Assembly (NCBI RefSeq): GCF_023935105.1
Contig: NZ_CP096040.1
Coordinates: 2,852,001-2,916,000 of the forward strand
Direction: 5' to 3'
DNA length: 64,000 nt
DNA from: Caulobacter segnis
GTDB lineage: Bacteria > Pseudomonadota > Alphaproteobacteria > Caulobacterales > Caulobacteraceae
The notes beneath the pieces were generated by a model. That model made no database searches, was not told where the DNA came from, and saw only the letters and a program-made list of their open reading frames with translations. Positions 1-64,000 of this stretch are shown here, piece after piece. A program made the position numbers and the translations under genes. The number at the start of each line of letters is the position of its first letter. Within the stretch, counting starts at the first letter, position 1.

Positions 1-768
1 TTCCTCGACGCCGCCGGCCGCTATCTGGAGAACTGGGCCGACATCTACCAGTTCTCGTTCAACCCGATCGACGAGACGGGCTTCGACACGCTGCTGATGG
101 CCTACGACCTGACCGAGGACGACCTCCCCGCCCCCGTTCGCGCCAAGGTCGATGCGTTCTGGCGCAAGATGGCGGTCGGTTATCTCGACGCCATCGACGC
201 TGGGCCCCGGAACGCCAACACCAACTGGCAGAGCCATCGGGTCAAGCTGGCGACCATGGCCGCGTTCCAGACCGGCGACACGGCGATCATCGACCGGGCC
301 CGTGAGGCCTACCGTAGGCAGATCGCCGCCAACCTGCTGCCAGACGGCAGCATGTTCGACTTCCACGAGCGCGACGCCCTGCACTACGTCACCTACAATC
401 TGGATCCGCTGATGATGGCCGCGCTTTCGGCCCGGGCGCATGGCCTGGACTGGTTCGGCTGGAAGAGCCCGGCGGGCGCCAGCCTGCCCCACTCCCTCGA
501 CTGGCTGGCCGCCTATGCGCGGGGCGACAAGACCCATATCGAGTTCGCCAACTCAAAGATCCAGTTCGACCGCGACCGCGCCGCCGCCGGTCAGAAGGAG
601 TACGCCCCGCACCCGTGGGACGTCGGCAACGGCGTCTCGACCTACAGCCTGGCCAGCCTGCTGGACGCCCGATACCTGCCGCTGCGCGACGACCTGGTGA
701 AGCGCACCGGCAAGCGCCCACCCGTCTGGACCGAGATCCAGCGCGCTTCGCAGAGCCCGGCGCGTTGA
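1..768 (+). CDS. Alginate lyase-like polysaccharide lyase, 3' part (5' end outside window)
   Basis: The reading frame is open from base 1, so the gene begins upstream; 255 C-terminal residues are visible. The protein has the alternating aromatic/helical character of the (alpha/alpha)-barrel alginate lyase domain: a TNWQSHR segment, then GSMFDFHERDALHY, a HYVTYNLDPL segment and the later PHSLDWLAAYARG helix. Enzymes of this family act in the periplasm or outside the cell, cleaving uronate polymers by beta-elimination. The signal peptide would be upstream and cannot be checked. The next gene follows 56 bp later with its own ribosome binding site. Family call is from motif memory, so substrate is not certain. 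Confidence 0.6.
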   Translation, partial: FLDAAGRYLENWADIYQFSFNPIDETGFDTLLMAYDLTEDDLPAPVRAKVDAFWRKMAVGYLDAIDAGPRNANTNWQSHRVKLATMAAFQTGDTAIIDRAREAYRRQIAANLLPDGSMFDFHERDALHYVTYNLDPLMMAALSARAHGLDWFGWKSPAGASLPHSLDWLAAYARGDKTHIEFANSKIQFDRDRAAAGQKEYAPHPWDVGNGVSTYSLASLLDARYLPLRDDLVKRTGKRPPVWTEIQRASQSPAR

Positions 769-824
769 ACCGGTTCGGTTGACCCGGGTTCTCCCGTCTG
801 ACCCAATCGAGGCGGGAGAACCTG

Positions 825-1406
825 ATGACTCGCAACAACCGTATCCTGGTCGGCGCCGGCGTGGTGCTCGCCGCCCTCCTGATCGCCGCCTATTTCGTCT
901 CGCCGATTATCGCCCTGCACGGACTGACGACGGCGGCGAAGGCCGGCGATCGCGCCAAGCTGGAACGCGGCATCGATTTTCCCGCCGTCCGCGAGAGCCT
1001 GAAGTCTCAGCTCAAGACCGTGATGACCAAGTCCATCGCCGCGGATCCCAAGCTGCGCGACAACCCGTTCGCGGCGCTGGGCCAGATGCTGCTGGTCGGC
1101 GTGATCGACAAGGCCGTGGACGCCTACGCCACGCCGGACGCCATCGCCGAGATGGTCGCCACCAACAAGGCGCCGGAACATATCTCGACCGACGCGCCGC
1201 CGCCGATCGAGCAACCCAAGCCCGAGCCCAAGGCCAAGTCGACGACTGAAGCGCACTACGCTTACGACGGGCTGAACCACTTCCGCGCGACCTATCGCGA
1301 CAAGACCGACAAGCCCGGCGACGAACTGGGCCTGGTCATGGAGCGGCGGGGCCTGTTCACCTGGAAGCTGGTCAAGATCGAGCTGCCGCCGAACCTCGGC
1401 CACTAG
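825..1406 (+). CDS. DUF2939 family membrane-anchored protein
   Basis: 193 residues with one N-terminal hydrophobic segment (residues 7-26), likely a signal anchor placing the rest in the periplasm. The following stretch HGLTTAAKAGDRAKLERGID, then FPAVRESLKSQL, is typical of the DUF2939 family, whose function is unknown. A good Shine-Dalgarno (GGCGGGAG) stands about 8 bases before the ATG. The C-terminal third has a proline/lysine linker around residues 125-142 and ends in a short beta-rich part. The stop codon shares bases with the stop of the convergent phosphatase gene (1403), so the two genes meet tail to tail. Confidence 0.75.
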   Translation: MTRNNRILVGAGVVLAALLIAAYFVSPIIALHGLTTAAKAGDRAKLERGIDFPAVRESLKSQLKTVMTKSIAADPKLRDNPFAALGQMLLVGVIDKAVDAYATPDAIAEMVATNKAPEHISTDAPPPIEQPKPEPKAKSTTEAHYAYDGLNHFRATYRDKTDKPGDELGLVMERRGLFTWKLVKIELPPNLGH

Positions 1407-1888
1407 TCCAGGCGCCAGTCGATCATCGTCCCTTCGCAGGCGTCGACGCCCCGGCCGATGTCGGCGATCGCCGCGCGCATCGCGCCATCACGTGCCAGCG
1501 CCGCGTCCGCTAGCGCTACCATCAGGGCGTTCGGCGTGGCCTCGGGGCAGACCGCGCGCAGGTGCTTCGCCAGACTTGCTTCTCGCCCGGGCGGCCGGAC
1601 CGCGCAGGCCAGGATATAGGCCGCCGCCGTCGAGCGGCTGACGCCGGCGTGGCAGTGGATCAGCAGGGTCGCCGTTCCCGCGAGCGCCAGGATCGCGGCG
1701 ACATCCGCCGCCGACGGCGCCACCAGGCCGGCGCGCGGCTCGACGATGTCGTTGAACCGCAGCAGCGTGCGCGGGGCGGCGATCGATGGCGCATCGGCGT
1801 CCGGCGAGAGCAGGGTCAGGACATGGTCGACCGATGCGCGGGCCAGCAGGCGGTCGACGGCGGTGATCGGGCCGACCAGCAGTCTCAT
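1403..1888 (-). CDS. Dual-specificity/tyrosine phosphatase-like protein at end of B12 operon
   Basis: 161 residues. The motif HCHAGVSRS gives the C(X)5R signature of cysteine phosphatases, with the nucleophilic Cys at about residue 93 and a candidate general acid (Asp) in the FNDIVEPRAG segment upstream. The ATG overlaps the cobS stop (ATGA, 1885-1888), so the gene is translationally coupled to cobS and is the last of the riboswitch-controlled operon. No CobC-type histidine phosphatase, the usual alpha-ribazole-5'-phosphate or cobalamin-5'-phosphate phosphatase, is present in this cluster. I infer that this protein may fill that step; a signalling protein phosphatase is the alternative. Confidence 0.8.
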   Translation of the reverse strand: MRLLVGPITAVDRLLARASVDHVLTLLSPDADAPSIAAPRTLLRFNDIVEPRAGLVAPSAADVAAILALAGTATLLIHCHAGVSRSTAAAYILACAVRPPGREASLAKHLRAVCPEATPNALMVALADAALARDGAMRAAIADIGRGVDACEGTMIDWRLD

Positions 1889-2646
1889 ACCAGCGCCGCC
1901 ACGCCCAGCAGGAAGCCCAGTTCGAACACCTGCTCGATCGCGCCCAGCACGTCGCCGGTGTGGCCGCCGATAAGGCGCTTGGCCAAGCTCGCCATGAGGA
2001 TCGCCAGGAGCGCGCCGCCCGCCACGCCGGCCAGGGCCGCGCCCGCCGGCAGCAGCGCCAGCGGCCAGGCGGCGATCAGCACCGCCATGACGATCTCGCC
2101 CAGGCCTACGCCCCGGGGCACGGGTTTCCACTTGCCCGCCTCGCCCTCGGGCGCGTAGGGCGTCGCCCGCATGGCCACGACGGCGGCGGCGCGACCCAGG
2201 CCGTGAGCGGCCAGCAGGGCGACGGCGGCGGTCGGGACCGACGTCGAGGCCAGCACCGAGCCCTTTGTCGCCAGGCACAGCACCAGCGCGCAGACCCCAT
2301 AGGTCCCGACCCGGCTGTCCTTCATGATCTCCAGGCGTCGCGCGGGCGTCTGCCCGCCGCCCAGCCCGTCGGCGGTGTCGGCCAGGCCGTCCTCATGGAA
2401 CGCTCCGGTGATCAACAGGCCGACCGCAATGGCCAGCATCGCCGCCACCGCGCCGCCCCACACGCGCTCGGCCCCGACCAGCACCATGGCGCTGACCAGG
2501 CCGACGCCCTGTCCGACCAGAGGAAAGTACCGCGCCGAGCGGGTGATCCAGTCGGGTTTGAAGTTCGCCAGGTTCGGCGTCGGAACGCGCGTCAGGAACT
2601 GCACGGCGCACAGCAGCAGCCGGACCTGATGGCGCGCCCAGGTCAT
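1885..2646 (-). CDS. cobS: Adenosylcobinamide-GDP ribazoletransferase
   Basis: 253 residues, the usual size for CobS. It joins adenosylcobinamide-GDP to alpha-ribazole or its phosphate, giving cobalamin or cobalamin phosphate, at the inner membrane. Conserved parts are QFLTRVPTP near the N-terminus, FPLVGQGVGL, the acidic GAFHEDGLADTADGLGGG metal site, and MKDSRVGTYG. Several hydrophobic helices follow. The ATG chosen lies 3 bp inside the end of cobT; a GTG two codons earlier (GTGA overlap with the cobT stop) is an equally possible start. The 3' end overlaps the phosphatase start by 4 bp. Confidence 0.95.
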   Translation of the reverse strand: MTWARHQVRLLLCAVQFLTRVPTPNLANFKPDWITRSARYFPLVGQGVGLVSAMVLVGAERVWGGAVAAMLAIAVGLLITGAFHEDGLADTADGLGGGQTPARRLEIMKDSRVGTYGVCALVLCLATKGSVLASTSVPTAAVALLAAHGLGRAAAVVAMRATPYAPEGEAGKWKPVPRGVGLGEIVMAVLIAAWPLALLPAGAALAGVAGGALLAILMASLAKRLIGGHTGDVLGAIEQVFELGFLLGVAALV

Positions 2647-2648
2647 GG

Positions 2649-3680
2649 TCACAGGCGACCGCTCATGACGTCGTCCAGGCTGGCGACGTCGCTCAGCAAT
2701 CGCGACGCCGCGCGCACGATCGGCAGGGCCAGCAGCGCGCCGGTCCCCTCGCCCAGGCGCAGGTCCAACTGCAGCAGCGGTGAGGCGTCCAGCGCCTGCA
2801 GCATCCCTTGATGCCCGCGTTCGGCCGACTGGTGGCAGAATACGCAGTAGGCCTTGGCCGCCGGGTTCAGCCGGATCGCCGCCAGGGCCGCCGCCGTGAC
2901 GATGAAGCCGTCGATCAGCACCGGAACCCGCGCCGAGGCCGCGCCAAGCACCGCCCCGGCCATCATCGTGATCTCCAGGCCGCCGAACTGCGCCAGGACA
3001 GCCTCGGGCGCCGTGGCGTCGGTTCGAGCCGCCGCTCGCTCCAGCGTCGCCAGCTTGAGGGCCAGGCCCGCGTCGTCGTGTCCCGTTCCGCGCCCGACGC
3101 AATCCGCCAGCGGCGCCGGGGCCAGCCGGTGCATGACCAGAGCGGCCGAGGCGGTGTTGCCGATACCCATCTCACCCAGCGCCAAGATCTCGAAACCCTC
3201 GGCGACCGCCTCCCGGGCGACCTGCGCGCCACGCTCCAGCGCCTCGCCGATCTCGTCGGGCGTCAGGGCCGGCTCGACGGCGGCGTTGCGGGTCCCGCGC
3301 CGAACCTTCTCGTCGCGCAAGGCCGGATGCGCCGGCAGGTCGGCGTCGACCCCGGCGTCGACCACCCGCAGCTCGGCGCCGACCGCGCCGGCGAAGGCGT
3401 TGGCGCTGGCCTTGCCGGCCAGGAAGGTGGCGACCATGGCCTGGGTGACGCTGGCCGGATAGGCCGACACCCCCTCTGCGGTCAGGCCGTGATCCCCGGC
3501 GAAGACCAGCAGCAAGGCCTTGTCGAAGGCCGGTGGCGGTCCACCCGCGATCAGGCCCAGTTGGACCGCGAGATCCTCCACCCGTCCCAAGGCGCCGGGC
3601 GGCTTGGCCTTGCCGTCGAGCAGCGCGCGCCACGCCGCCGCGCCGGCCGTGTCGACCGGGGTCACAGGGGGAAGGTTCAT
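2649..3680 (-). CDS. cobT: Nicotinate-nucleotide--dimethylbenzimidazole phosphoribosyltransferase
   Basis: 343 residues, matching the CobT family. It activates dimethylbenzimidazole by transferring phosphoribose from nicotinate mononucleotide, giving alpha-ribazole phosphate for CobS. Visible landmarks are [13 protein letters not shown], the [19 protein letters not shown] segment, [23 protein letters not shown] and, near the C-terminus, the [10 protein letters not shown] segment followed by [14 protein letters not shown] with the catalytic Glu. The start ATG overlaps the cobQ stop as ATGA (3677-3680). It lies in the middle of the riboswitch-controlled operon. Confidence 0.97.
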
Positions 3681-5137
3681 CGTGAGGACTCCAGGCCCGC
3701 CAGACGCATGAGGGCGGGAATGTCGAAGGATTGCTCCAGGACGCCGGCGATCTCGTCCAGCGCCCGGTCGATGCGGACCGCCTGGTCCAGGCCGTCGGAC
3801 GCCGCGCCAAGCTCGGACAGCAGCTCGGCCCGCGCCTCGGCCAGATCGAACAAGCCGTGGACGTAACAGCCCTTGACGCGGCCATCGGCCGACAGGGCGC
3901 CGTCGGTCCCGCCGTCGTCGAAGGCCAGCATCGGCGCGACGAGACCACCCGTTCGCCCGACATGCATCTCGTAGCCCTCGAACCGCGCACCGCCCGGCAG
4001 GTGGCCCGCGACGGGGCGCAGGGTCTTGTCGCCGGTCATCACCGTCTCGACGTCCAGCAGGCCCAGCCCCTGGATCGAGTCCGGCGCGCCCTCGACGCCG
4101 TCGGGATCCGAGAGCCGCCGGCCCAGCATCTGATAGCCGCCGCATACGCCCAGCACCCGTCCGCCCCGTCGTACGTGGGCCATCAGGTCGATGTCCCACC
4201 CCTGGACGCGCAGGAAGGCCAGGTCCGCCAGGGTCGCCTTGGTCCCGGGCAGGATGACGAGGTCGGCGTCGCCGGGCAGCGGCGTCCCGGGCGGAACGAA
4301 GGCGAACGCGACTTCGGGCTCGGCGCGCAGGGCGTCGAACTCGTCGAAATTGGCGATGCGCGACAACATCGGCACGACGATACGGATCTTGCGTCGGTCC
4401 GCCCCGGCGGCGTGGTCCAGCACCACGGCGTCCTCGGCCGGCAAGCGTCGCGCCGCCGCCAGCCACGGCGCCATGCCCAGATCCGCCCAGCCCGTGCGGC
4501 GAACGATCTCGGCGCGGCCATCCTGGAACAGGCTGGGATCACCGCGGAACTTGTTGATCACAAAGCCTCGGATCATGGCGCGGTCGTCGTCATCGAGCAC
4601 GGCGTGGGCGCCGACCAGGGCGGCGATCACGTGGCCCCTATCGATGTCGCCGACCAGCACGACCGGCGTGTCCGTGGCCAGAGCGAAACCCATGTTGGCG
4701 ATGTCGCCGGCGCGCAGGTTGATCTCGGCCGGGCTGCCGGCGCCCTCGACGATGACGAGGTCGCTCTGCGCCTCCAGGCGGCGGAAGCTCTCGACGACGG
4801 TGTCCAGCAGCGCGGCCTTGCGCTCCTGATAGCCCCGCGCCTTCCAGGTCCCGGCCATCTTGCCACGCACCACCAGCTGGGCGCCGACATCGCTCTGGGG
4901 TTTCAGCAGCACCGGGTTCATGTCGACGGTCGGGGCCACGCGACAGGCGATGGCCTGCAGCGCCTGGGCGCGGCCGATCTCGCCGCCGTCGGCGGTGACG
5001 GCGGCGTTGTTGGACATGTTCTGCGGCTTGAACGGTCGGACCGTCAGGCCGCGATTGGCGAACAGCCGGCACAGCCCGGCCACCAGCACCGACTTGCCGA
5101 CGTCCGAGCCGCACCCCTGGATCATCAATGCGGCCAT
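3677..5137 (-). CDS. cobQ: Cobyric acid synthase (glutamine amidotransferase)
   Basis: 486 residues. CobQ amidates four carboxyl groups of adenosylcobyrinic acid a,c-diamide using glutamine and ATP. The N-terminal half is a dethiobiotin-synthetase-like P-loop domain: [42 protein letters not shown]. The C-terminal half is a class I amidotransferase with the nucleophilic Cys in [12 protein letters not shown] and the His in CYVHGLFD. It overlaps cobD by 13 bp and cobT by 4 bp. Presence of cobQ shows the cell can use late de novo intermediates or salvaged cobyrinic acid diamide, not only cobinamide. Confidence 0.97.
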
Positions 5138-6051
5138 GCGAATCCCCCCACGGCCAGCATCAGCCAGAGCATCCCGCAGGCAAGCCGATAGACCTTCAAG
5201 GCGCGCCTCAGGTCCGCCGCCACAGTCGCCCTACCCTCGCCCAGGATCGGACGCTCCGACGGCGCGCCGTCGTACCAGGCCAAGCCGCCCAGCCTGACGC
5301 CCAGCGCGCCGGCCATCGCCGCTTCGGGCCAGCCGGCGTTGGGCGAGGCGTGCTTGCGGGCGTCGCGCAGCATGATCCGCCACCCGCCCTTCCCGGCCAG
5401 AGCGACGAGAACGCCCGCCAGACGGGCCGGAATCCAGTTGAGCACGTCGTCGAACCGCGCCGAGGCCCAGCCGAACGATCGCCACCGGGGCTCGCGATGG
5501 CCGATCAGGCTGTCGGCGGTGTTGACCGCCTTGTAGACGAACAGGCCCGGCAAGCCGCCGATCACGAACCAGAACAGCGGCGCGACCACGCCGTCGTTGA
5601 AGCTCTCGGCCAGGCTCTCGATCGCCGCGGCGGCGACCCCGCCCTCGTCGAGCCGCTCGACGTCGCGGCCGACGATCTTGCCGACGGCCAGCCGTGCGGC
5701 GTCCAGGTCGCCGGCGTTCAGTGGCTTGGCCACCGCGCGGACGTGGTCCCACAGGCTGTGCTGCGCCAGGCCCAACCCGCCGACAGCGACGACGGCCCAG
5801 GGACCGCCGTACCGGGTGATCAGCCATCCCGCCGCGCCGCTGGCCGCGACGACCGTCATCAGGGTCATCACCCCGAACACGCGCCGCAGCGCCTCGCCGA
5901 AGGCCGCCTGGTTCAGCATCTGCTCGAGGGCCGAGATCAGCGCCCCGATCCAGGCCACGGGATGCGGGACGCGCCGATGCAGCGCCTCCGGATAGCCGAC
6001 GGCGGCTTCCAGGGCGGCGGCGGCCAGCACGATCCAGGGACTAGCCGACAC
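5125..6051 (-). CDS. cobD: Adenosylcobinamide-phosphate synthase CobD/CbiB
   Basis: 308 residues, an integral membrane enzyme that attaches the aminopropanol (phosphate) arm to cobyric acid. Family landmarks are the [10 protein letters not shown] segment near residue 31, [20 protein letters not shown], the [26 protein letters not shown] region, the GHR motif just after it, and [18 protein letters not shown]. Several hydrophobic helices are spread along the chain. Start overlaps the upstream ATPase gene by 11 bp and the stop overlaps cobQ by 13 bp, consistent with translational coupling. The CobC-type decarboxylase further up the same operon would supply the aminopropanol phosphate. Confidence 0.95.
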
Positions 6052-6826
6052 GGCCCAGGACTTCGATCAGCGGGCCGATCTCGCCGGCGTGGCGACGGAT
6101 CAGGACGCCGTAGACGTCCGACAGGATCTCGGGCGTCAAGGCGATCTCCGGCGCGGCGTCGGCGATCAGTTGACCGTCGCTGAGCACCAGCACCCGGTCG
6201 GCGAAGCGCGCGGCCAGGTTCAGGTCGTGCAGGGTGACGATCACGCCCTTGCCTTGGTCATGCGCCATCCGGCGGAACAGGGCCAGGGCGTCCAGGGCAT
6301 GGCCTGGGTCCAGGCCGGTCAGCGGCTCATCGGCCAACAGCCAGTCGGTCTCGCCGGCCAGGGCGCGGGCGATCAGGGCGCGGGCCCGCTCGCCGCCGGA
6401 CATCCGGGTGACGGGGCGATCGGCGAAGGCCTCCAGACTGGCCGCGGCGATGGCGGCGTCGATCACCGTCCGATCGCCGTCGCTGGGACCGAAGGCGCCC
6501 AGATGCGGCGTGCGTCCCAGGCCGACGAAGGCGCGGACGTCGACATCCCAGGCGATCTCGGGCGTCTGAGCCAGGAAGGCGAGGCGTCGCGCCCGTGTCC
6601 GGCCGGGCAAGGCCGCGATCGGCGCTCCGTCCAGGAGGGCCGCGCCGGCGTCCGACTTCAGCAGGCCCGCCAGGCAGGCCAGCAGGGTCGACTTGCCCGC
6701 GCCGTTGGGGCCGACGATGGCGATCACCTGCCCCCTGTCGAACCGGGCGGAGATTCCACGCAGGATCGGGCGATCGCCGAAGCGCAACGCGATGGCGTCC
6801 GCGCGCAGGCCTTGTTCGGTGCTCAC
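6041..6826 (-). CDS. btuD: ABC transporter ATP-binding protein, corrinoid (BtuD-like) import
   Basis: 261 residues, starting with GTG in a GTGA overlap with the permease stop. All ABC motifs are present: Walker A GPNGAGKST, Q-loop FLAQTPEIAWD, signature MSGGERARAL, Walker B DWLLADEP, and H-loop VIVTLHDLN. The order permease-ATPase directly after a periplasmic binding protein, in an operon led by btuB and a cobalamin riboswitch, supports corrinoid import; by sequence alone it is also similar to ferric-siderophore (FecE/FhuC) ATPases. An ATG start is not available close by, so GTG is preferred. Confidence 0.88.
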   Translation of the reverse strand: MSTEQGLRADAIALRFGDRPILRGISARFDRGQVIAIVGPNGAGKSTLLACLAGLLKSDAGAALLDGAPIAALPGRTRARRLAFLAQTPEIAWDVDVRAFVGLGRTPHLGAFGPSDGDRTVIDAAIAAASLEAFADRPVTRMSGGERARALIARALAGETDWLLADEPLTGLDPGHALDALALFRRMAHDQGKGVIVTLHDLNLAARFADRVLVLSDGQLIADAAPEIALTPEILSDVYGVLIRRHAGEIGPLIEVLGRVG

Positions 6827-7827
6827 GCCAGCCTCCGTCGCATCGAGATCAGCATGGCCAGGAAGAACGGACCACCCAGCGCGGCCATGGCGACGCTGAG
6901 CTTGATCTCGCTGGCCGCCGGGGTCATCCGCACCAGGATGTCGGCGCCCAGGGTCAGGGCCGCGCCGCCCAGGAACGACGGCAGCAGCACCGCGCTCGAC
7001 CTGGAGCCCAGCAGCGGCCGCAGCAGGTGGGGGGTGATCAGGCCGACGAAGCTGATGACGCCGGTCACCGCCACGCTGGACCCGACCGCCACGGCGACAC
7101 CGACGGCCATCAACAGGCGGGTCCGCGACAGATCCACGCCCAGCGACTTGGCGCCCTGCTCGCCCAGGGTCAGGGCGTCCAGCGATCGGCCCAGGGTCAA
7201 GAGCAGCAGCCCGCCGGCGATCACGCCCGGCGCGGCCAGCTTGACCTCCTCGACGCTGCGGTCGGCCAGCGAGCCCATCACCCAGTTGACGATCTCGTTC
7301 ACCGCCCAGGGATTGGGGGCCAGGTTGAGGGCCAGGGCGATGGCCGCTCCGCACACGGTCTGGATGACGAAGCCGGCCAGGAGGAATGTGACGATGCTGG
7401 AGGTGACGCCGGCCAGGCTGAGCAGCAGAGCGACGCCGGCCCCGGCGCCGACCATGGCCGCCAGCGGCAGGATCCAGTGCGCCTCGCCCGCCGCGCCGAG
7501 ATAAAGGGTCAGCACCGCCCCCAGCGCCGCCGAGGTCGAGACGCCCAAGGCGGCGGGATCGGCCAGCGGGTTGCGGGTGTAGCCCTGCAGCGCCGCCCCG
7601 GAGAGACCGAGCGCGCCGCCGACCAGGATCGCCAGGATCGTGCGCGGCAGGCGCAGGCCAAAGACGATGGCCCAGCGTGGATCCTGGCCGTGCGAGACCC
7701 AGGCGCTCCAGGGCGTCCAGACCCGGCCGGCGCACAGGCTGACGCCGAACAGGACCACCAGCAGCGCCACGAGGACGCCCATGATCATCCAGGCGGACTT
7801 TGGTCCGGGGATCTGATGGGGCTTCAT
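6823..7827 (-). CDS. btuC: FecCD-family ABC permease, corrinoid (BtuC-like) import
   Basis: 334 residues with about ten hydrophobic segments, the usual plan of the BtuC/FecCD permeases. Recognisable parts are GLRLPRTILAILVGGALGLSG, ALQGYTRNPLADPAALGVS (cut here only by the description), GVISFVGLITPHLLRPLLGS with the coupling-helix region, and a C-terminal GGPFFLAML. It moves substrate through the inner membrane as a dimer with the BtuD-like ATPase encoded next. The start forms an ATGA overlap with the binding-protein stop (7824-7827) and the stop forms GTGA with the ATPase. Confidence 0.9.
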   Translation of the reverse strand: MKPHQIPGPKSAWMIMGVLVALLVVLFGVSLCAGRVWTPWSAWVSHGQDPRWAIVFGLRLPRTILAILVGGALGLSGAALQGYTRNPLADPAALGVSTSAALGAVLTLYLGAAGEAHWILPLAAMVGAGAGVALLLSLAGVTSSIVTFLLAGFVIQTVCGAAIALALNLAPNPWAVNEIVNWVMGSLADRSVEEVKLAAPGVIAGGLLLLTLGRSLDALTLGEQGAKSLGVDLSRTRLLMAVGVAVAVGSSVAVTGVISFVGLITPHLLRPLLGSRSSAVLLPSFLGGAALTLGADILVRMTPAASEIKLSVAMAALGGPFFLAMLISMRRRLA

Positions 7828-8681
7828 GCGCCCTCCTTCAGCGCCTGGGCGCGGGCCTTGGCCATGGCGGCGGCGGTCTCGATCAGCACCGGGCCGCCGC
7901 AGTAGAGAAGCTTTTCAGGCACGCGCACCTGGCGCATCCGGCCCGCGATCGTCTTGAGCGCCGGATGGGTCATCACCCGGTCGGCCCAGCTGCGCGCGCC
8001 GGGCGCCGGCGCGCCGACCAACAGCACCTGGGGCGGATCGGCCAGCAGCCGCTCCAGCGGGACATTGCCCCAGGTCTTCAGGCCGAAGCGCCGGGCGACA
8101 TTGTCGAAACCGGCACGATCCATCATCTCGTCGACCAGGGTGCCCGGACCGGCCGCGAAACCGTTGGGCTGGTAGATCAGGGCGCTCAACCGGCGCGCGC
8201 CTGGCGCGGGCGTCGCCGCGGCGATCGCCGCCTGGATCCGCCCGACCAGGGCCTCGCCCCGGTCGGGATGGCCGATCAGCTTGGCCAGCTTGCGGACCTG
8301 GGCCAGGCTCTCGTCGACCGACTTGGGGACCTTGAAGCGCTGCACCGGGACGTCCAGGCGTTTGAGGGCGTTGCGGGTGGCCAGCGCCGAGTGCTGGCTG
8401 GCCAGGACCAGGTCGGGGCGCAGCGCGATGACCTCCTCGGCGCTTTCCCAGGTGAACGGCAAGGTCCGGGCCTGGGCGGCGACGGTCGAGCCGTGCTCCT
8501 CGCGGGCGTAGTGGCTGAGGGCGGCGATCTGGCCGCGATCGGCCAGGTGGACCAGCATCGCGTCCAGACAGCTGTTCAGCGACACGATCCGGCTCGGGAC
8601 GAGGTTGGACGCGATAGCGGGCGCTCCGGCCGCCGCCAGCGCCAGGGCCCCGCCGACAATCTCGCGACGATTGGCGCTCAT
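7824..8681 (-). CDS. btuF: Periplasmic corrinoid-binding protein (BtuF-like)
   Basis: 285 residues. An N-terminal signal (residues 5-24; NRRE followed by a hydrophobic alanine-rich core) directs export; there is no lipobox, so the mature protein is probably soluble in the periplasm. The fold is the two-lobe helical-backbone binding protein: RIVSLNSCLDAMLVHL, then ALRPDLVLAS and a central long helix SLAQVRKLAKLIG. It would pass corrinoids from BtuB to the BtuCD-like permease. The sequence is far from E. coli BtuF, so identity rests mainly on operon context. Start and stop overlap both neighbours by 4 bp. Confidence 0.82.
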   Translation of the reverse strand: MSANRREIVGGALALAAAGAPAIASNLVPSRIVSLNSCLDAMLVHLADRGQIAALSHYAREEHGSTVAAQARTLPFTWESAEEVIALRPDLVLASQHSALATRNALKRLDVPVQRFKVPKSVDESLAQVRKLAKLIGHPDRGEALVGRIQAAIAAATPAPGARRLSALIYQPNGFAAGPGTLVDEMMDRAGFDNVARRFGLKTWGNVPLERLLADPPQVLLVGAPAPGARSWADRVMTHPALKTIAGRMRQVRVPEKLLYCGGPVLIETAAAMAKARAQALKEGA

Positions 8682-9685
8682 GACCGCACCGCCTGAAGCG
8701 CTTGCTCGAAGCGATTGAAATCCTTACGGGAAGGCAAGCCGAGACGAAGCCGGTTGGAATGGTCGGCGAACGGTCGCGTCAGCACGCCCTGCCCGCACAG
8801 CCGCGCGAACAGGTCATGGGCGTCGGCGACCTCGACCAGGCGGAAGAGATCGCAACCGCCCAGCACCTTCAGTCCGGCTCGCGCCAGGACCGCGTCGACC
8901 CGCGCCGCCTGATCGGCCAGCCAGTCGCGAGCCGAGGTCCGCCAGGCGACGTCGGCATAAGCGCCAAGTCCCAGCGCCAGGGCGTCGGCGCTGATCGGCC
9001 AATCGCCCAGTCGTGCGCGAAGATCCCCAACGAACCCATTGTTTCCGATGGCGAAACCCAGGCGCGCTCCGGGCAGGCCATAGAATTTTCCGAACGAGCG
9101 AAGCGTCACCAGCCGGTCGATCTCGAGGTCCGCCACGCTGAGTTCGGGGGCGACCTCGACGAAGGACTCGTCGACGATCGTCCATCGTCCCCGATCCGAC
9201 CGCTCGGCCGCCAAATCCGCCAGGGCCTCCCGCGAGATCCGGCGGCCGTCGGGATTGTTGGGATTGACCACGACCAGCACGTCGGCGGCCCTGCCCCTCG
9301 GATCGTCCAGCTCCGCGACCAGGCTCGCTTTCGCCCAGGCTTCGACGTGTCCTCCGTAGAGCGGCGCCAGCAGCGCGGCCGATGCGCCGCCAAGCAGGCC
9401 CGGCAGCAGCCGCAGGGCCGCTTCCGCGCCCGAGACCGCGACGACGCGCCCCGGATCGGCCACGCCGAACGCGCGCGCCGCCGCGGCTTCCAGATCCGCC
9501 AGGTCCCGCGGATCGGGCAGCCGCGTCAGGGCGTCCGCCGGCGCCCTCGGCCCCGGCCACGGCTCGGGATTGATCCCGGTCGACAGGTCGAGCCAAGGAC
9601 CTGGCGCGTCCGGATAGGCGGCCATCGCCTCGCGGAGACGGCCGCCGTGCCGGAAGGCGCCGATGGTGGAAATCGACGCCGTCAT
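8678..9685 (-). CDS. cobC: Threonine-phosphate decarboxylase (CobC type, class I/II PLP aminotransferase fold)
   Basis: 335 residues. The PLP enzyme decarboxylates threonine phosphate to aminopropanol phosphate for the nucleotide loop arm. Landmarks: FRHGGRLREA and LDLSTGINPEPWP at the N-terminus, VVVNPNNPDGRR, the IVDESFVEV segment, and the PLP lysine in LRSFGKFYGLPGARLGFAIG. 'cobC' is used in the Pseudomonas denitrificans sense; the Salmonella name for this enzyme is CobD. It lies 4 bp downstream of the btuB stop and overlaps btuF by 4 bp. Confidence 0.93.
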   Translation of the reverse strand: MTASISTIGAFRHGGRLREAMAAYPDAPGPWLDLSTGINPEPWPGPRAPADALTRLPDPRDLADLEAAAARAFGVADPGRVVAVSGAEAALRLLPGLLGGASAALLAPLYGGHVEAWAKASLVAELDDPRGRAADVLVVVNPNNPDGRRISREALADLAAERSDRGRWTIVDESFVEVAPELSVADLEIDRLVTLRSFGKFYGLPGARLGFAIGNNGFVGDLRARLGDWPISADALALGLGAYADVAWRTSARDWLADQAARVDAVLARAGLKVLGGCDLFRLVEVADAHDLFARLCGQGVLTRPFADHSNRLRLGLPSRKDFNRFEQALQAVRS

Positions 9686-9689
9686 CGGC

Positions 9690-11639
9690 CTAGAAGCGCG
9701 CCCGCAGGCCGACGAAGGCCCCGCGTCCGGGCGTGCCGTAGTTCAGGATGGCCTGATAGTCCTTGTCGAAGGCGTTCTCGACGCGACCGAAGACCTCGTA
9801 GGTCTCGTTGATCGTGTAGGCGGCCCGCAGGTCGACCAGCGTATAATCCTTCACCACCTGGGTGTTGAGATCGTTGTTGTAGGTCTTGCCCACGTAGCGC
9901 GCCGCCACCGTGGTGGTCAGGCCCACCGGCCAGCGATAGGCCGCCGACAGATTGCCCATGTTCTTGGGGCGACGGGTCAGCTGCTTGCCCTTGCTGGCGC
10001 CCGACTCCGACTGGGCGTCGGTGTAGGTGTAGTTGCCCGTGACCGTCAGGCCCGCGACCGGCTTGATCTCGCCGATCAGCTCGACGCCTTGCGCCTTGGT
10101 CTTCTGGACGTTGCTGTAGTAGCCGAAGCGCGGGGTTCCGCCGGGCGCGCACAGCGGATCGGTGCCGCCGGTGCACGAGAAGAAGCGGATCTCGTTGTCG
10201 GCCTCGCGCTGGAACCAGGTGGCCGAGGCGCGAGCCTTGCCGCCGAAGAAGCGTTGCTCGACGCCGGCGTCCCAGCTGTCGAACTTCTCGGGCGACAGGT
10301 CCAGGTTGCCGTATTCGCTGTAGAGCTCGTAGAGACCCGGGGCGCGGAAGCCCTGGCCGAAGCTGGCGCGCAGCACGGTGTTCCCTTCGTTCAGCGCCCA
10401 GGCGGCCGAGGCCTGGCCCAGGGTGTGCGAACCGTAGGTGTCGTGGTCTTCGTAGCGGACGCCGGCGGTCAGGGTCAGACCCTTGACCACCTCGGCCTGC
10501 AGCTGGCCATAGACGCTGTCGACGCCGACCTTGCCTGTCTTGAACACCGGGTTCGGGTCGAAGGTCGACGGCGAGCGCGTGCGCATGCGCGCCTTCTCGC
10601 TCTCGGCCCCGAAGGTGGCGCTGAACACGTCGGTGAACGCGAACACGCCCTGGTACTCCCAGCGTTTGTTCTTGCCGGCGGCGTCGAAGGTCTGCGGGAC
10701 GGTCGGGCGCAGCGGGTTGATGTTCTCACGGTCCGTGTCGGTGTAGGCATAGCCGACGCGGTTGTTCCAGCGGCCGTCCAGCAGGGCGAAGTTCAGGCCC
10801 GTATAGACGACCAGTTCCTCGGTGCGGCCGTATTCGCTGCTGTCGCCGTTGAAGGTGTCGAAGTCGTTCTTGCCCTTCGAATAGACAGAGCGAACCTCGG
10901 CCGAAACCGCGTCGCTGAACGTGTAGCGCAGACGACCCGACAGGCCTCGGTTCTGGTAGCCGTCGGTCTCCTTGCCGGTCTTCCAGGCCGAGAAGCCGTC
11001 GGTCGAGTAGAAGCCGCCGGCCACCCGCCAGGTGATCTTGTCGCTGGCGCCGCCCAGGCCGGCGCGCAGATAGCCGGTCTGGCGCGCGCCGCCTTCGACG
11101 TCGACCGAGGTCGTGAACGGAACGGTCGGATCGGCGGTGACGATGTTGACCACGCCGCCGATGGCCTGGCTGCCCCACAGGGTCGACTGGGCGCCGCGCA
11201 GGATCTCGATGCGCGAGATGTCGCCGACCAGCAGGTTGCCGCTGTTGAAGCCGCCCTGGGTCGAGGACGGGTCGTTCAGCTTGACGCCATCGATCAGCAC
11301 CACGGTGTGCTGGGTCTCGGCGCCGCGGATGTTCAGGCTGGTCGAGGTCCCCGGCCCGCCATTGCGGGTGAAGCTGACGCCCGGCGTCTGGGCCAGGAGC
11401 TCGACGATGGAAACCGCCTGGCTGGCCTCGATGGCGCCTTGCGTCAGGACGGTGACCGACGCCCCGACCTTCTCGATCGGCTGGGCGGTGCGGGTGGCGG
11501 TGACCACCAGTTCGGCGACGCCATTGGCGCCGGTGTTGCCGGCGACGTCGGCCTCGGGCGCCTTCTGGTCGTCTGCGTGGGCGGCCCCGGCGAGCAGGAC
11601 GGTAGCGAGAGCGGTGGAGCTGATAAGCGCTCGGATCAT
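9690..11639 (-). CDS. btuB: TonB-dependent outer-membrane corrinoid receptor (BtuB)
   Basis: 649 residues. A signal peptide (residues 1-22, ending AGAAHA) is followed by the TonB-box-like ELVVTATRTAQPIEKVGASV, the plug domain (LLAQTPGVSFTRNGG, LNIRGAETQHTVVLIDGVKLND, ISRIEILRGAQSTLWGSQAIGGVVNI), and a 22-strand barrel ending in an aromatic residue (ARF), as needed for barrel assembly. The start is the ATG preceded by AAAAGGGGAAAG; the frame is open further upstream but that part is riboswitch leader. It is the first gene of the ten-gene B12 operon and directly follows the cobalamin riboswitch. Confidence 0.96.
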   Translation of the reverse strand: MIRALISSTALATVLLAGAAHADDQKAPEADVAGNTGANGVAELVVTATRTAQPIEKVGASVTVLTQGAIEASQAVSIVELLAQTPGVSFTRNGGPGTSTSLNIRGAETQHTVVLIDGVKLNDPSSTQGGFNSGNLLVGDISRIEILRGAQSTLWGSQAIGGVVNIVTADPTVPFTTSVDVEGGARQTGYLRAGLGGASDKITWRVAGGFYSTDGFSAWKTGKETDGYQNRGLSGRLRYTFSDAVSAEVRSVYSKGKNDFDTFNGDSSEYGRTEELVVYTGLNFALLDGRWNNRVGYAYTDTDRENINPLRPTVPQTFDAAGKNKRWEYQGVFAFTDVFSATFGAESEKARMRTRSPSTFDPNPVFKTGKVGVDSVYGQLQAEVVKGLTLTAGVRYEDHDTYGSHTLGQASAAWALNEGNTVLRASFGQGFRAPGLYELYSEYGNLDLSPEKFDSWDAGVEQRFFGGKARASATWFQREADNEIRFFSCTGGTDPLCAPGGTPRFGYYSNVQKTKAQGVELIGEIKPVAGLTVTGNYTYTDAQSESGASKGKQLTRRPKNMGNLSAAYRWPVGLTTTVAARYVGKTYNNDLNTQVVKDYTLVDLRAAYTINETYEVFGRVENAFDKDYQAILNYGTPGRGAFVGLRARF

Positions 11640-11655
11640 GGTCTTTCCCCTTTTC

Positions 11656-11750
11656 GAAACGACCCGCGCGTTGATCCGCGACGCACTCGCAAGCCCGCAA
11701 AAGCCACGCGTACGCCCCGGACCGCGGCGCGGCCCTGTGACTGTCGTTTC
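11656..11750 (-). promoter_or_regulatory. Possible expression platform helix of the btuB leader
   Basis: In the leader RNA (minus strand) GAAACGAC (11750-11743) is perfectly complementary to GUCGUUUC (11663-11656). The second strand ends just before the A/G-rich Shine-Dalgarno of btuB, so folding could affect its access. This is a reading of base complementarity only. Confidence 0.35.
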
Positions 11751-11794
11751 TCGGGAGACCCCGTTCGTTTGGCGCACCCCGGCCAAGCGATGAA

Positions 11795-11945
11795 CGACCA
11801 CGCCGGGCAGGTCTCCTGGCTCGCGGGTCGTTGCTCTTGGCGTCGCCTTCCCAGGGTCTGGACCCCAGTGGCATGTGACGCGAGAGCTCGCCGCTTACAG
11901 TTGCGGGGGCAGCCGAGGTCTTGAACCTCGTTCCCTTTTAATCCT
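11795..11945 (-). promoter_or_regulatory. Cobalamin (AdoCbl) riboswitch upstream of btuB
   Basis: On the minus strand the classic core is present in order: AAAAGGGAACGAGGUU with the matching GACCUC stem, GCUGCCCCCGCAACUGUAAG, CAUGCCACUGG, CUGGGAAGGC, and the B12 box AGCCAGGAGACCUGCC at 11821-11806. This is the class with the large peripheral domain. It would lower expression of btuB and the nine following genes when adenosylcobalamin is plentiful. About 155 bases lie between the B12 box and the btuB start, room for an expression platform. Its 5' end is only about 70 bp from the divergent cobU start. Confidence 0.96.
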
Positions 11946-12012
11946 CTTTCGAGGAGCCTGACGCGCCGCCAGCCCTATATGCTGCGCCGCACACCGTCAA
12001 TGTGGAGCTTCC

Positions 12013-12531
12013 ATGACATCGACCCTGGTGCTGGGCGGGGCCCGTTCCGGCAAGAGCGCCTTCGCCCAGAAAGCCGCGGAAAACGTGGCGTTTGGCGGTC
12101 GCCCAACCCTGATCGCGACCGGTCAGGCGTTCGACGACGAGATGGCCGAGCGGATCGCCCGCCACCGGGCCGACCGAGGCGAATCGTGGATCACCATCGA
12201 GGCGCCGCTGGACCTGTCGGGCGCGATCACCGCCCTGCCCGCCGACGCGGTCGCCGTGGTCGACTGTCTGACCCTGTGGCTGTCGAACCTGATGCTGGCC
12301 GAACGCGACGTCGAGGCGGCGGCGACCGAACTGGTCGCGGCGGCGGCGGCCTGCCCCGCCCGGCTCTGGCTGGTCAGCAACGAGGTCGGCCTGGGACTCG
12401 TCCCCGAGACGCCGCTGGGCCGCCGTTTCCGCGACGAGGCGGGACGATTGCACCAGCGGCTCGCCCAGGCGGTCGACGAGGTCTATTTCGTGGCGGCGGG
12501 ATTGCCACTGCGGCTGAAGCCACAGGGGTGA
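12013..12531 (+). CDS. cobU: Bifunctional adenosylcobinamide kinase / adenosylcobinamide-phosphate guanylyltransferase
   Basis: 172 residues (CobU, also called CobP). It phosphorylates adenosylcobinamide and transfers GMP to give the GDP form used by CobS. The P-loop LGGARSGKSAFA is at residues 7-18, followed by the RIARHRADRGESW segment with the histidine that is guanylylated, VVDCLTLWLSNL, and VSNEVGLGLVPETPLGR. It is the only B12 gene here on the plus strand and diverges from the riboswitch-led operon; I see no riboswitch on its own side. An IS element lies immediately downstream. Confidence 0.97.
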   Translation: MTSTLVLGGARSGKSAFAQKAAENVAFGGRPTLIATGQAFDDEMAERIARHRADRGESWITIEAPLDLSGAITALPADAVAVVDCLTLWLSNLMLAERDVEAAATELVAAAAACPARLWLVSNEVGLGLVPETPLGRRFRDEAGRLHQRLAQAVDEVYFVAAGLPLRLKPQG

Positions 12532-12543
12532 AGGGTGAGCGGA

Positions 12544-12553
12544 AATCCCTCTC
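12544..12553 (+). repeat. Left half of a hairpin split by the IS element
   Basis: AATCCCTCTC here is perfectly complementary to GAGAGGGATT at 13821-13830. With the IS and one copy of its target duplication removed, the two halves form a 10-bp stem with loop GCATGGA, starting 12 bp after the cobU stop. It may have been the cobU terminator, though no T-run follows. Confidence 0.7.
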
Positions 12554-12558
12554 GCATG
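12554..12558. repeat. Target site duplication GCATG (left)
   Basis: GCATG directly abuts the left end of the IS element and is repeated at 13814-13818 directly after its right end. Confidence 0.85.
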
Positions 12559-13813
12559 TGTTCAGACCGGAGACAAGGTGGACACATGTTCGGGGACATG
12601 GTGGACGGTTTTGCTCTGACGTAGGTCGATCTGGGCCACGACGTGACGGCGGTAGCAGAGGTCGAAGAGGCCATCCTGGTTGGTGGCGCGTAAGGCCATT
12701 TGCTTTCCGGCGAAGGCCTTGGATGTCCGCAAGGTGCGGCCCTTGAAGGCGAACTGGCCGCTGCTGCTGATCTTCCGCACGGTGGCCTGGGGCTCGTATT
12801 CTGGCGGGCGGATGCTGTCGGGCATGGATCTTTGACTCATGCGATAGCGGGTGGCGGGGGTGTCCATGGCCAGGGCTTCGTGAGGCCGCTTGAGGTTGTA
12901 GACCGTTCGCCAGGCGTCGAAGGCGCTCTGGGCGTGGGCAAGGGACCTGAAGGTTCGCGCGTCGAGCGCCTCGGCGTTCAGGGTGCGATGGAAACGTTCG
13001 TCCTTGCCCTGGGTCTGGGGATGATAGGGGCGGCCGTGAGAGACGGCGATATCCAGATCCATCAGCCAGACGCTGAAGCTGGAGTGCTCGCCATGACCGG
13101 CTGAACCCCAGGGCGGGCCATTGTCGCACAGGATGCGCCAGGGCAGGCCGTAGCGGCGGAACACCGCCTCCAGACGCTCGCGCACCGTCTCGCCCGTCTG
13201 GTCGCCGCACGCCCCGACCTCCAGGGCGTAACGGGAATGGTCATCCAGCACCGTCAGGGGATGACATCGCCGCCCGCCCAGCGCGAACCAGCCCTTGAAG
13301 TCCATCTGCCACAGGTCATTGGGCTCAGCGTGCTCGAACCGGATCCAGTCGCGCGCCTGATCGGCTCCGGGGCCGTTCAGGGCGCCGTGTCGGCGAACGA
13401 TCTGGGTGATCGTCGAGGCCGATGGCGGCTGGGCAAGACCTTGGTTCTGCAACACACGGCGGATCTTGCGCCCGCCCCAGGCCGGATGCTCAAGGCGAAC
13501 CGCCATGACCTGCGCCTCCCGCTCGGGCGAGCTGCGGCCCGGAGCGCTCAACGGCCGACGCGACCGATCGCTCAGCCCCTCAACCCCCGCCGCCTTGTAA
13601 AGCGCCAACCACTTGTAGGCCGTCGTCGGACTGATCCCGAAGCGGCGACAGAGCAGTCGCACCTTACCCCCGGGCGACAGCGCAAGCCGGCAAAACTCTT
13701 CCCGTTGAGACACTAAAGAACACTCCCTGAACGGCATGTCGGCTCCTCCGCCTCATGCCAAAAGTGTCCACCATGTCCCCGAACATGTGTCCGCTATCTC
13801 CCCGATCTGTACA
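12559..13813 (-). mobile_element. IS481-family insertion sequence, complete (1255 bp)
   Basis: Begins TGT and ends ACA. The terminal inverted repeats are long: over the outer ~54 bp the two ends align without gaps, with a 27-bp block identical at 12580-12606 and, inverted, at 13766-13792, each exactly 21 bp from its end. A 5-bp direct repeat GCATG flanks the element. It holds one transposase gene that fills nearly the whole length. Perfect target duplications and an undamaged gene suggest recent insertion. Confidence 0.93.
12562..13737 (-). CDS. IS481-family transposase (DDE)
   Basis: 391 residues. The N-terminal helix-turn-helix (residues 8-60: LVSQREEFCRLAL, RRFGISPTTAYKWLALY) binds the ends; the rve integrase core follows with the DDE residues visible in DLWQMDFKGWFAL, ILCDNGPPWG and YHPQTQGKDERFHRTL. 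A C-terminal beta-rich extension follows. No frameshift or stop interrupts it, so it is probably functional. The gene points toward cobU and its end reaches into the left inverted repeat. Confidence 0.96.
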   Translation of the reverse strand: MPFRECSLVSQREEFCRLALSPGGKVRLLCRRFGISPTTAYKWLALYKAAGVEGLSDRSRRPLSAPGRSSPEREAQVMAVRLEHPAWGGRKIRRVLQNQGLAQPPSASTITQIVRRHGALNGPGADQARDWIRFEHAEPNDLWQMDFKGWFALGGRRCHPLTVLDDHSRYALEVGACGDQTGETVRERLEAVFRRYGLPWRILCDNGPPWGSAGHGEHSSFSVWLMDLDIAVSHGRPYHPQTQGKDERFHRTLNAEALDARTFRSLAHAQSAFDAWRTVYNLKRPHEALAMDTPATRYRMSQRSMPDSIRPPEYEPQATVRKISSSGQFAFKGRTLRTSKAFAGKQMALRATNQDGLFDLCYRRHVVAQIDLRQSKTVHHVPEHVSTLSPV

Positions 13814-13818
13814 GCATG
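13814..13818. repeat. Target site duplication GCATG (right)
   Basis: Second copy of the 5-bp duplication beside the right end of the IS481 element. Confidence 0.85.
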
Positions 13819-13820
13819 GA

Positions 13821-13830
13821 GAGAGGGATT
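13821..13830 (+). repeat. Right half of the hairpin split by the IS element
   Basis: GAGAGGGATT pairs perfectly with AATCCCTCTC at 12544-12553; see that entry. Confidence 0.7.
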
Positions 13831-13950
13831 CACGGGGATTGAACCCGCCGTATCCTCGGAGTTCGCGAGGTGGAGTCCATGCAAATCAATAACTTGTCGA
13901 TTTCAGACGCCGCTGAATGATCCGCGTTCAGGCCTCCACCATACTGATCC

Positions 13951-14330
13951 CATCTCGTCGGGAGGAAAGGGCGCGTGGCCAGCGACCATCGTGGCGGCGG
14001 GGGGCGATCGAGCGGGGACAGGTCCGAGGGGGATACTCGGACAGTCCGGGGCTGGGCTTGCTGGGCTCACCCGCCCGCCGTCGGCGTGGTTGGAGGCAAA
14101 AGGGTCTGTCCTGATCAGTATTGATCCGCCCTCTTCGACCTTTGGGCTTCCGAGGAAACTCGGAGGCCTGGGTCCCGGTAAGGCCTGAACAGGGCCACCT
14201 GACGGGACGCTGGCGAATAACGGTCGCGCGGAGCGTCCTGGCTTCGTCGAAACGGTATCAACTAACTCACACTCCGGACGTCGTCCGGCGCTCCGCGTCC
14301 CTTTCCAGAAACTTCAGCGGCCAGCCGCGT
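13951..14330 (+). repeat. Structured intergenic repeat, copy A (candidate ncRNA)
   Basis: About 380 bp that recurs in inverted orientation at 49846-50220 with roughly 85-90% identity by eye. Hairpins on the plus strand: 14022-14042 (7-bp stem, loop GGGGATA), 14053-14069 (5-bp stem, loop TTGCTGG), 14113-14126 (GATCA/TGATC, loop GTAT), 14147-14166 (8-bp stem, GAAA tetraloop), 14168-14178, 14274-14288 (CCGGAC/GTCCGG), 14317-14328, plus a 9-bp long-range pair 14227-14235 with 14289-14297. Several stems differ from copy B by compensatory changes while loops stay the same. The GNRA loop on this strand suggests the RNA reads left to right. No protein gene is credible here. The rest of the 13819-14462 gap holds nothing else I recognise. 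Confidence 0.85.
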
Positions 14331-14462
14331 GAAGCGGTGGACGCACGCCACGAATTGAGGAAGAGGCTGGCGCAGATGACGCAATGCCCGCACACTCGTT
14401 CAAACGGCCGTTCATCGGCCCTTGTGTCCAAGCGCGAGCAACAGCGCGGGGAGGAGTAAGCG

Positions 14463-15845
14463 ATGACGCAGCGTAAATCGTCATGGGCTCTGGCCAGGTT
14501 CGCCGCGCCGGCCGTCCCGATCGCGGCGATGGGCTTGCCGCTGGTCGTCTATCTGCCCGAGTACTACGTCACCTCGCTGGGCCTTTCGCTGACCACGGTC
14601 GGCGCGGCCTTCCTGATCGTGAAGCTGCTCGACATGCTTCTGGATCCCGTGCTGGGCGGGCTCATGGACAACACGCGGTCGCGCTTTGGCCGCTTCCGGC
14701 CTTGGCTAGCGGCCGGCACGCCGGTGATCGCCATCGGCGCCTTCGCCCTGTTCATGGCGCGGCCCGGCGTTGGTCCTCTTTACCTGTGGTTCTGGCTGTC
14801 CGTCGTCTATGTCGGCTATTCGATGGTGGTGCTGTCGCAGACCGCCTGGGGAGCGGTTCTGTCCAGCGACTACCAGCAGCGCTCGCGTGTCTTCGCCTGG
14901 TGGCAAGGCGCCAATGTCGTCGGCATGATCCTGGTGTTGTGCCTGCCGCCGATCGTCACCGGCGTGTTCAAGGGCGACCACCTGGACAGCATTGCCGCCA
15001 TGGGCTGGTTCATCGTCCTTCTGGCGCCGCTGGCCGTCCTGCTGGCTGTGACCACGGTCGGAGAGCCCGCCGCGCCGCCGCGACACGGCAAGACCAGTCT
15101 CAAGCAGTACTTCGGTTTGCTGGGCCGCCCGTCGGTGCAGCGCCTGCTGACCGCCGACCTGTTGATGGGCCTTGCGCCCGGCATCGCCGGCACGCTGTTC
15201 CTGTTCTACTTCGAGCGCATCAAGGGTTTCGACAAGACCCAGTCCGGCATCCTGCTGCTGATCTACTTCATCGCCGCCCTGGCCGGCGCGCCGATCTGGC
15301 CGATGCTGGCCAAGCGGATTGGCAAGCACAAGGCCCTCGCCGTGGCCTCGGTGGTCTACGCGGTCGTGCAACTGGCGACGGTCTTCATGCCGCCCGGCGA
15401 AGTTGTGCTGGGCATGGTCATCCTGGTCCTGGCCGGCCTGCCCTATTCCGCTGCGCAACTGCTGGTGCGGGCGATGATGGCCGACATCGGCGACGAGGAG
15501 CGGCTGGAAACCGGCGTCGACAAGACCGGCTTGCTCTATGCGATCGTAACGGGGACGGTGAAGCTGGGCTACGCCCTGGCCGTCGGCGTCTTCATCATCC
15601 TGGGCGCCCTGGGCTTCGACCCGAAGACGCCGACCGCCGCCGGCGACGCCGCGCTGGTCGGACTCTACGCCTTCGCGCCGGCGATCCTGGGACTGGTGGT
15701 CGCAGCCGTCATGATGCGCTATCCGCTGGATGCGAACCGCCTCGCCGAGATCCAGCGCCAGCTCGCGGCGCGGGACGCGGCGGCGGGCGCGCAACCGTCT
15801 CCAGCCGAACCGGATCCCCATGCCCTCCACGCCCCCGCCGAGTGA
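14463..15845 (+). CDS. MFS transporter of the GPH (sugar:cation symporter) type
   Basis: 460 residues with about twelve hydrophobic segments. Features of the glycoside-pentoside-hexuronide family are the early LLDMLLDPVLGGLMDNTRSRFGR-type loop between helices 2 and 3 (residues 56-79, D and R rich), RFRPWLAAG, and the matching central loop after helix 6. A strong ribosome binding site (GGGGAGGAG) precedes the ATG. Substrate cannot be told; the alanine/proline-rich C-terminal tail (residues 438-460) is cytoplasmic. Its 3' end overlaps mazG by 26 bp. The upstream 120 bp after the structured repeat would hold its promoter. Confidence 0.88.
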   Translation: MTQRKSSWALARFAAPAVPIAAMGLPLVVYLPEYYVTSLGLSLTTVGAAFLIVKLLDMLLDPVLGGLMDNTRSRFGRFRPWLAAGTPVIAIGAFALFMARPGVGPLYLWFWLSVVYVGYSMVVLSQTAWGAVLSSDYQQRSRVFAWWQGANVVGMILVLCLPPIVTGVFKGDHLDSIAAMGWFIVLLAPLAVLLAVTTVGEPAAPPRHGKTSLKQYFGLLGRPSVQRLLTADLLMGLAPGIAGTLFLFYFERIKGFDKTQSGILLLIYFIAALAGAPIWPMLAKRIGKHKALAVASVVYAVVQLATVFMPPGEVVLGMVILVLAGLPYSAAQLLVRAMMADIGDEERLETGVDKTGLLYAIVTGTVKLGYALAVGVFIILGALGFDPKTPTAAGDAALVGLYAFAPAILGLVVAAVMMRYPLDANRLAEIQRQLAARDAAAGAQPSPAEPDPHALHAPAE

Positions 15846-16647
15846 CGTCCAGAGCCAAGACGGGCATCCGATCTTCCGCCTCGTGGAGATCATGGCCAAG
15901 CTGCGCGACCCGGCCGGCGGCTGCCCCTGGGACCTGGAGCAGACCTTCGCGACCATCGCGCCCTACACGGTCGAGGAGGCCTACGAGGTCGCCGACGCCA
16001 TCGAGCGCAATGACCTGCCGGACCTAAAGGAAGAGCTCGGTGACCTTCTGCTGCAGGTCGTCTTCCATTCGCGGATGGCCGAGGAACAGGGGGTGTTCGA
16101 CCTCAAGGACGTGGCCGCGGCCATCAACGACAAGATGATCCGCCGCCACCCGCACGTGTTCGGCGACCACGCCTATGACGACCTTTCCGCCCAGGTGGCG
16201 GGTTGGGAGGAGCTGAAGGCGCAGGAGCGCAAGGCCAAGGCCAAGACCGGGGTGCTGGACGACGTGCCGGCCGGCCTGCCCGCCCTGACCCGCGCCGTGA
16301 AACTGACCAAGCGCGCCGCCCGGGTCGGTTTCGATTGGCCGACGGCCGCGCAGGTTCTGGAGAAGCTGCGCGAGGAGACCGAGGAGATCGCCGTCGAGAT
16401 CGAGGCCGGCGACATGGCCAAGGCCCGCGAGGAACTGGGCGACATCCTGTTCGTCTGCGCCAACCTGGCTCGCAAGCTGGACGTCGATCCCGAGGACGCC
16501 TTGCGCGCCACCAACGCCAAGTTCACCCGCCGCTTCGCCTTCGTCGAGGCGGGCCTGGCCGATCGTGGCAAGACGCCCGACCAGTCGGACCTGGCGGAGA
16601 TGGACGCGCTGTGGAACGACGCCAAGGCGGCTGAAAAACAGGGCTGA
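15820..16647 (+). CDS. mazG: Nucleoside triphosphate pyrophosphohydrolase MazG
   Basis: 275 residues, two tandem MazG domains as in E. coli MazG. The first has GGCPWDLEQTFATIAPYTVEE and the metal-binding EELGDLLLQVVFHSRMAE; the second has LREETEEIAVEIE and EELGDILFVCANLARKL. It hydrolyses NTPs/dNTPs to the monophosphate and pyrophosphate, as a house-cleaning or ppGpp-modulating enzyme. The ATG used gives a start MPSTPPPSDVQ inside the end of the transporter gene; a longer start upstream would lie in the transporter frame shadow and lacks support. rpiB follows 2 bp later. Confidence 0.95.
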   Translation: MPSTPPPSDVQSQDGHPIFRLVEIMAKLRDPAGGCPWDLEQTFATIAPYTVEEAYEVADAIERNDLPDLKEELGDLLLQVVFHSRMAEEQGVFDLKDVAAAINDKMIRRHPHVFGDHAYDDLSAQVAGWEELKAQERKAKAKTGVLDDVPAGLPALTRAVKLTKRAARVGFDWPTAAQVLEKLREETEEIAVEIEAGDMAKAREELGDILFVCANLARKLDVDPEDALRATNAKFTRRFAFVEAGLADRGKTPDQSDLAEMDALWNDAKAAEKQG

Positions 16648-16649
16648 CC

Positions 16650-17090
16650 ATGCGCATCGCCATCGCCTCGGACCACGCCGCCATCGCCCTCAAGGCAGAG
16701 TTGGCGCGGTGGCTGCGGGCGGAAGGCCATGACGTGACGGATCTGGGCGCGGACGACGACGCTCAACTCGATTACCCCGACCATGGCTACAGGCTGGCCG
16801 AGCACATCGCCGGTGGCCGGTCCGACCGAGGCGTCGCCCTGTGCGGCTCGGGAGTCGGCATCTCCATCGCCGTCAATCGCCACCCGGCGTGCCGCTGCGC
16901 GCTGGTCAACGAGCCGACCGCCGCCAAGCTCAGCCGTGAACACAACGACGCCAACGTGATCGCGCTGGGCGCTCGGCTGGTGTCGCTGGACATGGCCAAG
17001 GCCTGCGTGGCCGCCTTCCTCGCGACGGTCTTCCTCGGCGGACGCCACGGCCACCGCGTCGAGAAGCTCGGCGCGCCTAGTTATCGCTGA
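16650..17090 (+). CDS. rpiB: Ribose-5-phosphate isomerase B
   Basis: 146 residues of the RpiB/LacAB family. It interconverts ribose 5-phosphate and ribulose 5-phosphate. Visible: IAIASDHAAIALK at the N-terminus (phosphate and base contacts), YPDHGYRLAEHIAGG, the catalytic cysteine in ALCGSGVGISIAVN, and REHNDANVIALGARL. It starts 2 bp after mazG and is probably co-transcribed with it. It ends 12 bp before the convergent hflX stop, with no clear terminator between. Confidence 0.95.
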   Translation: MRIAIASDHAAIALKAELARWLRAEGHDVTDLGADDDAQLDYPDHGYRLAEHIAGGRSDRGVALCGSGVGISIAVNRHPACRCALVNEPTAAKLSREHNDANVIALGARLVSLDMAKACVAAFLATVFLGGRHGHRVEKLGAPSYR

Positions 17091-17101
17091 TGGCGCCGCG
17101 G

Positions 17102-18439
17102 CTACTCCGCCGCGCTGATCCGGGCGTCGGGGAACTGGCGCTCGAAGCGACCCAGGGCCTGGCTGTCCAGCCGCGCGACCAGGGCGACCTCGCCGGCGGG
17201 ACCGTCGTAACGGCTCAGCACCCGTCCGTTGCGATAGATCCACGCCAGGGCCTGGCCGTCCTGGGCGTCCAGTCGCACCTCGACCGGCGGCGAGTCATCG
17301 ATCAGACCGCCGATGCGGCGAAGCAGGGCCTGGCAGCCCTCGCCGGTGACCGCCGAAACCGCCGAAGCCTCGGCGCGGCGCGCCTGGCCGTCGATGACCT
17401 CGCGGTCTTCCTCGCCCAGCAGGTCGATCTTGTTCCAGACCTCGACGACGGTCTTGCCCTCGTCGAAGGTGACGCCCAGTTCGCCCAGCACGGTCTCGAC
17501 GTCGCGGGCCTGGGCCTCGCTGTCGGGATTGGCGACGTCGCGGACGTGCAGGACGACATCGGCCTCCTGCACCTCCTCGAGGGTGGCGCGGAAGGCCTCG
17601 ACCAACTCGTGCGGCAGGTCGGAGATGAAGCCCACGGTGTCGGACATGATCGCCGGCCGGCCGTCGGGCAGCTTCACGGTCCGCAGGGTCGGATCCAGCG
17701 TCGCGAACAGCATGTCCTTGGCCAGAACCTCGGCCTCGGTCAGGCGGTTGAACAGCGTGGACTTGCCGGCGTTCGTGTAGCCGACCAGGGCGACGGTCGG
17801 GTACGGGACCTTCTTGCGGGCGCTGCGGTGCAGGGTCCGCGTGCGGCGCACTTCCTCCAGCTCTTTCTTGAGCTTGGTGATCGTGCCCGCGATCAGGCGG
17901 CGGTCGATTTCGATCTGGGTCTCGCCGGGACCGCCGGTCGAGCCGGTGCCGCCCCGCTGGCGTTCCAGGTGGGTCCAGGTGCGAACCAGGCGCGAGCGCT
18001 CGTAGTCGAGCCTGGCCAGCTCGACCTGCAGCTTGCCTTCGCGGGTCCGGGCCCGACGGGCGAAGATCTCGAGGATCAGCCCGGTGCGGTCCACGACCTT
18101 CACCTTCAGCGCCTTTTCGAGATTGCGCTGCTGGATGGGTGTGAGCTGGTCGTCGAAGACGGCGACGTCGATATGCTCGACCTCGCAGATCGCCGCGAAC
18201 TCCTCGACCTTGCCCTTGCCGAACAAGGTGGCGGGCGTGACCACGCGCAAAGGCGCGATCATCATCTCGACGACCTCGAGATCGAGCGCGACCGCAAGGC
18301 CGACGGCTTCCTCGAGCCGGGCGTTGGGATCCCGGGCCTCGAGGGCCGCCTGGCCGCGCAGCTGCCGCGCCGGATGGATGACGAGCGCCTTCAGGATCGG
18401 CGCGGCGTGGTCAATCGACCTGGATGTGGATTTGGACAA
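17102..18439 (-). CDS. hflX: GTPase HflX
   Basis: 445 residues. HflX is a ribosome-associated GTPase that rescues or splits stalled and stressed 70S ribosomes. The N-terminal nucleotide-binding HflX domain has FGKGKVEEFA and VVDRTGLILEIFARRA; the glycine-rich GGTGSTGGPGETQIEIDRR linker is typical. The G domain has G1 GYTNAGKSTLFN, G3 DTVGFISDLP and G4 NKID. The start is taken as TTG ten bases after the hfq stop, since no in-frame ATG fits the N-terminus. The hfq-hflX order is conserved in many proteobacteria. Confidence 0.95.
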   Translation of the reverse strand: MSKSTSRSIDHAAPILKALVIHPARQLRGQAALEARDPNARLEEAVGLAVALDLEVVEMMIAPLRVVTPATLFGKGKVEEFAAICEVEHIDVAVFDDQLTPIQQRNLEKALKVKVVDRTGLILEIFARRARTREGKLQVELARLDYERSRLVRTWTHLERQRGGTGSTGGPGETQIEIDRRLIAGTITKLKKELEEVRRTRTLHRSARKKVPYPTVALVGYTNAGKSTLFNRLTEAEVLAKDMLFATLDPTLRTVKLPDGRPAIMSDTVGFISDLPHELVEAFRATLEEVQEADVVLHVRDVANPDSEAQARDVETVLGELGVTFDEGKTVVEVWNKIDLLGEEDREVIDGQARRAEASAVSAVTGEGCQALLRRIGGLIDDSPPVEVRLDAQDGQALAWIYRNGRVLSRYDGPAGEVALVARLDSQALGRFERQFPDARISAAE

Positions 18440-18449
18440 ACGTCTCTAA

Positions 18450-18698
18450 TCAGTCGTCGGAGTCGGCGCTGGGCTCATAGAGCTGAACGGGTTGCGCCGG
18501 CATGATGGTGGAGATGGCGTGCTTGTAGACCAGTTGCGACTGGCCATCGCGACGCAGGAGGACGCAGAAGTTGTCGAACCAGCTGACCACGCCCTGCAGC
18601 TTGACGCCGTTGACCAGGAAGATGGTGAGCGGCGTCTTCGACTTGCGCACGCTGTTCAGGAAGGTGTCCTGAAGGTTTTGCTTCTTTTCGGCGGACAT
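18450..18698 (-). CDS. hfq: RNA chaperone Hfq
   Basis: 82 residues, the usual alphaproteobacterial length. Sm1 is seen as [20 protein letters not shown] through [17 protein letters not shown], and Sm2 as the [11 protein letters not shown] motif (KH residues of the proximal RNA site). Hexamers pair small RNAs with mRNAs. The C-terminal tail is short and acidic (ending SADSDD). The ATG is preceded by a weak Shine-Dalgarno. hflX follows 10 bp after the stop. Confidence 0.98.
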
Positions 18699-18759
18699 AC
18701 GGGGGTTCCCCTCTCGTTGTTCTCGGAGGGCAACACGCCCCCCACACAAACAAGACCAT

Positions 18760-18789
18760 GCTAGAGGATTTTTCGCCGAAAGCGACAAG
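18760..18789 (-). promoter_or_regulatory. Possible hfq promoter
   Basis: On the minus strand TTGTCG (18789-18784) and CTAGCA (18765-18760) are separated by 18 bases and stand about 60 bp before the hfq ATG. They resemble housekeeping -35 and -10 boxes. Read by eye, no transcription evidence. Confidence 0.3.
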
Positions 18790-18855
18790 CCGTCGGCGAA
18801 AATTTCCGCAAGGTCACGCGATGCCTGGCCGTCCCGGTCGAATATTCGTCCGACA

Positions 18856-19719
18856 TCAGACCGCTTTTTGACGCGCCCGCTCAATATAGAGACGCCGCAG
18901 CCGCGTCGCCACCTCGCCCGGCTTACCACCACCCAGCTTGACGCCATCGACCTGCACGATCGGGGTCAGCAGCGAGCCCGCGCCGGAGATGAAGGCCTCC
19001 TTGGCGGCTTGGGCCTCGGCGATGGTGAAGGGCTTTTCGCTGAACGGAACGCCCGTCTCGCGGATCACCTCGAGCAGGGTCGATCGGGTCACGCCGCGCA
19101 GGATGTTGGCGTTGGTGTCGCGAGTGCGCAGCACGCCGTCGCTGTCGACGATCCAGGCGTTGGACGAGGCACCCTCGGTGACCAGGCCCATGTCGTCGAC
19201 GAACCAGGCCTCGATCGCCCCGCGCTCCCGCGCCGCCTGCTTGGCCAGGGCGTTGGGCAGCAGGCCGATCGACTTGATGTCGCAGCGCCCCCAGCGGTTC
19301 TCCGGCACGGAGATCACCGAGGCGCCGACCGCGGCCTTGGCGTCGGCGGCCGCGCGGTCGACCGACTTGGCCGTGATCACGACCGATGGGAGGACGGCGG
19401 GGTTCGGAAAGGCGTGGTCGCGCTTGGCGACGCCGCGCGTGACCTGAAGGTAGCAGAGGCCTTCCTTGACCTTGTTGCGCCGAACGGCCTCGCGCAGCAC
19501 CAGGGTCAGCGCGGCCTCGCTCATCGGATGGGCGATGCGCAGTTCGTCCAGGCTGCGCCACAGACGGGCGAAGTGCCCCGCTGCATCGGCCAGCTTGCCG
19601 TCGAACACGGCCCAGACCTCATAGACGCCATCGGCCAGCTGATAGCCGCGATCCTCAATATGGACGGCGGCCTCGCCATGACGCACGAAGCGGCCGTTCA
19701 CATAGGCGAAACGCGACAT
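18856..19719 (-). CDS. dat: D-amino-acid transaminase (class IV PLP aminotransferase)
   Basis: 287 residues, fold type IV like D-alanine and branched-chain aminotransferases. Landmarks: [42 protein letters not shown], the PLP lysine in [19 protein letters not shown], and [13 protein letters not shown]. It would interconvert D-alanine and D-glutamate with their keto acids. The ntrX stop and this start are adjacent (19719/19720), so it is the distal part of the ntr transcript, an arrangement I recall from other Caulobacter. The hfq leader region follows. Confidence 0.92.
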
Positions 19720-21108
19720 CTACTCTTCCTCTTCGGCCCGGGCGCCGGCGACGCCGAGGGATTTTAGCTTTCTGTGCAGCGCCGAGCGCTCCATGCCGAT
19801 GAAATTGGCGGTGCGCGAGATGTTGCCGCCGAACCGCAGGATCTGGGCGTTCAGGTATTCCCGCTCGAACAGCTCACGCGCTTCGCGCAGCGGCAAGGCG
19901 ATGATCCGCTCGGCGCCGATCGCCCCGGCGTTGCCGGCGCTGGGCTGGTCGGCGCCCGCCAGCATTTCGGCGGTGATCAGGTCGCCGGGCTCGCCCGAGG
20001 CCAGGATTAGCATCCGCTCGACGTTGTTGCGCAGCTGACGGACGTTGCCCGGCCAGGTCTGGACCTGCAGCGTGGCCAGCGCGTCCTCGCCCAGGCGGCG
20101 ACGCGCCAAGCCGGTGGCTTCGCTGATCTTCTCGACGAAATAGTTGATCAGCTCGGGGATGTCCTCGCGACGCTCGGCCAGGCCCGGCACACGCACCGGC
20201 ACCACGTTCAAGCGATGGAACAGATCCTCGCGGAAACGGCCGCCGGCGATCTCGTCGCGCAGGTCGCGGGAGCTGGACGAGATGACCCGCACATCCACCT
20301 GGACGTCATTGTCGCCGCCGACCCGGCGGAAGCGCTGCTCGACCAGGACCCGCAGGATCCGCCCCTGTGTCTCGCGCGGCATGTCGGCGACTTCGTCGAG
20401 ATAGAGGGTGCCGCCATGGGCCCGCTCGAACACCCCGATCTTGCGAGGCCGGCCGCCCTCGCCTTCCTCGCCGAACAGTTCGACGTCGAGACGTTCGGGC
20501 GCCATGCCGGCGGCGCTGACGGCGACGAACTCCTGCTTGGCCCGGGTGCTGGCGCCGTGGATCAGGCGCGCCACCAGTTCCTTGCCCGAGCCCGGCGGGC
20601 CTGACACGAGAATGCGGCTGTTGGCCGGCGCGACCTTCAGGATCAGCTGGCGCAGCGCCTGGGCTGGCGCCGACTTGCCGATCAGGCCATCGGGGGCCAG
20701 GGTCTGGGCGCGCAGGCGACGGTTCTCACGGCGCAGGCCGGCCGCCTCCAGCGCCCGCTCGACGATCAGCAGCAGCCGATCGGACTTGAAGGGCTTTTCC
20801 AGGAACTCATAGGCCCCGCGCTTGATGGCGCTGACGGCGGTCTCGATATTGCCGTGGCCCGAGATCATGATCACGGGCAGATCGGCGTCCAGCGACTTGA
20901 CCATGTCCAGCAGTTCGAGGCCGTCCATGCCACCGCCCTGCATCCAGATATCCAGGACCAGCAGGGCGGGCTTGCGGGCGCGGATCGCGGCCAGGGCCTG
21001 GTCGGAATCAGCGGCCGTCCGAACCGCGTAGCCTTCATCCTCCAGGATTCCGGCCACGAGTTCACGGATATCGGCCTCGTCGTCCACCACGAGAACATCG
21101 GCGCTCAT
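19720..21108 (-). CDS. ntrX: Response regulator NtrX, AAA+ type without GAFTGA loop
   Basis: 462 residues: receiver domain (acidic DDEAD at residues 8-12, phospho-acceptor in LLVLDIWMQGG, Lys in LEKPFKSDRL), AAA+ domain (Walker A GPPGSGKELVARL, Walker B TLYLDEVADMP, R-finger region FREDLFHRLNV), and a C-terminal Fis-type helix-turn-helix (ISRTANFIGMERSALHRKLK). Where sigma54 activators carry GAFTGA after ELFG, this has EEGEGGRPRKIGVFERAHGG. It therefore probably regulates without contacting sigma54. Paired with NtrY, whose stop overlaps its start by 4 bp. Confidence 0.96.
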   Translation of the reverse strand: MSADVLVVDDEADIRELVAGILEDEGYAVRTAADSDQALAAIRARKPALLVLDIWMQGGGMDGLELLDMVKSLDADLPVIMISGHGNIETAVSAIKRGAYEFLEKPFKSDRLLLIVERALEAAGLRRENRRLRAQTLAPDGLIGKSAPAQALRQLILKVAPANSRILVSGPPGSGKELVARLIHGASTRAKQEFVAVSAAGMAPERLDVELFGEEGEGGRPRKIGVFERAHGGTLYLDEVADMPRETQGRILRVLVEQRFRRVGGDNDVQVDVRVISSSSRDLRDEIAGGRFREDLFHRLNVVPVRVPGLAERREDIPELINYFVEKISEATGLARRRLGEDALATLQVQTWPGNVRQLRNNVERMLILASGEPGDLITAEMLAGADQPSAGNAGAIGAERIIALPLREARELFEREYLNAQILRFGGNISRTANFIGMERSALHRKLKSLGVAGARAEEEE

Positions 21109-23366
21109 ATCATCTCCTCAACGCCGCTTTGATCCGCGACGTTATTGGGGGCCGCGGCGGGTAGACGCGCGGTCGTCGGAAACTTCAGGATCACGCGGGC
21201 TCCGGGAAGCGCGCGCGCGTCGGTCAGGGCCAGGCTGCCGCCATGGTCCTCCATGATCCGCTTGACGATGGCCAGGCCCAGGCCTGTCCCCTTCTCGCGG
21301 GTGGTCACATAGGGTTCGGTCAGGCGATCCCGGTCCTTGGCGGGCAAGCCGACGCCATTGTCCTCGATCGTCACGCACAGGTCGTCGGCGTCGGACACGA
21401 GCTTGGCCGTAATGCGTCCACGCAGGGCGGGTTCGACCAGCCGGCGCGCGCCCACCGCCTCGCCGGCGTTTTTCAGGATATTGGTGAGCACCTGTCCGAT
21501 CATCCGCTCGTCGCAGGTCGCCCAGACATCGTCGCCCTCGGAATGTTCGAGGATCACCTCGATCTCGGCGTCCTGGAAGCGCTGGGCGAAGACGGCCTGC
21601 CGCAGCATCTCGGTCAGGTTGGCCGGCGCGAAGCGCGGCGCGGGCATACGGGCGAAGGCCGAGAACTCGTCAACCATCCGGCCGATGTCCCCAACCTGCC
21701 GGATGATCGTGTCGGTGCAGCGATCGAAGGTCTCCAGATCGCTGGCGATCTCCTTGCGGTACTTGCGACGAAGGCGCTCGGCAGACAGCTGGATCGGCGT
21801 CAGCGGGTTCTTGATCTCGTGGGCGATGCGGCGCGCGACATCCTTCCAGGCGGCGTTGCGTTGGGCGGCGACCAGACGAGTGATGTCGTCGAAGGTCAGA
21901 ACCAGGCCCTCGGCCACGTGACCGGCGGCGCGGACGCGCAGTCGGCGGGTCTCGCCCTCGCGCATCAGGTCCACCTCGACGTCCGTGTCCGGGCGGCTCT
22001 CCTGCAGCGCTTCCATCACGGGTTCGAACTCGGGCGCCAGCTGGATCAGGTCGATGCCCAGGGCGTCATCCGGCAGGCTCAACAGAGTCACCGCACGGCG
22101 ATTCACGGCGGAGACCTTGCCGCGCTCGTCCAGGCCCACGACGCCGGCGCTCACCCCCGACAGCACGGTCTCGATGAACTGGCGACGACTTTCGGCGTCC
22201 AGGCTGGCGGCCTTCAAAGCGGCCTGCTGCAACTGCAGCTCGCTGGTCATCATGTTGAACGCGTTCGAAAGCGCGCGAATCTCCTCGGGGCCCGTATCGG
22301 CCTCGACCCGCGCATCCAGATCGCCGCCCGACACGCGGCCGGCGGCTTCCACCAGGCCGGCGACCGGCCCCGCGATGGAGTTGGCGGCGGCGATGCCGAC
22401 CCAGACGGCGGCGACCAGGACCAACAGCGCCGTTTCCAGATAGCTGAGCCCGAAGATCGCCTGGATGCGTCCCCGGCTCCGCTCGGCGTCCCGGTACGAG
22501 ACCAGGGCGTCCTGGGTCTCGATCAGGTGGTTCAGGATGCCCTTCTCGATCGGTCGGACCACATAGAGATAGGCGTCCGGAAAGGCCTTCAGGCGATACA
22601 GCGCCCGGAAGAGATCGGCGGACACGAAGCGCTGGGCGGTGACCTCTCCGCTGTCGGTCGCTTCATAGCTGGATGGCGGCGGCGCCAGGAATGGCGGGGC
22701 GTCCTTGAGCTCCGCGCGCGCCAGGATGCGTCCGTCGCGGTCCAGCACATAGGCGGCGGCGAAGCCGTTGTCCTTGGTCTGGTCGGCCAGGAAGTGGCCG
22801 AACGCGACGGGCGAGTGCGCCAAGGCGGGCGCCACCTCGTTCAGGTTGGTCGCCATCGGGCCGATGTGCTCGGAGATGTATTTGGTCTGCTGCTCTACGT
22901 AGGAATTGGCGACCTTGGCCGAGTTGCCGACCACGGTCTGGACCCGCTGGCTGAACCAGCCGTCCACGCCTCGGTTGACCAGCACGCCGAAAAACAGCGC
23001 CACGATCACGGCCGGCGCCACGGCCGCCAGCGAGAACAGACCGACGAAGCGCAAGTGAAGACGCGCGCCGGCGTCGCTGGCCCGAGCGTCGATCAGGTCG
23101 TAGAGGCGCAGACCGACGATGGTCGCCACGCCCAGGATCAGGACCAGATTGAAGCTCAGCACGACCAGGATGACGGTGCTGGCGGTGCTGATCGAATCGG
23201 TGCGTGGCGGCGAAGAGGCCAGCGCCACGCCGGCCACGGTCAGGATCGCCGCCAGGGCGTAGCCGCCCCCGATCAGGTATCGCGACCGCAGGAGCTCCCG
23301 CCACCAGGCCCGGCTGAACCGGGTCGGCGGGTCGTCCGATCCCGTCGCATAAGCCACTGAAGACAT
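21105..23366 (-). CDS. ntrY: Membrane sensor histidine kinase NtrY
   Basis: 753 residues from the ATG; a TTG 12 codons upstream would give 765. Four hydrophobic segments lie before residue 330 (about 30-52, 66-93, 109-134 and 314-334 on this numbering), enclosing a periplasmic sensor domain. Then HAMP (IAGPVAGLVEAAGRVSGGDLDARV-like, residues about 335-390), PAS (SGVSAGVVGLDERGKVSAVN), the H-box [21 protein letters not shown]-box TNILKNAGEA, and G boxes EDNGVGLP and EKGTGLGLAIV. It would phosphorylate NtrX, in redox or nitrogen signalling. Overlaps ntrX by 4 bp. Confidence 0.95.
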   Translation of the reverse strand: MSSVAYATGSDDPPTRFSRAWWRELLRSRYLIGGGYALAAILTVAGVALASSPPRTDSISTASTVILVVLSFNLVLILGVATIVGLRLYDLIDARASDAGARLHLRFVGLFSLAAVAPAVIVALFFGVLVNRGVDGWFSQRVQTVVGNSAKVANSYVEQQTKYISEHIGPMATNLNEVAPALAHSPVAFGHFLADQTKDNGFAAAYVLDRDGRILARAELKDAPPFLAPPPSSYEATDSGEVTAQRFVSADLFRALYRLKAFPDAYLYVVRPIEKGILNHLIETQDALVSYRDAERSRGRIQAIFGLSYLETALLVLVAAVWVGIAAANSIAGPVAGLVEAAGRVSGGDLDARVEADTGPEEIRALSNAFNMMTSELQLQQAALKAASLDAESRRQFIETVLSGVSAGVVGLDERGKVSAVNRRAVTLLSLPDDALGIDLIQLAPEFEPVMEALQESRPDTDVEVDLMREGETRRLRVRAAGHVAEGLVLTFDDITRLVAAQRNAAWKDVARRIAHEIKNPLTPIQLSAERLRRKYRKEIASDLETFDRCTDTIIRQVGDIGRMVDEFSAFARMPAPRFAPANLTEMLRQAVFAQRFQDAEIEVILEHSEGDDVWATCDERMIGQVLTNILKNAGEAVGARRLVEPALRGRITAKLVSDADDLCVTIEDNGVGLPAKDRDRLTEPYVTTREKGTGLGLAIVKRIMEDHGGSLALTDARALPGARVILKFPTTARLPAAAPNNVADQSGVEEMI

Positions 23367-23436
23367 CGCCCCGGAGTTTAGGAGCGTGTGTCCCAAATTC
23401 AACAGTTATGTGCCGCGAAAGGCTCAGGCGTCTCCC

Positions 23437-24858
<1,422 letters not shown>

Positions 24859-24860
24859 GC

Positions 24861-25991
24861 TCAGGCGTCTCCGGAAAGAGTATCGGGGGCCCCGTTCTGG
24901 GGGGCGACCGGCAGCAGCACGCGGAACACGGTGCGACCGGGTTCGGACTCGAAGTCGATTAGGCCGCCGTGGGCGGTGACCAGCTTGGTGACCAGGGCCA
25001 GGCCCAGGCCGGTGCCGTTGACCTTGGTGGTGACGAACGGCTGGAACAGATGCTCGCGCAAGCTGGCCGGCACACCGGGACCGTTGTCGATCACCTTGAC
25101 CTCGATCGGCGCGCCGCTGGTCGACTTGCCGTCGGCGCCGCGCACCCTGACGCCAGGGCGCCAGGCGGTATGGATCGAGATCTGGCCGCGATCGTCGCCG
25201 CGCATATGGGCGGCCTCGGCAGCGTTCTTGGTCAGGTTCAGGAAGATCTGGATCAGGTGATCCTCGTCGCCCCAGACCGGCGGCAGCGACGGATCGTAGC
25301 TTTCCTTAAGCTGCAGGCCATCGGCCACGCCGTTGGCGACCAGGGCGCGGACGCGGTCCAGCACCTGGTGGATGTTGACCGGTTCACGCGGGGTCGGGAC
25401 TTCGTCGGAGAAGGCCTCCATGCGGTCGACCAGGCGGCGGATGCGATCGGTCTCGTCGACGATCAGCTGGGCCAGCGGCTGGTCGACGGCGCTGGCGCCG
25501 GTCTTCAGCAGCTGGGCAGCGCCGCGGATGCCGGCCAGCGGATTCTTGATCTCGTGAGCCAGCATCTTGCCCAGGCCCACGACCGAACGCAGACCGGCCG
25601 CGTCGGCGCCGCGATCCACGCCCAGGACGCCCTTCACGTGCAGGGTCAGCAGCACCGAGCCGTCGCCTAACGGCGCGGCGGCGCCGTCGGCCTCGAACGG
25701 CGGCTGGCCGAACAGGTTGACCTCGACCCCGTGTTCGCGAACCAGAGCGCCTTCGGTGATGGCGCGATCCAGCAGCGAGACCAGCACCGAGCCCGGCGGC
25801 AAGGCGGCGCGGAAGCGGCCTCGGGCCAGCAGCGACAGACCGTGGCCGAACAGCGCTTCGGCGGCCTCGTTGACCGCCACCAACCCACCCTCGCGGTCGA
25901 CCACCAGGGCGGGCTCGGGGCTGAGGTCGAACGCGGCGGCCTTCAAGGCCTCGGGGGCGACGCCGCCCAGGACGCGGGCACGGTCGGTCAT
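24861..25991 (-). CDS. ntrB: Nitrogen sensor histidine kinase NtrB
   Basis: 376 residues, soluble. N-terminal PAS domain ([21 protein letters not shown]) then the phosphotransfer H-box [20 protein letters not shown]-box [16 protein letters not shown]1 VIDNGPGVP and G2 [10 protein letters not shown]. It phosphorylates or dephosphorylates NtrC under PII control. ATG chosen because it overlaps the dusB stop as ATGA (25988-25991); an upstream start would run into dusB. The dusB-ntrB-ntrC order is classic for alphaproteobacteria. Confidence 0.96.
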
Positions 25992-26995
25992 GCGGCTAAT
26001 CTCCCGCCCGCCAGCCACAGGTCGCGCAGGGCGGCCTCCACGGCGGCGGGGTCCTCAAGGCGGCACAGGGTTGCGCGGGCGGCCCGCCGCGCCTCGTCCG
26101 TCTCGGGCCAAGGCGCGGCCTCGATGTACGAGGCCAGGTGCTTGCGAAACATCTTCAGGCCCAGTCGCTCGCCATAGAACGACAGGCTGCGGCGGAAATG
26201 GGTGAGCGCGATGGCCAGACGCTCCTCGGCCTGCGGCTCGGCGAAACCCCGGCCCTCGAGCGCGGCTTCGATCGCGCCGGCGATCCAGGGGCGGCCATAG
26301 ACGCCTCGGCCGATCATCACGCCGTCGGCGCCGGACTGTTCCAGCGCCAGGCGGGCGGTGTCGCCGTCGACGATGTCGCCGTTGACGAGCACGGGGACCG
26401 ACACGGCCTTCTTGACCGCCGCGACGGCGCTCCAGTCGGCGACGCCCTTGTAGAACTGGTTGCGGGTGCGGCCGTGCACGGTGATGGCCTTGGCGCCGAC
26501 GGCTTCCGCGCGCCGGGCGATGTCCGGCGCGTTCAGGCTGTCGACGTCCCAACCCAGGCGCATCTTGACCGTCACCGGCACGTCGACGGCCTGGACCGCG
26601 GCGGCCACCAGGGCCTCGGCCAGATCGGGCTCGCGCATCAGGGCCGAGCCACAGGCGGCGCCGGCGGCCACCTCCTTGGCGGGGCAGCCGAAGTTCAGGT
26701 CGACGATATCGGCGCCGGCGTCCTGGGCCATCCGCGCGCCCTGGGCCATGAAATCGATATCGCGACCGACCAGTTGGATCACGGTCAGCGGAAGACCTTC
26801 GCCGACCGCCGCGCGACGCACGACATCGGGACGCCCCCTCGCGAACTCCGCGCTGGCCACCATCTCCGTCGCCACATAGGGCGCTCCAAGCGCCGTGGCC
26901 GTTTCTCTGAAGGGCAGGTCCGAGACCCCGGTCATGGGCGCAATCCACACCCGACCAGGGACCTCGATCCCGCCGACCTCGAGCTTGTTGCTCAT
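25988..26995 (-). CDS. dusB: tRNA-dihydrouridine synthase (DusB/NifR3)
   Basis: 335 residues. A flavin TIM-barrel enzyme that reduces uridine in the tRNA D-loop with NADPH. Landmarks: RVWIAPMTGVSDLPFRETA at the N-terminus, QLVGRDIDFMAQGARM, VDLNFGCPAKEV with the catalytic cysteine in the following GAACGSALMREP, VTVKMRLGWD, KAITVHGRTRNQFYKG, and MIGRGVYGRPWI. It is the first gene of the ntr operon, divergent from ispDF, so the 98-bp gap 26996-27093 should hold promoters for both. Confidence 0.96.
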   Translation of the reverse strand: MSNKLEVGGIEVPGRVWIAPMTGVSDLPFRETATALGAPYVATEMVASAEFARGRPDVVRRAAVGEGLPLTVIQLVGRDIDFMAQGARMAQDAGADIVDLNFGCPAKEVAAGAACGSALMREPDLAEALVAAAVQAVDVPVTVKMRLGWDVDSLNAPDIARRAEAVGAKAITVHGRTRNQFYKGVADWSAVAAVKKAVSVPVLVNGDIVDGDTARLALEQSGADGVMIGRGVYGRPWIAGAIEAALEGRGFAEPQAEERLAIALTHFRRSLSFYGERLGLKMFRKHLASYIEAAPWPETDEARRAARATLCRLEDPAAVEAALRDLWLAGGRLAA

Positions 26996-27093
26996 TTTGT
27001 GATCATCCCCGTAGCCACCTTTTTAGGCATATTGTGCGCCGCAGTAAAGCCCCAACGACTGGACATCGGCGGCGGCCGGACTAAACAGCCGCC

Positions 27094-28242
27094 ATGACCT
27101 TTTCCGCCGTGATCGTCGCCGCCGGCTCGGGTACTCGCGCCGGGCCCGGCCAGGCCAAGCAATGGCGGCTCGTGGCGGGCAAGCCGGTGTTGCGCTGGTC
27201 GGTCGAGGCGTTCCTGGCCTCGGGCGCGGCGCAAATCGTGATCGTAACGACCGAAGACGGCGGACAGGCCCTATACGACGTCCTAGCCGGGCTGAGCGGA
27301 TGGAGCACGGCGCTGGGTGGCGCGACTCGCGCCCTGTCGGTCCAGTCAGGTCTCGCCGCGCTGGCCGCCCGCCCCGTCGACGAACCAGTCCTGATCCACG
27401 ACGCGGCTCGCCCCTTCTTGAGCGGCGACACGATCGCTGGCGTCCTGCGGGCGCTAGAAGACGCCGACGCCGTTCTGCCTGCCCTGCCCGTCGCCGACAC
27501 CTTGAAGCGCGCCGAGCCAGACCAGAACCCGGTCACGACCTCCCGAGAGCATCTCTGGCGCGCCCAGACGCCCCAGGCCGCGCGCCGCGAAACCCTGCTC
27601 GCGGCCTACGCCGCGTGGTCCGGCGGCGAGCCGACCGACGACGCCCAGGTGGTCGAAGCCGCCGGCGGTCGCGTGGCCATCGCGCCCGGCGATCCGCTCT
27701 TGATGAAACTCACCTATCCCGAGGACTTCGCCATGGCCGAACGGCTCGCCGGCGCCGCGCGCATCACCCGAGTCGGCCAGGGCTTCGACGCCCACCGCTG
27801 GGGCCCCGGCGAAGAGGTCTGGCTGTGCGGGGTGGCGATCAAGCACGACGAGACCCTGATCGGCCATTCCGACGCTGACGCGGGCCTCCACGCCCTGACC
27901 GACGCCATCCTGGGCGCGATTGGCGAAGGCGATATCGGCGACCACTTCCCGCCCACCGACCCGAAGTGGAAGGGCGCGGCCTCGGACCTGTTCCTGAAGC
28001 ACGCCGCCGAGCTGGTCACCGCCAAGGGCGGCGCGATCGTCAATGTCGACGTCACGCTGATCTGTGAACGACCCAAGATCAAACCGCACCGTCAGGCCAT
28101 GCGCGAGCGGCTGGCGCAGATTCTGGCGTTGCCGCTGGACCGGGTCAGCGTCAAGGCGACCACGACCGAGAAGATGGGTTTCACGGGCCGTGGCGAGGGC
28201 CTGGCCGCCTCGGCGGTCGTGGCGGTCGAGACGCCGGCCTGA
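27094..28242 (+). CDS. ispDF: Bifunctional IspD/IspF (MEP isoprenoid pathway)
   Basis: 382 residues, a fusion typical of alphaproteobacteria. Residues 1-~225 are IspD (CTP:MEP cytidylyltransferase): VIVAAGSGTRAGPGQAKQW, LIHDAARPFLS, RAQTPQAARRE. Residues ~228-382 are IspF (MECDP synthase): RVGQGFDAHRWG with the metal Asp and His, IGHSDADAGLHALTDAILGA, GDIGDHFPPTDPKWKG, and KATTTEKMGFTGRGEGLAA. Both active sites look complete. It makes the committed intermediates for IPP and DMAPP. Starts from the divergent region shared with dusB. Confidence 0.97.
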   Translation: MTFSAVIVAAGSGTRAGPGQAKQWRLVAGKPVLRWSVEAFLASGAAQIVIVTTEDGGQALYDVLAGLSGWSTALGGATRALSVQSGLAALAARPVDEPVLIHDAARPFLSGDTIAGVLRALEDADAVLPALPVADTLKRAEPDQNPVTTSREHLWRAQTPQAARRETLLAAYAAWSGGEPTDDAQVVEAAGGRVAIAPGDPLLMKLTYPEDFAMAERLAGAARITRVGQGFDAHRWGPGEEVWLCGVAIKHDETLIGHSDADAGLHALTDAILGAIGEGDIGDHFPPTDPKWKGAASDLFLKHAAELVTAKGGAIVNVDVTLICERPKIKPHRQAMRERLAQILALPLDRVSVKATTTEKMGFTGRGEGLAASAVVAVETPA

Positions 28243-28278
28243 ACCGGCTAAGGTAGCGGCGCGAATCCGGAGAGCCCG

Positions 28279-28770
28279 ATGTTTCCGCTGGAAATCCAGA
28301 CCCTAGCCCGGCTGCTGATCGACGAGGCCCGCGAGAAGTCGTTGCGCGTAGTGGCGGCCGAAAGCTGCACCGGTGGCCTGGTGGCCGGGGCGATCTGCTC
28401 GATCTCGGGCGCGTCCGACGTCTTCGAGCGTGGATTCGTGACCTACACCAACCGCGCCAAGTCCGAGATGCTAGGCGTTCCGGGCGACCTGATCGCCGAT
28501 CATGGGGCGGTCTCGGAGCCCGTGGCGCGAATGATGGCCGAGGGCGCACTGCGCGAAAGCAATGGGCATGTCGCCGTGGCCATCACCGGCGTCGCCGGTC
28601 CCGGCGGCGGCACGCCGATGAAGCCCGTGGGCACGGTCCACTTCGCCGTCGCCCGCGCCAACCGCTCGGTCGTCCATCGACACGAGCGCTTCGACGGCCA
28701 GACCCGCGAGGCCGTTCAGCTGGCGGCGGTGCGCACGGCGCTGGAGATGCTGCGCGAGGCGGTGGGCTAG
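28279..28770 (+). CDS. pncC: CinA-type nicotinamide-nucleotide amidohydrolase (PncC)
   Basis: 163 residues, the stand-alone C-terminal CinA domain without the N-terminal MoCF-like part. It deamidates NMN to NaMN, recycling pyridine nucleotides. Landmarks: the catalytic serine region VVAAESCTGGLVAGAIC, FVTYTNRAKSEMLGV, GALRESNGHVAVAITGVAGPGGGT-type strand (split over residues 95-118) and KPVGTVHFAVA. It follows ispDF by 36 bp with its own Shine-Dalgarno (GGAGAG) and its stop overlaps the next gene's GTG by one base. Confidence 0.93.
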   Translation: MFPLEIQTLARLLIDEAREKSLRVVAAESCTGGLVAGAICSISGASDVFERGFVTYTNRAKSEMLGVPGDLIADHGAVSEPVARMMAEGALRESNGHVAVAITGVAGPGGGTPMKPVGTVHFAVARANRSVVHRHERFDGQTREAVQLAAVRTALEMLREAVG

Positions 28771-29885
28771 TGCCCGAGACCGCGCCCAGCGACTGGCGGC
28801 GGTTCACGGGCCGCAATCTTTCGCAGAGGGCGCTGAAGGCGGCCGCGGCCCGCAAGACCGAAATCCGCCACGCCATCCGGGTGTCGGCCGCCGTCGGCGC
28901 AGCGTTCGCCATCGCGACGCTGCTGCGCTTGCCGCAAGGCTATTGGGCGGTCTTCACCGCCGTCATCGTGGTGCAGTCCAGCCTGGGCGCGACGATCACC
29001 GCCTCGGTCGAGCGGTTCATGGGCACGGTCGTCGGCGCCTTGGCCGGCGCCGCGGCGGCCTATTTCCACGCCCAATGGCCCGAATTCGGGGGCGTCATCC
29101 TTTGTGTCACCGTGGCGCTGCTGGCGTTCCTGGTGTCGATGCGGCCATCGCTGAAGGTCGCGACGGTCACCGCCGTGATCATGCTGATCGGCACGACCAC
29201 ACACATGGACCCGCTGATCGCCGCGGCGCTACGCGTGGCCGAGATCACGGTCGGCGGTGTCGTCGGTGTCGCCGCCACCTTGCTGATCTTCCCGGCGCGC
29301 GCCCACGCCTCCGTCGTGTCCAGCATCCAGAAGATCGCCGGCCTGCAGGCCCATATCCTGGACAGCCACGTCCTCAGCCTACGCGGAACGCCAGGCCCGA
29401 CCGACTATCTCAAAGCTCAGGACGACCTGCGCGCCGCGCTGGCCAAGTTGCAGGCGGGCGTGACCGAGGCGGATCGCGAAAGCGCCAGCAAACTCAGCGA
29501 CCGCTCGGTGTCCGACGCCCTGCCCCGCACGCTCTGGCGGCTGCGCAACGACACCGTGATGGTTGGGCGCACCCTGCACGAGCCTCTCCCCGCGCCCGAT
29601 CTGGCGCCGGCCGCCGCCGACATGCTCGAGGCCAGCGCGCGGTTCCTGCGCGACACCGCGGATCTGCTGGCCGGCGGCCCACGTCCGGAGCGCATCGCCT
29701 TCGCCGAGGCGCATCAGGCCTTTCAGAACTGCGTCGAAGGGCTGCGCAAGAAGGGCGTGACGCGTGACCTTGTGTTCGACGACGCCGCCCGGGTGTTCGG
29801 CCTGGTGTTCGCGATCGAGAACCTGTTCGCCAACCTTAGCGACTTCGAGGAGCGGATCGAGGAAGCGGTCGCCAAAAATGACTAG
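28770..29885 (+). CDS. FUSC-family inner membrane protein
   Basis: 371 residues, GTG start overlapping the pncC stop by one base (TAGTG). The N-terminal half holds about six hydrophobic helices (HAIRVSAAVGAAFAIATLL, YWAVFTAVIVVQSSLGATI, FMGTVVGALAGAAAAYF and following) of the fusaric-acid-resistance/YccS type; the C-terminal half is a cytoplasmic helical domain. Such proteins are linked to export of aromatic acids, but neighbours give no hint of substrate. A GTG start fits the overlap; the first ATG lies well inside the protein. The 3' end overlaps the convergent ratA-like gene by 4 bp. Confidence 0.85.
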   Translation: MPETAPSDWRRFTGRNLSQRALKAAAARKTEIRHAIRVSAAVGAAFAIATLLRLPQGYWAVFTAVIVVQSSLGATITASVERFMGTVVGALAGAAAAYFHAQWPEFGGVILCVTVALLAFLVSMRPSLKVATVTAVIMLIGTTTHMDPLIAAALRVAEITVGGVVGVAATLLIFPARAHASVVSSIQKIAGLQAHILDSHVLSLRGTPGPTDYLKAQDDLRAALAKLQAGVTEADRESASKLSDRSVSDALPRTLWRLRNDTVMVGRTLHEPLPAPDLAPAAADMLEASARFLRDTADLLAGGPRPERIAFAEAHQAFQNCVEGLRKKGVTRDLVFDDAARVFGLVFAIENLFANLSDFEERIEEAVAKND

Positions 29886-30358
29886 AGCGAAGGGGCAGGC
29901 TTCACACCGTAGACCTGCCGGGCGCGATCCTCGAAACAGGCGATCAGCTTGTTGGCCGCCTTGTCGATATTGGCGGCCAGCATGGCGTCCAACAGCGCGG
30001 CCTTGAAGGCGAAGTCGATCACGAACTCGATGCGAGTCGCGCCGTCCCCGTTTCCGATCTCCGGAACGAATCGCCAGCCGTTGATCAGCCGCTTGAATGG
30101 GCCGTACAGCAGGCTGACGTCGATGGAGAGCGCCTCGCGGTCGCGACGGACACGGGTGGCGAATTTCTCGCGCAGAAAAGAGAAACCGACCTGCGCCTCG
30201 GCGTCGACGGTGCTGACGGCGCCGTCCTCGCGGGCGTTCCAGGTGCGCATGCCGGTGATCCACGGCACGAACTTCGGATAGGCCTCGACGTCGCCGACCA
30301 GGTCGAACAATTGCTCCGGCGCGTACGGCAGGACGCGCGTGACGGTATGGCGATGCAA
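29882..30358 (-). CDS. RatA/COQ10-like START-fold protein
   Basis: 158 residues, polyketide cyclase/START-like fold: RVLPYAPEQLFDLVGDVEAYPKFVPWI at the start of the domain, then the beta-sheet part and the C-terminal helix LDAMLAANIDKAANKLIACFEDRA. Members bind ubiquinone or, in E. coli RatA, associate with the 50S subunit; in alphaproteobacteria a quinone-related role seems more likely. It starts 2 bp after the lipA stop, so it is co-transcribed with lipA, an order common in this class. Confidence 0.88.
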   Translation of the reverse strand: MHRHTVTRVLPYAPEQLFDLVGDVEAYPKFVPWITGMRTWNAREDGAVSTVDAEAQVGFSFLREKFATRVRRDREALSIDVSLLYGPFKRLINGWRFVPEIGNGDGATRIEFVIDFAFKAALLDAMLAANIDKAANKLIACFEDRARQVYGVKPAPSL

Positions 30359-30360
30359 GA

Positions 30361-31338
30361 TTACGCCGTGCGAGCGTCGAGCGCCCGACGGGCGGCCTGC
30401 AGCTTGGCGAAATCGTCGCCCGCGTGGTGCGACGAGCGCGTCAGCGGGCTGGACGAGACCATCAGGAAGCCCTTGGCCCGGGCGATCGCCTCATAGGCCT
30501 TGAACTCCTCAGGCGTCACGAAGCGGTCGATGGCGGCGTGCTTGCGGGTCGGCTGCAGGTATTGGCCGATGGTGATGAAGTCGACGCCGGCCGAGCGCAT
30601 GTCGTCCATGACCTGCATGACCTCCTCCTTGGTCTCGCCCAGACCGACCATCAGGCCGGACTTGGTGAACTGGGAGGGATCGCGCTGCTTCACGCGGTCC
30701 AGCAGGCGCAGCGAATTGTAGTAGCGGGCGCCGGGGCGGATCTTGAGATAGAGGCGCGGCACGGTCTCGAGATTGTGGTTGAAGACGTCCGGCTTGGCGT
30801 CGATCACCACGTTCTCGGCATTGTCCTTGCGCAGGAAGTCCGGCGTCAGGATCTCGATGGTCGTGCCGGGGGCCGCCGCGCGGATGGCAGTGACCACCTC
30901 GGCGAAGTGGCGGGCGCCGCCGTCCAGCAGGTCGTCGCGGTCGACCGAAGTGATGACCACGTGCTTGAGCCCCATCTTGGCGACGGCCTCGGCCACGCGG
31001 CGGGGCTCATCGGGATCCAGCTGAGTCGGCAGACCGGTGGTGACGTTGCAGAAGGCGCAGGCGCGGGTGCAGATCTCGCCCATGATCATCATGGTCGCGT
31101 GCTTCTGGCTCCAGCACTCGCCGATGTTCGGGCAGGCCGCTTCCTCGCAGACCGTGTGCAGGCGGTTCTCCCGCACGATGCTCTTGGTCTCGTTGTACTG
31201 ACCCGAGCCGGGTGCGCGGACTCGCAGCCAGTCGGGCTTGCGGAGCACCGGCGTGTCCGGGCGGTTCTGCTTTTCGGGATGGCGCACCGCCCGGTCTTCC
31301 GGGCCGCGAGCCTTGAGGGTGTCGATCACCGTGGCCAT
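30361..31338 (-). CDS. lipA: Lipoyl synthase
   Basis: 325 residues. A radical-SAM enzyme inserting two sulfur atoms into octanoyl groups on lipoyl domains. The auxiliary cluster motif is [12 protein letters not shown] and the SAM cluster motif CTRACAFC (CX3CX2C). The C-terminal [10 protein letters not shown] ends the family pattern. Its targets are likely the lipoyl domains of PdhB and PdhC encoded 8-10 kb away. Divergent from the lipoprotein hydrolase gene; the 83-bp gap holds both promoters. Confidence 0.98.
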
Positions 31339-31421
31339 GGCGCCTAAATCGGTCTTCTTGGCCTTCGGATCAAGCGCTCGATCTTGCTTAAGGCGACGAT
31401 GCGCGAAATGACTGTCTGCGT

Positions 31422-32498
31422 ATGCGTCGCCGTCCTCTCGCTGTCGCCCTGGCCCTGGTCCCGATCCTGACCGTCACCGCCTGCGGCGACGGAGCCGCGC
31501 GCGCGCCATTCGCCGACAGCCGGACCCCGCCGTCGCTGGGATCCCGCTTCTATCCGCCGCGGGGCTGGACCTGGGGTTTCGTGCGCAGCGGCGAGGGCCC
31601 GGTCCAGCGCTACGGCGTCTCGTCGCCGCCTGGCGTCCCGCGCGCCACCATCCTGATCCTGACAGGCTACGGCGAGAGCGCCGAGACATGGTTCGAGACG
31701 ATCTCGGAGCTCGACGGCCAGGACTTCACGGTCTGGGTGCTCGAACGCCAGGGCCAAGGGGGCTCGGAACGGCAAACCCCGTGGCGAGATCTCGGTCATG
31801 TCGACAGCTTCGATCCCGACATCGCCTCGGTCCGGGCCTTGATCAATGGCGTCATCCGGCCGGGAAATGATGCGCCGCTCGTGGTGGTCGGTCACTCGGA
31901 AGGCGGCCTCGTCGCCCTGCGCGCGGCCGAGCAGGGCGCGCCCATGGACGGCCTGGTGCTGTCGGCGCCGGCCTTCGGCCTGAGCGACCTGCCTCGTTCG
32001 CGGGCCGAGTTCGCTCGCTTCGCGCCCGCCATGCGGAACTTGCGGTTGGGCTGGATCCGCGCGCCCGGTCAGCGCGGCTGGCGACGCGATGGTCCGGACG
32101 GCGTGCAGGCCGGACTGACCCACGACACGATGCGCGGCAAGGTCCAGGCCGCGTGGATGCTGGCCAATCCCGATCTGCGGATGGGCGGACGCAGCCTGGG
32201 TTGGTACGCTGCCTTCCTCGACGCCAGCGACGCCGCCGCGCACGGTGTTCGCCAAGTCAACACGCCGATCCTGATGCTGGACGCCGGCAAGGACCGGGTC
32301 GTCACGGCCTCGCCGCAGAACCGCCTCTGCGGCGAGATGATCGACTGCAAGGAGACACGCTACGCCGAGGCTGGCCACGACCTGCACATGGAATCGGACG
32401 CCATCCGCAGAGCTTGGCTGGCGGCGATCGTCGATTTCACCCGCGCCAGGATCGATGCCAAAGCCCCGCGTCACAGGGCTGAGCCTCACGGTTTGTGA
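31422..32498 (+). CDS. Lipoprotein alpha/beta hydrolase (serine hydrolase, lysophospholipase-like)
   Basis: 358 residues. N-terminal lipoprotein signal with the lipobox VTAC (Cys about residue 21), so the mature protein is membrane anchored. The hydrolase core shows [18 protein letters not shown] (oxyanion loop), nucleophile elbow [12 protein letters not shown], acid in [10 protein letters not shown] and the His in [10 protein letters not shown], complete triad. The arrangement resembles monoacylglycerol lipase/PldB proteins. Substrate unknown. The next gene begins 88 bp later. Confidence 0.85.
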
Positions 32499-32586
32499 CT
32501 CTTTCTTGCAAAGCTGGACCTTCCCCGGCAGACTCCGCGTTTAACGAACGAGAGCAACTTTCGCTCTTCGGGGAGGTTTCGCCGGG

Positions 32587-34140
32587 ATGCCGGTAGCTTA
32601 CGACGTGCGGAACGGCCAAAAGGCCATCTTCGACGCCCTCATCGACGCTCGCGACAAATACGGCGCCAAGAAGCAGATCCTGGAAGACCAGGATCGCAAC
32701 CCGCTCACCTATACGGACCTGATCCGCGCCAGCTTCGCCCTGGGCCGCAAGATCGCGGCCATGACCAAGCCCGGCGAGAACGTTGGCGTGCTGCTGCCGT
32801 CGGGCGCGGGATCGGTCGTGACCTTCTTCGCCCTGCACGCCTTCGGTCGCGTGCCGACCATGCTGAACTTCACGGCGGGCCTGCGGAACATCCGGGCCGC
32901 TTGCAAGCTGGCCCAGGTCAAGCGTGTGCTGACCGCCCACAAGTTCGTCGAGTTGGGCAAGCTGCACGACATCATCGACTGCATCGGCGAGCATGCCGAG
33001 GTCACCTACCTGGAGGACGTGCGCGCCACGATCGGCCTGTCCGACAAGCTGTTCGCGGCCGCGGCCGGTCTTTTCCCGCGCCATTTCCGGGCCCCGGCCA
33101 AACCGTCGGACAAGGGCGTGGTGCTGTTCACGTCCGGCAGCTTCGGCGCGCCGCGCGGCGTGGTGCTGACCCAGGAGAACCTGGTCCAGAACGCCATGCA
33201 GGTGGCGGCCCATATCGAGCTCGACCCGGACTGGGTGATGTTCAACCCCCTGCCGGTATTCCACTGCTTCGGCCTGACCGGCGGGGTGGTGCTGCCGATT
33301 TTGACGGGCATGAAGGCGTTCCAGTATCCCTCGCCTCTGCACACCAAGCAGATCCCGCCGCTGATCAAGGACGCCAAGGCCTCGATCCTGTTGGCTACCG
33401 ACACCTTCGTGAACCAGTACGCCCGCGCCTCGGAGACCGACGAACTGGGCGGCTTGAAGTTCATCGTCTGCGGCGCTGAGAAGGTCCGCGAAGAGACCCA
33501 CGCCCTGATCGCCGAGCGGTTCGGTGGCGTGCCGGTGCTGGAAGGTTACGGCGCTACCGAGGCCTCGCCGGTCATCGCGGTCAACAAGCCGACCGACAAC
33601 CGTCCGGGCACCGTGGGCGGCCTGCTGCCCGGCCAGGAGGTTCGCGTCGAGCCCGTCGAGGGCATCGCCGAGGGCGGCCGCTTCTTCGTGCGCGGCCCCA
33701 ACATCATGGCCGGCTACCTGCGCGAGGACGGCGGCGTCGACGCGCCCGAGCACGGCTGGCACGACACCGGCGACGTGGTGACCATCACCGACGACCAGTG
33801 GATCACCATCAAGGGCCGGGTGAAGCGCTTCGCCAAGATCGGCGGCGAAATGGTCTCCCTGACGGCCGCCGAGGACCTGGCCACGGCCGTCTGGCCCGAT
33901 GGCCGCCACGCCGTGATCTCGATGCCCGACAAGAAGAAGGGCGAGAAGCTGATCCTAATCACCGATCGTCACGACGCTGATGTCGGCCCTCTGGTCGCGC
34001 ACGCCCAGACGATCGGCGCTCCCGAGCTGGCCGTGCCGCGCAAGATCCTCAAGGTCACCGAGGTGCCGGTTCTGGGCAGCGGCAAGACCGACTATGTCGC
34101 CATCCAGCGCATGGCGGAGACCGACACTCGCGCGGCGTAA
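32587..34140 (+). CDS. AMP-forming acyl-CoA / acyl-ACP synthetase-like protein
   Basis: 517 residues of the ANL (adenylate-forming) superfamily, closest in style to the synthetase half of Aas. Phosphate loop FTSGSFGAPRGVVLTQEN, a change from the usual TSGSTGxPKG: Phe replaces Thr and Arg replaces Lys. Also LEGYGATEASPVIAVN, HDTGDVV, and the hinge RVKRFAKIGGEMVSL with the late catalytic Lys near AVPRKILKV. Would activate fatty acids for lysophospholipid acylation or CoA transfer. Starts with a GGGAGG site. The nearby lipoprotein hydrolase could release such lipids. Confidence 0.85.
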   Translation: MPVAYDVRNGQKAIFDALIDARDKYGAKKQILEDQDRNPLTYTDLIRASFALGRKIAAMTKPGENVGVLLPSGAGSVVTFFALHAFGRVPTMLNFTAGLRNIRAACKLAQVKRVLTAHKFVELGKLHDIIDCIGEHAEVTYLEDVRATIGLSDKLFAAAAGLFPRHFRAPAKPSDKGVVLFTSGSFGAPRGVVLTQENLVQNAMQVAAHIELDPDWVMFNPLPVFHCFGLTGGVVLPILTGMKAFQYPSPLHTKQIPPLIKDAKASILLATDTFVNQYARASETDELGGLKFIVCGAEKVREETHALIAERFGGVPVLEGYGATEASPVIAVNKPTDNRPGTVGGLLPGQEVRVEPVEGIAEGGRFFVRGPNIMAGYLREDGGVDAPEHGWHDTGDVVTITDDQWITIKGRVKRFAKIGGEMVSLTAAEDLATAVWPDGRHAVISMPDKKKGEKLILITDRHDADVGPLVAHAQTIGAPELAVPRKILKVTEVPVLGSGKTDYVAIQRMAETDTRAA

Positions 34141-34147
34141 CCCTATT

Positions 34148-34174
34148 GGCCAGCGCGCTATCGCTTCGCTGGCC
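34148..34174 (+). terminator. Possible terminator hairpin after the acyl-CoA ligase
   Basis: GGCCAGCG and CGCTGGCC form an 8-bp stem with an 11-base loop seven bases after the stop. Only a few T residues follow, so it may be a weak or Rho-aided stop. Confidence 0.4.
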
Positions 34175-34247
34175 CGCTACCTTCTCGTCTCGGTAAGCGT
34201 CGGGCCGCCAAGAGCCCAAAGCGTCTGACATCAAGGAAGGACAACGC

Positions 34248-34643
34248 ATGGAACGTCTCGCCGTCTGGGCCCCGCGTGTACTCAGCCTGCTTCGCATCGT
34301 CACCGCCCTGCTCTTCATGGAGCATGGCCTGATGAAGCTCTTCCACTTCCCGGCCGCTCAGCCGGGCGCGCCCGATCCGCTGCCGCCCATGCTCCTGGCC
34401 GCGGGTTGGCTGGAAGTGGTCGGCGGCGCTTTGGTGGCGGTGGGCCTCTTCACCCGCCCAATAGCCTTCGTTCTATCAGGCCAGATGGCCGTGGCCTATT
34501 TCCTGGCCCACGCCAGCCAGGGCTTCTGGCCGGCGCTGAACGGCGGCGAGGCGGCGATCCTGTTCTGCTTCGTGTTCCTGTATCTGGTCTTCCAGGGGCC
34601 CGGGGAATGGAGCCTGGACGCCCAGGTCCGCAAGCGCCCCTAG
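34248..34643 (+). CDS. DoxX family membrane protein
   Basis: 131 residues with four hydrophobic helices, the DoxX pattern: VLSLLRIVTALLFMEHGLMKLFHF, then PLPPMLLAAGWLEVVGGALVAVGLF-like helix (residues 48-72), TRPIAFVLSGQMAVAYFLAH and the C-terminal FCFVFLYLVFQGPGEWSLD. Function is not settled; relatives take part in thiol or oxidative-stress handling. A strong Shine-Dalgarno (AAGGAAGG) precedes the ATG. The stop overlaps the convergent DUF6880-like gene by 4 bp. Confidence 0.88.
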   Translation: MERLAVWAPRVLSLLRIVTALLFMEHGLMKLFHFPAAQPGAPDPLPPMLLAAGWLEVVGGALVAVGLFTRPIAFVLSGQMAVAYFLAHASQGFWPALNGGEAAILFCFVFLYLVFQGPGEWSLDAQVRKRP

Positions 34644-36085
34644 AGGGTCGCGCCCAGGGCTTCCAGCTCCACGCGGAAGCCCTGCTTGCGGCCGTGCATG
34701 GCGCGGAGATCGGCGACGAACGCCTGGTGGTCGGGATATTCCCCGTAGTCGCTAATCATGGCCGACAGAGATTCCGCCTCCAGAAGCTGACGCGCGGCTT
34801 CGGCGTAGCGCGTGGCGACGCCATAGGTGAGCACGTACTGGATGGAAGCCCGCAGTAGCAGGGTCGCGGCGAGCGGATAGCCGCCTTCCAGGCGCCGCGC
34901 GGCCTCGGCCATCAGGGTGTCATCCGCGCCGTTAATCTCGCCCGAGCGGGTCAGCACCAGCCGCGAGGCCGCCGGCAGGTCGGGCCACGACACCAGGAAC
35001 GCCAGCGCCGTGTCGAAGCGCGGGAAACGCCTGGCGACCGCCTTGGCCTGATCCTCGGCCTCGACGTCGTCGAAGTCCGGCAGGCCCTTCAGGTAGGATC
35101 GCAGAGGCGGTATCGACAGCGTGCGCTCGAATTCGGCCCAGCGGCGCTTCTGCGCCTCGTCGTGGTGGCCGGTGGCCTCGAGCGCCTCCAGCATCGCGTC
35201 TTCCCAGGCAGAGCGCTCTTCCAATGAGCTCTGGTGGCGGCCGCCCTTGTCGCTCGGCGCGCCGGCGTGGAGGGTGGCGAGCGCGTCCTCGGCGCGTCCG
35301 GCCGCCAGCAGACGTCGAGCGATCTCGGCCGAGACCAGGGGCGTCCTGCGCAGCTCCGGGGCGAAGGTGGCCTCGAAGGCGTCGACGTCCCCGCTGGCGT
35401 CGGCCAGACGCCGCAGGGCATCCTTGTAGATCGCGCCTCGGGCGTCTCGGATCGCGCGGGCGGCCGACAGCTTCTCGAGGGTCTCGCGAAGATGGGCCTG
35501 ACCGGTCTTGCCCAAGGCGGGGCCGAGGGCGTTCACCAGGGGGCCGAACTGGGCGTAGTCGTCGCGGCGCAACAGGTTGGCGATGCGATCGGCGAGAGCG
35601 ATCGGATCCGGCAGGGCTCCGGAGGCGATGGCGCCGATCCCGTCGCGGGCCGCCAGGAACACGTCCCCGATCGGTCCTTCGGCCTGGCTGAGGCGATCCA
35701 GAACTGGTGTCGCCAGATCCAGCAGGTCCAGCATCAGATCCAGCGCGGCGGTGGCGTCGTCCTGCGCCAGCCGCTCGATCATCCGGCGATGCAGGTCGAG
35801 GTCCTTGGCGAAGGCCGCGCGCTTGCGCCAGTGGATGCGCGAGGAGGACTTGCCGATCGTGGCCAGGCGCTTGGAGACTTCCAGGCCCAGCCCCTCCCCG
35901 CCAGCTTCGGCGAACAACTCCAGCCGCAACACGCGCTTGACGTGGCTGTCGCTGGAGAGGTCGAGCAGGATGGCGGCCAGGCGCTCGGGACCCAGGTCGA
36001 CCAGGTTGGCCTCGGAAAGGGTCGTCTTGGACCCTTTCCGGACCTTGGCCGGCTTCTCAGTCGTCGTCGCGGCCTTGCGCGCCAT
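34640..36085 (-). CDS. DUF6880-like helical repeat protein
   Basis: 481 residues, almost all helical with TPR/HEAT-like periodicity, no signal peptide or membrane segment. A lysine-rich start (residues 1-20) precedes LVDLGPERLAAILLDLSSDS. The pattern recalls a family annotated DUF6880, function unknown; SWIM-zinc-associated repeat proteins look similar. It starts 20 bp after lpdA on the same strand and may be co-transcribed with the pyruvate dehydrogenase genes. Single late motif GEYPDHQAFVADLRAMHGRK near the C-terminus may help identify homologues. Confidence 0.65.
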   Translation of the reverse strand: MARKAATTTEKPAKVRKGSKTTLSEANLVDLGPERLAAILLDLSSDSHVKRVLRLELFAEAGGEGLGLEVSKRLATIGKSSSRIHWRKRAAFAKDLDLHRRMIERLAQDDATAALDLMLDLLDLATPVLDRLSQAEGPIGDVFLAARDGIGAIASGALPDPIALADRIANLLRRDDYAQFGPLVNALGPALGKTGQAHLRETLEKLSAARAIRDARGAIYKDALRRLADASGDVDAFEATFAPELRRTPLVSAEIARRLLAAGRAEDALATLHAGAPSDKGGRHQSSLEERSAWEDAMLEALEATGHHDEAQKRRWAEFERTLSIPPLRSYLKGLPDFDDVEAEDQAKAVARRFPRFDTALAFLVSWPDLPAASRLVLTRSGEINGADDTLMAEAARRLEGGYPLAATLLLRASIQYVLTYGVATRYAEAARQLLEAESLSAMISDYGEYPDHQAFVADLRAMHGRKQGFRVELEALGATL

Positions 36086-36105
36086 CTAGTATCCTCAAGC
36101 GAGGC

Positions 36106-37506
<1,401 letters not shown>

Positions 37507-37589
37507 GTTCTTCTTACCCTAGCTTGAGCGCCATCCGGGGGAGCGGAGAACGCCGGTCGACCGAGCCTTGGGGGCCGGTCTGGGAGAAA

Positions 37590-38066
37590 CTAAAGCAGCG
37601 CCTCGACCGCGACCTTCAGGTCTTCGGGCTTAACCGTGGGCGCGAAACGCTCGACGACCTCGCCGTCCTTGCCGATCAGGAACTTGGTGAAGTTCCACTT
37701 GATCGCCTCGGTGCCCAGGACGCCCTTCTGTTCCTTCTTGAGGAACCTGTAGAGCGGGTGGGCGTCGGCGCCGTTGACGTCGATCTTGCTCATCACTGGG
37801 AAGGTCACGTCGTAGGTCAGCGAACAGAAATTCGCGATCTCCTCGGCGTTTCCCGGCTCCTGAGCGCCGAACTGGTTGCAGGGGAAGCCCAGGACCGTGA
37901 AACCACGGTCCTTGTAGGTCTTGTAGAGCGCCTCGAGGCCTTCGTACTGGGGCGTGAAACCGCATTTGCTGGCGGTGTTCACGATCAGCAGCACCTGGCC
38001 GCGATAGTCGGCCAGGCTCACGTCCTGGCCGTCCAGCGTCTTGGCCGAATAGTCGTAGACCGACAT
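37590..38066 (-). CDS. Glutathione peroxidase family (thiol peroxidase)
   Basis: 158 residues. Peroxidatic cysteine (not selenocysteine) in VNTASKCGFTPQYEGL, then the GFPCNQFGAQEPG segment whose Cys can serve as resolving residue, and WNFTKFLIGKDG with the catalytic Trp and Asn. Reduces hydroperoxides, in bacteria often using thioredoxin. It sits between pdhC and lpdA on the same strand, 26 bp after pdhC, so is likely read with the operon. Confidence 0.93.
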   Translation of the reverse strand: MSVYDYSAKTLDGQDVSLADYRGQVLLIVNTASKCGFTPQYEGLEALYKTYKDRGFTVLGFPCNQFGAQEPGNAEEIANFCSLTYDVTFPVMSKIDVNGADAHPLYRFLKKEQKGVLGTEAIKWNFTKFLIGKDGEVVERFAPTVKPEDLKVAVEALL

Positions 38067-38092
38067 GCTCGTCCCCTACTCCGTGATCCGGA

Positions 38093-39400
38093 TCAGACGA
38101 TCAGGGTCAGCGGCTCTTCGATCAGCGGCTTGAAGGCCGCCAGGAACTTGGCGCCGATGGCCCCGTCGACCACGCGGTGATCGCAGGTCAGGGTCACGGT
38201 CATCACGGTGGCCACGGCCAGTTGGCCGTTCTTGACCACCGGGCGCTGTTCGCCGGCCCCGACGCTCATGATCGCGCCTTGCGGCTCGTTGATGATCGAC
38301 GAGAAGGCCTTGATGCCGAACATGCCCAGGTTGCTGACCGAGAAGGTGCCGCCCTGGAATTCCTCGGGCTTCAGCTTCTTGGCCTTGGCGCGGGCGGCCA
38401 GGTCTTTCATCTCGCTGGAGATCTGGGCCAGGCCCTTGGTCTCGGCGGCGCGGATGATCGGAGTGATCAGGCCGCCATCGATGGCCACGGCCACGGCGAT
38501 GTCGGCATGCTTGTGCATGGCGATGCCTTCGGGCGTGTACGAGGCGTTGGCTTCCGGCACGCGCTTCAGCGCCACCGCGGCGGCCTTGATGACGATGTCG
38601 TTGACCGACACCTTCACGCCCTGGCCTTCCAGCAGGCTGTTGATCTTCGAGCGCGCCGCCAGCAGGCTGTCCAGCTCGATGTCGATCGTCAGCGGGAAGT
38701 GCGGGACGTCGCGGAAGCTTTCCGTCAGGCGGCGCGCGATGGTCTTGCGCATGCCGTCCAGCGGGATCAGCTCGTACGAGCCAGCCGGGATGCCCATCTG
38801 CTCCAGCGACTGGACCTTGCGCGGCTCGGCGCTCGCCGAAGCGGCGGCGGGCGCGGCGCTCGGAGCGGCCTTGGCGGCCGGAGCGCCCGACTTGGCGGCT
38901 TCAACGTCGGTCTTGACGACACGACCGTGCGGGCCGGTGCCCTTGATGCCCTTCAGGTCCAGGCCGGCGGCCGAGGCCAGGCGGCGAGCCAGCGGCGAGG
39001 CGAAGACCCGCGAGCCGTCAGCCGCCACGGGAGCGGCCGCCGGGGGCGTGGTTGGGGCGACCGCGGGAGCAGCGGCGGCAGGCGCCGGAGCGGCGGCGGC
39101 GGCCTTGGGCGCTTCGGCTTTGGGCGCTTCGGCCTTCGGAGCCGGCGCGGGGCTCTCACCCTCGCCCGCCAGCTTGGCGATCAGGGCGTTGACCTTGACG
39201 TTCTCGGTGCCGGCGTCGACCAGAATGGCTTCGACGACGCCCTCATCGACGGCCTCGACTTCCATGGTCGCCTTGTCGGTCTCGATCTCGGCGATCACGT
39301 CGCCGGCCTTGACGGTGTCGCCGACCTTGACGTGCCACTTGGCGAGGGTTCCCTCCTCCATGGTGGGCGACAGGGCGGGCATCAGGATGTCGATCGACAT
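38093..39400 (-). CDS. pdhC: Pyruvate dehydrogenase E2 (dihydrolipoamide acetyltransferase)
   Basis: 435 residues: one N-terminal lipoyl domain with the lipoylated lysine in [12 protein letters not shown] (Lys about residue 43), an alanine/proline linker (residues ~82-125), the peripheral subunit-binding domain [17 protein letters not shown] through [14 protein letters not shown], a second linker, and the catalytic domain ending [18 protein letters not shown] with the HxxxDG motif. Transfers acetyl to CoA and scaffolds E1 and E3. The GFA-family gene directly precedes it by 12 bp. Confidence 0.97.
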
Positions 39401-39412
39401 TGAGCTTCTTCC

Positions 39413-39850
39413 TCAAGCGTTCGGGACGGCTTCGACCAAGGTGGTCGGCGTCCATTTGGCCTTGCGACGAGCAAGGCGTTGTTCGTCCGTTTCGTCGTGA
39501 TAGTCCATACGCTCCGGTTCGCGATCGGCGAAGCCGGGCATGTCGGTCCCGACGATATTGACGACGGCGTAGGCTTGGCCTTCGTCCTCGATCATCGCGC
39601 CGACATAGACGCCGCACTCGCGGCAGAGCAGGAAATCGACCTTGCGGCGGTTGAACCGGTAGCGATGCAGCGATCCGGGCGCGGCCGTGATGTGCAGGCG
39701 CCCGTCCGGATCACTGGTCGTGCGCGCCCCTTGCCGGCGGCAGAAGCCGCACTGGCAGGCGCGGATCGGCAGCTCGCCCAGGGGCTTGCCCGGTTCGAGC
39801 TGCACATGCACCGCGCCACAATGGCAGGAGCCGTTCAGGACCGTCATCAA
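39413..39850 (-). CDS. GFA-family zinc protein (glutathione-dependent formaldehyde-activating-like)
   Basis: 145 residues. Zinc/cysteine sites: GSCHCGAVHV, ACQCGFCRRQGA and LCRECGVYVGAM, the normal CxC, CxxC(xxC) and CxxC pattern of the family. The name of the family comes from one member; most others have no proven reaction. The gene is placed between pdhB and pdhC on the same strand, 52 bp after pdhB and 12 bp before pdhC, so it must be transcribed within the pyruvate dehydrogenase operon. Confidence 0.88.
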   Translation of the reverse strand: MMTVLNGSCHCGAVHVQLEPGKPLGELPIRACQCGFCRRQGARTTSDPDGRLHITAAPGSLHRYRFNRRKVDFLLCRECGVYVGAMIEDEGQAYAVVNIVGTDMPGFADREPERMDYHDETDEQRLARRKAKWTPTTLVEAVPNA

Positions 39851-39902
39851 AGCGCCCTCGCCCGCTCACACGAGCTGAAGCCGGAGTGAGCGGGCATCGG
39901 GA

Positions 39903-41261
39903 TCACTTGTAGCTGACCGCCTTGGCCGCCTTCACGATCTTGTCGACCGAGGGCAGCGACAGGGCTTCCAGGTTGGCCGCGTAGGGCAACGGCACGTCTT
40001 CCTGGTGGACCCGCAGCGGCGGGGCGTCCAGGTAGTCGAAGCCGAACTCCGTGATGCGGGCGACGATCTCGGCGCCGACGCCCATCGGGCCCCAGCCTTC
40101 CTCGACCGTAACCAAGCGGTTGGTCTTCTTGACGCTTTCCAGGACCGTGGCGTGGTCCATCGGACGGATCGTGCGCAGGTCGACGACCTCCGCCGAGATA
40201 CCTTCCTTCTCCAGCTCCTCGGCCGCCTTCAGGGCGAAACCGACCATGCGGCTGTAGGCGACCAGGGTGACGTCCGAGCCTTCGCGACGGACCTTGGCCT
40301 TGCCGATCGGCACGACCCAGTCCTCGACGTCCGGGATGTCGAACTCGTGGCCGTACATCATCTCGTGTTCGAGGAAGACGACCGGGTTCGGATCGCGGAT
40401 CGCGGCCTTCAGCAGGCCCTTGGCGTCGGCCGCGTCATAAGGTGCGATGACCTTCAGGCCAGGGACGTTGCCGTACCAGGCGGCGTAGTCCTGGCTGTGC
40501 TGGGCGCCGACACGCGAGGCCGCGCCGTTGGGGCCGCGGAACACGATCGACGACTTGATCTGGCCGCCCGACATGTACAGCGTCTTGGCCGCCGAGTTGA
40601 TGATGTGGTCGATCGCCTGCATGGCGAAGTTCCAGGTCATGAACTCTACGATCGGCTTCAGGCCGGCCATCGCCGCGCCGACGCCCATGCCGGCGAAGCC
40701 GTGCTCGGTGATCGGGGTGTCGATGACGCGCTTGTCGCCGAACTCTTGCAGCAGTTCGCGGCTGACCTTGTAGGCGCCCTGGTACTGGGCGACTTCCTCG
40801 CCCATCAGGAAGACGCGGTCGTCCTTGCGCATCTCTTCGGCCATGGCGTCGCGCAGGGCGTCGCGAACCGTGATCTTCTTCAGCGCCGTACCGGCCGGGA
40901 TCTCGGGATCGGCGAAGGTCGAGGCGGCCGAGATCGGACCAGCCGCCGGAGCAGCGGCGACGGGAGCCGGAGCGGCTTCAGCGGCGGGAGCGGCAGCCGG
41001 AGCGGCCGGCGCCGCGGCTTCGCCCTCGCCCTTCAGGCGCGCGATCAAGGTGTTGACCTTGACGTTCTCGCTGCCGGCCGGGACCAGGATGGCTTCCACC
41101 ACGCCTTCATCGACGGCTTCGACTTCCATCGTCGCCTTGTCGGTCTCGATCTCGGCGATCACGTCGCCGGCCTTGATGGTGTCGCCTTCCTTGACCAGCC
41201 ACTTGGCCAGGGTGCCTTCCTCCATCGTGGGGGAAAGCGCGGGCATCAGGATGTCCGTCAC
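39903..41261 (-). CDS. pdhB: Pyruvate dehydrogenase E1 beta with N-terminal lipoyl domain
   Basis: 452 residues. Residues 1-80 are a lipoyl domain with the lysine in [12 protein letters not shown]; an alanine/proline linker (~81-115) leads to the transketolase-like E1-beta: [56 protein letters not shown] and the C-terminal transketolase domain. E1-beta with its own lipoyl domain is known from alphaproteobacteria such as rhizobia. The first 53 codons are strikingly like those of pdhC. Start overlaps pdhA by 4 bp. Confidence 0.97.
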
Positions 41262-42289
41262 TCGGCGGCCTCCAGGTAGACGTCGGTGTACAGTTCCGAG
41301 GGCTCGGGCTCGGGGCTCGTGCGGGCGAACTCGGCGGCTTCGGCGACAATGCGCTTCACGTCCGCGTCGACGCCCTTCAGGTCGTCTTCAGTGACGCCGG
41401 CCTTGGCCAGGCGTTCCTTGATGTGGTCGATCGGGTCGCGGGTCGTCTTGACCTCGTCGACCTCCTCCTTGGTCCGGTACTTGGCCGGGTCGGACATCGA
41501 GTGACCGCGATAACGGTAGGTCTTCATCTCGAGGATGTAGGGGCCCTGGCCGCTACGGGCGTGCTCGGTGGCGCGAGCGCCGGCTTCGCGGACGGCGACG
41601 ACGTCCATGCCGTCGACTTCCTCGCCCGGGATGCGGAACGACGTGCCGCGCTTGTGGAACGCGGTTTCCGAGGCGGCGCGCTCGACGCTGGTGCCCATGG
41701 CGTACTGGTTGTTCTCGATCACGTACACGACCGGCAGCTTCCACAGCTGGGCCATGTTGAAGCTTTCGTAGACCTGACCCTGGTTGGCCGCGCCGTCGCC
41801 CATGTAGGCGTACGAGACGTTGCCATTGCCCTTGTAGTGGTTGGCCAGCGCCAGACCGGTGCCGAGCGCCACCTGGGCGCCGACGATGCCGTGGCCGCCG
41901 TAGAAGCCGGTCCCGATGTCGAACATGTGCATCGAGCCGCCCTTGCCCTTGGACGAACCGCCGGCGCGGCCGGTCAGTTCGGCCATGACCTCGCGGGGAT
42001 CCATGCCGGCGGCCAGCATATGGCCGTGGTCACGATAGCCCGTGATGATCTGGTCGCCCTTCTGCGAGATCGACTGCATGCCAACCGCGATGGCTTCCTG
42101 ACCGATGTACAGGTGGCAGAAGCCGCCGATCAGGCCCATGCCGTACAACTGGCCAGCGCGCTCTTCGAAGCGGCGGATCAGCAGCATGTCCTGATAGAAT
42201 TTCAGGAGTTCGTCTTTGCCGACGAAGGCGTTGACACCGGTTTCCGGCGCCTTCCCCTCAGAGGCCTCAGCCTTGCGCGTACGCGCCAT
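41258..42289 (-). CDS. pdhA: Pyruvate dehydrogenase E1 alpha
   Basis: 343 residues. Thiamine diphosphate motif region [20 protein letters not shown] with NNQYAMGT; the phosphorylation-loop equivalent [11 protein letters not shown]; early [21 protein letters not shown]. Forms the alpha2beta2 E1 with PdhB that decarboxylates pyruvate and acetylates lipoyl groups. First gene of the pdh operon; a ~167-bp gap to the ftsB-like gene upstream probably carries its promoter, though I found no clear boxes. Confidence 0.97.
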
Positions 42290-42456
42290 TCAAATCTCCC
42301 TGGCCAATCTTCATCGCGGCCTTCGTCCTGAGGGCAGCTTCCGCCGAAAATTCGTCGGTTCCGCGAAGGAAATACCCTGATGCACCATCAAGACCGATCC
42401 AGGACCGAATGACCCTTGGACCGACCGGCAGTCGATTCCGAAGTCTACGGGATCGG

Positions 42457-42759
42457 TCAGCTCGGACGCTTGACGCGGATCACATAGTCCCTCGGGTCGG
42501 CATATCCTAGGAGGGAACGCGCACGCTCCTCCAGAAGATCAGCCGACAAACTGCCGCTGCGTAATAGACGAGCGCGGGCCTCAAGGTCCATCCTCTCCGC
42601 GCGTATCTTCCTGAGTTCCTTTGTTTTTGCTGCGAGGTCCGCATTGCGTTGCGAGATCGACAGCAGGCCTCGATCACCCGTCAGAGCGTGAAAGGCGAAG
42701 TAGAAAATCAGGAAAAAGATCGCCGCGGTCGGCAGGAAGGGTTGCAGTCGGGCGAACAT
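42457..42759 (-). CDS. ftsB: FtsB/DivIC-family septum formation protein
   Basis: 100 residues: short cytoplasmic start, one membrane helix (residues ~9-27), then a coiled coil (ADLAAKTKELRKIRAERMDLEARARLLR) and the ERARSLLGYADPRDYVIRV end that is typical of FtsB/DivIC. It would join FtsL and FtsQ in the divisome periplasmic complex. It lies between eno and pdhA, all on the minus strand, with long gaps on both sides, so it is probably its own transcript. A conserved eno-ftsB neighbourhood is found in many proteobacteria. Confidence 0.88.
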   Translation of the reverse strand: MFARLQPFLPTAAIFFLIFYFAFHALTGDRGLLSISQRNADLAAKTKELRKIRAERMDLEARARLLRSGSLSADLLEERARSLLGYADPRDYVIRVKRPS

Positions 42760-43152
42760 CTGAGCGTCCCAGAGAGGGATTCGTAGGATCGCCGACCGTG
42801 CTTAACGCCTTCTAAATCCAGGCCTTGAGAAGGGTTATCACCAGCTCGCGAATTCGACGAACGATGCTTTCAGATGAGATGGTTTCACCAGCATCTAGAT
42901 ACTGCATCGCCGAAGTCATTTCGCGACCGCGAAGGCCTCGAAAATGGTCTCGCTTGAAACCACTGCTGAGCTTTTAGAAAATTTGTGGGTTAACTGCACC
43001 GGCAACCATCGGCAACGATCTCCATAAGGCGAAAATCATCCCAGAATCGTCGAAGTGCGCTTCTCTCTAAAAGAGCTTTTCGGGGCGATGAAAACGATAT
43101 CCGAGGCGCCGAAGCCCTGATTTGAGCCCAGGAAGGCGCCTGAGGCGAAGCC
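42760..43152. other. Long AT-richer intergenic region between eno and ftsB
   Basis: About 390 bp without a supportable gene and visibly richer in A and T than its neighbours. It contains short inverted repeats (for example CTCT-CTAAA-AGAG near 43063), one GAATC CcrM-type site near 43042, and the CtrA-like box near its left end. It could hold the ftsB promoter and regulatory sites or a small RNA; I cannot decide. Confidence 0.5.
42802..42816. promoter_or_regulatory. Near-consensus CtrA-type site upstream of ftsB
   Basis: TTAA-N7-TAAA, one mismatch from the TTAA-N7-TTAA CtrA box, centred about 50 bp before the ftsB-like start. CtrA controls many division genes in Caulobacter. Such a match also occurs by chance, so this is tentative. 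Confidence 0.3.
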
Positions 43153-43191
43153 CGAAACGCAAAAGGCGCGGCCCCTTCGGAAGCCGCGCCT
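43153..43191 (-). terminator. Rho-independent terminator of eno
   Basis: On the minus strand AGGCGCGGC and GCCGCGCCT form a stem of at least 9 bp, followed by TTTTGCGTTT. It begins about 28 bases after the eno stop. Confidence 0.9.
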
Positions 43192-43218
43192 CGATAGTTC
43201 TCACGATATGAAAGGCCT

Positions 43219-44508
<1,290 letters not shown>

Positions 44509-44613
44509 TCAAGGCCAAAAGGCGCGGCAGGCTTTAGCCGCCAAGCGCTTCGGGCGCAACTTGACTTCCCCTCGGGCGGGCGACTGAACATCCGTAACAA
44601 AAGGGAGGATCTC

Positions 44614-45384
44614 ATGCTGGACGTCGAACGGCGCGGCCCCGTGGCCATCGTCACCCTCAATCGGCCCGAGGCGATGAATGCTCTGTCCAAGGCGCTGCGC
44701 AAGGCCCTGCACGGCGCGATGGTCGATCTGGACAAGGATCCGGACGTCAGCGTCGTCATCCTGACCGGCGCCGGCGAGAAGGCTTTCACCGCCGGTCTCG
44801 ACCTCAAGGAACTGGGCGGTGATCCCGAAGCGATGAGCGCGGCCAACGCCCAGGACGCCCGCTCCAATCCGGTCCGCGCCGTCGAACGGTGCCGCAAGCC
44901 GGTGATCGGGGCGATCAACGGTGTGGCCATCACCGGCGGCTTCGAGCTGGCCCTGGCCTGCGACGTGCTGATCGCTTCGGAGAACGCCCGCTTCGCCGAC
45001 ACCCACGCCCGGGTCGGGATCATGCCGGGCTGGGGCCTGTCGCAGAAGCTCTCGCGTCTGATCGGTCTCTATCGCGCCAAGGAGCTGTCCCTGACCGGCA
45101 ACTTCCTGGACGCCCAGACCGCGGCGGACTGGGGCCTGGTCAATCGCGTCGTGCCGGCGGCGGACCTGCTGCCCGCCGCGCTGAAGTTGGCGGAGGACAT
45201 GGCCACGATCCCGGTGGAGACGCTATCGTTCTACAAGTCGCTGATCGACGACGGCTACGCTCGCTCGTTCCGCAAGGGCCTGGAGATCGAGCACGAGCGC
45301 TCGAGCGACCATAACCGCGAGGTCACGCCGGAGAAGGTCGAGGCGCGCCGGCGTCAGGTCATGGCGCGAGGCCGCGCCCAGTAG
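44614..45384 (+). CDS. Enoyl-CoA hydratase/isomerase (crotonase family)
   Basis: 256 residues, ATG preceded by AAGGGAGG. Crotonase fold: VAIVTLNRPEAMNALSKAL, oxyanion loop GEKAFTAGLDLKELGG, GVAITGGFELALACDVLIA and the second acidic region DTHARVGIMPGWGLSQKLSR. The two catalytic Glu positions of true hydratases are partly replaced here (Trp-Gly follows Pro), so isomerase or other acyl-CoA activity is possible. It ends 3 bp before the convergent aspartic protease gene. Confidence 0.88.
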   Translation: MLDVERRGPVAIVTLNRPEAMNALSKALRKALHGAMVDLDKDPDVSVVILTGAGEKAFTAGLDLKELGGDPEAMSAANAQDARSNPVRAVERCRKPVIGAINGVAITGGFELALACDVLIASENARFADTHARVGIMPGWGLSQKLSRLIGLYRAKELSLTGNFLDAQTAADWGLVNRVVPAADLLPAALKLAEDMATIPVETLSFYKSLIDDGYARSFRKGLEIEHERSSDHNREVTPEKVEARRRQVMARGRAQ

Positions 45385-45387
45385 GTC

Positions 45388-46395
45388 TCAGGCGTTCAGG
45401 AGGGGGGCGGCAAGACCGCCCTGCCCCAGCCGGAACAGCACCCGCCCCGCGCCGAAGTCCAGTTCGACCCGGGCGAACAGCCGCAACACGTCGACCCCGA
45501 GCAGGGCCGCCGGGCGATTGTTCAGGTTCCAGACGTCGAAGATGTGCAGGTCGGCGAAGGCCATCGGAATGTTGGTGATCCGCAGATCGCCCATGACGAT
45601 CGAGGGCACGACGCGGAACTCGCCCAACTGCATCTCGCCGCCAGCGGTCAGCAGGCGCGCCTGCTGGACCATGTCGGAAGAGCGTCGACGGCGCGCGGCG
45701 ATGGCCCGCGCCAGGGCCATGTTGCCGATGCTGACCCCGCCGCCGGAGTCGATGAAGGCCAGCGATCGGGCGCCGGCGATCCGCGAGTCGGCGATCGTCA
45801 GTCTTCCGAACCGCTCATCAGCCACGACCGAGACTTCGCGCGACGAGCGCAGCAGTTGCGATATCGACTGACTGCGACGGACCTCCAGCTGTTTTCGGCG
45901 AAAGTCGATGACGACGTTGCGGTCTTCCAGGATGTCGACGCCCAGCAGGCCGTCGGCCCCGACCCGGTCGTAGGGCAGCACCGGCAGGACGACCTCGGCC
46001 AGCCTGGCGTCACCCGTGCGCAACTGGGCGACGCGGGCCGTGGTGCTGATGATGGAGCCCGAAACGCCGTGAACGATGACGTCCGGCCCGCGCGGCAAAG
46101 CGAGACGCTCGGCCAGGCCCGGGGTCAGGACGCTGCGGTCCGCGCCGGTGTCGACGACGAATTGGAAGGGCCCCTGCCCGTTGATCATGACCGGCACGGT
46201 CAGGCGGGCGTCCTGGTCCAGCGAGGCGTCCAGGATCAGCAGCGGCGGCTCACCGGGCGGCGCCTGGGGCGTGGCGAGCGGCGTTTGGGGCAGTGAAACC
46301 GGAGACAGCGAAACCGGCGTGATCGCGCCGGCCAGCGCGGATGGCGCGGCCAGCGAAAAACCCAGTCCCGCCGCTATATGACGGCGTGTGAACAT
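45388..46395 (-). CDS. Exported retropepsin-like aspartic protease
   Basis: 335 residues. Signal peptide (residues 1-23; TRRHIAAGLGFSLAAPSALA, with an RR pair that might suit Tat). Two half-sites in one chain: FVVDTGADRSVLT (DTGA) at about residue 81 and LAFIDSGGGVSIG (DSGG) at about residue 215, each followed by hydrophobic-hydrophobic-Gly. So the protein could form a complete pseudo-dimeric active site, like PerP/SpoIIGA-type or pepsin-like proteases. Target unknown. C. crescentus PerP is a periplasmic protease of this class, but identity is not claimed. Confidence 0.82.
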   Translation of the reverse strand: MFTRRHIAAGLGFSLAAPSALAGAITPVSLSPVSLPQTPLATPQAPPGEPPLLILDASLDQDARLTVPVMINGQGPFQFVVDTGADRSVLTPGLAERLALPRGPDVIVHGVSGSIISTTARVAQLRTGDARLAEVVLPVLPYDRVGADGLLGVDILEDRNVVIDFRRKQLEVRRSQSISQLLRSSREVSVVADERFGRLTIADSRIAGARSLAFIDSGGGVSIGNMALARAIAARRRRSSDMVQQARLLTAGGEMQLGEFRVVPSIVMGDLRITNIPMAFADLHIFDVWNLNNRPAALLGVDVLRLFARVELDFGAGRVLFRLGQGGLAAPLLNA

Positions 46396-46454
46396 GGGCG
46401 TACCTCCCTGCCCGGGAGGCTAGCACCTTTTCGACGCCAATGACGAAAATACGA

Positions 46455-46485
46455 CGAAAAACGCCGCCCGGCGGACCGGGCGGCG
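46455..46485 (-). terminator. Terminator between rpmF and the protease gene
   Basis: CGCCGCCCGG-CGGA-CCGGGCGGCG is a perfect 10-bp stem with a 4-base loop (46462-46485), followed on the minus strand by TTTTTCGTCG. It ends rpmF transcription. Confidence 0.92.
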
Positions 46486-46516
46486 CTTTCAAAGCCGTCA
46501 GTGACGGAAGGAGACC

Positions 46517-46699
46517 TTAGTCTTCCTTCGGCGTCAGGATCTGCTTGCCGTTGTACATGCCGGTCTTCAGGTCGACATGGTGCGGACGGCGCAGCTCGCC
46601 GGTGTCCTTGTCCTCGATGAACGCGTTGGCGCCCAGGGCGTGGTGCGACCGGCGCATGTTCCGGCGAGAAGGCGAAGTTTTTCTTTTGGGAACGGCCAT
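46517..46699 (-). CDS. rpmF: 50S ribosomal protein L32
   Basis: 60 residues, basic. The conserved start [20 protein letters not shown] identifies L32; the rest ([20 protein letters not shown]) is the alphaproteobacterial form lacking the four-cysteine zinc site. A strong terminator follows. It is a single-gene transcript between pyrG and the protease gene. Confidence 0.97.
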
Positions 46700-46825
46700 C
46701 GAAGTGACTCTGCTCGCTGAGCGTGAAAATCGAGAGCGGCGACTCGGGCAATGCCCAGGCCGCCGCGTGAGGGCGCGCTTATGCCCGAATCTGTTTCCAG
46801 ATGCAAGGACCTGGGGAAAACCGCT

Positions 46826-48484
<1,659 letters not shown>

Positions 48485-48540
48485 TCAGATTACTCGTGAT
48501 TCGACGGCGCCGGTGAAAAGACCTGCGTTCATCAACAAGA

Positions 48541-48568
48541 TTAAACCCCCGAGGTCGCCCTCGGGGGT
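48541..48568 (-). terminator. Rho-independent terminator of secG
   Basis: ACCCCCGAGG-TCGC-CCTCGGGGGT, a perfect 10-bp stem with 4-base loop (48545-48568), about 24 bases after the secG stop. On the minus strand TTTAATCTTG follows. It separates secG from pyrG. Confidence 0.9.
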
Positions 48569-48592
48569 CAGTGGAAGGTCCGTCTTGGACGG

Positions 48593-49141
48593 TTAGGGCT
48601 TGGGCTGTTCCACCGGCGGGGCCGCGACCGTCGGGGTCGGGGCGGCGGCCGGAGCCGTCTCGGCCGGTTTCTTGGCGGCGGCCTTGGGCGCGGCGGCCGG
48701 CTTCTTGGCCGGTTCGGTCGGGGCCAGCAGCGAAGGCTGCTGCGCGGCCGGCGCCGGGGCGTTGATCTGCGGAGTCGGCGCCTGGATCGCGCCCGGTTGG
48801 GCGGTCGAGGGCGAAACGTCGGTCGTGGGAGCCGGAACGGCGGGCGCCGCGTTCAAGGTCTTGGCGTCCAAGCTCTTGATGTTCAGGCGGTCGGTGACCG
48901 AGCCGCCGGCATTTATGCGACCGGTCAGGATCGTCAGCGTCAGGCTGATCAGGAGGAAGACCGAGAACAGGATCCAGGTGATGCGCGTCAGCAGGTCACC
49001 CGCGCCGCGCGCGGTCATGAAGCTGCCCGAACCGCCGCCGCCCATGCCCAGCGCGCCGCCTTCGGAGCGTTGCAGCAGAACCACCCCGATCAGACCGAGG
49101 CAGACGACGATGTTGATGGCCAGCAGAACGCCGATGAGCAT
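48593..49141 (-). CDS. secG: Preprotein translocase subunit SecG with long Ala/Pro-rich tail
   Basis: 182 residues. The first ~75 are SecG: helix IGVLLAINIVVCLGLIGVVLL, the loop QRSEGGALGMGGGGSGSFMT, second helix ITWILFSVFLLISLTLTIL. The remaining ~100 residues are low complexity, rich in A, P, T and K, and probably disordered. Typical SecG is 75-130 residues. It assists SecYE-mediated export. The ATG beginning MLIGVLL is chosen; upstream in-frame codons lack SecG character. A 6-bp hairpin at 49202-49213 lies in the leader. Confidence 0.92.
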   Translation of the reverse strand: MLIGVLLAINIVVCLGLIGVVLLQRSEGGALGMGGGGSGSFMTARGAGDLLTRITWILFSVFLLISLTLTILTGRINAGGSVTDRLNIKSLDAKTLNAAPAVPAPTTDVSPSTAQPGAIQAPTPQINAPAPAAQQPSLLAPTEPAKKPAAAPKAAAKKPAETAPAAAPTPTVAAPPVEQPKP

Positions 49142-49301
49142 GACGAATGTGTTCTCGATCCGGGCGCGGGCGAAATGCCGCGCGAAAAACGAAGCGGCCC
49201 CTCTACCACTAGAGGACGCTCCGCGCCATAGCTGGGAAGCGTGCTCCCTCACGCAAGCCCCCAAAGCGCCTTAAGCGCCTCAAGCCAATTCTCCGGACCG
49301 C

Positions 49302-49817
49302 ATGATCCTCGAGACCGAACGCCTGACCCTCTCTCCCCTGACGGTCGACGATACGCCCCTGATCTATCCGTTCCTGAGCGACGCGGAAGTGATGTCCAAC
49401 CTCGACCAGGAACCGATCGAGGATCCCGACGAGGTGGCCAGCCGAGTCGCCGCCCAGGTCGACGAGATGACCGCTGGCGACGCCGCCTACTGGACGATCC
49501 GCCACACGACCAGCGGCGCCTTCCTGGGCTATTGCGAGTTCGTCGACATCGACAAGCGACACGATCGAGCCGAAATCCGTTTCGTGATCGACCGCAAGGG
49601 CTGGGGCCAGGGTTTCGGGGCCGAGGCGGTCGGCGCCCTGCTCGCCCATGGCGCCAGCAGCGGCCTGAAGAGCCTGGTGGCCAGCACCCACGTCGGCGAC
49701 AACCGCGCCGAGCGCCTGTTGCAAAAGCTGGGCTTCAAGGCCCAGGGCTATCTGAAGGGCGCCGTGCACCGCGATGGCGAACGACGCGACCGGCGGCTGT
49801 ACGGGCTGGAGCTCTAG
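49302..49817 (+). CDS. GNAT-family N-acetyltransferase (RimJ/RimL type)
   Basis: 171 residues. Start ILETERLTLSPLTVDD is typical of RimJ-like enzymes; the acetyl-CoA loop is seen in DRKGWGQGFGAEAVGALLAH (Q/RxxGxG/A variant) and the C-terminal core in GDNRAERLLQKLGFKAQGYL. Acetylates an amino group, substrate unknown. It is a single gene divergent from secG; the long repeat-filled gap follows it. Confidence 0.9.
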   Translation: MILETERLTLSPLTVDDTPLIYPFLSDAEVMSNLDQEPIEDPDEVASRVAAQVDEMTAGDAAYWTIRHTTSGAFLGYCEFVDIDKRHDRAEIRFVIDRKGWGQGFGAEAVGALLAHGASSGLKSLVASTHVGDNRAERLLQKLGFKAQGYLKGAVHRDGERRDRRLYGLEL

Positions 49818-49845
49818 GGTTCGGGGCATAGGCTCTCGTCCTCAC

Positions 49846-50220
49846 GCGGTTGGCCGCTGAAGTTTCTGGAAAGGGACGCGGAGCGCCGGGCGACGCCCGG
49901 AGGATTTGGATAGATTACCGTTTCGACGAAGCCAGACGCTCCGCGCGACCGTTATCCGCCAGCGTCCCGTCAGGTGGCCCTGTTGAGGCCTTACCGGGAC
50001 CCGGGTCCTTCCGTTTCCAGAAAGCCCCGAAGGTCGAAGAGGGCGGATCAATACTGATCAGGACAGACCCTTTTGCCTTCAACCCCGCCGACGGCGGGCG
50101 GGTCTGGCCAGCAACCAGATCCCCGGACCGTCCGAGTATCCCCCTCGGACCTGGCCCCGCTCGACCGCCCCCCGCCGCCACGATGGTCGCTGGCCACGCG
50201 CCCTTTCCTCGCGACGAGGT
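49846..50220 (-). repeat. Structured intergenic repeat, copy B (candidate ncRNA)
   Basis: Inverted copy of 13951-14330. On the minus strand it shows, in the same order, hairpins at 50150-50130 (GTCCGAG/CTCGGAC), 50119-50103 (TCTGG/CCAGA, loop TTGCTGG), 50059-50046 (GATCA/TGATC, loop GTAT), 50024-50007 (7-bp stem, GAAA loop), 49900-49886 (CCGGGC/GCCCGG, loop GTC) and 49857-49846 (GCGG/CCGC). Loops match copy A while several stems carry paired changes. Short open frames across it resemble those in copy A only because the DNA is alike. It fills more than half of the 702-bp gap 49818-50519. Confidence 0.85.
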
Positions 50221-50277
50221 GAGAAGAAGCATAAGCCAGCTTTTCAGGGGGAGGAGGCAGAGCGCTGAATGCCCGTA

Positions 50278-50436
50278 CCTCACCCTTCTCCCCTTGCGGG
50301 AGAAAGGGGCCGCCGAAGGCGGTCGGATGAGGGGGCGCACAGGCCTGACCGCTTGCGCCGCAAGGCTTGCCCGACAGGCCTATCGACCCACCATCCGGCG
50401 CTGCGCGCCACCTTCTTCCGCACGGGGAGAAGGATG
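50278..50436 (+). repeat. REP-like palindrome doublet
   Basis: Two units in opposite orientation. Unit 1 (50278-50335) has outer CCTCA/TGAGG (50278-50282 with 50328-50332), an arm CCTTCTCCC-loop-GGGAGAAAGG and a second arm CCGCC-GAA-GGCGG. Unit 2 (about 50390-50436) is its diverged inverse with arm CCTTCTTCC-GCAC-GGGGAGAAGG. Between them AGGCCTG (50341-50347) matches CAGGCCT (50375-50381) around CTTGCG-CC-GCAAG. Such palindromic units are often dispersed in many copies in these genomes; I recognise the type but cannot count copies. Confidence 0.75.
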
Positions 50437-50519
50437 AACGCCCGCGCTCCGACGAGCATTCACCCCCTGCCCCGTCCGAATCCGATACGCCTGCGCTCGT
50501 GACCTCCTGGAGTCCTCTC

Positions 50520-51146
50520 ATGCTTTTCCGTCGGTTCGTGGCGATGACCCTGTCTCTTGTCGCGCTGGCTGTCTGCGGCGCGGCCGGCGCCGCCGACTAC
50601 GGATTCAAGGACCTGCTGCGCGACCCGGGTACGCCGCGCGCCGGGGCCGTGGACGCCGATGTCGTCATCGTCATGTACGCCGACTACAACTGCGGCTACT
50701 GCAAGCGCATGGAGCCCGTTTTGGCCGAGGCGCTGGACGCGGATCCCCGCTTGGCCGTCGTCCACAAGGACTGGCCCATCTTCGGCGATGTCTCGGAACA
50801 CGCCGCCAGGGTGGCGCTGGCCGCGACCTATCAGGGCCGGTACGAGGCCGTCCATCGCGCCTTCCTGCTGTCGCCCACGCGCCTCAGCGACAAGGACATG
50901 GTCGAGGCGGTCGCCAAACGGGCCGGTGTCGACTGGCCCCGCCTGACCCGCGACCTCAAGGCTCACGCCAAGGACATCGACGCCATCCTGGCCCGCAACG
51001 AACGCGAAGCCGCGCTTCTCTCACTCCAGGGCACGCCGGGCCTGGTGATCAACGGCTACGTGGTAGGCGGCGCGCTGTCGGGCGAGCAACTGAAGGCGCT
51101 GCTTCAGAAGATTCGCGCCGCCGGGGCGCGGCCGCCAGCGGCCTAG
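50520..51146 (+). CDS. DsbA-family periplasmic thiol oxidoreductase
   Basis: 208 residues. Signal peptide (residues 1-24, ending GAAGAA). Thioredoxin-like fold with insertion: active site MYADYNCGYCKRMEPVL (CGYC, Cys about residues 61 and 64), central helical domain, and the cis-proline region LQGTPGLVINGYVVGGALSG. Close in plan to ScsC/BdbD-type disulfide proteins. The frame is open upstream into the repeat region, but the ATG with the signal peptide is the natural start. It ends 5 bp before the convergent mfd. Confidence 0.9.
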   Translation: MLFRRFVAMTLSLVALAVCGAAGAADYGFKDLLRDPGTPRAGAVDADVVIVMYADYNCGYCKRMEPVLAEALDADPRLAVVHKDWPIFGDVSEHAARVALAATYQGRYEAVHRAFLLSPTRLSDKDMVEAVAKRAGVDWPRLTRDLKAHAKDIDAILARNEREAALLSLQGTPGLVINGYVVGGALSGEQLKALLQKIRAAGARPPAA

Positions 51147-51151
51147 CCGCC

Positions 51152-54100
51152 CTACTCCTTCGCCAGCTTGGCCAGGACCGTCAGGATCTTCTCGGCCGCG
51201 TCCAGGCGCTGGGCCGGGGTGTCCCACTCGCCCTTGATCACCACCTTCTGGTCCGGGCGGACCTTCCAGATCAGGCTGTTCTTGGCGACGTACTGCATCA
51301 ACCCCAGCGGGTTGGCGTAGGTGTCGTTGCGGAAGCTGGCCACCGCGCCCTTGGGGCCGACGTCGATCTTGGCGACATTGGCCTCGCGGCACAGGCCCTT
51401 GATGGCCACGACCTTGAGCAACGACCCGGTCTCGGGCGGCAGCGGGCCGAAGCGGTCGATCATCTCGGCGGCCAGGGCCTCGCGGTCGGCGGCCTGCTCG
51501 GCGTCGGACAGACGTCGATAGAGCGACAGGCGCACGTTCAGGTCCGGCACGTACTCGTCAGGGATCATCACGGCCGCGCCGGTGTTGATCTGCGGCGACC
51601 AGCCCCGGTCTTCCAGTAGGGCCTCTTGTCCTTGCCGCTGGCGCAGCTCCGCGACGGCGTCCTCCAGCATCTGCTGGTAGAGTTCGACGCCGATCTCCTT
51701 GATGTGGCCGCTCTGCTCGTCGCCCAAGAGGTTGCCGCCGCCGCGCTGGTCCAGATCGTGGCTGGCCAGCTGGAAGCCGGCCCCCAGGCTGTCCAGCGAC
51801 TGCAGCACCTGCAGGCGCTTCTCGGCCGACAGGGTCAGCGACTTCTCTACGGGCGTGGTCAGATAGGCGTAGGCGCGGGCCTTGGAGCGGCCGACGCGGC
51901 CCCGGATCTGATAGAGCTGGGCCAGGCCGAACATGTCGGCGCGGTGGACGATCAGGGTGTTGGCCGAAGGGATATCCAGCCCGCTCTCGACAATCGTCGT
52001 CGCGAGCAGCACGTCGTACTGGCCCTCGTAGAACGCCGTCATCACGTCTTCCAGCTGGGTGGCCGCCATCTGGCCGTGGCCGACGACGTACTTCACCTCG
52101 GGCACCTGGGTGCGGAGGAACTTCTCGATGTCCTCCAGGTCCTTGATGCGCGGCACCACGTAATAGGACTGGCCGCCGCGATACTTCTCGCGCAGCAGGG
52201 CCTCGCGCAGGGTCACCGGGTCGAACGGGCTGATATAGGTGCGCACCGCCAGGCGATCGACCGGCGGGGTGGCGATGATCGACATCTCCCGGATGCCGCT
52301 GAGCGCCATCTGCAGGGTGCGCGGGATCGGCGTGGCGGTCAGGGTCAGCATGTGCACGTCGGCGCGAAGCTCCTTGAGCTTCTCCTTGTGCTTAACCCCG
52401 AAGTGCTGCTCCTCGTCGACGATGACCATGCCCAGGTCCTTGAACGAGACCTGCTTTGAGAGCACGGCGTGGGTGCCCACGACGATCTCGATCGTGCCGT
52501 CGGCCAGGCCCTCGCGGGTATCGGCGGCTTCCTTGCCGGTGACCAGGCGCGACAGGCGCGTGACCTTCACCGGCCAGCCCTGGAAGCGGTCCTTGAAGGT
52601 CTTGTAGTGCTGGCGGGCCAACAGCGTGGTCGGGCAGACCACGGCGACCTGCTTGCCGCTCATCGCCACCACGAAGGCCGCGCGTAGGGCCACTTCGGTC
52701 TTGCCGAAGCCGACGTCGCCGCAGATCAGGCGGTCCATCGGCTTGCCCGAGCTCAGGTCCTCCAGCACATCGTGGATGGCGCTGAGCTGGTCGTCGGTCT
52801 CCTCGTAGGGGAAGCGGGCGCAGAACTCGTCGAACACGCCCTGGGGCGCGTCGGTCTCTTCCACGGACTTCAGCTGGCGGGCGGCGGCGATCTGGATCAG
52901 CCCCTCGGCCATGACCCGAAGGCGTTCCCTGGCTTTCGCCTTGCGGCCCTGCCAGGCGGCGCCGCCCAGCTTGTCCAGCTGGACCGTCTCAGGATCGGAG
53001 GCGCCGTAGCGGGTCAGCAGGTCGATGTTCTCGACCGGCAGATAAAGCTTGGCTTCGCCGCCATACAGCAGGTCCAGGCAGTCGTGCGGCGCGCCCTGGA
53101 CGTCCAGGGTCTTGAGGCCCTCGTAGCGGCCGATGCCGTGGTCGATGTGAACGACCAGATCGCCCGGCGTGAGCGCGGACGCCTCGGCCAGGAAGTTGGC
53201 GGCGCGGCGCTTCTTGCGCGGACGGGCCAGGCGGTCGCCCAGGATGTCTGTCTCGGAGATCACCGCCAGTTGGTCGGTCTCGAAGCCATGGTCCAGCGGC
53301 AGCACGACGCGTTGCGGAACCTTGGGATCGTTCGCCTTGGCCGCCTGCCAGTAGCCGGCGAATGGGATCTTCTTCAGGCCATGGTCGGCCAGCATCGTCC
53401 CCAGGCGCTCGGACGAGCCCTCGGACCACGAGGCGAACAGTACCCGCTTGCCCTCGGCGGCCAGCGCCTTGGCGTGGTCGGCGGTGGCCTCGAACAGGTT
53501 GACGCTGTCCTGGGCCCGCTCGGCGGCGAACACGCGGCCGAGCTTCGCGCCCAGGTCGACGACATCCAGGCCCTGCGGCTGGAACGGTGTGAACTTGCGG
53601 TGGGTGCGGTCGGAAAGCTCGCGGTCCCACTCTTCGGCGGTCAGGTACAGCGCCTCGGGCGCCAGCGGGCGATAGGCCGACTTGCGGTCGGCCTGGGCGC
53701 GGGCCTCGTAGGCGTCGAGGATCATCGACAGGCGCTCGTCGCGGGCCTCGGCGGCCTGGTGGTCGACGCCGATCAGCGAACCGGCCGGCAGATAGTCGAA
53801 CAGCGTCGCCATCCGCTCGTAGAACAGTGGCAGCCAGTGCTCGAGGCCGGCCCGGCGCCCGCCCTCGCTGACGGCGGCGTACAGCGGATCGTCGCCCGGC
53901 GCGCCGAACTCGGCGACGTAGCCCTTGCGGAACCGCGAGATGCCGTCGGCGTCCAGCAGGGCCTCGCTGACCGGCAGCAGGTCGATTTCCTTCAGTTGCT
54001 TGGTCGAGCGCTGGGTCTCGGGATCGAAGGCCCGGATGCTCTCCAGCGTGTCGCCGAACAGGTCCAGGCGCACCGGCTCCTCGGCGGCCGGCGGATAGAC

Positions 54101-54619
54101 GTCGATGACGCCCCCCCGGATCGCGAACTCGCCGCGCTCGGAGACGGTGGAGGCGCGGGCGTAGCCGTTGACGGCGAAATAGCGCTCCAGATCCTTGATA
54201 TCGACGCTGTTGCCGACTTTCGCCGCGTACGAGGCGCGCAGCAGCACGTCCTTGGTCGGCACGCGCTGCAGCAGGGCGGGCGCGGCGATGACCAGGATGG
54301 CGGGCTTCTTGTCGCCCAGGCCTCGGGCCAGGCGCGACAGGGTCGCCATTCGCGTGGCCGAGACGCCCGACGACGGACCGATCCGGTCGTACGGCAAGCA
54401 GTCCCATGAGGGCAGCAGCACCGCCTCGATCTCGGGGGCGAAGAACTTCAGGGCGTCTATGAAGGCGCCGGCGCGTGCGGTGTCGCGGGCCACGAAGGCG
54501 GTCAGGCCGCCGCGCGCGCGGGCGATGTCGGCCATCACCAGCGCGTCGAAGCCCTCCGGCGCGCCGGCCAGGGTCAGGCCGCCGGCGGCCTTGGCGATCT
54601 GTTTGGCGTCGTAGGCCAT
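51152..54619 (-). CDS. mfd: Transcription-repair coupling factor Mfd
   Basis: 1155 residues. Order: UvrB-like N-terminal domains (VIAAPALLQRVP, RASTVSERGEFAIRGGVIDV), the RNA polymerase interaction domain (LTPGDLVVHIDHGIGRYEGL), superfamily 2 motor (ICGDVGFGKTEVALRAAF, VCPTTLLARQHYKTF, MVIVDEEQHFGVKHKE, LTATPIPRTLQMAL, GRVGRSKARAYAYL), and the C-terminal TRCF domain. It removes stalled RNA polymerase and recruits UvrA. Preceded by the sdhE gene 18 bp upstream on the same strand. Confidence 0.98.
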   Translation of the reverse strand: MAYDAKQIAKAAGGLTLAGAPEGFDALVMADIARARGGLTAFVARDTARAGAFIDALKFFAPEIEAVLLPSWDCLPYDRIGPSSGVSATRMATLSRLARGLGDKKPAILVIAAPALLQRVPTKDVLLRASYAAKVGNSVDIKDLERYFAVNGYARASTVSERGEFAIRGGVIDVYPPAAEEPVRLDLFGDTLESIRAFDPETQRSTKQLKEIDLLPVSEALLDADGISRFRKGYVAEFGAPGDDPLYAAVSEGGRRAGLEHWLPLFYERMATLFDYLPAGSLIGVDHQAAEARDERLSMILDAYEARAQADRKSAYRPLAPEALYLTAEEWDRELSDRTHRKFTPFQPQGLDVVDLGAKLGRVFAAERAQDSVNLFEATADHAKALAAEGKRVLFASWSEGSSERLGTMLADHGLKKIPFAGYWQAAKANDPKVPQRVVLPLDHGFETDQLAVISETDILGDRLARPRKKRRAANFLAEASALTPGDLVVHIDHGIGRYEGLKTLDVQGAPHDCLDLLYGGEAKLYLPVENIDLLTRYGASDPETVQLDKLGGAAWQGRKAKARERLRVMAEGLIQIAAARQLKSVEETDAPQGVFDEFCARFPYEETDDQLSAIHDVLEDLSSGKPMDRLICGDVGFGKTEVALRAAFVVAMSGKQVAVVCPTTLLARQHYKTFKDRFQGWPVKVTRLSRLVTGKEAADTREGLADGTIEIVVGTHAVLSKQVSFKDLGMVIVDEEQHFGVKHKEKLKELRADVHMLTLTATPIPRTLQMALSGIREMSIIATPPVDRLAVRTYISPFDPVTLREALLREKYRGGQSYYVVPRIKDLEDIEKFLRTQVPEVKYVVGHGQMAATQLEDVMTAFYEGQYDVLLATTIVESGLDIPSANTLIVHRADMFGLAQLYQIRGRVGRSKARAYAYLTTPVEKSLTLSAEKRLQVLQSLDSLGAGFQLASHDLDQRGGGNLLGDEQSGHIKEIGVELYQQMLEDAVAELRQRQGQEALLEDRGWSPQINTGAAVMIPDEYVPDLNVRLSLYRRLSDAEQAADREALAAEMIDRFGPLPPETGSLLKVVAIKGLCREANVAKIDVGPKGAVASFRNDTYANPLGLMQYVAKNSLIWKVRPDQKVVIKGEWDTPAQRLDAAEKILTVLAKLAKE

Positions 54620-54637
54620 GAAGTCTCTTTAAGCTGG

Positions 54638-54931
54638 TTAGGCGCCGTCGCCGGTCGGGCGCGCGGCGTGCGCTTCGAACCTGAACGCGCGGATCAGCGC
54701 CATGACGTCCGTCTCGAACGTTTCGGGGGTCGGCTCCTGGCCGACGATCCAGGCGTAGATCTCGCGATCGGACTCCTCGAGCAGGCGTTCCAGGGTGTCG
54801 AGCTGCTCGGGGCTGAGGTGCGGGCCATGGACATCCGCGAACGGGCCCAGAATGAGGTCCGCTTCCCGGAAGCCGCGATGCCAGGCGCGGAAACGAAGGC
54901 GCCGAAGGCGGGAGTCGTGGTCGATGCTCAT
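54638..54931 (-). CDS. sdhE: Succinate dehydrogenase assembly factor (FAD flavinylation)
   Basis: 97 residues from the ATG (MSIDHDSRLRRLRFRAW). The key motif is HRGFREADLILGPFAD, equal to the RGxxEADxxLGxF pattern of SdhE/Sdh5, which promotes covalent FAD attachment to SdhA. Later the helix LDTLERLLEESDREIYAWI. A GTG 13 codons upstream would give 110 residues. Position just before mfd is common in alphaproteobacteria. The methyltransferase gene ends 24 bp upstream. Confidence 0.93.
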   Translation of the reverse strand: MSIDHDSRLRRLRFRAWHRGFREADLILGPFADVHGPHLSPEQLDTLERLLEESDREIYAWIVGQEPTPETFETDVMALIRAFRFEAHAARPTGDGA

Positions 54932-54954
54932 GTGTCGGCGGATATAGAGCGGCG

Positions 54955-55668
54955 TCAGGTCTTGCGCCACTCCATGATGAGGTACCAGGGCACGCGCCGA
55001 TATCTGTCAGCACGATCCTCGGGCCCGCCGGTCGGCTCGGGCTCGTCGAAATGCGTCAGAGTCAGCCCCTGCCCGAGGAACCACTGCATGTAGTCCCTCA
55101 GCGGCCGATGCCAGTTGACGATCCGGATACCGCGCCACGCCTCCCAGCCCGAGCGGGGCTCCAGATAGCGGTCGATGCCGAAATGGGTGCGCCTGCCCAG
55201 CAGGTCGCGGCGCCAGCCTTGGCCGGCGCGCGCCGTCGAGAAGCTGGTCAGGTTGGCGACCAGCAGGGTCCCGCCCGGCTTCAGCACCCGGACCATCTCG
55301 GCGATCGCCTGGCCGGCGGGTTCGATGTCGATCAGCGACAGGCAGCTGACCACCAGGTCGAAACTGGCGTCGGCGAAGTCCAGCGCCTCGGCGCGGCCCT
55401 CGACATAGGTCCCGTCCGGATCCCGCGTCCGGGCCGCCGCCAGCAGCTCGGAGGTCGGATCCAGGCCGACGGGATCGAAGCCCTCGCGGCGCAGGATCCG
55501 GCAGAACCGCCCTTCTCCGCAGCCGACGTCCAGCGCCCTGCCGCCGCCGAGCCGGCGCAGGCGTTCGATCATCGGCGCATCCAGGACATATTGGCGGCCG
55601 TAGTCTCCGGTCTCGCCCATATCCTTGATCCAGGCCTTGGCCGAGGCCTTCCAGCCATCGTCACTCAT
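54955..55668 (-). CDS. Class I SAM-dependent methyltransferase
   Basis: 237 residues. SAM motif I ALDVGCGEGRFCRIL at about residue 40, motif II region GLDPTSELL, post-I acid VEGRAEALDFADASFDLVVS, then MVRVLKPGGTLLVANL. N-terminal Tyr/Asp-rich segment ETGDYGRQYVLDAPMIERLR. Substrate not identifiable. It is upstream of sdhE on the same strand and divergent from the DEAD-box helicase gene, with 140 bp between. Confidence 0.92.
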   Translation of the reverse strand: MSDDGWKASAKAWIKDMGETGDYGRQYVLDAPMIERLRRLGGGRALDVGCGEGRFCRILRREGFDPVGLDPTSELLAAARTRDPDGTYVEGRAEALDFADASFDLVVSCLSLIDIEPAGQAIAEMVRVLKPGGTLLVANLTSFSTARAGQGWRRDLLGRRTHFGIDRYLEPRSGWEAWRGIRIVNWHRPLRDYMQWFLGQGLTLTHFDEPEPTGGPEDRADRYRRVPWYLIMEWRKT

Positions 55669-55808
55669 CTTCCGAATACCCCCTATCGCCTTGTGGCGAT
55701 TGACTTTGCCGACTTTACGCCTATTTATCCCCAGCTTCGGAGCAGGTCTGGCGAATCCGCGCCGCCCGCTCGCCCAAGCACGGGCGGCTCCGAGCAGACC
55801 AGCGTGTA

Positions 55809-57452
55809 ATGACTGAATTCACAGACCTCGGGCTTTCGCCCACGACCCTGCAGGCGGTCGCCGACACCGGCTATACCACCGCGACCCCCATTCAAGCCCA
55901 GGCCATTCCGGTCGCCCTCGCGGGCCAGGACGTCCTCGGCATCGCCCAGACGGGCACCGGCAAGACCGCCGCCTTCACCCTGCCCCTGATCGACAAGCTG
56001 CAGTCGGGCCGCGCCAAGGCCCGCATGCCGCGCGCCCTGGTCATCGCCCCGACCCGCGAGCTGGCCGACCAGGTCGCCTCCAGCTTCGAGAAGTACGCCA
56101 AGGGCACCAAGCTCTCGTGGGCGCTTCTGATCGGCGGCGTCTCGTTCGGCGACCAGGAAAAGAAGCTGGACCGCGGCGTCGACGTGCTGATCGCCACGCC
56201 CGGCCGCCTGCTTGACCACTTCGAGCGCGGCAAGCTCCTGATGACCGGCGTTCAATTCCTGGTAGTCGACGAAGCCGACCGCATGCTGGACATGGGCTTC
56301 ATCCCGGACATCGAGCGCATCTTCAAGATGACGCCGCCCAAGAAGCAGACCCTGTTCTTCTCGGCGACCATGCCGCCGGAAATCACCCGCCTGACCAAGC
56401 AGTTCCTCAAGGATCCCGTGCGGATCGAGGTGGCCAAGCCGGCGACGACCAACGCCAACATCACCCAGCTGCTGGTCAAGGTCCCCTCCTCGGACCCCAA
56501 GGCCAAGCGCCTGGCGCTGCGAGCCCTGGTCGAGAAGGCCGGCATCGAGACCGGCATCGTCTTCTGCAACCGCAAGACCGAGGTCGACATCGTCGCCAAG
56601 TCGCTGCGCGTGCACGGCTTCGACGCCGCGCCGATCCACGGCGACCTCGACCAGAGCCAGCGCATGAAGACCCTGGCGGACTTCCGCTCGGGCGCGCTGA
56701 AGATCCTGGTGGCCTCGGACGTCGCCGCCCGCGGCCTGGACATTCCGGCCGTCAGCCACGTCTTCAACTACGACGTCCCCCACCACGCCGACGACTACGT
56801 TCACCGCATCGGCCGCACCGGCCGCGCGGGACGCACGGGCGTGACCTACATGCTGGTCACCCCGGCCGACGACAAGGGTTTCGACAAGGTCGTCAAGCTG
56901 ATCGGCCAGACGCCGGAAGAAGAAAAGCTCGACCTCGACTACTCGAACGCCGTGACGGTGAAGCGCGAAGGCGACCGCGATCGCAAGCGCGGCGGCCGTG
57001 ATCGCGACAGGGGCTCGGAACGGGGTGAACGCGGCGATCGTCCGCCCCGCGCGCCGCGGGGTCGTGGCCGCGCCGAAGACACCGCCGCCGAAGCGCCGGC
57101 CGAAGCCGTCGCGACCGAGGCCTCGCAAGCGCCCGAAGCCGCTGTCGTCGCCGAGGAGCGTCCCGCCCGCGAGCGTCGGCCGCGCCGCGAACGCGAACCT
57201 CGCGCCGCCGCTCCGGAGATCGAGGCCGAACGCCCCGTCCGCGCCGAACGTCCCGAACGGGCGCCTCGCCCGGAGCGCGCCGAAAGAAGCGAACGACCAG
57301 ACCGCGCCGAGCGTGGCGAACGTCCCGAGCGCCCCGAGCGTCCGGTGCGCGGCGTTCAGCCAGTCCGCGACCGCGACGACGACGATCGTCGCGTGGTCGG
57401 CTTCGGCAACGACGTCCCAGCCTTCCTGGCCCGTCCGCCGCGCGGCAAATAG
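55809..57452 (+). CDS. DEAD-box RNA helicase (RhlE type) with charged C-terminal tail
   Basis: 547 residues. Helicase motifs: Q motif TPIQAQAIP, I AQTGTGKTAAF, Ia PTRELADQ, II VVDEADRMLDMGF, III SATMPPE, V VASDVAARGLDIPAV, VI HRIGRTGRAGR. Core ends near residue 375. The tail (residues ~380-535) is almost only R, E, P, A and G with repeated ER, RPER and ERP units, likely disordered and RNA-binding. Unwinds RNA in cold or ribosome assembly; in Caulobacter RhlE is in the degradosome, a recalled fact. A strong terminator follows. Confidence 0.93.
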   Translation: MTEFTDLGLSPTTLQAVADTGYTTATPIQAQAIPVALAGQDVLGIAQTGTGKTAAFTLPLIDKLQSGRAKARMPRALVIAPTRELADQVASSFEKYAKGTKLSWALLIGGVSFGDQEKKLDRGVDVLIATPGRLLDHFERGKLLMTGVQFLVVDEADRMLDMGFIPDIERIFKMTPPKKQTLFFSATMPPEITRLTKQFLKDPVRIEVAKPATTNANITQLLVKVPSSDPKAKRLALRALVEKAGIETGIVFCNRKTEVDIVAKSLRVHGFDAAPIHGDLDQSQRMKTLADFRSGALKILVASDVAARGLDIPAVSHVFNYDVPHHADDYVHRIGRTGRAGRTGVTYMLVTPADDKGFDKVVKLIGQTPEEEKLDLDYSNAVTVKREGDRDRKRGGRDRDRGSERGERGDRPPRAPRGRGRAEDTAAEAPAEAVATEASQAPEAAVVAEERPARERRPRREREPRAAAPEIEAERPVRAERPERAPRPERAERSERPDRAERGERPERPERPVRGVQPVRDRDDDDRRVVGFGNDVPAFLARPPRGK

Positions 57453-57475
57453 GCCTTTCCATAGAGACCATCGCG

Positions 57476-57512
57476 AAGGCGCCGAGCGGAGACGTTCGGC
57501 GCCTTTTGCTTG
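57476..57512 (+). terminator. Rho-independent terminator of the DEAD-box helicase gene
   Basis: AAGGCGCCGA (57476-57485) pairs with TCGGCGCCTT (57496-57505), followed by TTTTGCTTG. Confidence 0.88.
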
Positions 57513-57518
57513 TCAGGT

Positions 57519-58214
57519 CTAGTGGATCAGCCGTCCCTGCAGCCAGAGGATGGCCGGATAGACCGCCAGCCAGGTCCAGAAGAAGCGGTTCAGCCCGAAC
57601 AGGCAGGCGTTGGCCAGGTGGAAGGTCCCGGCCACGACCAGGCAGGCGATCAAGGCCGGCTTCCACAGCAGCGTGAACGGGAACGCCAGCTCGAACAGCA
57701 TAACGGCCCAAGACATGGCCAGCAGCACGCGTGGTCTCCCAGCCCAGCCGCGCAGGTCCTCGCTGACCGGATAGGTCGAGAACTGGAAGACATCGGCCAG
57801 CGCCCTGCCCGATCGCCAGTCCGGGTTCACGATCTTGACGGCGCCCGAGATGAAATAGGACAGGGTCAGCTGCGCGCCCAGATAGCCGAAGGCCAGTTCT
57901 TGCAAGGGTCGCGATGGCGCCAGATGCGCCAAGGTCAGGCACCACAACGCCAGGAGGCCCATCCTGTCGCTGCCGCCGTTATAAGGCCCCTGGAAGCGGT
58001 GCAGGATCACCAGCGACAGGCCCGCCAGCCCGACCAGCGGCCAGGGCGACGCCACGCCGGCGACGACCAGTGCGCACAGGACGATCCGCGCGCCGAACAA
58101 CGCCCGCTCGTTCCGGAAGCGCGTCAGATGCTCGAGGCTCTGCTGGACCAGGGCCAGGGCCAGCAGGATCTCGGTCAGGCGGACGGCGGCCTCCAGGCCC
58201 ATCGGCGGCGTCAT
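57519..58214 (-). CDS. HTTM-domain membrane protein (vitamin K-dependent carboxylase-like fold)
   Basis: 231 residues with at least five membrane helices, starting at an ATG that overlaps the preceding gene's stop (ATGA, 58211-58214). Features of HTTM proteins: LVILHRFQGPYNGGSDRM, GAQLTLSYFISGAVKIVNPDWRSG and SWAVMLFELAFPFTLLW. Lacks the large extra domains of vertebrate gamma-glutamyl carboxylase. Function in bacteria is unknown. Together with the small partner gene it forms a two-gene unit. Confidence 0.82.
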   Translation of the reverse strand: MTPPMGLEAAVRLTEILLALALVQQSLEHLTRFRNERALFGARIVLCALVVAGVASPWPLVGLAGLSLVILHRFQGPYNGGSDRMGLLALWCLTLAHLAPSRPLQELAFGYLGAQLTLSYFISGAVKIVNPDWRSGRALADVFQFSTYPVSEDLRGWAGRPRVLLAMSWAVMLFELAFPFTLLWKPALIACLVVAGTFHLANACLFGLNRFFWTWLAVYPAILWLQGRLIH

Positions 58215-58651
58215 GCGACCGCGATCTCCGCCAGGCGGCGCGGGGCGGGCTGGAACAGGACTTCGCTGGACACCGTCTCGGCCTCGCGGCTGAGGAAGAC
58301 CAGCCGGAAGCACAGCCAGGGTCGCTCGGCGTCCTCGGGTTCGCCGCGCAGGTCGGCGGCGATGCGCTTGAAGATCTCATCCTCGCTGTGGACCGTCGGC
58401 GCGTCGGTCAACCGCTCGGCGCAGCTGACCAGGAACAGGGTCTCGTTCCAGCGCGGGTTCCAGACCAGCCGTCGCAGCGTCTCAAGGGGCGGAACGCGCG
58501 CCGGACGCGGCCGGAACGCGCGCCAGTCGCCCGACGTATCGCCGATCGACCGCAGCCGGGCGTATTCGACGCGCGGCGACGGCGCGATCACGTCGAAGAA
58601 ATTCCACGACGGGATCAGCGCCGGCAGAAGCAGCTTCAGGAGGCTGCGCAC
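58211..58651 (-). CDS. Small protein of unknown function coupled to the HTTM gene
   Basis: 146 residues, no recognised motif. It has a hydrophobic N-terminus (LLKLLLPALIPSWNFFDVI, not a cleavable signal by eye) and a globular beta/alpha remainder with WNPRWNETLFLVSCAERL and RPWLCFRLVFLS. Translationally coupled to the HTTM gene by a 4-bp overlap, so it is probably its partner. I do not recognise a family. Confidence 0.75.
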   Translation of the reverse strand: MRSLLKLLLPALIPSWNFFDVIAPSPRVEYARLRSIGDTSGDWRAFRPRPARVPPLETLRRLVWNPRWNETLFLVSCAERLTDAPTVHSEDEIFKRIAADLRGEPEDAERPWLCFRLVFLSREAETVSSEVLFQPAPRRLAEIAVA

Positions 58652-58813
58652 GGTCCCCTCCAGAATCGACGAGCAAGTAAGACACTAGCTGCCGACGCGT
58701 CGCGCGCCCAATGGCCACACTCGCGGAACGCTGTTATCTTGCCACACGTTTTCGGCTCGATCGCGCCGGAGCCCGGCCGGTCCCGAAACCCAACAAGACT
58801 GGGAGGACTGCAC

Positions 58814-59086
58814 GTGGCCGCCATCGAACCCGAACTCGACAAGGAAGCCGTCCTGATCGCGCACGAGAAGACCTATCACGCCTTCTCGGTGCTGCTGCGC
58901 TGGTCGATGCTGGCCCTGGCCGCGGGCATCAGCAGCTTGACGGTATGGTTCGCCACGCCCGGTGGGTTCTGGGGCGGCCTGGTGACGTTCGTGATCGTCT
59001 GGCTGGCCGGCTACTACGGCATGGTCAAGCGCGAAGAAAAGCAGCCGCTGGACCCTTGGGTCCCGGGCCGCAAGGGTATTCTCTGA
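58814..59086 (+). CDS. aa3-type cytochrome oxidase subunit IV-like small membrane protein
   Basis: 90 residues with a GTG start after a strong GGGAGGA site. The HEKTYHAFSVLLRWSMLALA segment is like the short bacterial CoxIV proteins that bind the aa3 oxidase; here a second hydrophobic helix (LVTFVIVWLAGYYGMV) and a KREEKQ tail follow, longer than the usual one-helix form. Ends 3 bp before the convergent glycosyltransferase gene. Family call is moderate. Confidence 0.65.
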   Translation: MAAIEPELDKEAVLIAHEKTYHAFSVLLRWSMLALAAGISSLTVWFATPGGFWGGLVTFVIVWLAGYYGMVKREEKQPLDPWVPGRKGIL

Positions 59087-59089
59087 CCG

Positions 59090-60256
59090 CTACAGCGCCG
59101 CGTCCACGAACGCCAGCAGGTCGTCCAAGGGCGGCCTGAAGGCGAACCTGAAGCCTCTGCGGAATCTGGCCAGCATCGGCGCCTCGCGCGCCGGGCACGG
59201 CGACGCGCAGACATAGCCGCGCCAGTCGACCCCCACCTGGCGACAGGCCGCCCTCACCCACTGGCTGGTGAAGTTCAGTGGTTGAATCTCCACGACCCGC
59301 GCGCCCTTCGGCAAGAAGACGGCGTTGGCCAGGGCCGCGCCACTGGCCCCGACCACGACCTCGGCCTCCCGCATCAGGGCGACCTGTTCGGCCGCGCCCA
59401 TCGTCTCGGGACGGACGATCTTGAAGCCGCGCGCGGCCAAGGCTTTCTCGAAAGCCGCCTCGCCCACCATCACCCGCATCGACTGACCGCGCCGCGAGAG
59501 ATAGACGCGCCGCGCGCCTTGGCTGGCCCCTTCCCGTCCCACGGGCGCTCGCTCCAGGACCCGGCTCGCCAGATCGGCCAGCAGGCCGTTCGGATGATGC
59601 AGGAAGTGATCCATGCTGGTGGCGAAGGCCGCGCGCTTCAGGCGAACGACGGGCGCGTCGATCTCCCGGACCGTGCGGCCGTGCAGCGCCAGGCCGATCA
59701 GCTCTCGCTGCCAAGGCGTCAGTTTCGGCGCCAGGATCGGCAGGTCGTCCAGCAGGCCGGCTTGATCCATGGCCAGCAGCGATGACAAGGCGTCGATGAC
59801 GAAGTGACCGTAGTTGAAGGTCGCGCCCCAGGGCAGGAATACCGCGCCGCCTTCCAGCACGGGCGCATCGGCGGGCGGGGTGAAGTGCGTGGCGTTCTCG
59901 CGCAGACCCGGGATCGCCGACAGATCCTGCGAGCCGTGCCGCGCCTCGCCGATCGTGGCGTTGTAGAGCGCGCCGTCGGTTCCGATCAGCGCCCCGAAGC
60001 GCGGAAACCACCAGGCCTCGCCGATCGCGCACAAGGCCGGCACGTTGACCGACGGCGGCGCGGCGATGTCATAGGGCCAGGCGTTCGCTTCGGGGCCGCC
60101 CAGTATTCCCAGTGACGCGCCGGTCGAGGCGTCGTGCTCGGGCGTCCAGGCCACCCCCGTCTCGCCCCGCCCGAACCGCAAGCGCAGCTCGACCGTCGAC
60201 ATGCGCGGCAAGTCCTGGGCTTCGACGATGGGGCGCACGGAAAGCGACGCGGTCAT
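59090..60256 (-). CDS. GT61/DUF563-type glycosyltransferase
   Basis: 388 residues, soluble. Typical parts are FLPWGATFNYGHFVIDALSSL, RRVYLSRRGQSMRVMVGEAAFEKALAARGF-like stretch (residues ~245-275), the GASGAALANAVFLPKGARVVEI motif near the C-terminus (given here as residues ~303-325) and the ending HFL region upstream. Such enzymes modify surface polysaccharide or glycans. Single gene, no pathway partners next to it. Confidence 0.8.
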   Translation of the reverse strand: MTASLSVRPIVEAQDLPRMSTVELRLRFGRGETGVAWTPEHDASTGASLGILGGPEANAWPYDIAAPPSVNVPALCAIGEAWWFPRFGALIGTDGALYNATIGEARHGSQDLSAIPGLRENATHFTPPADAPVLEGGAVFLPWGATFNYGHFVIDALSSLLAMDQAGLLDDLPILAPKLTPWQRELIGLALHGRTVREIDAPVVRLKRAAFATSMDHFLHHPNGLLADLASRVLERAPVGREGASQGARRVYLSRRGQSMRVMVGEAAFEKALAARGFKIVRPETMGAAEQVALMREAEVVVGASGAALANAVFLPKGARVVEIQPLNFTSQWVRAACRQVGVDWRGYVCASPCPAREAPMLARFRRGFRFAFRPPLDDLLAFVDAAL

Positions 60257-60288
60257 GCGTCGCTTGGAGCATGCCGCGTCGCCATTGG

Positions 60289-61746
60289 CTACTTCTTGAT
60301 CTGGCTCGCCAGGTACTTGCGGATCCCCTCCCCGTACGGCGGGCGCAGGCCCAGCATCGGGGCGATGTCCTTCTTCAGCTGCTGGAACACCGCCTTGCGG
60401 TGGCTGAACTCACGGAAGCCGTCGTGGCCGTGATAGGCGCCCATGCCGGCCGGACCGACGCCGCCGAACGGCAGGTCCTCCTGGGCGACATGGAAGATCA
60501 CGTCGTTGACCGTCACCCCGCCGCTGGTGGTGCGCTGGAGCACCCGGTCCTTCTCGGCCTCGTCGGTCCCGAACCAGTAGAGCGCCAGCGGCCGGTCGTG
60601 AGCGTTCACATAGTCCACGGCCTCGTCGACGGTCTTGTAGGTCTTCACCGGCAGCACGGGCCCGAAGATTTCCTCCTGCATCACCTTCATGTCGTCGGTG
60701 GGATCCAGGATCAGGGTCGGGGCGATCTTGCGATGCTCCTGTTGGCTGAGGTCCTCGCCGGCGGGATTGATCTCGACCACCCGTGCGCCCTTGGCCCGGG
60801 CGTCGTCCACATAGCCCTTCACCCGGTCGTAGTGGCGCTGGGCGACGACGGCCGTGTAGTCGGGATTGTCCTTGATCGTCGGGAAGTAGCGGCCGACCGC
60901 GGCCTTGGCCTCGGCGACGAAGGTCTCGACCTCCTCCTGGGGGGCCAGGACATAGTCCGGCGCCAGGCAGATCTGGCCGGCGTTCAGGGTCTTGCCGTTC
61001 ATGATCCGCGCCGCGGCGGTGACCATGTCGGCCCCGCGCGACAGGATCACCGGGCTCTTTCCGCCCAGCTCCAGGGTCACCGGCACCAGGTTCTCGGCCG
61101 CCGCCCGCATCACGTGCTTGGCGACCGAGGTCGCGCCGGTGAAGACCAGGTGATCGAACGCCAGGCCGGCGAAGGCCTGCCCCACTTCCGGGCCGCCGAC
61201 GAACACCGCGACCTCCTCTTCGGAGAAAGCCTTGGCGAACATGGCTTTCAGGAGATCGGAGGTGGCGGGCGTGTATTCCGATGGCTTGATCATGGCCCGG
61301 TTGCCGGCCGCGAAGATCCCGGCCAACGGCGCGAAGGTCAGGTTGACCGGGAAGTTCCATGGGCTGATCACCCCGACCACGCCCTTGGGCTGCCACTGCA
61401 CCGTGGCCTTGGCGCCGAACAGGCCCAGGATCGCCGGGGTGGTCTTGCGCTTCTCCGGCCGCATCCACTTGGCGACGTTCTCGCGGGCGAACTTCAGCGG
61501 GCCGATCGAGCCGGCGACGTCGGTCAGGGCCGTCGCCTCGGGCGAGCGCGAGCCGAAGTCGGCGTTCACCGCCTTGGCGATCTCGGCCTGATGGCCGATC
61601 AGCAGGTCGATGCTCCGATCCAGCCACTGAATGCGCTTTTCCGCGCTGGGCGGGCCGTCCCTCAAATGCGCGGCCTTTTGGCGCTGCAGGATGTCGTCCA
61701 TGGCCGCCTTGTGGGCCTCGAAAGACAGATTCACCGGTGCATTCAT
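60289..61746 (-). CDS. Coniferyl-aldehyde-dehydrogenase-type NAD(P)-dependent aldehyde dehydrogenase
   Basis: 485 residues. Family features: PWNFPVNLTFAPLAGIFAAGN, KPSEYTPATSDLL, FTGATSVAKHVM, general base Glu in VTLELGGKSPVIL, catalytic Cys in LNAGQICLAPDYVL, and GPVLPVKTYKTVDEAV. The short C-terminus and this motif set match the coniferyl aldehyde dehydrogenase (CalB) group. Substrate is not provable; aromatic or medium-chain aldehydes are likely. Start is the ATG MNAPVNLS; a further TTG would extend it by 14 codons. Divergent from the GGDEF gene. Confidence 0.9.
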   Translation of the reverse strand: MNAPVNLSFEAHKAAMDDILQRQKAAHLRDGPPSAEKRIQWLDRSIDLLIGHQAEIAKAVNADFGSRSPEATALTDVAGSIGPLKFARENVAKWMRPEKRKTTPAILGLFGAKATVQWQPKGVVGVISPWNFPVNLTFAPLAGIFAAGNRAMIKPSEYTPATSDLLKAMFAKAFSEEEVAVFVGGPEVGQAFAGLAFDHLVFTGATSVAKHVMRAAAENLVPVTLELGGKSPVILSRGADMVTAAARIMNGKTLNAGQICLAPDYVLAPQEEVETFVAEAKAAVGRYFPTIKDNPDYTAVVAQRHYDRVKGYVDDARAKGARVVEINPAGEDLSQQEHRKIAPTLILDPTDDMKVMQEEIFGPVLPVKTYKTVDEAVDYVNAHDRPLALYWFGTDEAEKDRVLQRTTSGGVTVNDVIFHVAQEDLPFGGVGPAGMGAYHGHDGFREFSHRKAVFQQLKKDIAPMLGLRPPYGEGIRKYLASQIKK

Positions 61747-61939
61747 GGCCTTGTCGCTCCTCCCCGGGTCCGCCTGTCGGCGCGACACTCATCTTATCAA
61801 TGATCACCATGAGCGAGCGTGCGGTCGCGCGCAAGCGAACGTTGTTCGTTCTTAACGGCTCGTAAGAACTCTCCTGTCTAAGCTCGATCTCCAGGCGATC
61901 GGGGTTTCCGCACGGGAAGCGTCGACGGGGGAAGAAGAG

Positions 61940-63001
61940 ATGTCGGACGTCGAAACCACGCTGCGCGGGCCCGAGGCTTACAAGATCGCCGCGCGCGCCG
62001 TGGAGCTCATGGAGCGCCATCAGGTTTGGCCGACGGCGCTGAATTTCGAGCTCTGGACCCACTATGTGGCCGACCCCGACGGCGCCCTGGCCCGTGAGCT
62101 GACCCGCCTGATCTCGCTGGGCGAGCCGATGACCGAACTGGTCAGCGAGGAGCTGGCCGCGGCCTATCTGCCCAAGGCCCGTCTGAACGAACAGATCCGC
62201 GACGCCGGCGACCTGCTCTCCAAGGAGCTGGAAGCCGTCGCCAAGGCCATCCAGAACGCCCAGAAGTCGAACGCCGCCTTCGGCAAGGAACTGGCCGGCG
62301 CCAGCAAGAGCCTGGACAAGTCGACCGACGTCGAAGCCATCAAGATCGTGGTGGACAACCTCGCCGAGGCCACCCGCCGCGTGCACAAGGAAAACCAGTC
62401 GCTGGAAACGCGCCTGGCCGACTCCACCGCCGAGGTCGAGCGTCTGCGCGAGCACCTGGAGCAGGTCCGCCGCGACGCCACCACCGACGGCCTGACCAAC
62501 CTCGCCAACCGCAAGGCCTTCGACGAGGAGCTGGACCGCGCCTGCGCCGACGCCGACGACAGCGGCACGACCCTTTGCCTGGCCGTCCTCGACATCGACC
62601 ACTTCAAGGGCTTCAACGACACCTGGGGCCACCAGACCGGCGACCAGGTCATCCGCTACGTCGCCTCGGTGATCGGCCGCGTCGCCGCCCCGCCGCGCTT
62701 CGCCGCCCGCTACGGCGGCGAGGAATTCGCGATGATCTTCCCGCGCGAGGCCTCGGCGATCGTCGCCACCACTCTGGAAGAGATCCGCGTCGAGGTCTCC
62801 TCGCGCATGCTCAAGCGTCGCTCGACCAACGAAGACCTGGGCGCCATCACCATCTCGTCGGGCTTCGCCGAGCGTCGTCCGAACGAGACCGGCCACTCGA
62901 TCATGGAACGCGCCGACGCGGCGCTCTACGCCTCCAAGCGCGGCGGGCGCAACCGGGTCACGGCGGCGGAAGCCATGCCAGCCTCGGCCAACGCGGCCTG
63001 A
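61940..63001 (+). CDS. Diguanylate cyclase (GGDEF) with N-terminal helical domain
   Basis: 353 residues. N-terminal ~180 residues are helical with coiled coil (ENQSLETRLADSTAEVERLR); the GGDEF domain follows: DGLTNLANRKAFDEELDR, DIDHFKGFNDTWGHQTGD (metal Asp and substrate), and the active motif RYGGEEFAMIFP. No RxxD inhibitory site stands in the usual place before GGEEF (APPRFAARY is found), so product inhibition may be lost. Makes cyclic-di-GMP. A strong terminator follows. Confidence 0.94.
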   Translation: MSDVETTLRGPEAYKIAARAVELMERHQVWPTALNFELWTHYVADPDGALARELTRLISLGEPMTELVSEELAAAYLPKARLNEQIRDAGDLLSKELEAVAKAIQNAQKSNAAFGKELAGASKSLDKSTDVEAIKIVVDNLAEATRRVHKENQSLETRLADSTAEVERLREHLEQVRRDATTDGLTNLANRKAFDEELDRACADADDSGTTLCLAVLDIDHFKGFNDTWGHQTGDQVIRYVASVIGRVAAPPRFAARYGGEEFAMIFPREASAIVATTLEEIRVEVSSRMLKRRSTNEDLGAITISSGFAERRPNETGHSIMERADAALYASKRGGRNRVTAAEAMPASANAA

Positions 63002-63029
63002 TCCCCCTTCAGCAGAAGACCTACTGTCG

Positions 63030-63066
63030 CGCCGCCGGTCTCACGATCGGCGGCGTCTTTCTTTTG
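63030..63066 (+). terminator. Rho-independent terminator of the GGDEF gene
   Basis: CGCCGCCG (63030-63037) and CGGCGGCG (63048-63055) form an 8-bp stem, followed by TCTTTCTTTTG. Confidence 0.88.
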
Positions 63067-63136
63067 AAGATTCCGCTAGCCTTCCCAAGGGGTAAAGGCG
63101 CCTAGACTCCCGCCAACGATCAAAGGGAGCCGGACC

Positions 63137-63952
63137 ATGACCGCCCACGGGGACTATCAGAAGATCCGCGTCTCGACGCAGGACGGCGTCGCCACCGTCA
63201 CCCTGGCCGATCCGGCCACGCTGAACGCGGCCAGCCTGGAGATCGCCCGCGAGCTGATCCACGCCTTCTCGTCCATCGCGGCGGGCAAGATCGAGGCGCG
63301 GGCGGTGATCCTGACCGGCGAAGGTCGCGGCTTCTGCTCGGGGGCCAATCTTTCGGGCGGCGGCGCGGCGGGACGCGAACTGGACGTCGACGGCAAGCCC
63401 GACGCCGGCTCGGCGCTGGAGAACACCTACAACCCGCTGATGACCCTGCTGCGCGACTTCCCGCTGCCGATCGTCACGGCGGTGAACGGTCCGGCGGCCG
63501 GCGTCGGCTGCTCGATCGCCCTGATGGGCGACATCATCGTCGCGGCCGAGAGCGCCTATTTCCTGCAAGCCTTCCGCCGCATCGGCCTGGTGCCCGACGG
63601 CGGCTCGACCTACCTGCTGCCGCGCCTGATCGGCAAGGCCCGGGCGATGGAGATGATGCTGCTGGGCGACAAGATCCCGGCCGCCACGGCCCTGCAATGG
63701 GGCCTGGTCAACCGCTGCGTCCCGGACGAGGAACTGGTCGGCGCCGCCACCGCCATCGCCCTGGAACTGGCGCGCGGCCCGGCGGCCCTGCGGTCCATCC
63801 GCAAGCTGGTCTGGGACAGCCTCGACAGCGACTGGACCGGTCAGCTGCACGCCGAGCGCAAGGCCCAGAAGTTCGCCGGCAAGACCGAGGACTTCCTCGA
63901 AGGCGTCAGCGCCTTCCTCCAGAAGCGCGCGGCGGCGTTCAAGGGACGATAG
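63137..63952 (+). CDS. Enoyl-CoA hydratase/isomerase family protein
   Basis: 271 residues, ATG after AAAGGGAG. Crotonase landmarks: VATVTLADPATLNAASLE, oxyanion GRGFCSGANLSGGG, VNGPAAGVGCSIALMGDI, and AFRRIGLVPDGGSTYLLPRL. The second catalytic-Glu position is replaced (Asp-Gly-Gly), pointing to an enoyl-CoA isomerase or PaaG-type member more than a hydratase. The terminal motif FLEGVSAFLQKRAAAFKGR is common in this subgroup. Downstream 48 bp run off the window. Confidence 0.9.
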   Translation: MTAHGDYQKIRVSTQDGVATVTLADPATLNAASLEIARELIHAFSSIAAGKIEARAVILTGEGRGFCSGANLSGGGAAGRELDVDGKPDAGSALENTYNPLMTLLRDFPLPIVTAVNGPAAGVGCSIALMGDIIVAAESAYFLQAFRRIGLVPDGGSTYLLPRLIGKARAMEMMLLGDKIPAATALQWGLVNRCVPDEELVGAATAIALELARGPAALRSIRKLVWDSLDSDWTGQLHAERKAQKFAGKTEDFLEGVSAFLQKRAAAFKGR

Positions 63953-64000
63953 GCGCCGCCCTAGCCGGCAGCATCGCCAGGGTCTTCTTGGAAATCCTGG
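63940..64000 (-). CDS. Possible C-terminus of a convergent gene (uncertain)
   Basis: On the minus strand a frame open from the window edge ends SKKTLAMLPARAAPIVP then TGA at 63942-63940, overlapping the crotonase stop. With only about 19 codons visible I cannot say whether it is real. Another minus-strand frame ends at 63961. No family is assignable. Confidence 0.25.

Follow-up and report, generated by a model that had tools for sequence, protein, structure and literature searches.

The analyzed DNA, hereafter the window, is a stretch of 64,000 nucleotides from Caulobacter segnis (NZ_CP096040.1, positions 2,852,001 to 2,916,000), whose genome (G000) is a single contig of 5.69 Mb. Two intergenic elements of the same family, copies A and B, lie in it on opposite strands with 90% identity over 380 bases, in agreement with the 85-90% estimated by eye in a preliminary description. 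Both belong to the subfamily that we call F1. The elements, their parts, and their neighbors are as follows:

12562-13737, minus strand: IS481-like transposase ORF, upstream of the copy A promoter
13831-13855, plus strand: putative GafY element of the copy A promoter, named by likeness, within a module common to the promoter of the gene transfer agent (GTA) cluster
13884-13896, plus strand: IHF site AATCAATAACTTG of the copy A promoter, matching the IHF consensus WATCARNNNNTTR
13916-13945, plus strand: copy A -35 box AATGAT and -10 box CATACT, with an 18-base spacer and without the GafZ palindrome, by comparison with the published GTA promoter (PMC11150451)
13951-14334, plus strand: copy A (F1), comprising a 5' hairpin, a multibranched core closed by helix P1, a 3' domain, and an end hairpin
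13964-13971, plus strand: 5' strand of P1, GGAAAGGG, pairing with 14299-14306
14050-14072, plus strand: variable hairpin with the constant loop UUGCUGG
14144-14168, plus strand: GAAA-capped hairpin
14228-14296, plus strand: 3' domain (alignment A1, 60 sequences, the basis of covariance model R1)
14299-14306, plus strand: 3' strand of P1, CCCUUUCC
14311-14334, plus strand: end hairpin, CUUCAGCGG..CCGCGUGAAG
14463-15845, plus strand: MFS transporter gene (PF13347, 8.3e-71), outside the element, marker of address A
49302-49817, plus strand: GNAT acetyltransferase gene (PF13302, 6.7e-24), outside the element, marker of address B
49840-50221, minus strand: copy B (F1), convergent with the GNAT gene
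50228-50276, minus strand: type-2 promoter of copy B, read in the sequence (its motif was counted by pattern over all upstreams), with the -10 box TATGCT at 50228-50233 and the GafY-like stretch ACGGGCATTCA at 50258-50276

A cobalamin riboswitch (11789-11976, minus strand, 129.5 bits) is also present in the window. The 3'-domain model R1 matches copy A at 14214-14318 (95.8 bits) and copy B at 49856-49958 (102 bits). Five ORFs overlap the copies, four in the direction of the RNA and one opposite to it, and none has a Pfam match at E <= 0.001; a protein-coding reading was rejected on this ground, and the earlier impression that no convincing protein is encoded holds. The elements do not seem to be fragments of a neighboring insertion sequence either: the IS481-like ORF begins some 94 bases ahead of the GafY-like stretch, and no such ORF is seen in the inspected upstreams of other copies. 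The three pairs of hairpins on which the preliminary description was built were all found as claimed, namely UGGGC-UUGCUGG-GCUCA (within 14050-14072) versus UCUGG-UUGCUGG-CCAGA (within 50100-50122), the GAAA-capped hairpins (14144-14168 and 50007-50024), and CCGGAC/GUCCGG (14273-14288) versus CCGGGC/GCCCGG (49886-49901).

Only two copies are visible in the window, as had been noted, but the genome holds many more. A DNA search with copy A gave 15 matches, among which six cover all or nearly all of the element, and the 3'-domain model gave 18, corresponding to 16 full-length copies and two 5'-truncated ones (at 1687 and 1874 kb). By a second DNA search and reading of the loci, the full-length copies were divided into subfamilies F1 (6 copies), F2 (5), F3 (1), and F4 (4), while F5 is represented by loci of other genomes (L045, L046, L087, and L125). 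Diverged copies have their ends in common and different middles. From the 5' side, the common plan consists of a -10 box, the 5' hairpin, the 5' strand of P1, a conserved GAGCGGG stretch, and a variable core; these are followed by the 3' domain with CGAAACG, the 3' strand of P1, and, in most copies, the end hairpin. Within the 3' domain, helix P12 (GCGGAGCG/CGCUCCGC) surrounds the stretch CGAAACGG, and a G-poor linker leads to the P13 hairpin. The invariance of CGAAACGG in alignment A1 is due in part to the gathering of members by patterns that contain it. The linker between CGAAACGGTA and P13 (14258-14272 in the window, and in other copies) is G-poor and varies among most copies, with nearly constant surroundings. 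The tail CGGCGnnGGCGTGCCC on the 3' side of the end hairpin (14335-14350 in the window, and in other copies) is moderately conserved among 105 tails. A ZTP riboswitch (L003, 2053-2133) adjoins the RNA copy at 5467 kb.

RNAalifold applied to F1 (28 of 48 unique sequences, after a gap filter) returned a single multibranched fold closed by P1. Covariation was counted in 21 sequences, obtained from 30 representatives by removing ten of Brevundimonas type and adding copy B (L005). Their alignment comprises 130 pairs with 95.3% of the cells paired, a percentage that is biased upward since the structure was derived from the same 21 sequences. Changes on both sides occur in 33 of the 130 pairs, against 17.2 in shuffled alignments, and the double-changed cells number 127, against 40.8 (sd 6.4; none of 500 shuffles as high) and at most 27 in slid versions. 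Related sequences may exceed shuffles even without structure, which is rare for counts of both-side changes. The excess of further pair types is weak (85 versus 79.8, reached by 8 of 500 shuffles). Double changes affect 9 of 12 pairs in the GAAA hairpin, 4 of 10 in the UUGCUGG hairpin, 4 of 8 in P1, and 4 of 9 in the end hairpin, which are the best-supported helices. Helix P12 has no double changes and is supported by sequence conservation, and P13 has a single double-changed pair, with A-U in 21 sequences of 60 and G-C in 38. The strands of P1 change in step across subfamilies (GGAAAGGG/CCCUUUCC, GGAAGGGACG/CGUCCCUU, and GGGGAGG/CCUCCCC), and this helix appears, whole or mostly, in single-sequence folds of six representatives. 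The consensus fold energy has a z of -15.5 relative to 20 column shuffles.

Selection on RNA structure, first proposed from the two copies in the window, is thus sustained by the larger alignment with its shuffled and slid controls. The proposed reading direction, that of the GNRA loop, is borne out by a promoter upstream on that strand, which also folds better than its reverse (-290.9 versus -243.5). The comparison of sequences demonstrates a compact predicted RNA of about 380-430 nt, with a 5' hairpin, P1, a subfamily-specific core, a constant 3' domain, and usually an end hairpin.

Relatives were searched as well, as the preliminary description had proposed. With copy A as a DNA query, 29 of 61 genomes gave matches, all among the 37 of its own genus and none among the 24 genomes outside the family. 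Of 390 Caulobacteraceae genomes, 152, belonging to 5 of 22 genera, have matches to the 3'-domain model; since no more than 10 or 11 candidates were scored per genome, copy numbers are lower bounds and absences are not conclusive. In a named genome collection, the 3'-domain pattern was found mainly in Caulobacter (including C. vibrioides DSM 9893) and Brevundimonas, among at least 120 stretches. Two stretches (L112 and L138) in which the rest of the 3' domain is missing were dropped as chance matches. Tandem partial duplications of the 3' domain were observed in G265 and G035 (L263, L264, and L265), in G265 beside full copies. Copy A has no match among 72,556 plasmid and 50,697 phage records, and the exact 3'-domain pattern is absent from the viral contigs searched.

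The comparison with Rfam 15 gave no match overlapping the elements, either in the window at the gathering score, in six loci at relaxed E-values (L002, L003, L010, L045, L046, and L062, of F1, F2, F4, and F5), or in seven further loci at the gathering score; the relaxed scans covered F1, F2, F4, and F5. The low-scoring relaxed matches, mostly to microRNAs, fall beside the element, and a known RNA was therefore rejected. No paper on this RNA family was found in the open-licence literature, and it is not mentioned in the available parts of PMC11150451, PMC9632790, PMC13236601, PMC2229807, PMC10969869, and PMC12286853. The elements are apparently copies of an undescribed folded RNA of about 380 nt, multicopy in Caulobacter and Brevundimonas.

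Two intergenic positions were followed across species, in the 16 best-matching loci for address A and the 12 best-matching ones for address B, out of 75 genomes. At address A, beside the MFS gene, 12 of 16 loci carry F1 (the call in G272 comes from a partial match), three carry F5, and in one no RNA was found. At address B, beside the GNAT gene, there is F1 in G000, F2 in G264 and G003, and F5 in G032 as well as G270, whereas in G288 the locus is cut off and starts with an F4-like 3' end. The other 6 of the 12 fetched loci have no RNA; in these the sequence 3' of the marker gene is a different one, and consequently no clean empty site was found. Despite conserved positions, then, the bodies have been exchanged between copies. 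Among 28 F1 elements, identity is 93.2% within a genome (48 pairs), 89.1% between species at address A (55 pairs), and 88.7% in the other pairs between species (275). Together with the occupancy of the two addresses, these figures suggest that the position is inherited and the sequence is homogenized within each genome, as happens with rRNA genes. The simplest reading is homogenization by gene conversion, and replacement of copies by incoming DNA is possible. Long-lived addresses whose bodies are exchanged and homogenized within the genome appear established by these comparisons.

The same data bear on the alternative of a selfish, non-autonomous element, which would have captured a GTA-type promoter, multiplied through GTA transfer and gene conversion, and kept its structure for self-propagation. 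The many dispersed copies, the swapping of subfamilies at one address, and the tandem partial duplications in G265 and G035 could be expected of such an element; several matches lie less than 300 bases from a contig end, as with repeats that break assemblies, and P1 could also be taken for an imperfect inverted repeat. However, many species retain addresses A and B, no clean empty site was found, inspection by eye of the borders of ten F1 and F2 copies showed no target-site duplication, and the searches of plasmid and phage records with copy A and of viral contigs with the 3'-domain pattern were negative. We consider this reading unlikely. The preliminary description had left the choice between a new ncRNA and a mobile structured element; the ncRNA half is supported by the covariation, the promoter on the same strand, and the absence of Rfam matches over the scanned copies, while the mobile half, at least in its simple form, finds no support, given positions that persist across species.

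The reading as an RNA gene is further supported by the upstream regions, which resemble the promoters of GTAs, virus-like particles that carry DNA out of these bacteria and whose activator is GafY. According to the available part of PMC11150451, the GTA promoter of C. crescentus consists of a GafY element, an IHF site, a -35 box (AATCAT), a GafZ palindrome, and a -10 box (TATCTTT). The palindrome and the -10 box are present in the GTA promoters of G001, G281, G264, and G272 and visible in that of G000, and the published letters of the GafY element also occur in those of G001 and G281. In the RNA promoters, the upstream element is retained together with an IHF-like site, the -35, and the -10, and the GafZ palindrome is absent. 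A module of 130 bases taken from the 5' side of one copy matches the genome at 16 places: 14 of these precede RNA copies, one precedes the GTA terminase genes, and one stands alone. This GTA-shared module is thus found at 14 of the 16 full copies, some departing from the strict IHF consensus at one or more positions. The lone match (G000:C1:5133453-5133526, minus strand, locus L065) is of GTA type, with no RNA or obvious gene behind it. In the type-2 promoters, those of copy B and of the copy at 2115 kb, no IHF consensus was seen.

The strict IHF consensus was counted in 116 upstreams and is present in 23 of them, always between -80 and -95; shuffles predict 0.24, and the reverse strand gives one. 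For a YBE-like motif, picked after inspection of the promoters, the count is 34, with 0.42 predicted by shuffles and 8 on the opposite strand, and most of its sites are near -140 or -70 (16 in the -140 bin). Neither strict motif is present in 67 upstreams. Direct alignment with the genome's own GTA promoter gave scores of 27-48 for 4 of the 6 F1 upstreams of G000 and 30-47 for 6 of the 8 RNA upstreams of G003, with shuffled maxima of at most 17 (10 shuffles each). No such alignment was obtained for the two type-2 F1 copies of G000, for the other two upstreams of G003, or for the single copies compared in G001, G002, and G007, where the fetched GTA locus holds the promoter in G001, should hold it in G002 judging from the terminase position, and probably does not in G007.

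G207 has no GTA_TIM, the marker gene of the GTA; there, all five RNA upstreams tested align with the upstream of the gafY-like gene (scores 17-27), each above its shuffled maximum, one of them marginally (17 versus 15). These upstreams (L223, L227, L233, L239, and L245) contain AATCCCTTGCC or a sequence close to it, partly common to the gafY-like upstream; in some of them its inverted repeat comes next. The corresponding comparisons in G001 and G003 stayed within shuffles save one of 11, and the single one in G264 scored 15 versus 15 shuffled; G134 and G114 were left out of the comparisons with gafY upstreams. A wider regulon defined by the operator GAGCATTCANNGCTC was rejected, its two exact sites both lying before RNA copies or fragments. 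For part of the copies, the RNA promoters have the layout of the GafY/IHF regulon in the published order.

Co-occurrence was counted in 390 genomes, disregarding relatedness. The RNA is present in 152, GTA_TIM in 193, and a GafY-like protein, called as a second protein with the DnaA C-terminal domain, in 220; in several genomes the GafY-like gene is followed by a similar second ORF, resembling gafY-gafZ by eye. RNA and GafY occur together in 146 genomes, RNA alone in 6, GafY alone in 74, and neither in 164. Among the 197 genomes without GTA_TIM these counts are 25, 0, 12, and 160, the RNA being found in 25 of 37 genomes with GafY and in none of the 160 without it. With GTA_TIM they are 121, 6, 62, and 4, with no association. 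An association between RNA and GTA_TIM exists in genus g1 (both 48, RNA only 5, GTA_TIM only 8, neither 14). No association is seen in genus g16 of the RNA with either GTA_TIM (75/20/32/4) or GafY (92/3/33/3), so that the family-wide association is partly phylogenetic. The RNA was not found in 62 genomes with both GTA_TIM and GafY and in 12 with GafY alone. Of the six genomes with RNA and without GafY, four are less than 90% complete, and G217 and G000 are above this value; G000 (99.96% complete, single contig) has GTA_TIM and 18 RNA matches, yet no gafY-like protein was found (12 of 12 candidates scored in one search, 11 of 100 in another). That the RNA requires GTA was rejected given the 25 RNA genomes without GTA_TIM, a test of one gene, as partial GTA clusters may exist without it.

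These 25 genomes, the lack of association with GTA_TIM inside g16, and the missing gafY in G000 would fit an ncRNA family whose link with GTA is incidental, drawing on general promoter elements and serving another process. Against this, all 25 carry a GafY-like protein and the upstream module is common to the GTA promoter, and we regard an incidental link as rather improbable.

The orientation of the neighbors bears on the choice between an RNA gene and elements acting in cis. In 101 elements with sufficient flanking sequence, the downstream gene is on the same strand in 52 cases and on the opposite strand in 49 (P = 0.84), and the upstream gene is on the same strand in 68, opposite in 30, and undecided in 3; strands were judged by third-position G+C and many elements are orthologous, which makes P no more than indicative. 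If the RNA were the leader or a riboswitch of the gene that follows, a downstream bias would result; this reading was rejected in favor of an independent RNA gene. GTA terminator repeats were also discarded, since the 3'-domain model matches none of 16 loci around GTA clusters (about 6-7 kb each, with a terminase motif in 11). A cis-acting structured RNA, serving as a terminator or insulator between neighbors, could account for the roughly half of the copies, copy B included, that are convergent with a gene, and GC-rich direct repeats do terminate transcription in the C. crescentus GTA cluster according to the available part of PMC11150451, but with a promoter of its own, a structure far beyond that of a terminator, random orientation to the downstream gene, and no match in those 16 loci, we give it very little credence.

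The best reading is an independent ncRNA gene family, switched by GafY/IHF with the GTA programme and providing a dosage-amplified trans-acting RNA or RNP, and we assign it about an even chance. From promoter likeness and co-occurrence, GafY and IHF would bind the upstream module, RNA polymerase would start on the 3' side of the -10 box, and the onset of the GTA programme would turn on around twelve copies together. Because the promoters lack the GafZ palindrome, transcription would proceed without antitermination and stop at the end of the RNA itself. The many copies may act as a gene-dosage amplifier of a trans-acting RNA or RNP that cells with active GafY would require in large amounts, by analogy with ROOL and GOLLD, which are made with phages; this is the weakest and a speculative part of the proposal. 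With somewhat less confidence than for the main reading, the GTA programme may have an RNA arm, a dispersed family resembling rRNA genes that GafY would turn on with the particles, that would outlast the particle genes, and whose cores would be interchangeable between a constant 5' hairpin and a constant 3' domain.

C. crescentus is a model organism, and yet this family is apparently undescribed there. If the promoter link is true, the GTA regulon would include non-coding genes that RNA-seq counting could drop, presumably because similar copies map ambiguously, and what else GafY controls would become directly testable in strains that already exist. The family is also a case of concerted evolution in a bacterial ncRNA, in which positions persist and contents are exchanged.

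Among known systems, MITEs are likewise short, non-coding, dispersed, and structured; unlike them, the RNA has its own promoter, compensatory changes in its core, and addresses kept across species, and its ten inspected copies show no target duplication. The CIR repeats (Chen and Shapiro 2003, via the available parts of PMC2229807 and PMC10969869) are also intergenic, multicopy, structured, and from Caulobacter, but they measure about 110 bp against about 380 bp here and have a conserved GANTC site; GANTC is missing in 18 of 21 F1 sequences (present in 3, and in at most 2 at any column). This distinction is drawn from the published description of CIR. The GafY/IHF accessory loci share the layout of GafY element, IHF site, -35, and -10. 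In C. crescentus, 18 chromosomal GafY sites are reported besides gafYZ and the GTA promoter, and the GafY-induced loci are described as protein genes, mostly hypothetical, with no RNA gene mentioned in the available parts of PMC9632790 and PMC11150451. GOLLD and ROOL are described, in the parts of the literature available, as large, elaborately folded bacterial RNAs of unknown function linked to phage biology, and their Rfam models have no match over the scanned copies. They are longer (659 nt for the ROOL studied in that literature and often over 800 for GOLLD, against 380-430 nt) and are phage or prophage genes near tRNAs, in contrast to the dispersed chromosomal family described here. GOLLD has a constant 3' region and rises during phage lysis (available part of PMC12286853), and we suggest it as the nearest analogy to the present RNA, one of likeness and not of membership.
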